In this document: piece by piece, positions 1-32,431 of the stretch
How the letters are laid out: every line of letters begins with the position of its first letter
Position numbering within the stretch: position 1 is the first letter of the stretch
DNA from: Xylanibacter rarus
GTDB taxonomy: Bacteria; Bacteroidota; Bacteroidia; Bacteroidales; Bacteroidaceae
DNA length: 32,431 bases
Reading direction: 5' to 3'
NCBI RefSeq assembly: GCF_001275135.1
Contig: NZ_LFQU01000031.1
Location: 1-32,431, forward strand
The notes under the pieces: model-generated
Databases searched by the model: none
Seen by the model: only the letters and a program-made list of their open reading frames with translations
What the model was told of the DNA's origin: nothing
Translations under genes and position numbers: made by a program

Positions 1-995
1 ATAAGCATCTTCTTAACAGCCTCCGCACGCTCTGAAGACAAGCGGCTGTTTATAGCAGCAGTGCCTGTTCCGGCATCAGCGTAGCCTGTTATTTCGACAA
101 TTGCATTTTTATGATTGTTTAAATATTTAGAAAGTTCGTATACTTTCGCACGTTCTGATTCACGGATAACGCTTGAGTTTATCGTGAAGAATACGTCGCG
201 CTTCATGCCCTCGTCTTTTACCTCTTCTACAACGGGCTCGCTTACCGGCTTCTCTTCAACAACAGGCTCCACGACAGTCTGCTCTACAGGCTCCGGTACC
301 GGGGCAGCCTTCTTCTTGTAGGTCTTGCCCAAGCGTATTGAAACGCTGGCAAGAGCGTTGAAATACCAGTCGGCATTGCCTGCCTTCTTTGAGTTGTACT
401 TGTCTGAGAGAACGTTTGCATTGCCTTCTATACCGAGACTGACACGATCACTCAAACGGAAATCAAGAGCAAGTCCGCCACGGCCTACAGGACGAACTTT
501 TGTGCCGCTCCACAGATAAACCAAGTCATAACCTTGACCGGCAATATTATTAGCCTCATCGTTACCAAAAGCGATATTCGCAGCACCGCCAACAAAAGCA
601 GAAACATTTACCGTACGATGAGGATTGTATCCACAAATGGCATTTGAAAGATTGAACACGACATCGATACTCGGTGCAACATACTTGTATTTATAAGTAA
701 TATTGCGTGAAACGCCATCTTCGATGTACCCATTAAAACCTCCTTTGCTCTGCCATGCACCGACAGCCAGTCTTGCACTTAACCATGGATTAAACTGCCA
801 ACCCAACCCTATCTGAACGCTCGGTGAAATAAGTTCAGAGAAATCAGACTCACCAAGTGTATACTGGGCTCCTCCCTGCACCTGCAGATATGCGTGGGGC
901 TGGAAGATATATTCAGAAGAAGACTCCTGCGCATTAACAGACGCGTTTGTCGCAAATATCATTGCGGACAGTGCGATAAATAGTTTCCTTTTCAT
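1..995 (-). CDS. OmpA-family outer membrane protein, 3' end cut by the window edge
   Basis: The reading frame is open from an ATG at 995 to base 1, giving about 331 residues without a stop. It starts with a signal peptide (MKRKLFIALSAMIFATNASVNA, cleavage expected before QESSS). Residues of about 24-225 are rich in alternating aromatic and glycine positions, as in an eight-stranded OmpA barrel. A linker rich in Pro, Val and Glu follows (about 226-255). The last part begins the OmpA C-terminal peptidoglycan-binding domain: FFTINSS, then GYADAGTG and the signature NSRLSSERAEAVKKML. In the family the barrel sits in the outer membrane and the C-terminal domain holds the cell wall. Only 16 bp separate it from the lipoprotein gene upstream, so the two are probably co-transcribed. 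About 50 residues of the domain are expected beyond the window. The family assignment is secure; the exact role is not known. Confidence 0.93.
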   Translation of the reverse strand, partial: MKRKLFIALSAMIFATNASVNAQESSSEYIFQPHAYLQVQGGAQYTLGESDFSELISPSVQIGLGWQFNPWLSARLAVGAWQSKGGFNGYIEDGVSRNITYKYKYVAPSIDVVFNLSNAICGYNPHRTVNVSAFVGGAANIAFGNDEANNIAGQGYDLVYLWSGTKVRPVGRGGLALDFRLSDRVSLGIEGNANVLSDKYNSKKAGNADWYFNALASVSIRLGKTYKKKAAPVPEPVEQTVVEPVVEEKPVSEPVVEEVKDEGMKRDVFFTINSSVIRESERAKVYELSKYLNNHKNAIVEITGYADAGTGTAAINSRLSSERAEAVKKML

Positions 996-1011
996 ACAAT
1001 TTCGTTTTTGG

Positions 1012-1596
1012 TTACTTTTTCTCAGAATCAGCCTTTTGCTGTTTTCTGTATGCTCTTTCAACTGAGTCGCGTTTATCCGGTCTTACAACACCCTTGTCGC
1101 CATATTCCGTATTTGTCAGACAAAGCACCCAGTTGCCCATATAATCAACAGGCTTAAAGAACATTTTGGTTGTGATGTCTGGCATATCGCCTTCGGCTTT
1201 TTTTATGATTACATGACAGAGCACTTCATTGGCATAATATTCGTCAAATTTTATATACTCTATTTTGTAGTCAACCATCGGAATTGACTCCAGCATGGTT
1301 TTCACCTCAGCCATCTCCTCATTGTCAAGCTGCTGCGGCTCTCCCTTCTTGTCAAGATCGTTCCGATAAAGCATGGCTGCTGCCTCATCAAAGTTCTTAC
1401 TCTTGGCATAGCTGAAGAATTTGTCTACAAGTTCTTTGACAGCAAGCGTATCCTTAGCTGTCATTCCCTGTTCAAATTCGGTCTTCTGCGGTTGCGGTTT
1501 CTCCTTTTTGCTTTTACATCCGGCAAATACAAATACAAGAGCAAACACGCATATTAGCGCCAAAAGCCTGTTAAATCTCATTTTATTAGTTTTCAT
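1012..1596 (-). CDS. small lipoprotein of unknown function
   Basis: A 194-residue protein with a lipoprotein signal peptide: positively charged start, hydrophobic stretch LLALICVFALVFVF and lipobox FAGC with the acylated cysteine at position 27. The residues after the cysteine (KSKKEKPQPQK) are charged and unstructured. The rest is a single small domain of about 145 residues, starting KDTLAVKELVDKFFSYAKSKNFDEAAAML, a helical pattern reminiscent of NTF2-like or DUF4878-type lipoproteins, but I cannot assign the family. It lies between the giant lipoprotein gene and ompA on the same strand. A strong terminator separates it from the former, while only 16 bp separate it from the latter, so it is likely the first gene of a two-gene unit with ompA. 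It is probably anchored in the inner or outer membrane, facing the periplasm. Confidence 0.88.
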   Translation of the reverse strand: MKTNKMRFNRLLALICVFALVFVFAGCKSKKEKPQPQKTEFEQGMTAKDTLAVKELVDKFFSYAKSKNFDEAAAMLYRNDLDKKGEPQQLDNEEMAEVKTMLESIPMVDYKIEYIKFDEYYANEVLCHVIIKKAEGDMPDITTKMFFKPVDYMGNWVLCLTNTEYGDKGVVRPDKRDSVERAYRKQQKADSEKK

Positions 1597-1611
1597 TTAT
1601 CTTTCAAATTG

Positions 1612-1642
1612 AAAAAAGAAGGCGGAAGCTCCGTCCGCCTTC
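1612..1642 (-). terminator. Rho-independent terminator after the giant lipoprotein gene
   Basis: Read on the minus strand: an 8-bp perfect GC-rich stem (GAAGGCGG paired with CCGCCTTC), a 9-nt loop and a run of six T. It begins 20 bp after the stop codon at 1663, so the large lipoprotein gene upstream is probably a single-gene transcript. Confidence 0.9.
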
Positions 1643-1662
1643 CTTAATCATGTCTAATCAAA

Positions 1663-4600
1663 TTAGCGTCTCTTAGCTGCATTACCAGAAGCTGCATTTA
1701 CATTCAGCTCAACTGTTTCATGCAGTACGCCCCACTTATAAGTAACGGCGAGAGGTATACGAACCTTGAAGCTGTTAGCGCGGCTCATGTTCTTCTGTGT
1801 AAGAGTTACAGAACCCATGTTACCAAGCTTGATAGCGCCAGAAGGCTCAGTGAAGGTTACTTCAAAGTCATTAGCATCAACCTCAGCCCAATAACCGCTA
1901 TAATTTGTTTGGATATTTCCAGAAAGTTTAATGCTCTTAACATCATAGAACTTCCAGAACTCCTTCTGCTGGTTGCTCTTTTCCCAGAATGTCTTAGGAT
2001 CGTAACCGTTGAAGTCGATGAAGTTCAATGTAACAGGCTGTGTCAAAGTACTGTAATCATTAAGCTGCATATCTGCAATCTGGCTACCTTCTATAAACAT
2101 CGGTTTGATAACCTTAACATTGAACATATTGTTCTTTAATGTTATCAGATCTGATGCCGGTTGACAAGTAGTAGGCTTAACAACAACTGTCAGAGTCAGA
2201 GCATTAGCCAAAGCACCTTCTACATAATCGTAATTATTTATAATGTCTTTAGCTGCATTTGTTGCACCAAGAGTAATTGTTCCGTGTACTGGTTCAATCT
2301 CTGCAAGTAATTCACCTGAAGTAGTCGTTATTCTGGTTGATGTTACATTAATGTAATATCTTGCTCCACTTTCACCTACATACTGAGTGATAGCCTGATC
2401 TGCTATCGGTGCGAACTCATAAGTTACATTTGCACTAGCTGCAAGAGCAGGATAAGTTCCAGATATAGCATCTTTAATAATCTGTACAGGAATCTTAGAG
2501 AATGTATTCTCAACAACCATTGACTGATATTCACATGATGCAGAAGGATCTGTTGCATTACCTACCTGAATATGTAATTCATCATATCCAGCCTCACGTG
2601 AGTTGGCAGCATGCCAGTCAGCAGTCTTCTTATCACTATTCTTGATTGTAGCTTCAGGAGCAATATTACGAACTGCTGGTTTCCATGTCAGAGGAACATA
2701 TACGTCTCTCTGTCCGTGAACTGTGTTGTTAGGCTTGAATCTTACCCAAACTGTTACAGAAGTCTTTGTTCCATCGCCAAAGATCTGATAAGCCTGATTG
2801 TTGCTAACAGTCCACTTCAACACGTTTGTCTCATATCCGGCTGTACCATCCTTTGTATTTACGATTGTACCTATCTGATCATCTGCAGCAATCACAGTGA
2901 ACTTGTTCTTGTTTGCATCATAAGAATACTGAGCAGCATTCTGTGTGTTCCAGTTAAGCTCGAGAGTATAGTTCTTTTCAAACTCTTCCTTGCTCATGTC
3001 AAGTGTACCGAGAACGTGGTTCTCAACCTCTGCCCATGTTATAGCTGTTACGTTATTCAAAGCAAGTGCACCATCACAAGCCACAGTAAAGTCTTTATCA
3101 ACAGGATTAATATCAGTCTCAGGAACGACAACCGGATCTGTTGTAACGTCTGTAATCTTAACAACGATATAGCCTACCTCAGCAACCTGTGAGTTAGTGT
3201 TCTCGTCAACAAGTTTAACACGTACAAGCGGAGTACGGCCGATTATCTTGCGGCTTGCTTCTGCACCGTCAATGCCATGAACCTTAAGTATGCTGCCTTT
3301 GATAGTTGCGTGCTTACTTTCGTTAGTCTTGTCTGCATCATTTGCGATGTAACCGATAAGTTCATAAACCAGCTTGAATTTCTTCTTGTTGATTTCAGCC
3401 TGATCTCCCCAGAAAGTTTCTTTCTTGTTGTCAGCAAACATATAGTGAACGTTAATCCACTTGTCAAGATTAATACCTTCTGTATTGTTGTATGCAATCT
3501 CAAGTACAGGCCACTCATATTCACCAGCTGCGTTATGCTTAACGGCATCAGCTGCAGAATATGCCAGATGGTTCTCGCTGCTTTCATCTTCAGCTGCATT
3601 TCCTGTGGCAGACTTGTTGATATAGAACTCTTTGATAGCATACTGCTTCAGGGCAGCAAAGTCAGATGTAACGATTGTATCATTGCCATTGTAACGAAGA
3701 GCGGCAACATCAACTTTACCATTATTGATGTTTGCTATGCTGTTAGCATTCTTCATACTGAAGTAAACATTGAGCAAACCAGTAATCTTGCTATCTTTCT
3801 TAACACTGTCAACCATTATATCGTTTGCATTTGCTGCACGTGTATAATTTGCGTTACTTACGATGAAGCTATATTTAGTCTTATCCAGTTCAACCTCTGC
3901 GTTAGACGGATTCATATAATAAGAAGCTGTAACTACTGGAACTACGCTAGTCTCAGAAGATGCACGCTTCTCTGCATAATCATTCGTCTGATTTGCATCC
4001 AAATCAGGAGTTGCAAGTCCGCCAGTAATAGCATAATAGTTGAAAGACCAAACACCGATAGCCTCGATACCCTGATAATACTCCTTAGGACTATATACGA
4101 GAGACTTAAGCTGTCTGCTCTCAAGGCTGAATCTGTTGATGATCTGTCCTATAATAGCAGAATTCTGAGCCAATTCCTGATAAATATTATTGATCTCATT
4201 TTCAACCCAAGACATACGATTTACCAAATCAGCTATTTCATTAGCCATCAGGTCATCGATTCTGTCGTTAACAGCCTGAATCTTCTCATCAATAAGACCT
4301 ACTGTGCTGTCATCGCCAGTAATAGCGCCGAGCTGTGTTCTCAAAGCATCAATCTGCTTCTGCAAATCAGCATCTTTTGCCTCTAATGATGAAATGGCAG
4401 AATTGAGAGCATTTACCTGATTCTGAAGTTCTGTACGCAACTCAGAACCAAGAGCAGCAATCTTATCATTAATGTTATTCTCATTATCTTTCTTGTACTT
4501 TTCAAAATCTGCTACAAGATCAGCGATAGACTGTTTAGCCTGATCGGCAGTCATTTTTACATCAGCCAACTTCTGGTCTAATTCAGCAGCCTTGTCCTGA

Positions 4601-5754
4601 AGGTTCTTGATGGCTGTTGCATGCTCTGTCACTGTTGCCTGAATAGTTTCAACAAGGTTATTTATCTTTGCTATTTCAGTGTTGATGGCAGCTACGTTTG
4701 TGTTAACAGCATCGCTAAGTTCCTTTAAGTCAGCACTAAATTCTGTTTTAAGGCCTTCAATTTCGGCATCAATCAAACCCAATTTCTCCTCAGCTGCAGC
4801 AATACGTACTACGGCGTCAGCAAGGTCACCCTTAACAGTTTCTATTTCAACGCCAAGTTCTGCTTTCAAGGCAGCAACCTGTGCATCGGTATAAGCCTTT
4901 GCAGCGTTAAGACCCTCTGTAAGTTTTGCGTCAAGGGCAGCCAGACTTTCTGCCATGTCAGCAAGTTTCTGAGAGTTTTCTGTAACCATCTTCAGGATAG
5001 CCTCATCCTTGCCCTGCAGAGCAGTAATAGCATCAGCATTGTTCTTTATAAGAGCGTTAACCTCAGCCAACTGAGCATCTGCCGCAGCCTTGTTGGCAGC
5101 AATCTGCTCCAGTGCTCCGTCGATCTTATCGCCGAGAGCTGAAATCTGGTTGTCGAGCTCACCTTTAACTGTTGCAAGATTTTCGATAACACCGTTCAGG
5201 ATATCTGCGTTCTCGTCAGCCTTCTGCTGAGCTGCGATAGCCATATCCTTGGCGCTCTGAATCTCGCCGTTAGCTATATCAATAGCACTCTGCAGCTCTT
5301 TGTCTGCATTGAGCAAGCCATTAATAGTTTCTTCCTGAGTAGAAACTTTAGAAGAGAGAGCATCCAGCTCTGCGTTAGCTGCATCTATTGAAGCCTGCAA
5401 CAGAGCACAAGCTTCCTCGATGTTCTTCTTTGAAGCCTCGATTGCAGCAGCCTGTGCGGCGGCAGCCTGAATGTCAGCATAGCTCTTAGCATCAGCTACG
5501 GCCTGCTCAAATTCTGATTTTGCATTGGCCAAAGCTGTCTCAAGTGTAGCGTCTTGAGCCTTAAGGGCCTCAATCTCGATGGTGAGATTGTTAATCTTCT
5601 CCTTAACCATCTCGTCGAGCGTAGACGCATTAGTCGTGATTTGTTCCTGCAGGTTATTGATGTCGTCATCGTAGTCCTTACAAGAGACAAACATGCTCAT
5701 TGAAGCGCAGAAGCACGCCGCAAAGAACATTGAACTGAAAAATCTTTTTTTCAT
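1663..5754 (-). CDS. giant coiled-coil surface lipoprotein (CKDYDDD type), 1363 residues
   Basis: The start is set at the ATG at 5754 because it gives a clean lipoprotein signal peptide (MKKRFFSSMFFAACF, lipobox FVSC, acyl cysteine at 25). A longer frame adds 19 residues that make no sense as an export signal. After CKDYDDDINNLQEQI comes a coiled coil of about 500 residues (about 30-530), very rich in Ala, Glu, Lys, Asp and Leu with few breaks (repeats such as AALDAKLTEGLNAAKAYTDA). From about 545 to the end the protein is beta-rich, with Thr, Asn, Val and Tyr, and no enzyme motif I recognise. Bacteroidales proteins with this start are sometimes labelled 'PL29 family lyase N-terminal domain', but I see no lyase domain here. 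The shape suggests a long stalk with a C-terminal head or array domain on the cell surface. The promoter region is flanked by inverted repeats (5811-6001) and appears to be in the OFF orientation. Confidence 0.9.
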   Translation of the reverse strand: MKKRFFSSMFFAACFCASMSMFVSCKDYDDDINNLQEQITTNASTLDEMVKEKINNLTIEIEALKAQDATLETALANAKSEFEQAVADAKSYADIQAAAAQAAAIEASKKNIEEACALLQASIDAANAELDALSSKVSTQEETINGLLNADKELQSAIDIANGEIQSAKDMAIAAQQKADENADILNGVIENLATVKGELDNQISALGDKIDGALEQIAANKAAADAQLAEVNALIKNNADAITALQGKDEAILKMVTENSQKLADMAESLAALDAKLTEGLNAAKAYTDAQVAALKAELGVEIETVKGDLADAVVRIAAAEEKLGLIDAEIEGLKTEFSADLKELSDAVNTNVAAINTEIAKINNLVETIQATVTEHATAIKNLQDKAAELDQKLADVKMTADQAKQSIADLVADFEKYKKDNENNINDKIAALGSELRTELQNQVNALNSAISSLEAKDADLQKQIDALRTQLGAITGDDSTVGLIDEKIQAVNDRIDDLMANEIADLVNRMSWVENEINNIYQELAQNSAIIGQIINRFSLESRQLKSLVYSPKEYYQGIEAIGVWSFNYYAITGGLATPDLDANQTNDYAEKRASSETSVVPVVTASYYMNPSNAEVELDKTKYSFIVSNANYTRAANANDIMVDSVKKDSKITGLLNVYFSMKNANSIANINNGKVDVAALRYNGNDTIVTSDFAALKQYAIKEFYINKSATGNAAEDESSENHLAYSAADAVKHNAAGEYEWPVLEIAYNNTEGINLDKWINVHYMFADNKKETFWGDQAEINKKKFKLVYELIGYIANDADKTNESKHATIKGSILKVHGIDGAEASRKIIGRTPLVRVKLVDENTNSQVAEVGYIVVKITDVTTDPVVVPETDINPVDKDFTVACDGALALNNVTAITWAEVENHVLGTLDMSKEEFEKNYTLELNWNTQNAAQYSYDANKNKFTVIAADDQIGTIVNTKDGTAGYETNVLKWTVSNNQAYQIFGDGTKTSVTVWVRFKPNNTVHGQRDVYVPLTWKPAVRNIAPEATIKNSDKKTADWHAANSREAGYDELHIQVGNATDPSASCEYQSMVVENTFSKIPVQIIKDAISGTYPALAASANVTYEFAPIADQAITQYVGESGARYYINVTSTRITTTSGELLAEIEPVHGTITLGATNAAKDIINNYDYVEGALANALTLTVVVKPTTCQPASDLITLKNNMFNVKVIKPMFIEGSQIADMQLNDYSTLTQPVTLNFIDFNGYDPKTFWEKSNQQKEFWKFYDVKSIKLSGNIQTNYSGYWAEVDANDFEVTFTEPSGAIKLGNMGSVTLTQKNMSRANSFKVRIPLAVTYKWGVLHETVELNVNAASGNAAKRR

Positions 5755-5810
5755 TTGACAAATTAATTTAATTAAAAAACTATATATAATTATATTAGAG
5801 TATTCTACCA

Positions 5811-5836
5811 CTCTTTCTTGCCAAGAGATGGATTTT
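5811..5836 (-). repeat. left recombination site of the invertible promoter
   Basis: The site has two facing arms around a 7-base asymmetric spacer (TCTTGCC, 5816-5822). The inner arm AAGAGATGGATTT matches the right site in 12 of 13 bases. The outer arm (CCACTCTT) has lost one base relative to CCATCTCTT. Arms of this size around a short spacer are the usual layout of tyrosine-recombinase crossover sites. Confidence 0.78.
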
Positions 5837-5938
5837 AGGCGTCAAAACCTCGTGTTATAAGGATTTTTGTGTCAGCGTATCTTCTGTTATGTCAAATAAT
5901 AGTTTTTTCAGCATTTTTGAAAAAAAATCGCTAAATCA

Positions 5939-5970
5939 TTTGCAGATATTAGTATTTGTTCATATATTTG
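5939..5970 (+). promoter_or_regulatory. perfect Bacteroidetes promoter inside the invertible segment
   Basis: TTTG at 5939-5942, exactly 20 bases, then TATATTTG at 5963-5970. This matches the Bacteroidetes primary sigma factor consensus at every defined position. The start of transcription is expected near 5977, at the edge of the right repeat. In this orientation it reads into a region without a gene. Confidence 0.85.
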
Positions 5971-5976
5971 CATCGC

Positions 5977-6012
5977 AATTCCATCTCTTGGCAAGAAAGA
6001 GATGGAATTTTT
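5977..6012 (+). repeat. right recombination site, also a terminator-like hairpin
   Basis: A perfect palindrome with 13-bp arms (AATTCCATCTCTT at 5977-5989, AAGAGATGGAATT at 5997-6009) around the 7-base spacer GGCAAGA (5990-5996). The spacer is the reverse complement of that in the left site, so recombination between the two would invert the DNA between them. On the plus strand the hairpin is followed by five T (6008-6012), which would act like a terminator on RNA started at the OFF-oriented promoter. Confidence 0.78.
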
Positions 6013-6488
6013 GTTAAGTATTTTACACCTTATTTTATTATATATAACCCTTTGCCGGAACATAGCAAATACATCTTTATAAACTCTGTTTTTCCGTCAT
6101 CAAGCAACTGTCATATGCTGATTACCGTTACTGAAACAAAATTCACTAATAAAATTAACACAGAAAAAACGTTCGACTTATTTCAAAATAATTAATGCCG
6201 ACAACAGAAAACTTTTTTATTTTGACGCTCCCAGAGTGGCGATGCCCGTCACGAATACGGCTTCGGGACGTAAAAAGTGCCAAAAACGTAAAATCAAGAC
6301 AACCAACTGATATACTGACAGTTACGCATTTTCAAGCAGAAAAAGCAAAGAGTTAAAAAATATTACTCTGCCGTTTACCACACAAAAGTGGCCGTTTACG
6401 ATGTCAAAGTAGCTCACTTTTATGGTTAAACGCAGCGATTTAGCCGTAAAAAACGGCTCTTTTCAGAGATAATACAGACGATAAAGAC

Positions 6489-6539
6489 AACAGATGTTAA
6501 TACAAACAGGCATTACGGGCCAACGGTTTAACATCTGTT
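6489..6539. repeat. 12-bp perfect inverted repeat
   Basis: AACAGATGTTAA at 6489-6500 and its exact reverse complement at 6528-6539, separated by 27 bases. No T-run follows on either strand, so it does not look like a terminator. Its role is unknown. Confidence 0.7.
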
Positions 6540-6562
6540 ATACATTTGATTTCTATTTCACA

Positions 6563-6596
6563 GAAAACTTTATACATAATAATGTAAAAAGTTTTC
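6563..6596. repeat. long AT-rich hairpin
   Basis: Arms of 15 bases: GAAAACTTT, one mismatch, TACAT, then a 4-base loop and the matching strand. It lies 24 bp from the preceding inverted repeat and 140 bp beyond the stop of the O-methyltransferase gene. There is no classical T-run, so it is not a clear terminator, although it could stabilise a 3' end. Confidence 0.65.
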
Positions 6597-6735
6597 GGAT
6601 GATGTCATATCACTAACACGGCGCAGATAGCCCAACCGAGAACTGACGGATACCGGCTAAAAGGACATGACGGTTAACGGCATAAGACAAAATAGGCAAA
6701 ACATTGCGGATATGGCTAACGCCCCGACAGCGCCG

Positions 6736-7371
6736 TCACGGATTCTTGCGTATCAGCGTCAGTCCGTCGCGCAACGGCAAGAGGACCTTCTCTACGCGGC
6801 TGTCGTTCATCACGAAGTCGTTGAAGTTTTCGATGCCGGCAGTCTGGCGGTCGCTGCTCTTGGGCACTTCGAGCACATGACCGTCCCACAGCGTGTTGTC
6901 GGCAAGGATGAAGCCGCCGGGACGGAGCACTGACAGCGCCATTTCGTAAGACTCGATATATGTGCGCTTGTCGCCGTCGATGAAAGCCATGTCGAACTCA
7001 ATGCCCAGTTTGGGCGCCTCCTTTATGGCGTCACCAATGATAAAACGTATCTTGTCTGCCACGGGCGAGTTTTCAATCCACGGACGTGTGAAGTCTTCCT
7101 GCTCGTCGTTAATCTCGTATGTGTACACCATTCCGCCTTCTTCCAGTCCTTGCGCCATGCATATAGCACTGTATCCGCTGAACGTTCCCACTTCAAGAAT
7201 GTTCTTCGGCCGTATCATCCTCACCAGCATCTTCAGCAGTCTGCCCTGCAGATGTCCGCTCGCCATGCGTCCGCGCAACAAGTGAACGTTAGTGGCACGC
7301 CACAGTCTGTAAAGATAGTCGCCCTCAGGGTCGATGTGGGACAAAACGTAGTTTTCTAATTCATAATTCAT
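6736..7371 (-). CDS. SAM-dependent O-methyltransferase (caffeoyl-CoA/catechol OMT family)
   Basis: A 211-residue class I methyltransferase of the PF01596 type. The SAM-binding motif I is ILEVGTFSGYSAICMA (about residues 58-73). The metal and substrate site shows as FDMAFIDGDKRTYIESYE, followed by GGFILADNTLWDGHV. The N-terminal YVLSHIDPEGDYLYRLWRAT matches the usual start of the Bacteroidetes members. These enzymes transfer a methyl group to a hydroxyl of a small molecule; the substrate here is unknown. The gene follows aroQ on the same strand. Its first codons (MNYELE) are made from the AATTCAT-type repeat that fills the space to aroQ, which is odd: TTTTCTAATTCATAATTCA occurs at 7352-7370, inside the gene, and again at 7386-7404 upstream. 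Confidence 0.93.
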   Translation of the reverse strand: MNYELENYVLSHIDPEGDYLYRLWRATNVHLLRGRMASGHLQGRLLKMLVRMIRPKNILEVGTFSGYSAICMAQGLEEGGMVYTYEINDEQEDFTRPWIENSPVADKIRFIIGDAIKEAPKLGIEFDMAFIDGDKRTYIESYEMALSVLRPGGFILADNTLWDGHVLEVPKSSDRQTAGIENFNDFVMNDSRVEKVLLPLRDGLTLIRKNP

Positions 7372-7390
7372 AATTCACAATTCACTTTTC

Positions 7391-7511
7391 TAATTCATAA
7401 TTCACAATTCATAATTCATAATTGGGATGCTTTCTTAATTTTTAATTCTTAATTTTTAATTTCCTCCCCTTTCCTCCCAATTATGAATTATGAATTGTGA
7501 ATTATGAATTA
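7391..7511. repeat. 37-bp perfect inverted repeat between aroQ and the methyltransferase gene
   Basis: The arms at 7391-7427 and 7475-7511 are exact reverse complements built from AATTCAT/AATTCAC units ending in GGGA/TCCC. The 47-base loop is pyrimidine-rich on the plus strand. The right arm covers the last codons and stop of aroQ. It would fold into a very stable hairpin in the mRNA and may work as a terminator or processing site, or be an inserted miniature repeat. Confidence 0.9.
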
Positions 7512-7924
7512 AATATTATTCCTTCTATCGCAAGTCTGTAGGAGTCGAGACCGAAACCGCAGATGACGCCAAGGCAGGCGCACGAAATCATTGACTTATG
7601 GCGAAACTCCTCTCGCTTGTGTACGTTAGAGATGTGAACCTCAACAACGGGAGCTTTCAGCGAACGTATGCAGTCCTGCAGGGCAATGCTCGTGTGGGTG
7701 TAGGCTCCTGCGTTGAGCACTATGCCGTCGTAGGTGAATCCCACTTCCTGCATCTTGTTGATAAGTTCGCCTTCTATGTTGCTCTGATAATAGTCGATGT
7801 TTACATCAGGCATCTTTTTTCTCAGTTCGTCAAGATAAGCCTCAAAAGAGTTGCTGCCGTAAATCTCAGGCTCTCTACGCCCCAGCAGGTTCAGGTTGGG
7901 GCCGTTGATAATCATTATGTTCAT
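7502..7924 (-). CDS. aroQ: type II 3-dehydroquinate dehydratase
   Basis: A 140-residue protein of the usual length for the dodecameric type II enzyme, which converts 3-dehydroquinate to 3-dehydroshikimate in the shikimate pathway (aromatic amino acids, folate). Motifs: IINGPNLNLLGRREPEIYG at the start, with the lid arginines (16/17) and catalytic Tyr22; NAGAYTHTS (71-79) for substrate binding; and EVHISNVHKREEFRHKS (95-111) with the catalytic histidine at 102. The last two residues and the stop codon lie within the inverted repeat 7475-7511. A TAATTTTG -7 element lies upstream on the minus strand (7995-8002). A small hairpin GGCAACA/TGTTGCC at 7952-7969 lies in the leader. Confidence 0.96.
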   Translation of the reverse strand: MNIMIINGPNLNLLGRREPEIYGSNSFEAYLDELRKKMPDVNIDYYQSNIEGELINKMQEVGFTYDGIVLNAGAYTHTSIALQDCIRSLKAPVVEVHISNVHKREEFRHKSMISCACLGVICGFGLDSYRLAIEGIIFNS

Positions 7925-7994
7925 AATATATCGCGGATTTATACTTTAAGCGGCAACATGCGTGTTGCCATAAGCAATATCGTTTATTGTGATG

Positions 7995-8002
7995 CAAAAT
8001 TA
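7995..8002 (-). promoter_or_regulatory. -7 element of the probable aroQ promoter
   Basis: The minus strand reads TAATTTTG, which fits TAnnTTTG. No exact TTTG is found 19-20 bases upstream; CTTG lies at 18. A transcript starting near 7988 would have a leader of about 60 nt that includes the hairpin at 7952-7969. Confidence 0.5.
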
Positions 8003-8033
8003 ATAAAAATAAGGTAAACGCAAGAATCATAAA

Positions 8034-8078
8034 TAAAAAAACGGCGCGGCAAGCATCTTGCAAAATGCCTGCCGCGCC
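8034..8078 (-). terminator. Rho-independent terminator after tdh
   Basis: Read on the minus strand: GGCGCGGCA, a mismatch, GCAT, an 8-base loop, ATGC, a mismatch and TGCCGCGCC, followed by seven T. It starts 27 bp after the tdh stop and separates tdh from aroQ. Confidence 0.92.
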
Positions 8079-8104
8079 TTATCTATTATAATATATGTCT
8101 GCAA

Positions 8105-9058
8105 TTATTTGCCGAAACGCTGTCTCAGTTTCTCGATCATGTCGCGTGTCATGGCGTCAAGGTCATATTCGGGTTTCCATCCCCACTCCTCACGCGCACA
8201 TGTGTCGTCAAGAGAATTAGGCCATGACTCGGCAATAGCCTGGCGCAGCGGGTCCACCTTATACACCATCTTGAAGTCAGGTATATATTCTTTTATCTTG
8301 TTGTAGATAATCTCCGGCTCAAAGCTCATAGACGCAATGTTGAACGAATTGCGGTGCTTCAGTTTTGACGGGTCGGCCTCCATAATCTCTATTGCGGCAC
8401 GCAGTCCGTCGGGCATATACATCATATCCATATATGTGCCGGCAGCTATCGGGCACTCAAACTCCTCACCCTTTACGGCTGAGTAATAGATGTCAACTGC
8501 ATAGTCGGTCGTGCCGCCTCCGGGAGGTGTAACGTAAGATATAAGTCCGGGGAAGCGCACAGAGCGTGTGTCAACGCCGAAGCGCACATTATAATAATTG
8601 CTGAGCAGCTCGCCCGAAACCTTCGTAACGCCGTACATGGTCTTTGGGTCGCGCACGGTGTCCTGCGGAGTCTTGTCCTTGGGCGTGTTGTCGCCAAACG
8701 AGCCAATCGAACTGGGAGTGAACACGGCGCATTGTTTCTCGCGCGCCACCTCGAGCACGTTGAAAAGTCCGCCCATGCCTATCGTCCAGGCAAGCTGGGG
8801 CTTCACCTCAGCAACGGCAGAAAGGATGGCAGCAAGATTGTATATTGTATCAATCTTGTATTTAGACACCACCTCGCCTATCTGTTCAGGCTTAGTAACA
8901 TCAACGACCGCCGACGGTCCCGACTCCAGAAGTTCGCCCTTAGGCTCTGCTCCGGGAATATAACCGGCAACGATATTTCCATTGTAAAGTCCACGTAACT
9001 TCATTGTCAACTCCGACCCAATCTGGCCGGTAGAGCCAATAACTAAAACATTTTTCAT
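8105..9058 (-). CDS. tdh: L-threonine 3-dehydrogenase, SDR/epimerase type
   Basis: A 317-residue NAD-dependent short-chain dehydrogenase with the extended epimerase-like fold. The dinucleotide-binding motif is GSTGQIG (8-14), the active-site serines lie in TPSSIGSFG (114-122), and the YxxxK pair is Tyr142/Lys146 in MYGVTKVSGE. RFPGLISYVTPPGGGTTDYA is typical of the SDR-type threonine dehydrogenases known from Flavobacterium and animals, rather than the zinc-dependent E. coli Tdh. It oxidises threonine to 2-amino-3-ketobutyrate. The partner enzyme, Kbl, is encoded divergently just upstream (9435-10625), which supports the call strongly. The upstream region has a possible minus-strand promoter (9316-9349), which would give an unusually long leader of about 250 nt. 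Confidence 0.93.
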   Translation of the reverse strand: MKNVLVIGSTGQIGSELTMKLRGLYNGNIVAGYIPGAEPKGELLESGPSAVVDVTKPEQIGEVVSKYKIDTIYNLAAILSAVAEVKPQLAWTIGMGGLFNVLEVAREKQCAVFTPSSIGSFGDNTPKDKTPQDTVRDPKTMYGVTKVSGELLSNYYNVRFGVDTRSVRFPGLISYVTPPGGGTTDYAVDIYYSAVKGEEFECPIAAGTYMDMMYMPDGLRAAIEIMEADPSKLKHRNSFNIASMSFEPEIIYNKIKEYIPDFKMVYKVDPLRQAIAESWPNSLDDTCAREEWGWKPEYDLDAMTRDMIEKLRQRFGK

Positions 9059-9434
9059 ACTATAAATATTAGATTTACAATTAATCTTGATACATGCACA
9101 ATATCTTCAATGGACACGCCACAACAACGGCAACCACGCACCGGCAGCCAAAACAACGGCTGCCTAAAGGCAACGCCACACCGGAAATGGCCATGCACAA
9201 CATCAAATTAAGGTTAACCTGCCGAACCGCCGCCACACCAAGACAACAGACATGGACGGCATGCCGAGGCAGCAATAAGCAGCAGCCGTACACAAAACGG
9301 CGCATACATATAATGCAAAGATATGAAGAAAAGATTATATTATAACAAAATTTATCGGATTATTTACTCTAATTTCAAAAAAAACAAGAACTTTGTAAAA
9401 TGAAAACATTGATGTTAAACTTAATCTAAGAATT
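9059..9434. other. divergent tdh/kbl intergenic region, possible long tdh leader
   Basis: No gene is supported here. Short frames on both strands have no family features. The part at 9080-9310 is clearly richer in G and C than the AT-rich part next to kbl, as if transcribed and structured. It contains a stem GGCAGCC/GGCTGCC (9151-9172 area). The part next to kbl (9320-9434) is AT-rich and holds the promoters. Confidence 0.55.
9316..9349 (-). promoter_or_regulatory. possible tdh promoter
   Basis: On the minus strand TTTG (9346-9349) and TATCTTTG (9316-9323) are separated by 22 bases, two more than ideal. Both boxes are exact. Transcription would start near 9309, about 250 nt before the tdh ATG. 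Confidence 0.5.
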
Positions 9435-10625
9435 ATGTACGGAAAAATGAAAGAGTTCCTCACGAAGGAACTGGACGGCATAAAGGCCGCCGGCTTATAC
9501 AAGAACGAGCGTATAATAACAACTCCGCAGAGAGCCGGAATAAAAGTTGGCGACGGACAGGAAGTGCTCAACTTTTGCGCCAACAACTATCTTGGACTTT
9601 CTGACAACACACGCCTTGCCGAGGCTGCGGAGAAAGCCATGAAGGAAAGAGGCTACGGAATGTCGTCAGTAAGATTCATTTGCGGAACACAAGACATGCA
9701 CAAAGAGCTTGAAGCCGCAATTTCCGATTATTTCAAGACCGAAGACACCATCCTGTATGCTGCATGCTTCGATGCCAACGGAGGTCTGTTCGAGCCTTTG
9801 TTTACCGAAGAGGACGCCATCATATCTGACGCGCTCAACCATGCATCAATAATAGACGGCGTCCGTCTCTGCAAGGCTAAGAGATACCGCTACGCCAACG
9901 CCGACATGGCCGACCTTGAAAGATGCCTGCAGGAAGCACAGGCACAGCGCCACCGCATAATAGCAACGGACGGCGTGTTCTCTATGGACGGAAACGTTGC
10001 CCCGATGGACAAGATATGCGAACTTGCCGAGAAATACGACGCACTCGTAATGGTAGACGAATCACACTCTGCCGGCGTTGTAGGCCCGACAGGACACGGC
10101 GTGGCTGAAAAATTCAACGCTTACGGACGCATAGACATCTTCACCGGAACATTAGGCAAGTCGTTTGGCGGCGCAATGGGAGGATTCACCACAGGCCGAA
10201 AGGAAATTATCGACATGCTGCGCCAGCGCTCAAGACCATATCTGTTCTCTAACTCTCTGGCACCAGCCATCGTAGGAGCCAGCATCGAAATGTTCAAGAT
10301 GCTGAAGGAAAGCAACGCCCTGCACGCCAAACTGATGGAGAACGTTGAATATTTCCGCGACAAGATGACCGCTGCCGGATTCGACATCAAGCCTACGCAG
10401 AGCGCTATATGCGCAGTTATGCTGTATGATGCAAAACTGTCGCAGGACTTTGCAGCCCGCATGCAGGACGAAGGCATATATGTAACAGGATTCTACTATC
10501 CCGTAGTGCCTAAAGGCCAGGCCCGCATACGCGTACAGCTGTCGGCAGGCCACGAGAGAGAGCATCTCGACAAGGCTGTCAACGCCTTCATAAAGGTAGG
10601 CAAGGAACTCGGAGTAATCAAATAG
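9435..10625 (+). CDS. kbl: 2-amino-3-ketobutyrate CoA ligase (glycine C-acetyltransferase)
   Basis: A 396-residue PLP enzyme of the alpha-oxoamine synthase family, with the length usual for Kbl. The PLP lysine is Lys242 in TGTLGKSFGGAMGG. Other family markers are NFCANNYLGLSDN (46-58), DESHSAGVVGPTGHG (208-222) and RPYLFSNSLAP. It cleaves 2-amino-3-ketobutyrate with CoA to glycine and acetyl-CoA, the second step of threonine breakdown after Tdh, encoded divergently. SerC-palmitoyltransferase or BioF are alternatives within the fold, but the neighbour and the close fit to Kbl motifs decide for Kbl. The start at 9435 gives the typical MYGKMKEFLTKELDGIKAAGL. A strong terminator follows. Confidence 0.96.
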   Translation: MYGKMKEFLTKELDGIKAAGLYKNERIITTPQRAGIKVGDGQEVLNFCANNYLGLSDNTRLAEAAEKAMKERGYGMSSVRFICGTQDMHKELEAAISDYFKTEDTILYAACFDANGGLFEPLFTEEDAIISDALNHASIIDGVRLCKAKRYRYANADMADLERCLQEAQAQRHRIIATDGVFSMDGNVAPMDKICELAEKYDALVMVDESHSAGVVGPTGHGVAEKFNAYGRIDIFTGTLGKSFGGAMGGFTTGRKEIIDMLRQRSRPYLFSNSLAPAIVGASIEMFKMLKESNALHAKLMENVEYFRDKMTAAGFDIKPTQSAICAVMLYDAKLSQDFAARMQDEGIYVTGFYYPVVPKGQARIRVQLSAGHEREHLDKAVNAFIKVGKELGVIK

Positions 10626-10679
10626 CACTCAAGAAAATACGGCCAAGGCGGCACCACACGCTAAACTTGGCTGAGAAAT

Positions 10680-10716
10680 AAAAATCCGGGGCATGTCGGT
10701 CCCCGGATTTTTTTAA
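10680..10716 (+). terminator. Rho-independent terminator after kbl
   Basis: A perfect 12-bp stem (AAAAATCCGGGG paired with CCCCGGATTTTT), a 9-base loop and a T-run ending at 10714. Confidence 0.93.
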
Positions 10717-10973
10717 GCTAAAACCGGGCGTTAGAGTTCAGCCTGTATTTCAGCCTTATATTGAGCTGATTTCCGTCTGACTTTCGCAAGCATGGCAGAC
10801 TATGGGCAGAAAGACGGACGAAAAGGCGACAACATAAAACAAAAGACGGCTGAAAGCACAGATAAGCAAGACAGATAAAACTATATGCTGTCTAAGAACC
10901 GATTGTAGAATAAATCCTGCCGTGCAGACATGGCCATGACGCTAAAGCCGGGAACATACAGAATAAAGCAAAG
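10717..10973. other. non-coding gap before xerD with a dispersed-repeat copy
   Basis: No gene is seen. The segment CCGTCTGACTTTCGCAAGCATGG (10773-10795, given here with positions because it is a repeat) matches, in opposite orientation, 29117-29140 and partly 19802-19819. No clear xerD promoter is visible. Confidence 0.5.
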
Positions 10974-11903
10974 ATGATTCAGAAAGAACAAGACAACATT
11001 ATACACAAATATATCCGCTACATGAAACTTCAGCGTAATTATTCAGGCAATACGCTCGAAGCATACATCCTTGACATCAACAAGCTATTAAAATTCCTGA
11101 AGGACAACGGCATCCGTCCGGAAGCGGCAAAACTAAGCGACATACAATGCTTTGCCGCCTCACTGCACGACATTGGGATATCACCACGCTCACAATGCAG
11201 GATTCTAAGCGGCGTGAGAGCATTCTACAAATATCTGTATCTTGACGGATACATCAAGGACGACCCTACAGAACTGCTCGAATCGCCAAAACTCGGCGAC
11301 CATCTGCCCGAGGTACTCACCACGGAAGAGGTGGACAGACTGGAGCAGGCCATAGACCTGAGCAAATGGGAAGGACAACGCAACAAGGCCATAATAGAGG
11401 TGCTGTTCAGCTGCGGACTGCGCGTCAGCGAACTTGTAAACCTGAAGATGTCTGCGCTTTATCTCGACGAACAGTTCGTAAGAATAATGGGCAAAGGCAA
11501 CAAGGAGCGGCTCGTGCCTATATCTGAAAATGCTATAGAGCAGCTGAAATACTGGTTTATAGACCGCAGCCACATGAACATAAAGCCGGGAGAAGAAGAC
11601 TACGTTTTTCTGAACCGCCGAGGCGCACACCTCACCCGCACCATGATACTGATAATGATAAAGCGGCTGGGTGCCGAGGCAGGCATACAGAAGACGATAA
11701 GTCCGCACACACTGCGCCACAGCTTTGCCACCGCCCTGCTTGAAGGCGGAGCCGACCTGCGCGCCATACAGAGCATGCTCGGACACGAGAGCATAGGCAC
11801 AACCGAGATTTATACACACATAGACACGCACACTCTGCGCGAGGAAATTCTGAACCATCATCCGAGAAACATGGCAGCAAAGGATAATAAGGTGAAAGAA
11901 TAA
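10974..11903 (+). CDS. xerD: tyrosine recombinase XerD
   Basis: A 309-residue phage-integrase-family recombinase with an N-terminal SAM-like DNA-binding domain (about 10-95) and a C-terminal catalytic domain. All catalytic residues are present: Arg150 (SCGLRVSEL), Lys174 (GKGNKER), His245 and Arg248 (SPHTLRHSFAT), His271 (LGHESIGTT) and the nucleophile Tyr280 (EIYTH). Length and sequence fit the housekeeping XerD, which with XerC resolves chromosome dimers at dif near division. In related genomes as I recall, xerD sits beside aroQ; here tdh and kbl lie between. It is the only recombinase in the window, so it is a possible but unproven actor at the invertible promoter 5 kb away. The 113-bp gap to the next gene contains a palindrome (TGAAATAA/TTATTTCA, 11988-12004). 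Confidence 0.94.
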   Translation: MIQKEQDNIIHKYIRYMKLQRNYSGNTLEAYILDINKLLKFLKDNGIRPEAAKLSDIQCFAASLHDIGISPRSQCRILSGVRAFYKYLYLDGYIKDDPTELLESPKLGDHLPEVLTTEEVDRLEQAIDLSKWEGQRNKAIIEVLFSCGLRVSELVNLKMSALYLDEQFVRIMGKGNKERLVPISENAIEQLKYWFIDRSHMNIKPGEEDYVFLNRRGAHLTRTMILIMIKRLGAEAGIQKTISPHTLRHSFATALLEGGADLRAIQSMLGHESIGTTEIYTHIDTHTLREEILNHHPRNMAAKDNKVKE

Positions 11904-12016
11904 GCCGGCAAAGGCGTGGGACAAGAATGACAATAGCAATCCGTCAAATGAATATATTAGAAAGTGGCGATACCGACTGTAAACTTTTGAAATAAATTAT
12001 TTCATCTTAATATTTA

Positions 12017-12868
12017 ATGATTATGAAAAAATTACTTTTTGCTTTTTTACTTGCCCTCGTAATTCACAGTACATCTTATGCAAGTAATTTTTCAAAATAT
12101 CGTGGAGTCTGGGCTTCAAATGATGCAGAAGCGGTTATAACAGACAGCATTTGTATGTTCTTTGAGAAAACTCCAACAGGTCTGAGAGCATTTCTCAATA
12201 TCCCTACACAAGACATATATAGCTGTACCACTTATAAAGATTCGGCATTTGTCGTTGAAACCACTACGCCTCTTACACTCACTGACGAGGTCAAGACGGT
12301 TAACGGAACTGCCGTCAAGACTCTTCGTATTGGAGATAATGTCATGTCTAAGGTAGAGGAGATAACAACCTGTAAGCCTTATGAAAAATCCATTGCCAAA
12401 AGTAAGTTAGACATCGGTAAGTGTCTACAGGAATGGAGACTTGGCGCCAGGTTTGGAAAAGATGGCGACGTTTTTATGTGTGAGGTCAATACAAACCGCC
12501 ATATGTTTGTCTATTTGGTCAATGGCCGTATGATATATATCAGGGCAGCTGCAACAGCCAACAACAATAATGGCACACTGTTTTTTCAGAACATTCGTAT
12601 GATGCGCAACGATAATACCGGAGAAATGACATCATATATTGAACCTGACAATTATAATATCGCCGCAAACAATTTGAATATTGACAATAGTAAGTTTAAT
12701 CCCAACGCTTGCGTATTTAGTCCTGATGGCGGAATTTACTGGTCATTCATCTCGTTTACACCAGACCAAATCCAGCTAAACGGCTGTGGCGAAACTTATT
12801 ATATAAAGCGTACTGATCAATTTGACGAATACTTTAAGTATATTCCCTACGAAAAAGCAGGCTTATAA
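12017..12868 (+). CDS. exported protein of unknown function
   Basis: A 283-residue protein with a Sec signal peptide (MIMKKLLFAFLLALVIHSTSYA, cleavage expected before SNFSKYRG). A start six bases later (MKKLL) is equally possible. The mature part begins with YRGVWASNDAEAVITDSICMFF, suggesting a small beta-barrel or lipocalin-like fold, and carries many aromatic and Asn residues, but I recognise no family. There is no lipobox, so it is probably periplasmic or secreted. Codon use is more AT-rich than in xerD before it and the DUF3836-like gene after it, which may point to a separate origin. It has its own terminator and appears to be a single-gene unit. Confidence 0.85.
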   Translation: MIMKKLLFAFLLALVIHSTSYASNFSKYRGVWASNDAEAVITDSICMFFEKTPTGLRAFLNIPTQDIYSCTTYKDSAFVVETTTPLTLTDEVKTVNGTAVKTLRIGDNVMSKVEEITTCKPYEKSIAKSKLDIGKCLQEWRLGARFGKDGDVFMCEVNTNRHMFVYLVNGRMIYIRAAATANNNNGTLFFQNIRMMRNDNTGEMTSYIEPDNYNIAANNLNIDNSKFNPNACVFSPDGGIYWSFISFTPDQIQLNGCGETYYIKRTDQFDEYFKYIPYEKAGL

Positions 12869-12888
12869 CAATTATTATTTCTGGGATA

Positions 12889-12934
12889 ATGGGCTTTACC
12901 ATACCTTTGTGGCTTGGTAAAGCCCATATTTTTA
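12889..12934 (+). terminator. Rho-independent terminator
   Basis: A perfect 13-bp stem (ATGGGCTTTACCA with TGGTAAAGCCCAT), a 13-base loop and a T-rich tail. It ends the transcript of the exported protein gene upstream. Confidence 0.92.
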
Positions 12935-13374
12935 TTCAGGCCTTCCCGATGAACAGCTTTCGTCAAAGCATATTACCATAAGCTTACCCCGAATCATCAT
13001 ACGGCATATAAGTTCTATCTGTCTTGTTTATTTATGCCTTCATCCGCTCAATAAAAAGCAGCAATCTGCCCTAATAATAAAGGTCTGTTTGGGTTAAAAG
13101 ACCGTTAAAAGCCGGCGTTTTATTGTTTTAATGTGTTAAATTATCGTTTTTCAATAAATTTTTATTGAAAATATTTGGAACATTCAAATATAGTTCATAC
13201 ATTTGCATATCGAAAAACGATAAATGATTATTGAATTTAGATAACGCTGCTTCCTGCAGGATATTAAAAAGACAATATCACGACGTAGTTTTTCAGAACA
13301 AAGAACGTCTAACGACAAAACAGATTAAAGAATTAAATAAACAAGAATAATAACGAAATAAAAAATATAGCATT
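12935..13374. other. long upstream region of the DUF3836-like gene
   Basis: No gene is seen. The right half carries the promoter and paired operator-like elements listed separately, then a leader of about 160 nt with a CCTGCAGG palindrome (13252-13259) and a GATATT/AATATC hairpin just after it. The left half (12935-13100) shows nothing I recognise. Confidence 0.55.
13141..13223 (+). promoter_or_regulatory. promoter flanked by a 12-bp inverted repeat
   Basis: TTTG (13174-13177), exactly 20 bases, then TACATTTG (13198-13205): a perfect Bacteroidetes promoter pointing to the gene at 13375, with transcription expected near 13212. TTATCGTTTTTC (13141-13152) and its exact complement (13212-13223) flank it. 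Each is itself nearly palindromic: TATCG, five T, CAATA on the left; TATCG, five A, CGATA on the right. The right copy overlaps the transcript start, as expected of a repressor operator. A 10-bp inverted repeat TTTTCAATAA/TTATTGAAAA also overlaps the left copy. Confidence 0.75.
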
Positions 13375-13866
13375 ATGGAACTGATTACAATTACCGCCGC
13401 AACAATTATGAGTTTGTTCACAAGCATCGCAGGAACATCCAACTCTGACAACCGCTTCGCATACAATGCAGAGATGCAGGACGGTAAAGTAAGCGCAATA
13501 GTTACTTACGACAACAGCGGCAAATATCTTACAGCCAAGACACGCAAGCAATATACATACGACGACCAGGACCGCGTGATAAGAAAAGAGGTGATGAAGT
13601 GGAACAGCGACAAGCAGGAATGGGAAAACTACCTCTGCATGGACTACACCTACAACGCCGGCAACACTGTGCTCGACATGAAGGTATGGAAGAACAGCGA
13701 CAGCGCCTACGTGCAGAGCCAGCGCATGACATACAGCAGCATCAGCGGAAACGCCACGGGAGTTGACTGCTACACATGGAACAAGAGCAGCAACATGTAT
13801 GAGCTTAACGACAACTACGTACTGCTAAGCGACTACACCGCCAACCTGCTGGCCGACATGAAATGA
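13375..13866 (+). CDS. DUF3836-like protein
   Basis: A 163-residue protein. The N-terminus (MELITITAATIMSLFTSIAGTSNS) is hydrophobic enough for export, although it lacks the usual lysines. The body repeats a short beta pattern around aromatic residues: YDNSGKYL, KQYTYDDQDRVIRKEVMKWN, MDYTYNAGNTVLDMKVW, MTYSSISG. This YTYD-type pattern is what I know from the Bacteroidales DUF3836 family of small exported proteins of unknown role. The assignment rests on pattern memory. The gene has a strong promoter flanked by operator-like repeats and is followed at once by a terminator, so it is probably regulated as a single gene. Confidence 0.82.
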   Translation: MELITITAATIMSLFTSIAGTSNSDNRFAYNAEMQDGKVSAIVTYDNSGKYLTAKTRKQYTYDDQDRVIRKEVMKWNSDKQEWENYLCMDYTYNAGNTVLDMKVWKNSDSAYVQSQRMTYSSISGNATGVDCYTWNKSSNMYELNDNYVLLSDYTANLLADMK

Positions 13867-13905
13867 CAGCAACAACGACTCTCTCTAACTAAATAAATAA
13901 AGGCC

Positions 13906-13944
13906 TGCCCGCCGGCCGAGAAAACAGGGCGGCGGGCATTTTTT
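13906..13944 (+). terminator. Rho-independent terminator after the DUF3836-like gene
   Basis: A 9-bp GC stem (TGCCCGCCG with CGGCGGGCA), a 15-base loop and six T. It ends 20 bp before the next start codon, so readthrough could supply the DUF2975/HTH genes, for which I see no separate promoter. Confidence 0.9.
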
Positions 13945-13963
13945 ATGAAAAATACGCAACAAG

Positions 13964-14611
13964 ATGAAAACAAAGCTCAACATATTCTGCCTGCTTATCT
14001 TCGCCGTTATCATCGTAGACATATTGATGGCCACCGACCTTATGTTCAGCGGCATGGTCAGCGGATATAAGTCGGCCAAGCACATCCAAGAGACAAACAC
14101 TGAAAGTGTGGACGGCTATCGCGTTGTTTCGCTCATACCGAACGAAATCACATGGCGCAACGCAATAACCATAACCGACAGCGCAACGAATAAGTCGTAT
14201 AAGGCATGGCCTACACAGATAAACCTGCCGATAGAGGATTCTTCAGGCACAGCAGGCAGCATTCTGTCAGTAATCATAGGCATAGCAATAATGGTGGCAG
14301 GCATCATCACGCTGGTGTCGTTCATACGCTTCGTGCTGAACATCAACCGCAACAACATCTTCACACGGAAGAACACAAAATACCTTAAACGCATAGGCTG
14401 GTGCATGGTGATAATAGGTCTGCTGGCAACGATAAAATACTGTAATGACGTATATGCCGCCACACAGACGTTCAGCCTGACGGGCTACACCATCGGATAT
14501 TCAGACGCCGTGTACACGGGAACGATACTCTTCGGACTATTCTCTCTTGTAATGGCAGAGTCGTTCTCCATCGGACTGAAGATGAAAGAGGAACAGGAAC
14601 TCACGATATAA
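13964..14611 (+). CDS. DUF2975 four-helix membrane protein
   Basis: A 215-residue protein with four predicted membrane segments: about 5-27, 97-122 (SILSVIIGIAIMVAGIITLVSF), 143-160 (IGWCMVIIGLLATIKY) and 181-203. A periplasmic loop of about 70 residues lies between the first two. The segment NIFTRKNTKYLKRIGWCMVIIG is typical of the DUF2975 family, whose genes are regularly followed by a small Cro-like regulator, as here, 32 bp downstream. The pair is thought to act as a membrane sensor or modulator with its DNA-binding partner, but no function is established. Confidence 0.88.
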   Translation: MKTKLNIFCLLIFAVIIVDILMATDLMFSGMVSGYKSAKHIQETNTESVDGYRVVSLIPNEITWRNAITITDSATNKSYKAWPTQINLPIEDSSGTAGSILSVIIGIAIMVAGIITLVSFIRFVLNINRNNIFTRKNTKYLKRIGWCMVIIGLLATIKYCNDVYAATQTFSLTGYTIGYSDAVYTGTILFGLFSLVMAESFSIGLKMKEEQELTI

Positions 14612-14643
14612 TAACCTACGTAAACAACTCTAAAGCAACAAGT

Positions 14644-14856
14644 ATGGGTAAAATAATAGTAAACCTCGACGTGGAGATGGCCAAGCGGAAGATTTCGCTC
14701 GGCGAGCTGGCCGAAAGAGTGGAGCTTACGCAGGCTAATCTGTCGATCCTGAAGACCGGCAAGGCCAAGGCCATACGCTTCACCACGCTCGAAGCAATAT
14801 GCCGCGAGCTGGGGTGCCAGCCAGGAGACATTCTGGAATACCGGGAGGAAACATAA
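14644..14856 (+). CDS. small Cro/C1-type HTH regulator (YozG-like)
   Basis: A 70-residue protein that is essentially one helix-turn-helix domain: MAKRKISLGELAERVELTQANLSILKTGKAKAIRFTTLEAICRELGCQPGDILEY. The turn and recognition helix lie at about 29-45. Such short XRE proteins are the usual partner of DUF2975 proteins. The two genes are 32 bp apart and surely co-transcribed. The target is unknown; the TATCG(N5)CGATA elements upstream of the DUF3836-like gene are a candidate only by closeness. Confidence 0.9.
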   Translation: MGKIIVNLDVEMAKRKISLGELAERVELTQANLSILKTGKAKAIRFTTLEAICRELGCQPGDILEYREET

Positions 14857-14963
14857 ACCGGCTTACAGCATGGTATTTACACGAAAGTAACAATTTTGCA
14901 TACAAAACGTATAAAATTTATTAAATATAACAACCAGTAACAACATTCGAGAGATAAAAAAAC

Positions 14964-14971
14964 TATCTTTG
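14964..14971 (+). promoter_or_regulatory. -7 element of the M16 peptidase promoter
   Basis: TATCTTTG fits TAnnTTTG exactly; no TTTG lies 19-20 bases upstream. Transcription would start near 14978. This rules out a start codon at 14969 and supports the ATG at 14996. Confidence 0.6.
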
Positions 14972-14995
14972 TTGAACTATTTTAAACTCTTTTTT

Positions 14996-17830
14996 ATGAA
15001 AATAAAACATCTAATCATCACGGCCGCACTGTTCTTGGCAAGCACAGTGGGCATCATGGCTCAGGGCATGCAGATGCCTCCCATCCCGGTTGACCCGGCA
15101 GTGAGGACTGGCAAGCTGGCCAACGGACTGACCTATTACATCCGCAACAACGGTTATCCGGAGAATCGTGTTAACTTCTACATTGCCCAGCGCGTGGGTT
15201 CTATCCAGGAGAACGACGACCAGCGCGGTCTGGCTCACTTCCTTGAGCACATGGCCTTCAACGGCTCAGACAACTTTAAGGGCAACAACCTCATTGAATA
15301 TCTGCGCTCTATCGGCGTAGAGTTCGGTTCTGACCTCAACGCATACACAGGCGTAGACCAGACCGTATACAGAATATGCAACGTTCCTTCTACACGCATT
15401 GAGGCTCTCGACTCTTGTCTTCTCATCCTGAAAGACTGGTCTAACGGCCTTACACTCGACCCCAAGGAGATCGACAAGGAGCGTGGTGTGATCAACGAGG
15501 AGTGGCGCCTGCGCACTGACGCACAGACAAGAATGTTCGACCGCAACCTCGAGAAGATCTATCCGGGCAGCAAATACGGACAGCGCATGCCTATCGGTAA
15601 GATGGAGATTATCAACAACTTCAAGCCTGAAGTTCTCCGTCAGTACTACCACAAGTGGTATCGTCCCGACAACCAGGCAATCATCGTAGTCGGCGACATC
15701 GACGTTGACCGCACAGAGGCTAAGATCAAGGAGCTGTTCAGCGGCATCAAGCTTGATCCTAACGCTCCGAAGGTTGTCAACGAGCCTGTGCCCGACAACA
15801 ACGAGGCTATTATCATCGTAGACAAGGACAAAGAGCAGCAGACTGACATCATACAGCTGATGTACAAGCACCCCGAAGTGCCAGACAGCCTGAAAGGCAG
15901 CCTTGCATATCTCGTTCAGAACTATGCAGTAAGCCTCTCAACACAGATGCTCAACGCACGTCTGCAGGAAATACAGCAGAATCCTGACTGTCCGTTCGTT
16001 CAGGCTTACGCTTACGACAGCGACTTCATCCTGGCTTCTACAACCAAGGCATTCACCCTGGTTATCCTGCCGAAACCGGGCATGAGCGAGCAGGCCATCA
16101 GCACAGCCACACGCGAGGTTATGCGTGCCGTTAAGTTCGGCTTCACAGCCACTGAGTTTGAGCGCGCCAAGGCCGACTATATGAGCTCACTCGAGAAGGT
16201 TTACACCAACCGCAACAAGCGCGACAACGCTATATACGGTGACATCTACCGCGACAACTTCCTCGGCAACGAGCCTATGCCTTCAATCGAAGACGAGTAT
16301 CAGATAATGCAGCAGATTTCTCCGGTTATCCCTGTTGAAGCTGTCAACGAGATCACCAAGGAGCTGATAAGCGAAACTGACACCAACACAGTTGTAGTGG
16401 CATTCTACACAGAGAAGGAAGGTGCTAAATATCCTACAGCTGAATCTATCAAGAAGGCCATCGACGGCGTTCACGCTGAGCAGCTCACAGCATGGGTTGA
16501 CAACGTTAAGAACGAGCCGCTGATAAGCGTTCTGCCCAAGAAAGGCAGCATCAAGAGCGAGAAAGAGAACGCTAAGTTCGGCTACAAAGAGCTCACACTG
16601 TCTAACGGTGCAAGAGTATTGCTGAAGAAGACTGACTATAAGGACGACGAGGTTATCCTCAGCGCTACATCTAAGGGTGGTGCTTCTCTGCTCGGCAAGG
16701 AAGACTACGCTAACATCAAGATGTTCGACACGGCCATCGGCTACAGCGGACTGGGCAACTTCAGCAGCACTGAACTGCAGAAGGTACTGGCAGGCAAACA
16801 GGTTAACGTTGACCTCACAATGCAGAACCTGCACGAGACTGTAAGCGGAAGATCAACTCCTAAGGACCTTGAGACTCTCTTCCAGATGACATATCTCTAC
16901 TTCACAAACATCAACAAGGACGAGAAGAGCTACAACTCAATGGTGGGACTGATAAAGACCTCTCTGAAGAACAAGGAGCTTTCACCTGAGATGGCACTGT
17001 CAGACTCTGTAAAGAACACTCTCTACATGCACAACCCGCGCTTCGCCTCTATCGAGATGAAGGATGTTGAGAACGCTAACTACGACCGCATTCTGCAGAT
17101 TGCAAAAGAGCGCACAGCCAACGCTGCCGACTTCACATTCACAATCATCGGTAACTTTGACGAGGCTGCCATCCGTCCGCTCATCGAGCAGTATATAGCT
17201 TCTCTGCCTGCAAAGGGCGCTAAGGAAAACTGGAAGCCTGTTACTACTTACAACAAGGGCAACACTGTTAACCAGTTCTACCGCAAGATGGAGACTCCGA
17301 AGGCTAACGCTTACATGTACTGGTATAACAACAAGACTCCTTACACTCTCGAGAACAGCATCTACGCTGACGCAGCAGGACAGATCCTGAGCATGATCTA
17401 CCTGGAGAAGATCCGTGAGGAAGCCAGCGCTGCCTACTCTGCAGGAGCTGCCGGATACTCATCACTCGGAGGCGACGTTCCGTTCACATGCATCATCGGT
17501 GTTTGCCCGATGAAACCTGAGAAGAGCGACATGGCTATCGGCATCATGAACGACGAGGTTACTAAGATGACCAAGACTGTTGACGCTGAAATGCTCAGCA
17601 AGGTTAAGGAACTCATGCTGAAGCGTGCTGACGAAAACGTTAAGAAGAACAACTACTGGCTGGGCGTTATCCAGAGCTTCGACGAATACGGAGTTGACAC
17701 AAACACCGACTACAAGAAGATTGTAAGCGAAATGACTCCTGAGAAGATGGCTAAGTTCATGAAGAACGTCATCATCGGTGGCGGCAACAGCATCAAGGTT
17801 ATCATGCTGCCTGACACAATGAAGAAATAA
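14996..17830 (+). CDS. exported M16-family zinc peptidase (pitrilysin/insulinase type)
   Basis: 944 residues from the ATG at 14996, chosen because it gives a normal signal peptide (MKIKHLIITAALFLASTVGIMAQ) and lies after the promoter. The inverted zinc motif HFLEH is at 81-85, with the third ligand Glu162 in KERGVINEEW, 77 residues later as usual. Two M16 halves are visible: an active one (about 35-260) with its inactive pair (HKWYRPDNQAIIVVGDIDVD), and a second pair from about 520 to the end without the zinc motif. Members degrade peptides in the periplasm; Bacteroidetes relatives are often annotated zinc protease. Codon choice favours GTT, GCT and AAC more than in neighbouring genes, suggesting high expression. 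A strong terminator follows. Confidence 0.95.
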   Translation: MKIKHLIITAALFLASTVGIMAQGMQMPPIPVDPAVRTGKLANGLTYYIRNNGYPENRVNFYIAQRVGSIQENDDQRGLAHFLEHMAFNGSDNFKGNNLIEYLRSIGVEFGSDLNAYTGVDQTVYRICNVPSTRIEALDSCLLILKDWSNGLTLDPKEIDKERGVINEEWRLRTDAQTRMFDRNLEKIYPGSKYGQRMPIGKMEIINNFKPEVLRQYYHKWYRPDNQAIIVVGDIDVDRTEAKIKELFSGIKLDPNAPKVVNEPVPDNNEAIIIVDKDKEQQTDIIQLMYKHPEVPDSLKGSLAYLVQNYAVSLSTQMLNARLQEIQQNPDCPFVQAYAYDSDFILASTTKAFTLVILPKPGMSEQAISTATREVMRAVKFGFTATEFERAKADYMSSLEKVYTNRNKRDNAIYGDIYRDNFLGNEPMPSIEDEYQIMQQISPVIPVEAVNEITKELISETDTNTVVVAFYTEKEGAKYPTAESIKKAIDGVHAEQLTAWVDNVKNEPLISVLPKKGSIKSEKENAKFGYKELTLSNGARVLLKKTDYKDDEVILSATSKGGASLLGKEDYANIKMFDTAIGYSGLGNFSSTELQKVLAGKQVNVDLTMQNLHETVSGRSTPKDLETLFQMTYLYFTNINKDEKSYNSMVGLIKTSLKNKELSPEMALSDSVKNTLYMHNPRFASIEMKDVENANYDRILQIAKERTANAADFTFTIIGNFDEAAIRPLIEQYIASLPAKGAKENWKPVTTYNKGNTVNQFYRKMETPKANAYMYWYNNKTPYTLENSIYADAAGQILSMIYLEKIREEASAAYSAGAAGYSSLGGDVPFTCIIGVCPMKPEKSDMAIGIMNDEVTKMTKTVDAEMLSKVKELMLKRADENVKKNNYWLGVIQSFDEYGVDTNTDYKKIVSEMTPEKMAKFMKNVIIGGGNSIKVIMLPDTMKK

Positions 17831-17852
17831 CACATACGGTTATTAACCATAC

Positions 17853-17905
17853 AAAAGGCTCCCTTACTTGCCGCACAAGGCAAAGGTAAGGGAGCCTTTC
17901 TTTTT
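17853..17905 (+). terminator. Rho-independent terminator after the M16 peptidase gene
   Basis: A perfect 14-bp stem (AAAGGCTCCCTTAC at 17854-17867 with its complement at 17886-17899), followed by CTTTTT. Confidence 0.94.
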
Positions 17906-17942
17906 GCCATTTTATCAGGATAAGACACGGCTGACAGCATTG

Positions 17943-18003
17943 CAAAAGGCATGCTTTTACACGCTGAAAGGCGGTCTTTCGCAAGGTAAAAGCATACCTT
18001 TTG
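17943..18003. repeat. 18-bp inverted repeat, Prevotella-like dispersed element
   Basis: CAAAAGGCATGCTTTTAC (17943-17960) and its reverse complement with one mismatch (17986-18003) enclose 25 bases that themselves contain CTGAAAG/CTTTCG. I recall very similar units (GCAAAAGGCATGCTTTTAC next to GGCGGTCTTTCGCAA) as repeated intergenic sequence in Prevotella genomes; no search was done. Confidence 0.7.
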
Positions 18004-18104
18004 GAGATAAAGGAATGAGACAACCAAAACCGGTAATAAGCCTGTTTGGAGTAAACCTATATCTGGAATGACGATGCGATATAATCATAAAAAAGTTTTC
18101 GGAG

Positions 18105-18324
18105 AAACTCGTCACTCATCACAAAGGCACATAAACCGCTGCATATCAACATTTTACAGCGTGACGAGTTGTATTTTCAACTCATCACATACAGGTCATC
18201 GCCCCATCCAAACATCCAATAACCGGTTTCTCAAAAACAATGTGACGAGTTGAACGACAAACTCGTCACACTATAACCCACTGTTATTCAATAATTTACA
18301 TAAGAATGTGACGAGTGATGAGTT
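18105..18324. repeat. cluster of GTGACGAGT elements forming nested hairpins
   Basis: Four elements contain GTGACGAGT or its complement, several next to the variant GTGATGAGT: 18105-18122, 18161-18187, 18241-18270 and 18306-18324. The second and third each fold on themselves (11-bp arms, the third perfect). The first and fourth are complementary to each other with two mismatches, so the whole could form a closing stem with two inner hairpins. Confidence 0.75.
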
Positions 18325-18325
18325 T

Positions 18326-18387
18326 ATTATAAAAACACATTAGTGTCCCGTTAAAACAGGACACTAATGTGTTGCTTTAATTAAAGC
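18326..18387 (-). terminator. terminator of the aspartic protease gene
   Basis: A perfect 15-bp stem (AACACATTAGTGTCC, 18334-18348, with 18359-18373) and a 10-base loop, followed on the minus strand by TTTTT. The palindrome GCTTTAATTAAAGC (18374-18387) lies between it and the stop codon. Confidence 0.88.
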
Positions 18388-18391
18388 AGGA

Positions 18392-19678
18392 TTATTCTCC
18401 ACGTATAAACATGTTCTGATAGTTGATTGTAAGCCGTTTGAATGACAACACAAAATCTGTCCCTAACGAACCTGCAAACAACCGACTGCTTATTCCTGTG
18501 TTCGTAATCACTTCTGTATTATGCAATGTCACCTTAGTACCAGCCGCCTCGAAACAGAAATTTGGCAATGTTACTGCTTTTATCTGCGATATTCCGCCAA
18601 AGCCCCCACGGGACGTAACCTGTTCTGCCAATCCGGCAATGGCATCTGGAAATGTTTTAGCAAATTTATTCCCCAAGTCAGACTTTACATTTCCTGTATC
18701 AAAAATCAGGTCAAAAGGCTTTCCGTCATAACTGATTCTTACTTGAGGCGTATTTGATGCCAGATACATATTTGGCTCCCCCTCAGACTCTTTTTGCGGA
18801 AAAACAAACTTTCCGGCCTCATTGTCTATGATTATTTCCTTGGCGTCCCTGATAAAGTGGTAACCTATCACTCCATCAAAAGCAAATACCGAATCGACCT
18901 CATGATCGGGAGGCGCAACCATAAAAACAGGATTATGATATACCATTTCTCCTATTTTCATTGAATCTGCCACAGCAAGTTTTACAAGACCAATCTCCAT
19001 ACCTGATACCGGAATAGAATCAGCTACAATTTTCAGACCAACTTCTTCTGCATACTTTTCTGAAACGAAATTGCCAAAAGAGCAACCTGTATCGAAAATA
19101 TAGTTTTTCGTTATGCCGTTTACCTCTACAGGTATATAGATATGTTTGCCTCTTCCAACAGTTTCAACACTTAGCGGCACGGTAACATCTCTATCAGGAC
19201 ATTCAAGATAAGGTTTTGGAACATTGGCAAGTGCTTTGCCAACTTTTTCGATAAATACAAAACTGTAAAGAGATTCAAACGGAACTGATTCCTTTAGTGC
19301 ATTCACCAGACTTTCTCCAACTTTTCCGGCTTGCTCATACATGCCCAAATTCAAGAGGTTCATGCCTTGCAAAGCAGCCATACCTATTGATGTTTGCGCA
19401 CCAAGCTCGTTTTGGTGATGCGCCAACAAACTGTCAAGGGCAACGGCAGCATTTTCCAATTTATTAAATCCGATGCCTAACTGAGCGTCTGCCACCAGAT
19501 TAAGCATCTTCACACTCACGGAGCCTTTTAGATTCGGATATTCTTTTCTCAATTGGAACAGATCACCGCCATTCAGGATCTCACCCATTTTCACATCAGC
19601 CTGTGTTTGTGAATAAACAGAGCTATACCCCAACAAAAAGGCAACAAGAAAAAATGAAAGTCTATTTATAATTTGCAT
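18392..19678 (-). CDS. exported aspartic protease with two retropepsin-like DTG motifs
   Basis: 428 residues from the ATG at 19678. The start is chosen because a TATATTTG -7 box at 19710-19717 would place the transcript start near 19703, and because a signal peptide follows directly (MQIINRLSFFLVAFLLGYSSVYSQ). About 30-150 is a helical, TPR-like region (LVADAQLGIGFNKLENAAVALDSLL). Then come two retropepsin-like halves: NYIFDTGCSFGNFVS (DTG 196-198) with GVIGYHFI (269-276), and DLIFDTGNVKSDLG (DTG 327-329) with GSLGTDFVLSF (403-413). Both halves keep the catalytic Asp and the downstream hydrophobic-Gly motif, so one chain could form a complete pepsin-like active site. It is probably periplasmic. 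Substrate unknown. Confidence 0.88.
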   Translation of the reverse strand: MQIINRLSFFLVAFLLGYSSVYSQTQADVKMGEILNGGDLFQLRKEYPNLKGSVSVKMLNLVADAQLGIGFNKLENAAVALDSLLAHHQNELGAQTSIGMAALQGMNLLNLGMYEQAGKVGESLVNALKESVPFESLYSFVFIEKVGKALANVPKPYLECPDRDVTVPLSVETVGRGKHIYIPVEVNGITKNYIFDTGCSFGNFVSEKYAEEVGLKIVADSIPVSGMEIGLVKLAVADSMKIGEMVYHNPVFMVAPPDHEVDSVFAFDGVIGYHFIRDAKEIIIDNEAGKFVFPQKESEGEPNMYLASNTPQVRISYDGKPFDLIFDTGNVKSDLGNKFAKTFPDAIAGLAEQVTSRGGFGGISQIKAVTLPNFCFEAAGTKVTLHNTEVITNTGISSRLFAGSLGTDFVLSFKRLTINYQNMFIRGE

Positions 19679-19709
19679 ACTGCTTGTAGATTTTGTATTA
19701 AACATGAAA

Positions 19710-19717
19710 CAAATATA
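19710..19717 (-). promoter_or_regulatory. -7 element upstream of the aspartic protease gene
   Basis: The minus strand reads TATATTTG, an exact TAnnTTTG. No TTTG lies 19-20 bases further upstream, so this is a half-match. Confidence 0.55.
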
Positions 19718-19874
19718 CAAAATCCCATGAATTTTCCAGCAGTATTTATGATTTATTATTTATTTGTCTTGCCGTCGGCCTTTCACCAGAACAACTCTAT
19801 TCATGCGAAAAGGCAGACGACAAGACGATCTTTATAAAACGATAATCCAACAGGATTATGATGAACGGTTCTGC

Positions 19875-20390
19875 TTAAAGTTCGTGAAGTTCTTTCAGCT
19901 TGTCTGCCATTTTCTCTATCATAACCGTTGACAGGATGATCTTGCCCTGGCGGTCGATAAGATACATGGCAGGAATCCACTTGATTTTATACATCTGCGA
20001 AATTTGGGTTTCCTTCCATTTCTTCAGTTCGCTGACATTCAGCCAATTCATGCCGTTGGCCTCAACATAGTTTTTCCAATTTTCTTTTTTGTCGTCGAAC
20101 GACACACTTACAAACTTGATGCGCTCGCCGTATTTGGCATAAAGTTCCTTCAGCATGGGCACATCCTTCCGGCAGTCGGGACACCACGAAGCCCAGAAGT
20201 CGAGCACTACGTAGTTTCCGCGCAACTGGCTGAGCGTGTGTTCTGTGCCGTTGATGTCCTTCAGCGTGAAGTCGGGAGCCTCAGTTCCGGGCTTCAGCAG
20301 TTCGGTGGCATAGCGCGAGTCGGCATCCTGAGCCGCAGCGCCAAGGACAGTCATGATGGCGAAAGCCGCCATAAAGATAAGTTTTTTCAT
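19875..20390 (-). CDS. periplasmic thioredoxin-like protein (TlpA/ResA type)
   Basis: 171 residues from the ATG at 20390, which gives a normal signal peptide (MKKLIFMAAFAIMTVLGAAAQ). The longer frame upstream overlaps the ABC transporter gene and lacks sense. After export the AhpC/TSA-like fold starts at KPGTEAPDFTLKDINGTEHTLSQLRGN. The active site is WASWCPDC (Cys70 and Cys73), and the cis-proline loop is KWIPAMYLID. Members reduce or exchange disulfides in the cell envelope, for example in cytochrome c maturation. It follows the ABC transporter gene by 83 bp on the same strand and may be co-transcribed with it. Confidence 0.92.
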   Translation of the reverse strand: MKKLIFMAAFAIMTVLGAAAQDADSRYATELLKPGTEAPDFTLKDINGTEHTLSQLRGNYVVLDFWASWCPDCRKDVPMLKELYAKYGERIKFVSVSFDDKKENWKNYVEANGMNWLNVSELKKWKETQISQMYKIKWIPAMYLIDRQGKIILSTVMIEKMADKLKELHEL

Positions 20391-20473
20391 AACGCTAAAA
20401 TTTATTTGGTTAATAAAATTCACTACAAACATCATGCCTAACGACAGCATATGTGCAGGCACGACACGAAGAG

Positions 20474-22153
20474 TCAGAGCCGCTCCATGCGCAGCACACG
20501 GTCGCAATAGTCTACCACGGCCATGCGGTGGGTTACAAAGATGATGGTGCGCTGTCTGTCTGCCAGCAGATTGGCAAGCAGGCGGCGCTCTGTGTCAGGG
20601 TCGAGCGAGCTTGTAGCCTCGTCGAAGAGCATCACGCTGCCGTCGCGCAGCAGCGCCCGGGCTATGGCTATGCGCTGCGCCTGACCTTCGCTCAGTCCCC
20701 CGCCCGACTCAGAGCATACGGTGTCGAGCCCGTCGGGCAGCTCGCCGACGAAGTCGGCACAGGCACGATGAAGGGCGTTGAGCATATCATCGTCAGTGGC
20801 CGAAAGGTTTCCAAGCCTCAGATTGTCGCGAATGGTGCCGCTCAGCAGCGTGTTGCCCTGCGGCACATATACAAAGTTGCAGCGCGTGAGCGACGACAAC
20901 TGGTAGCTTTCGCCTCGTCCGTTATATATCACGGCGCGTCCCGAGTCAGGGCGTATCAGGGCAAGAATCATGCGCACAAGAGTGGTCTTGCCGGTGCCGG
21001 TCTCGCCGAGCACGGCAGTACAGCTGCCCGGAGTGAAGTCGAACGAAAAGTTATTCATTATCTCGCGTTCGCCGTCGGCATAGGCATAAGCTACATTCTC
21101 GAAGCGCACGCCCACTCCACCGTCGGCAGCTACATGCAGCGGAGCGCCCTGCTCTTCAAGCGGATTTTCCTCAAGTTCCATGAGCCGTTCTGCCGCCGTG
21201 AGCACCGACACAAACTGAGGAACAAGCTTTGTCAGATTGCGTGCCGGCCCCTGTATGCGCGCCACAAGCTGCAGAAAGGCCGTCATGCCGCCGAAAGACA
21301 GCGTATGGCCGTACATCCTTATGGCTCCCCACAGAAAGGCGATAAGATAGCCTGCCGCAAAGCCGAAGTTGAGGACAAAGCTCGAAAACAGCGAGAAGGC
21401 CGTGCGCCTTACCACATTATGCCGCAATTCGCTCTGCGTTGCCTCTAGCCGCTCCACCATGGTGTCATCCTTTTCAAGAGTCTTTATGAGCATGCGGTTC
21501 TGTATGGTTTCCTGCAGCACGCTCTGCACGCGGCTGTCGCAGTTGCGAACGTTGCGCGTAAGACTGCGCATGCGCCCCACGTAGAGCCTGCTGACAAGCA
21601 TAAACAGAGGCAGCATTATCACGATGACAACGGCCAGCATGGCGTCCATCGAGAACAGATAGAAAAACGAGCCGAGAAAAAGAGCCACCACCGAAAGCGT
21701 GTTGGGCATGGTTTCGGTAAGAAACTCCACTACAGTCCTTACGTCAAGCTCAAGCCTGTTGAGCACGTCGCCGCTGTGCATGCTGTCGCGTCCGCGCCAC
21801 TCTGAGCGCAGTATGCGGTCGAGCATGTGCTGCTGCATGCGGTTCTGCGCCTTTATGCCGAGAATGTTTCTCACCCATACCGAAGCTATGCTGACGCCAA
21901 AGTCGCAAAGCACAAACACGCCCATAAGCGCCACTGCCGCATAGAGCGAGCCGCTGCGGACATGAGATGCCACGTCGATGGCATTCTGAACAGCCCACAC
22001 CGACATCAAGCTGGCAGCCACGCCGAGCAGTCCGAGCGCGGCGTTGAGCACGGCCTGAAGCCGGTTGCCGCGCCAAGCGTGCCACAACCAGCGCAAAATA
22101 GCCTTGACGGGATATTTGCTTTGGGGTATTCTCAACAGGTTCTTTATCTTCAT
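20474..22153 (-). CDS. ABC exporter half-transporter (permease fused to ATPase)
   Basis: A 559-residue protein with an N-terminal membrane domain of about six helices (30-300; for example AVLNAALGLLGVAASLMSVWAV and LYAAVALMGVFVLCDFGVSIASV) and a C-terminal ATPase. ATPase motifs: Walker A GETGTGKTT (383-391), Q-loop YVPQGNTLLSGTIRDN, signature LSEGQAQR (about 487; LSEGQ instead of LSGGQ), Walker B VMLFDEATSSLD and the H-loop VTHRM. It is about the usual length, slightly short at the N-terminus. It should dimerise and export an unknown substrate. It lies between nadK (88 bp) and the thioredoxin gene (83 bp) on the same strand; with the latter it loosely resembles CydC/CydD-like thiol exporters plus a periplasmic thioredoxin, but this is only suggestive. 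Confidence 0.93.
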   Translation of the reverse strand: MKIKNLLRIPQSKYPVKAILRWLWHAWRGNRLQAVLNAALGLLGVAASLMSVWAVQNAIDVASHVRSGSLYAAVALMGVFVLCDFGVSIASVWVRNILGIKAQNRMQQHMLDRILRSEWRGRDSMHSGDVLNRLELDVRTVVEFLTETMPNTLSVVALFLGSFFYLFSMDAMLAVVIVIMLPLFMLVSRLYVGRMRSLTRNVRNCDSRVQSVLQETIQNRMLIKTLEKDDTMVERLEATQSELRHNVVRRTAFSLFSSFVLNFGFAAGYLIAFLWGAIRMYGHTLSFGGMTAFLQLVARIQGPARNLTKLVPQFVSVLTAAERLMELEENPLEEQGAPLHVAADGGVGVRFENVAYAYADGEREIMNNFSFDFTPGSCTAVLGETGTGKTTLVRMILALIRPDSGRAVIYNGRGESYQLSSLTRCNFVYVPQGNTLLSGTIRDNLRLGNLSATDDDMLNALHRACADFVGELPDGLDTVCSESGGGLSEGQAQRIAIARALLRDGSVMLFDEATSSLDPDTERRLLANLLADRQRTIIFVTHRMAVVDYCDRVLRMERL

Positions 22154-22241
22154 AAGCTTCTGCTAAAGGTGCTTCCGGGTATGCTGCAGACACCACGCCG
22201 GAATGCAGGGCTGATGTCAGCATACTGGTGCGGAGATGTTG

Positions 22242-23129
22242 TCAGCCGCGCGTGTCGGCTCCCCACATCATCTTCTGGCGTAAGGTGGAGAAGTATTTCT
22301 GACTGCTGCGCTTCACGATTTTTATGTTATATGGTGCCTTGCGTATGGTGAGCCGTGTCTTCTCGCTGCACTTTGCCGACTGTCCGTCGACGGCAATGAG
22401 GAAGTTATGGTTGCGGCTCTCCACGGTGAGAGTTATTTCAGAGTCGTCTGAAATCACCATCGGCCTGATGTTCAGGCTGTGCGGAGCCACCGGCGTAAGG
22501 CACAGGATGCCCGTCTGCGGCACGATGATAGGTCCGCCGTTCGACAGTGAATATGCCGTTGAGCCTGTAGGAGTGCTGACAATGAGTCCGTCAGCCTGAT
22601 ATGTAACGAGATACTCGCCGTTGATGCTTGTGCGTATTGATATCATCGAGGCATTGTCGCGCTTCAGCACGGCTATGTCGTTGAGCGCATGGCTCACACC
22701 CGGCAGAGGCTTGCCGTCGGCCTCAACGCATATTACCGAATGGTTCTCCAGCGTGTAGTCGCCGCGATAGAGCGAGTCGAGCGCGCTCTCGGCTTCGGTA
22801 GGCACGATGTCTGCCAGGAATCCGAGCCGGCCCATATTGACTCCAAGTATTGGTATATTCTTGCTGCCTACGAGCCCCGCCGCACGCAACAGCGTGCCGT
22901 CGCCGCCCATAGATATGACGAAATCAGCCATGAAGTTGCCTCCCTCAAACACTTCAACGGAGCCAGGCGACAGCCGTCCGGTGCTTACAAGAAAGTCGTA
23001 AAAAAGTTTTTCAACGCACACTTCAGCGCCGCGGCGCGTGAGATACGACATTATATCCCGGATGTTAGCCGACTTCTTTGCCTGATAGATATTTCCAAAT
23101 AGTGCGAATTTAAACTTGCGCGACCCCAT
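22242..23129 (-). CDS. nadK: NAD kinase
   Basis: A 295-residue protein of typical length. It phosphorylates NAD+ with ATP to NADP+ in the cytoplasm. Motifs: GGDGT (75-79) in the ATP/NAD site, NMGRLGFLADI, LNDIAVLKRDNASMI for the NAD ribose, and TPTGSTAYSLSNGGPII, the second signature. The C-terminal domain includes LTPVAPHSLNIRPMV. It is divergent from pdxJ (23340), an arrangement I recall from other Bacteroidales. The 210-bp gap holds the promoters: TAACTTTG on the plus strand (23190-23197) and TAATTTTG on the minus strand (23282-23289), both only -7 boxes. Confidence 0.97.
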   Translation of the reverse strand: MGSRKFKFALFGNIYQAKKSANIRDIMSYLTRRGAEVCVEKLFYDFLVSTGRLSPGSVEVFEGGNFMADFVISMGGDGTLLRAAGLVGSKNIPILGVNMGRLGFLADIVPTEAESALDSLYRGDYTLENHSVICVEADGKPLPGVSHALNDIAVLKRDNASMISIRTSINGEYLVTYQADGLIVSTPTGSTAYSLSNGGPIIVPQTGILCLTPVAPHSLNIRPMVISDDSEITLTVESRNHNFLIAVDGQSAKCSEKTRLTIRKAPYNIKIVKRSSQKYFSTLRQKMMWGADTRG

Positions 23130-23339
23130 AATTTTAAGCTTTTAAATTTCTTTTTTAGTACAGGATGCAGAAAAATGACAAACATTTAGTAACTTTGCCA
23201 ATGAATAAACTTATCTGCAAAGATGTCACAAGCCCCGTATGACAACAGCCAGAAAGCCGCCTGCACAAGGCTTGTCATATGCAAAATTACATCATTTTGC
23301 GGAATAACAGATACTGCTAACTAAATAAATTTGTAAAAA

Positions 23340-24053
23340 ATGACGAAATTAAGCGTAAACATCAACAAGGTGGCTACAATACGCAACGCACGCGGAGGCA
23401 ACAATCCCGACGTGCTGAAAGTGGCCGTTGATTGTGAAAAGTTTGGCGCGCAAGGCATCACCGTGCATCCACGTCCTGACGAAAGACACATCAGATACCA
23501 GGACGTAAGAGACATCAAACCACTGATAACAACAGAGTTTAACATAGAGGGCAACCCAATTGACAAATATATTAAGCTGGTGCTCGAGGTGAAGCCCACC
23601 CAGGTAACACTTGTGCCCGATGCTGACAACCAGATAACGAGCAACCACGGATGGGACACAGTGGCCAACAAGGGCTTTCTGACCGACGTGATAGGACAGT
23701 TTAAGGAGGCAGGCATCAGAACGTCGATATTCGTCGACGCCGAGCCTAAGATGGTTGAAGCGGCACGTATGTGCGGCACCGACAGAATAGAGCTTTACAC
23801 CGAGCCATACGCAGCAGGCTATGAGGCCAACCGCGAAGAGGCGATAAAGCCGTTCGTAGAGGCGGCAGAAGTGGCAAGAGAAATGGAGCTTGGCCTCAAC
23901 GCAGGACACGACCTCAGTCTGCAGAACCTGACCTATTTCCATCAGAACATTCCATGGCTCGACGAGGTCAGCATAGGTCACGCACTGATATGCGATGCGC
24001 TGTATTTCGGTCTTGAAGACACGATAAAGAGATATCTGGCTTGCCTGAAATAA
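23340..24053 (+). CDS. pdxJ: pyridoxine 5'-phosphate synthase
   Basis: A 237-residue TIM-barrel enzyme of the usual length. It joins 1-deoxyxylulose 5-phosphate with 3-amino-2-oxopropyl phosphate to make pyridoxine 5'-phosphate, the last ring-forming step of the DXP-dependent vitamin B6 route. Motifs: [19 protein letters not shown] at the N-terminus, [13 protein letters not shown] (39-51) with the active-site His and Arg, [25 protein letters not shown], and the phosphate-binding [12 protein letters not shown] and [13 protein letters not shown]. It is 55 bp upstream of the DJ-1 family gene, probably one operon. Confidence 0.97.
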
Positions 24054-24108
24054 GGCTATGCCATCATTATACAAATAAACGTTTAAACCTTAAAATTCAG
24101 AAAACCAC

Positions 24109-24672
24109 ATGGCTAAAGTTTATGAATTCCTGGCTACAGGCTTCGAAGAGATTGAAGCCCTCATACCATTAGATATTATGCGCCGCGCAGGCGTTGAGTT
24201 TAAAACCGTGAGCGTTACAGGCGCAAAGGAAGTTGAATCGGCACACGGAGTGAAAATCACTGCCGACCTGCTGTTTGAAGAGGCTGACCTCAGCGACGCC
24301 GACCTGCTCATGCTGCCGGGCGGACTGCCGGGAGCAACCAACCTCAACGAGCATGTTGGAGTAAAGAAGTCTCTCATAGAGCAGAACCGCAAGGGCAAGA
24401 TGATCGGTGCAATATGTGCCGCACCCATGGTGCTTGGCGGAATTGGTCTGCTGAGGGGCAAGCGTGCCACATGTTATCCCGGATTCGAGAAATATCTTGA
24501 TGAAGCAGAATACACACACGAACTGTGCACCGTAGACGGCAACATCACTACCGGAGAAGGTCCGGCAGCCACCCTGCCCTATGCCTACACACTGCTCGAG
24601 GCTCTTACCGACCATAAGACAGCCGACAGCGTGGCCGAAGGCATGATGTTCAAGCATCTCATGATGAAATAA
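24109..24672 (+). CDS. DJ-1/PfpI family protein (YajL/ThiJ-like)
   Basis: A 187-residue single-domain protein of the DJ-1 subfamily. The nucleophile is Cys103 in GAICAAPMVLG at the nucleophile elbow, and Glu14 in GFEEIEAL is the acid that sits beside it. LMLPGGLPGATNL and ITTGEGPAATLPYAYTLLE are also typical. Members are linked to oxidative stress and to repair of, or defence against, reactive aldehydes (glyoxalase or deglycase activity is debated). It follows pdxJ closely. A hairpin lies downstream (24684-24728). Confidence 0.93.
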   Translation: MAKVYEFLATGFEEIEALIPLDIMRRAGVEFKTVSVTGAKEVESAHGVKITADLLFEEADLSDADLLMLPGGLPGATNLNEHVGVKKSLIEQNRKGKMIGAICAAPMVLGGIGLLRGKRATCYPGFEKYLDEAEYTHELCTVDGNITTGEGPAATLPYAYTLLEALTDHKTADSVAEGMMFKHLMMK

Positions 24673-24683
24673 CAACAACCGGC

Positions 24684-24728
24684 TCATCAGCCCGGATACG
24701 GCAGCAAGACTTGTATTCGGGCTGATGA
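24684..24728. other. stable hairpin after the DJ-1 family gene
   Basis: TCATCAGCCCG (24684-24694) pairs with CGGGCTGATGA (24718-24728), and a further four pairs sit inside after one mismatch. No T-run follows, so it may act as a 3'-end stabiliser or a weak terminator. The rest of the 225-bp gap to ispD shows no clear promoter. Confidence 0.65.
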
Positions 24729-24897
24729 ATATATAAGCACGGATTAACCCCGTGGCGGCGTGTATGCATGATGCGGAACACATACATCTGTCCTGCATCT
24801 GAAGATATAGCCTGCATGGGCACAGCTGCACGCCCATACACACATAGAAAACTTACTGACAATAAGACAAAACAAGAAGAATCACAAGAAGAATATT

Positions 24898-25563
24898 ATG
24901 GACTATGTTGTAATCGTTGCCGGAGGCAAAGGATTGAGGATGGGCTCTGACATACCAAAGCAATTCTTGCCTGTCAACGGATTTCCTGTCCTTATGCACA
25001 CAATAAAAAGATTCAAAGAATACAGCACCACGCTGAAAATAATACTTGTGCTGCCTAAGGAACAACAGGAATATTGGCACGAACTGTGCAAGAAATATCA
25101 CTTCGCTGCTGAATATCAGATAGCGGACGGAGGCGAGACACGCTTCCACTCAGTCAGAAACGGACTGGCATGTATACCCGACGACGAAACAGGAGTGGTT
25201 GGCATACACGACGGTGTGCGCCCGTTCCCGTCGATTGAGGTGATATCCAACTGCTATGAAACAGCAAGAACACGCAAGGCCGTGGTGCCGGTTACGCCCG
25301 TAGTAGAAACCCTGATACATCTCAACGCCGACAACAAGAGCACCACCGTGCCAAGACAGGAGTATCGCCTTGTCCAGACGCCGCAGACCTTTGACATACA
25401 GCTGCTGAAGGAGGCATACAAGCAGCCCTACCGTGAGGACTTCACCGACGACGCCTCTGTGGCAGAAAGCATCGGGCAAAGTCCGACGCTCATAGAGGGC
25501 AACCGCGAGAACATAAAGATAACCACTCCGTTCGACCTGCTTATAGCAAGGGTGCTGGCGTAG
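24898..25563 (+). CDS. ispD: 2-C-methyl-D-erythritol 4-phosphate cytidylyltransferase
   Basis: A 221-residue nucleotidyltransferase of normal IspD length. It transfers CMP from CTP to methylerythritol phosphate in the non-mevalonate isoprenoid pathway. Motifs: [20 protein letters not shown] (5-24) with the glycine-rich CTP loop and conserved Arg and Lys, [13 protein letters not shown] (83-95), [12 protein letters not shown], the late segment [24 protein letters not shown], and [15 protein letters not shown]. It lies 56 bp upstream of recG on the same strand, so the two are probably co-transcribed. Confidence 0.96.
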
Positions 25564-25619
25564 ATAATTTGCTGACATAATATTTTCATCTAATCTGAAA
25601 CATCTCTCAAAACGCGACA

Positions 25620-27719
25620 ATGCTCGACATATTAGACCAGGACATACAGTATCTTCCGGGCGTAGGCCCAAGGCGCAAGACTCTGCTCAGTAAGGAACTG
25701 GGCATCAGCACCTATAAGGAACTGCTTGAATATTACCCCTACAAATATGTCGACCGCAGCCGCATATACCGCATAAATGAGCTTTCGGGCGACATGCCCT
25801 TCGTTCAGATACGTGCAAGAATACTGAGTTTTGAGACTTTCGAGATGGGGTTCCACCGCACAAGGGTCGTGGCACATGTGTCAGACGGAACCGGAGTGGC
25901 AGACATCGTGTGGTTTTCGGGAGCAAAATACATCATCAGCCACTATAAACTTTCTACCGACTACATAATATTCGGCAGACCTACCGTGTTCAACGGGCGC
26001 TACCAGTTTGCACATCCCGACATTGATCCGGCATCAGAAATGCAGCTATCACAGATGGGACTGCAGCCGTATTATGTAACTACGGAAAACATGAAGAAGA
26101 CGGGCATGACGTCGAGAGCCATAGAAAAGCTCATAAAAAGCATGCTCGACAACATGAAAGAACCGCTCAGGGAAACCCTGCCAGACTTCATAACCAAGCC
26201 GCTGAACATGATATCAAGGGACGAGGCGTTCAGAAAAATACACAACCCCAAAACGCCCGACGACATGAGCAAGGCCCGATACCGTCTGAAGTTCGAAGAG
26301 CTTTTCTATGTTCAGCTCAACATTCTGCGATACGCCAGCGACCACAGGCGCAAATATCGCGGCTATATATTCAGCCGTGTCGGCAAGACGTTCAACGACT
26401 TTTACTTCAACAACCTTCCTTTTCCGCTCACAGGCGCACAGAAACGCGTCATTAAGGAAATAAGGAAAGACATGGGCTCGGGACAGCAGATGAACCGTCT
26501 GCTGCAGGGCGACGTGGGCAGCGGCAAAACGCTCGTGGCACTGATGTCCATGCTCATCGCCATCGACAACGGCTTTCAGGCCTGCATAATGGCCCCGACA
26601 GAAATTCTGGCGGAACAGCACCTTGCCACAATAAAGGGTATGCTCGGCGGAATGGACGTAAACGTAGAACTGCTGACAGGCATGGTGAAAGGCAAGAGGC
26701 GCAAGGCCGTGCTGGAAGGACTGGCCAACGGAAGCGTAAACATACTGGTGGGCACCCATGCTGTTATCGAAGACACCGTGCAGTTTGCACGCCTCGGCTT
26801 TGTAGTCGTAGACGAACAGCACAGATTCGGAGTGGCACAGAGGGCACGGCTATGGAACAAGAGCGACAAGCCGCCGCACGTGCTGGTCATGACAGCCACG
26901 CCTATTCCGCGGACACTGGCAATGACCATATACGGCGACCTGGACGTGAGCGTCATAGACGAACTGCCGCCGGGACGCAAGCCTGTAGTGACAATACATA
27001 AATATGACGACCAGACAACAAGTCTGTATAACGGAATAAGGAAACAGATCAACGAGGGGCGTCAGGTATATATCGTGTTCCCGCTGATAAAAGAAAGCGA
27101 GAAGATAGACCTCAAGAATCTTGAAGACGGCTTTGAAGGACTCAAGGAAGCGTTTCCCGAATTCAGGCTGAGCAAGGTTCACGGCAAGATGAAGCCGGCT
27201 GAAAAAGAAGAGGAGATGAAGCACTTTGTGTCCGGTGAGACCCAGATACTCGTGGCCACCACCGTAATTGAGGTAGGCGTAAACGTGCCGAATGCATCAG
27301 TGATGGTAATACTCAACGCCGAACGCTTCGGCCTGTCACAGCTGCATCAGCTGCGCGGCCGTGTAGGACGAGGAGCCGACCAGTCATACTGCATACTTGT
27401 AAGCAAGCGCAAGTTAAGCGAAGAGACACGCAAGCGAATAGACATAATGTGCGACACCAACGACGGATTCAGGATTGCAGAAGCCGACCTGAAGCTGCGT
27501 GGCCCCGGAGACCTTGAAGGCACACAGCAAAGCGGAATGGCCTTCGACCTCAAGATAGCCGACATTGCGCGCGACGGGCAGCTGGTTCAGCTGGCACGCG
27601 ACGAGGCACAGAAAATAATTGACAAAGACCCCATGTGTCAGAAGCAGGAATATGCCATGCTATGGAAAAGGCTTGACTCACTGCGCAAAACAAACATAAA
27701 CTGGTCTGCCATTTCATAG
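25620..27719 (+). CDS. recG: ATP-dependent DNA helicase RecG
   Basis: A 699-residue protein, the normal RecG length. It remodels stalled replication forks and branch-migrates Holliday junctions. The N-terminal wedge/OB domain includes DIQYLPGVGPRRKTLLSKELGI and FVQIRARILSFETF. Helicase motifs: Walker A GDVGSGKT (297-304), TEILAEQH, motif Ib GTHAVIED, the DEQH box (398-401), motif III VMTATPIPRTLAM, motif V ATTVIEVGVNVPNA and motif VI QLRGRVGRG. The C-terminal TRG-like region DLKLRGPGDLEGTQQSG is intact. It is the last gene of the ispD-recG unit. Confidence 0.97.
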   Translation: MLDILDQDIQYLPGVGPRRKTLLSKELGISTYKELLEYYPYKYVDRSRIYRINELSGDMPFVQIRARILSFETFEMGFHRTRVVAHVSDGTGVADIVWFSGAKYIISHYKLSTDYIIFGRPTVFNGRYQFAHPDIDPASEMQLSQMGLQPYYVTTENMKKTGMTSRAIEKLIKSMLDNMKEPLRETLPDFITKPLNMISRDEAFRKIHNPKTPDDMSKARYRLKFEELFYVQLNILRYASDHRRKYRGYIFSRVGKTFNDFYFNNLPFPLTGAQKRVIKEIRKDMGSGQQMNRLLQGDVGSGKTLVALMSMLIAIDNGFQACIMAPTEILAEQHLATIKGMLGGMDVNVELLTGMVKGKRRKAVLEGLANGSVNILVGTHAVIEDTVQFARLGFVVVDEQHRFGVAQRARLWNKSDKPPHVLVMTATPIPRTLAMTIYGDLDVSVIDELPPGRKPVVTIHKYDDQTTSLYNGIRKQINEGRQVYIVFPLIKESEKIDLKNLEDGFEGLKEAFPEFRLSKVHGKMKPAEKEEEMKHFVSGETQILVATTVIEVGVNVPNASVMVILNAERFGLSQLHQLRGRVGRGADQSYCILVSKRKLSEETRKRIDIMCDTNDGFRIAEADLKLRGPGDLEGTQQSGMAFDLKIADIARDGQLVQLARDEAQKIIDKDPMCQKQEYAMLWKRLDSLRKTNINWSAIS

Positions 27720-27965
27720 GTATTTTAACTAAAATGCTAACAATATGAATATCAACCAGTTAGTATTAGTTAAATTAGGGACACCTTGCATGCCAGTTTG
27801 TTAAAGTGTCCATAAAGTTGTTAAACCGGAAAACAACTATCACACTTTTTTATTATCTTTGCAAAGGTTTTTATGATAGGCCGGAAAATTTTTATCTGTT
27901 GATTTTTTTCTGACTATCGCCCGCGGCAGCCTCCGCACTTTTATCTTAACCAAGAACAATAAATT
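27720..27965. promoter_or_regulatory. recG/M23 intergenic region with a -7 element
   Basis: TATCTTTG at 27854-27861 fits TAnnTTTG but has no TTTG at the right spacing. It would give the M23 gene a leader of about 98 nt. GGGACAC (27778 area) can pair with GTGTCC (27807 area) as a weak hairpin after recG. Confidence 0.5.
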
Positions 27966-28907
27966 ATGTATTTAATAAAAAGAACAATAAAGACATTAGC
28001 ATTTACGGCATTATTTACCCTTACGGCAGTAACGGCATCAGCCCAGGATCTGCTGGCCCGCCAGGCACCTATCGACAGAAAGATGAAGGCGGTTGACACT
28101 TTAGCCCTTAAAAACATAATACAGAGAGAACAGACCGGCTCCCCTTCAGCACAGCTTTACAAGGAATGGAGCAACAAATATGCTCACCGCGCCACAACCC
28201 TTCCCGATTCTTTTCTTATTAACCTCAAGCACTTCTGCATGCCTACGACAAGCAAAGTCATAACGTCTAACTTCGGACGTCGCTGGGGCCGCATGCACAA
28301 AGGTATCGACGTGAAGGTTTATATCGGCGACACAATACGTGCCGCATTCAGCGGAAAAGTAAGAATAGTAAGATACGAAGCCAATGGATATGGCAACTAT
28401 GTGGTTATACGCCACTATAACGGACTTGAGACTATATACGGACACATGTCTAAGCACCTGGTTGAAGAAAACCAGACTGTAAAAGCCGGAGAGCCCATCG
28501 GACTTGGCGGAAACACCGGACGAAGCACAGGTTCTCACCTCCACTTTGAGACACGTCTCTGCGGCGTAGCCCTCAACCCGGCACTCATGTTCGACTTCAA
28601 GAACCAGGACGTAACAGGCGATACATATATGTTCCGCCGCGACACTTACGACAACGACTCAAGACTTGCAAACAAGGAAAGAGGAAAAGACGACAACGAA
28701 TATGCATCAGCAGAAAACAGTTCATCGTCTGACAAGAGAAGCAGAAACAACGACAGCGGCGACATACGCTATCATAAGGTTAAACGCGGAGAGACTCTGT
28801 CGAGCATCGCAAAGAAGCGCAACACAACTATCGAAGAGCTCTGCAAGCTTAACCACATAACAAAGAAGATGCGCATACGTCCCGGACAGATCTTAAGATA
28901 CTCATAA
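27966..28907 (+). CDS. exported M23 peptidoglycan endopeptidase with LysM domain
   Basis: A 313-residue protein. A signal peptide (MYLIKRTIKTLAFTALFTLTAVTASA) precedes a short helical region. The M23 zinc peptidase domain spans about 95-212, with zinc ligands His111 and Asp115 in MHKGID, YGHM at 158-161 and the HLHFE box (His191/His193). A linker rich in Ser, Asp, Asn and Arg (about 225-265) leads to a C-terminal LysM domain (YHKVKRGETLSSIAKKRNTTIEELCKLN, about 268-312), which binds peptidoglycan. All catalytic ligands are present, so it should be an active cell-wall hydrolase in the periplasm. It has its own promoter element and terminator. Confidence 0.95.
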   Translation: MYLIKRTIKTLAFTALFTLTAVTASAQDLLARQAPIDRKMKAVDTLALKNIIQREQTGSPSAQLYKEWSNKYAHRATTLPDSFLINLKHFCMPTTSKVITSNFGRRWGRMHKGIDVKVYIGDTIRAAFSGKVRIVRYEANGYGNYVVIRHYNGLETIYGHMSKHLVEENQTVKAGEPIGLGGNTGRSTGSHLHFETRLCGVALNPALMFDFKNQDVTGDTYMFRRDTYDNDSRLANKERGKDDNEYASAENSSSSDKRSRNNDSGDIRYHKVKRGETLSSIAKKRNTTIEELCKLNHITKKMRIRPGQILRYS

Positions 28908-28928
28908 TTGTTAATGTCTATAAATGTC

Positions 28929-28967
28929 AAGCGGCTGTCAGCATTATGCTGGCAACCGCTTTTTTTA
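28929..28967 (+). terminator. Rho-independent terminator after the M23 gene
   Basis: AAGCGG (28929-28934) pairs with CCGCTT (28956-28961), with a further nine pairs inside (TGTCAGCAT/ATGCTGGCA), followed by seven T. Confidence 0.93.
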
Positions 28968-29186
28968 TTCCAATCGGTCATCAGGCGGGCTGAAAGCATG
29001 AATACATAAAATTGATAAAGCGATGTGCGGTCTAATGACCGACTGGGGTTTATGTTTTCTGCCAGACATACCTGTTTCTGTCGTCTGTCTGAATCTGCAT
29101 TTTCCTGATACAGCCGCCATGCCTGCGAAAAAGCAGACGGCAGCACTTCCGATATAAGAAGGCTATACTTTCTATATAAAACAACA
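28968..29186. repeat. non-coding gap with two dispersed-repeat copies
   Basis: No gene is seen. 28986-29003 and 29028-29047 are two boxes that recur in opposite orientation at 31712-31731 and 31750-31767 with one mismatch each. 29117-29140 is a copy of the element also found at 10773-10795. Confidence 0.65.
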
Positions 29187-29222
29187 ATACGCCCAAATCA
29201 GCATGACCGATTTGGGCGTAAT
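29187..29222 (-). terminator. terminator of the glycosyltransferase operon
   Basis: A perfect 11-bp stem (ACGCCCAAATC, 29189-29199, with 29209-29219) and a 9-base loop. The minus strand continues with a T-rich tail. It lies 25 bp after the stop codon at 29245. Confidence 0.85.
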
Positions 29223-29244
29223 TTATAACTAATATTTCTGATTC

Positions 29245-30039
29245 TTATTTTTTTATCACCGCACGTATGACAAACCAGGCATGCATAACGATAGTGGTAA
29301 AAAGTCCGTAATGACGGCTCATAACATCAAAACGTTCAAGAAGCGAGGCCCTGTGGTTCTTTGTCGACTGCCCCTCACGCTGATAGTCGGCAATGGTGGC
29401 ATGAACGTTCACCAGTGGCAGCGACTCTTTCTCTGCTTCTTTCATAATTCTTATACACCAGTCAACATCTGCCGAAAAACGATAACGCAAGTCGTAAGGA
29501 ACCTTCTGCGCCAAATCAGTGCGCGCATAAAAAGCCTGATGGCACACAAGCATACCATGACGGAAAGAGCGCCACGTGAGTTTTTCTGGCGGTGTAAGCC
29601 TGCGCCGGCTCATATAGTTGCCGTCATTATCCACCCAGTCGGTATCACCATACAGCACTCCCGGCAGCGGTTTTCCTTCGCTGCTGCACTCTTCAAGACG
29701 TGCGTTGGCAGCAATAACAGCCAACGTATCGGCCGACGGGAAGAAGTCTCCGGCATTGAGGAAACACACATAATCGCCCGTAGCCAGCCGACGCCCTTTG
29801 TTCATGGCGTCATACAGTCCCTTGTCAGGTTCGGAAATGATCCTCACCTCATGGCCGTTGCAGGCTGCATTTGAAGCCTTTTTATATTCTTCTGCCAGAT
29901 TCTGCGTGCCGTCAGACGAAGCCCCGTCTATAATAAGATGCTCCACTGCCGCATAAGTCTGCCTCGCAACGCTGTCAGCCGTGCGCATAAACACATCGGC
30001 CGCATTATACGTAATTGTTACAATCGTAAACTTTATCAT
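29245..30039 (-). CDS. family 2 glycosyltransferase
   Basis: A 264-residue GT-A fold enzyme. The N-terminus KFTIVTITYNAADVFMRTADSVARQTY and HLIIDGASSDGT carry the first nucleotide-binding aspartate. EPDKGLYDAMNKGRRLATGDYVCFLNAGD contains the DxD-like site, and the acceptor region includes DWVDNDG and FSADVDW. Such enzymes add a sugar from a nucleotide sugar to a growing glycan at the cytoplasmic face of the membrane. Its ATG overlaps the stop of the upstream glycosyltransferase by four bases, so the two are translationally coupled. The glycan (surface polysaccharide or lipid-linked oligosaccharide) cannot be told from sequence. Confidence 0.94.
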   Translation of the reverse strand: MIKFTIVTITYNAADVFMRTADSVARQTYAAVEHLIIDGASSDGTQNLAEEYKKASNAACNGHEVRIISEPDKGLYDAMNKGRRLATGDYVCFLNAGDFFPSADTLAVIAANARLEECSSEGKPLPGVLYGDTDWVDNDGNYMSRRRLTPPEKLTWRSFRHGMLVCHQAFYARTDLAQKVPYDLRYRFSADVDWCIRIMKEAEKESLPLVNVHATIADYQREGQSTKNHRASLLERFDVMSRHYGLFTTIVMHAWFVIRAVIKK

Positions 30040-31313
30040 AATCTGTAATGCCTGTAAGCCCTGGCCTGGTTATAAACCTCAATATACTTCATCGCCACGC
30101 TCTGCTGCGAATAGCTTATTGAAACCTTTTTCACCGCATTGTCGCTCAGCTCGTCATAGTCGGCTTCAGAGAGCACCCATCGCATGCCTTCTGCCAGATC
30201 TTCGGCACTCTTGTATTCAGCCACATACCCATTCTTGCGGTGATCTATCATCTCCGGGATGCCGCCCGACTTAAATCCTACGCACGGCACGCCGCAGGCC
30301 ATAGCCTCCATTATAGTGTTAGGCAGGTTATCTTCAAGCGAAGGCAGCACAAACAAGTCGGCCGCGTTATACACATCTATAATCTTCCGTTGGTCGCTGA
30401 CATAGCCGAGCGGACACACCGGAAAAGCCAGCTTGTCGGCATAGTCTTCCGAGTGGCCTCCAAGGATAACTATGCTCGTGTTTTCCTTCATCTCAGGGCA
30501 ACGCTCTGCCATAATCTCGCAGGCACGCACCATATAGTCCATACCCTTACGCTTGTCTGTTATGCGCTGTGATACGACCAGAATAAGACGTCTGTCAATA
30601 GGCAGCGACAGACGCATGCGTGCCTCGCGCTTGTCAGCCGGCTTATATTCGCGCGTATCTATTGGGTTAGGTATGCTGACCACCTGCTTTCCCGTCAGCA
30701 GCCTGCTGCCGCGCACGGCTGAACACAGCCATTTGCTGCACGTAACGAAGAATATGTTGCGCGACGACCAAACCTTGGCCTTGCGCCTCCATATCTTTGC
30801 CGAAAGGTCGTTGGCCGAGCCTCCGCCGGGCAGATACTGACAGTTATGACATCCCGTGGTCTTATAATAGTTACATTTGCGGGTGTAGTGACATATACCC
30901 GTAGCCGGCCAGAAGTCGTGCATTGTCCACACTACAGGCTTTCCGCTGTCGATAATCTTGCGTATATCCTTTATCGAGAGCATGCCCTGGTTTATCCAGC
31001 TCAGATGTATCACGTCGGCTTCCTTAAACTCGCGCATACGAGTTATGTCAGTGCCGGCATTTGCTATGTCAACCTCAAAGAGATGCTTCCGTGAAAAGTG
31101 CATATGACAGAAAATGCACCATCGCTCCCACAGGAAGTTCCACCGCTGCCATATACCTTTAGGCAGCTCCACCACCGTGATGTCCGAAGTCTCCTTGTCG
31201 CGCACCAGCATCTTAGCCTTAACGCCATTATTGTTAAGAGCCTCCATTAGCCGGTTGGCAGCCACGGCGGCGCCTCCGGTCTTCTCGCTTGTATTTACGA
31301 TTAGCACCCGCAT
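30036..31313 (-). CDS. family 4 glycosyltransferase
   Basis: A 425-residue GT-B fold enzyme. The N-terminal half starts MRVLIVNTSEKTGGAAVAANRLMEAL. It carries VVWTMHDFWPATGICHYTRK and a four-cysteine segment up to CHNCQYLPG, a pattern common in this subfamily. The C-terminal nucleotide-sugar site has VVSQRITDKRKGMDYM and FVLPSLEDNLPNTIMEAMACGVPCVGFKSGGIPEMI with the E-x7-E type motif. It is the first gene of a two-gene operon with the family 2 enzyme, with ATGA overlap at 30036-30039. A perfect promoter lies just upstream (31347-31378). It is probably involved in surface glycan assembly; donor and acceptor are unknown. Confidence 0.95.
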   Translation of the reverse strand: MRVLIVNTSEKTGGAAVAANRLMEALNNNGVKAKMLVRDKETSDITVVELPKGIWQRWNFLWERWCIFCHMHFSRKHLFEVDIANAGTDITRMREFKEADVIHLSWINQGMLSIKDIRKIIDSGKPVVWTMHDFWPATGICHYTRKCNYYKTTGCHNCQYLPGGGSANDLSAKIWRRKAKVWSSRNIFFVTCSKWLCSAVRGSRLLTGKQVVSIPNPIDTREYKPADKREARMRLSLPIDRRLILVVSQRITDKRKGMDYMVRACEIMAERCPEMKENTSIVILGGHSEDYADKLAFPVCPLGYVSDQRKIIDVYNAADLFVLPSLEDNLPNTIMEAMACGVPCVGFKSGGIPEMIDHRKNGYVAEYKSAEDLAEGMRWVLSEADYDELSDNAVKKVSISYSQQSVAMKYIEVYNQARAYRHYRL

Positions 31314-31346
31314 TGTTCAAAATGTTTATGTTTTTTATTGCAAACA

Positions 31347-31378
31347 CAAAATTAAAATAAAATACTTATTCTACCAAA
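31347..31378 (-). promoter_or_regulatory. perfect promoter of the glycosyltransferase operon
   Basis: On the minus strand TTTG (31375-31378), exactly 20 bases, then TAATTTTG (31347-31354). Transcription should start near 31340, giving a leader of about 27 nt. Confidence 0.85.
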
Positions 31379-31468
31379 TTTAACGGCTGTTTATATGCTG
31401 TTATCGCACACAATTTATTGATTTGCGTCAAGAAAAGCGTCTTTGATTGCAAAAAGACACGTGCAAGT

Positions 31469-31500
31469 ATTGACAGATAACGTTTTTCGCCGTATCTTTG
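31469..31500 (+). promoter_or_regulatory. promoter of the small RNA unit
   Basis: ATTG (31469-31472; one mismatch to TTTG), exactly 20 bases, then TATCTTTG (31493-31500). Transcription should start near 31507. No gene longer than 16 codons follows before the terminator. Confidence 0.75.
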
Positions 31501-31506
31501 CAGCAT

Positions 31507-31682
31507 CAAAAGGTTAATAAATTGTTTAGGTTAGTAAATAGTATTAGTTTAAGGTAAAGTTTTCATGATTATTTAGGATGACAAAGGAGGCCGTGAGGTT
31601 CCCTTTCGAATCGAAAAAGGTTTTTTAGTTAAACATATTTTTAATACGCTGCAGCTTGCTGAAAGTTGCAGCGTGTTTTTTA
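31507..31682 (+). ncRNA. probable small RNA of about 175 nt (or mini-gene)
   Basis: The unit runs from a near-perfect promoter to a strong terminator. It begins with an AT-rich tract, followed by a hairpin around CCCTTTCG/CGAAAAAGG (31601-31620) and the terminator stem. One 16-codon frame is present (31578-31628; MTKEAVRFPFESKKVF) directly before the terminator. Bacteroidales carry a promoter-to-terminator RNA of this size class (Bacteroidales-1, proposed to be 6S-like), but I cannot confirm identity from memory. A short leader peptide, a small protein or a regulatory RNA all remain possible. Confidence 0.6.
31646..31682 (+). terminator. Rho-independent terminator of the small RNA
   Basis: ACGCTGCAGCTT (31646-31657) pairs with AAGTTGCAGCGT (31663-31674), 12 pairs with one G-U, a 5-base loop, then six T (31676-31681). 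Confidence 0.93.
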
Positions 31683-31844
31683 TACTCACAAAAGTTCCAA
31701 ACAGACATAGTCCCAGTCAGTCATTAGACCGTTTTTGTCTATTCTGTACATTCATGCTTTCAGTCCGTATCCTTGCTTTATATAGGCGTTTTTTGTGGCT
31801 GCAAAAAGAGACTACGACATAAACAATAGCGCACAAATTCAGAC
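31683..31844. repeat. non-coding stretch with a dispersed-repeat copy
   Basis: No gene is seen. 31712-31731 and 31750-31767 repeat, in opposite orientation, the two boxes at 29028-29047 and 28986-29003. Confidence 0.65.
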
Positions 31845-32065
31845 AGCCCGTAGGGCTACACTTTTGTAACCGGGTGTGGCGAAGCTCAGCGAAGCCACGC
31901 CCGGTTGTTCTGCTAAGATAAGCATGCACCCGAAGAGGTGCTACTTTAAAACATGTTTTCTAAGTGAGTGTTTTTTATAACAAGTATCACCACTTCGGGT
32001 GATTTCCCATGTTTATGCATCCGTGGGTGTGCCACCCACGGTTACTGAAATATAGCCCTTCGGGC
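31845..32065. repeat. cluster of six REP-like palindromes
   Basis: Six GC-rich hairpins lie in 221 bp: AGCCC/GGGCT (31845-31857), a long one AACCGGG..CCCGGTT with a second inner stem GTGGC/GCCAC (31868-31906), GCACC/GGTGC (31926-31941), ATCACC/GGTGAT (31986-32003), CCGTGGGTG/CACCCACGG (32021-32041) and GCCC/GGGC (32055-32065). The third and fourth are inverted copies of one another (CACC, A or T, CTTCGGGTG). This pattern resembles REP/BIME elements served by RAYT transposases. No such transposase gene lies in the window. Confidence 0.7.
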
Positions 32066-32076
32066 ATCTCTTATTT

Positions 32077-32431
32077 GTGCCGGCAGATTTGCACATGTTG
32101 TTAAGCGTAGCGAAAATTTCGGCAGCATCGAATATCAGAACCAACAATCAGCGAAACTAATTTCAATCTGCTTGCTTCCTATGTATAATTTATAGGTAGA
32201 AGTTGCGGATCAAAGATCCTGATATTCGATGCTGTCGGATCGCAGATCCAACAGAACATTAGTCTTGTTGTTTCTCTGCAATTCTCGGTATGTAGCAACA
32301 AGACTATTGTGCCGGCTGATTTGCAATTGTCGTGCAAGCGAGAGCAGAAGCAAATTATATTTGGTTATGCCGAGCGCAGCCGACAATCAATAAAATTAAT
32401 CTGCCGGAACTGAAGCTAATTATATTTGGTT
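32077..32431. repeat. second repeat block up to the window end
   Basis: It contains a 16-bp inverted repeat (32123-32138 and 32219-32234), two GGATC(N3)GATCC hairpins (32207-32219 and 32237-32249), an 11-bp inverted repeat TAGTCTTGTTG (32260-32270 with 32296-32306), a direct repeat GTGCCGGC(A/T)GATTTGCA (32077-32093 and 32309-32325) and a 20-bp direct repeat with one mismatch (32347-32366 and 32412-32431). No coding frame is supported. The block may continue past the window. Confidence 0.7.

Follow-up and report, generated by a model that had tools for sequence, protein, structure and literature searches.

The stretch of DNA analysed here, 32,431 nucleotides of Xylanibacter rarus (the window), carries at its start an operon on the minus strand, in which the gene of a giant S-layer-type lipoprotein comes first and is followed by those of a small protein and of an OmpA-type porin (Table 1). 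The C-terminal region of the lipoprotein gave no family match, and no relative of this part is known beyond the searched genomes. PF00691 was matched in the porin paralogue of the same genome and in the porin of genome G164, and the window porin was assigned by its homology to the latter. Upstream of the operon, two arms of 25 nt each, 96% complementary to one another, bound a segment of 191 bp in total (5811-6001) which contains a promoter directed away from the lipoprotein gene.

Table 1. Features of the lipoprotein operon and of the repeat-bounded segment upstream of it
Feature	Position	Strand	Remarks
OmpA-type porin	1..995	-	truncated by contig start; 59% to G164 OmpA
Small operon protein, 194 aa	1012..1596	-	homologous to G164 small protein, 26% over 156 aa, E 3e-8
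Giant lipoprotein, S-layer-type, 1,363 aa	1663..5754	-	signal peptide, lipobox Cys then KDYDDD (by eye), long coiled coil
Leader, ATG to proximal arm	5755..5810	-	without promoter by motif
Gene-proximal repeat arm	5811..5835		site core TCTT-GCC-AAGAG at 5816-5827
Bacteroidota-type promoter TTTG-N20-TATATTTG within segment, directed away from lipoprotein gene (OFF)	5939..5970	+	exact motif match
Gene-distal repeat arm	5977..6001		site core CTCTT-GGC-AAGA at 5985-5996
Putative guard terminator	5977..6009	+	13-bp stem, 7-nt loop, then T-rich tract

An earlier note on this DNA, made from the letters alone, had described a perfect inverted repeat of 22 bp around 147 bp, a perfect promoter pointing away from the gene and the absence of a gene-facing one. 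The repeat search returned the same 22-bp perfect part and 147-bp spacer, and 60 dinucleotide shuffles of the window contained no inverted repeat of at least 22 bp at a spacing of up to 500 (longest 15). The repeat is not the longest of the window, as an AT-rich one at 7391-7511 reaches 37 bp; this perfect inverted pair belongs to a group of AT-rich AATTCATAATTCA-type repeats (7357-7519) between the O-methyltransferase and dehydroquinase genes. Two minus-strand glycosyltransferase genes are flanked by imperfect inverted repeats, at 28986-29191 and 31712-31785. In consensus and spacing, TTTG-N20-TATATTTG is of the Bacteroidota type. Its sole exact match in the window is the plus-strand promoter of the segment, and two more matches have one mismatch (0.28 expected in the window at up to one mismatch). 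The motif search of 600 bp upstream of the lipoprotein gene found no gene-facing promoter, as the earlier note had stated. Inversion would bring the end of the -7 box to 5842, 88 bp 5' of the ATG, and the leader would measure about 83 nt when the start site is taken as 5 nt past the -7 box; the previously given geometry of 88 bp and about 80 nt is thereby reproduced.

Relatives of the lipoprotein were found with the query P0001 in 23 of 200 genomes of the genus. The 29 loci examined correspond to 24 distinct genes after subtraction of three without a recognisable N-terminus and of two duplicates. Five of these genes, those of the window and its own paralogue included, have a repeat-bounded promoter, which faces away in every case. 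The other 19 are devoid of such a module (short repeats in three of them, L018, L024 and L033, were not scored as modules); a gene-directed promoter is present in 13 of them, and six have none by motif. Gene-facing promoters in 13 of 19 loci without repeats versus none of five with repeats give a Fisher p of 0.011. In the leaders of the repeat-less relatives L018, L025, L028 and L032, a TCTCC/GGAGA hairpin recognised by eye is located just past the promoter and resembles the recombination core. Two loci show paired genes. At L256 (G121:C35:8000-20000) two divergent S-layer-type genes are arranged around a tyrosine recombinase gene (5034-6149). Their leaders and signal peptides are covered by shared inverted repeats of 103, 58 and 51 bp, and only one of the two genes was found to have a promoter facing it, which makes this locus a possible A-or-B switch. 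At L257 (G081:C72:156000-173000) two convergent S-layer-type genes ca. 11 kb apart have a 226-bp inverted repeat at their 5' ends, and a recombinase gene (14379-15449) lies upstream of one of them.

The arms of the five Prevotella S-layer-type loci have a common core, CTCTT-N3-AAGAG. A gapped pattern with free N3 matched in 33 of 398 genus genomes compared to 3 of 398 for the reversed control; 30 of the 33 yielded a locus, extra modules within the same genomes being mostly left out. With a tighter pattern at least 117 stretches were obtained from the species collection, and the 80 titles listed comprise 75 Bacteroidales taxa, four Firmicutes bins and one 'bacterium P3'. The two arms agree in their N3 in 146 of 149 pattern hits, although the N3 differs between loci and chance agreement would be one in 64. 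Of these 146 matched-core modules, 132 have a -7 box close to one core or to both, and 14 have none by the motif used; 127 of the 139 boxes are placed at a distance of 13-17 nt from the core. We define the class by both cores, an identical N3, a spacing of 143-173 and a -7 box ca. 15 nt from the core; the window module fits this class in its cores, its N3, its spacing and the position of its -7 box. Among 137 distinct modules, 54 adjoin a tyrosine recombinase gene from one cluster, which often ends about 30 nt from the site. Further clusters of targets are represented by a SusC-like receptor, by a cytosine DNA methylase and by a helicase whose PLD-like match stays below the cut-off. Modules such as L172, L131, L112 and L123 precede the helicase cluster (one member scanned), in both orientations, or a cytosine DNA methylase. 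The literal arm was discarded as a genus-wide marker, since its 19-base form with up to two mismatches gave outside the own genome only scattered matches, none of them paired. The site motif may already be published in Jiang 2019.

Modules of the same class precede CKDYDDD lipoproteins in Phocaeicola, with an AraC-type gene in between. Among 61 genomes of one genus, five contain modules; 15 of the 18 modules read, from two genomes, precede an AraC-type gene, and 14 have the lipoprotein signature within 1.5 kb. All 15 Phocaeicola S-layer-type modules (L288-L304) are OFF as judged by the -7 box alone, and they have one N3 or its complement. An ON copy was not encountered among the 20 S-layer-type modules read, five from Prevotella and 15 from Phocaeicola.

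The X. rarus genome (3.79 Mb, 85 contigs) contains a second module, with a 17-bp repeat, upstream of a paralogous operon on contig C20. An OmpA gene forms the end of both the window's contig (C31) and C20; over 880 bp the two copies are 80% identical. The start of contig C49 overlaps with neither end. Two NusG-like (UpxY-type) genes are also preceded by modules, on C58 with the standard core and on C1 with the variant core CTCCT-AAT-AAGAG, which is missed by the gapped class pattern. All four modules are directed away from their gene, i.e. OFF (those of C58 and C1 judged by eye), and carry four different N3. The recombinase family is represented in this genome by two close members (534 and 444 bits; next best 90), one of 402 aa on C1, adjoining the module there, and one of 346 aa on C49; PF13102 and PF00589 are present in both and in the one module-neighbour recombinase scanned. 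In the recombinase tree the C1 protein groups with the module neighbours (fork support 84/99, drawn open), and the C49 protein is placed near S-layer-linked recombinases without support. On the window's contig, which ends inside OmpA, the family has no match at E 1e-5; in G164 a recombinase gene follows just past OmpA. The XerD of the window (10974-11903) was rejected as the invertase, being of the core Xer type and at most 22% identical to the family recombinases, and a serine invertase is thought unlikely, the genome having one weak PF00239 match (30 bits, above the cut-off of 23.3).

Comparison of homologous loci indicates that the module class inverts, because the inner segment is inverted in 23 of the 80 locus pairs in which both flanks align and has the same orientation in the other 57. 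The best inverted pair is 94.9% identical inside, and the 23 pairs involve 20 loci, some of them being the same contig in two collections. The inverted pairs compare species and therefore document inversion since their divergence, not within one culture; their targets are other than S-layer-type genes. Orientation was classed for 80 of the 137 distinct modules (11 of them S-layer-type) plus that of the window. Recombinase-flanked modules with a clear target side are OFF in 34 and ON in 7 cases, and the other modules outside the S-layer group in 20 and 8 cases, respectively.

The distal arm also forms, together with its outer flank, a hairpin directly downstream of the OFF promoter. Folding of the RNA 5970-6030 gave -17.4 kcal/mol compared to a shuffle mean of -8.4 (z -3.8), none of 200 shuffles being as low. 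In a terminator pattern scan of 5600-6700 the hairpin is the sole match and shuffles give 0.8; one terminator-like site per 1,101 bases is about the shuffle level and was counted against the best explanation. According to a common terminator rule (stem of at least 7, 3 G-C pairs, loop of 3-8, 5 T in 8), applied to 12 S-layer-type modules including seven of the 15 from Phocaeicola, the OFF exit is terminator-like in nine (the window, two of four other Prevotella and six of seven Phocaeicola modules) and the ON exit in none; C20, G164 and one Phocaeicola module have no OFF-exit terminator by this rule. The corresponding numbers for OFF and ON exits are 1 and 4 among the 41 recombinase-flanked modules and 3 and 1 among the remaining 28, so that the modules outside the S-layer group, pooled, have an OFF-exit hairpin in 4 of 69 cases. 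Since the Phocaeicola modules are nearly copies of one another, the Fisher value for the enrichment in S-layer-type modules (5e-7) overstates the evidence. The guard terminator was ruled out as a general feature of the site class, both by the 1 of 41 recombinase-flanked modules and over 78 modules, where the longer stem is found at the ON exit in 42 and at the OFF exit in 21 and the lower-energy fold at the ON exit in 50 versus 27 at the OFF exit, although the higher T content past the stem is at the OFF exit in 49 versus 20 at the ON exit.

On the basis of these data, the segment 5811-6001 is very probably an invertible promoter of the S-layer-type operon that was assembled in the OFF orientation. 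This interpretation, already offered in the earlier note, fits best with the anatomy of the locus, with the repeat-less relatives and with the wider module class, and because promoters of the class flip in related sequences, the window module is most likely a genetic on/off switch. Inversion at the window locus itself is inferred, as none of the 20 S-layer-type modules read is ON. Mechanistically, the promoter would be flipped by recombination between the two CTCTT-N3-AAGAG sites, carried out in trans by a tyrosine recombinase such as the family members encoded on C1 and C49. In the OFF state the RNA would start a few bases before the distal arm and be halted by the hairpin of this arm and the outer flank, which presumably acts as a terminator. 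In the ON state the promoter would read through the proximal arm, whose flank has no U-tract, into the operon, producing the leader of ca. 83 nt and a protein that presumably forms a surface layer. We further suggest, tentatively and with slightly more doubt than confidence, that in Prevotella and Phocaeicola the flipping promoter of the S-layer-type operons is guarded by a terminator: the arm would represent one half of an intrinsic terminator, the other half and the U-tract would be provided only by the OFF-side flank, and the promoter would be active both ways, giving a short dead-end RNA in the OFF state.

Because none of the 20 S-layer-type modules is ON, a fixed arrangement is conceivable for targets of this type. 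In this case the segment would no longer flip or would never have done so, an away-facing promoter and a terminator would produce a short RNA, the proximal arm would serve as a leader hairpin and the operon would be silent or transcribed from an unrecognised promoter. The uniform orientation of all 20 modules agrees with such a view, as does the TCTCC/GGAGA leader hairpin seen by eye in several repeat-less relatives, owing to which the proximal arm could have another role. However, the N3 varies by locus and yet agrees between the arms in 146 of 149 hits, an agreement that would not be required of a mere terminator; inversion of the class is seen at other loci, and the S-layer switch of B. thetaiotaomicron is reported to be mostly OFF as well, with ca. 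1 in 1,000 cells ON (PMC12548429). We consequently regard a fixed segment as unlikely.

It is very unlikely that the main role of the sites is exchange, be it among S-layer loci or within a pair of genes, instead of a plain ON/OFF flip. Exchange is suggested by the divergent lipoprotein genes of G121 around a recombinase gene with their inverted repeats of 103, 58 and 51 bp, by the convergent genes of G081 with a common 226-bp inverted repeat and by the single core or its complement in the 15 Phocaeicola modules. The window module, however, has a single lipoprotein gene and its promoter lies within the repeats, and the four different N3 of the own genome argue against exchange among its four modules. 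A chance repeat beside a chance promoter match has practically negligible probability in view of the shuffles, the paralogous module and the relatives.

The preferred reading, an invertible promoter, places the window beside the S-layer/OmpA operons of the BT1927 type in B. thetaiotaomicron, for which the reports describe an operon of a surface lipoprotein and an OmpA-family or barrel partner, the latter named in PMC12578637, a promoter flanked by inverted repeats upstream of the lipoprotein gene, a mostly OFF state and site-specific integrase genes nearby (PMC12118408, PMC12548429, PMC12578637). The published repeat, CCGTTACCTABVRAGTAAC with integrase and OmpA neighbours (PMC12118408), differs from the window arms: its core is GTTACCTA-N3-AGTAAC instead of CTCTT-N3-AAGAG, and its near form GTTACCTANNNAGTAACGG has no match in the own genome. 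Moreover, the window operon has no adjoining recombinase gene in the part seen, its far side lying beyond the contig end, and its OFF-side terminator-like hairpin may be a further difference. The near form occurs in 10 of 301 family genomes at 25 loci, many of them accompanied by recombinases that share 28-39% identity with the C49 protein and with the recombinases of the Prevotella S-layer-type loci. In three of the ten genomes (L269, L272, L284) it adjoins lipoproteins with the same N-terminus. Over 51 aa the window protein shares 45% identity (E 3e-10) with a lipoprotein that follows the near-form repeat, and the own paralogue matches another one at 23% over 719 aa (E 3e-21), partly coiled coil; for one Bacteroides-type lipoprotein the alignment is limited to the N-terminal 50 residues. 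Because same-N-terminus lipoproteins stand behind the published S-layer repeat, phase variation of this protein kind is already known, and the remark of the earlier note that the family seemed undescribed as a phase-variable target does not hold.

Invertible promoters of Bacteroidales capsule (UpxY) loci with tyrosine-type invertases are a known system. They share the promoter type with the window, and the own NusG/UpxY-type loci on C58 and C1 carry this site or a variant of it; the target in the window, in contrast, is a lipoprotein operon and not a capsule locus. The cwpV switch of Clostridioides difficile resembles the window in its inversion segment of ca. 195 bp upstream of a large surface protein and in an intrinsic terminator proposed for the OFF state only (PMC2784873). 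As described there, the cwpV promoter lies outside the segment, whereas that of the window lies inside and would flip, the proposed hairpin stopping the OFF transcript. In the open-licence literature we found no described Prevotella S-layer switch. The window module thus belongs, with good support, to a known kind of switch, from which it differs in its site and possibly in a guard terminator; what may be new is this site, its employment at S-layer-type genes of Prevotella and Phocaeicola, and the guard terminator.

The phase-variable S-layer-type coats of B. thetaiotaomicron are reported to affect resistance to phage and complement (PMC12548429). The present finding would extend such coats to Prevotella and Phocaeicola with another recombination site, and the site pattern permits such switches to be found across the Bacteroidales from assemblies alone. 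If the guard-terminator reading is true, the OFF state would be very tight, in keeping with the 20 of 20 modules found OFF, and the OFF promoter might supply a small RNA; the guard terminator would then be a simple, testable cause of tight silence. Since the assembly shows both coat operons and both capsule-type loci of this genome in the OFF state, with related sites at all four, a coordinated switching of the cell surface becomes directly testable.
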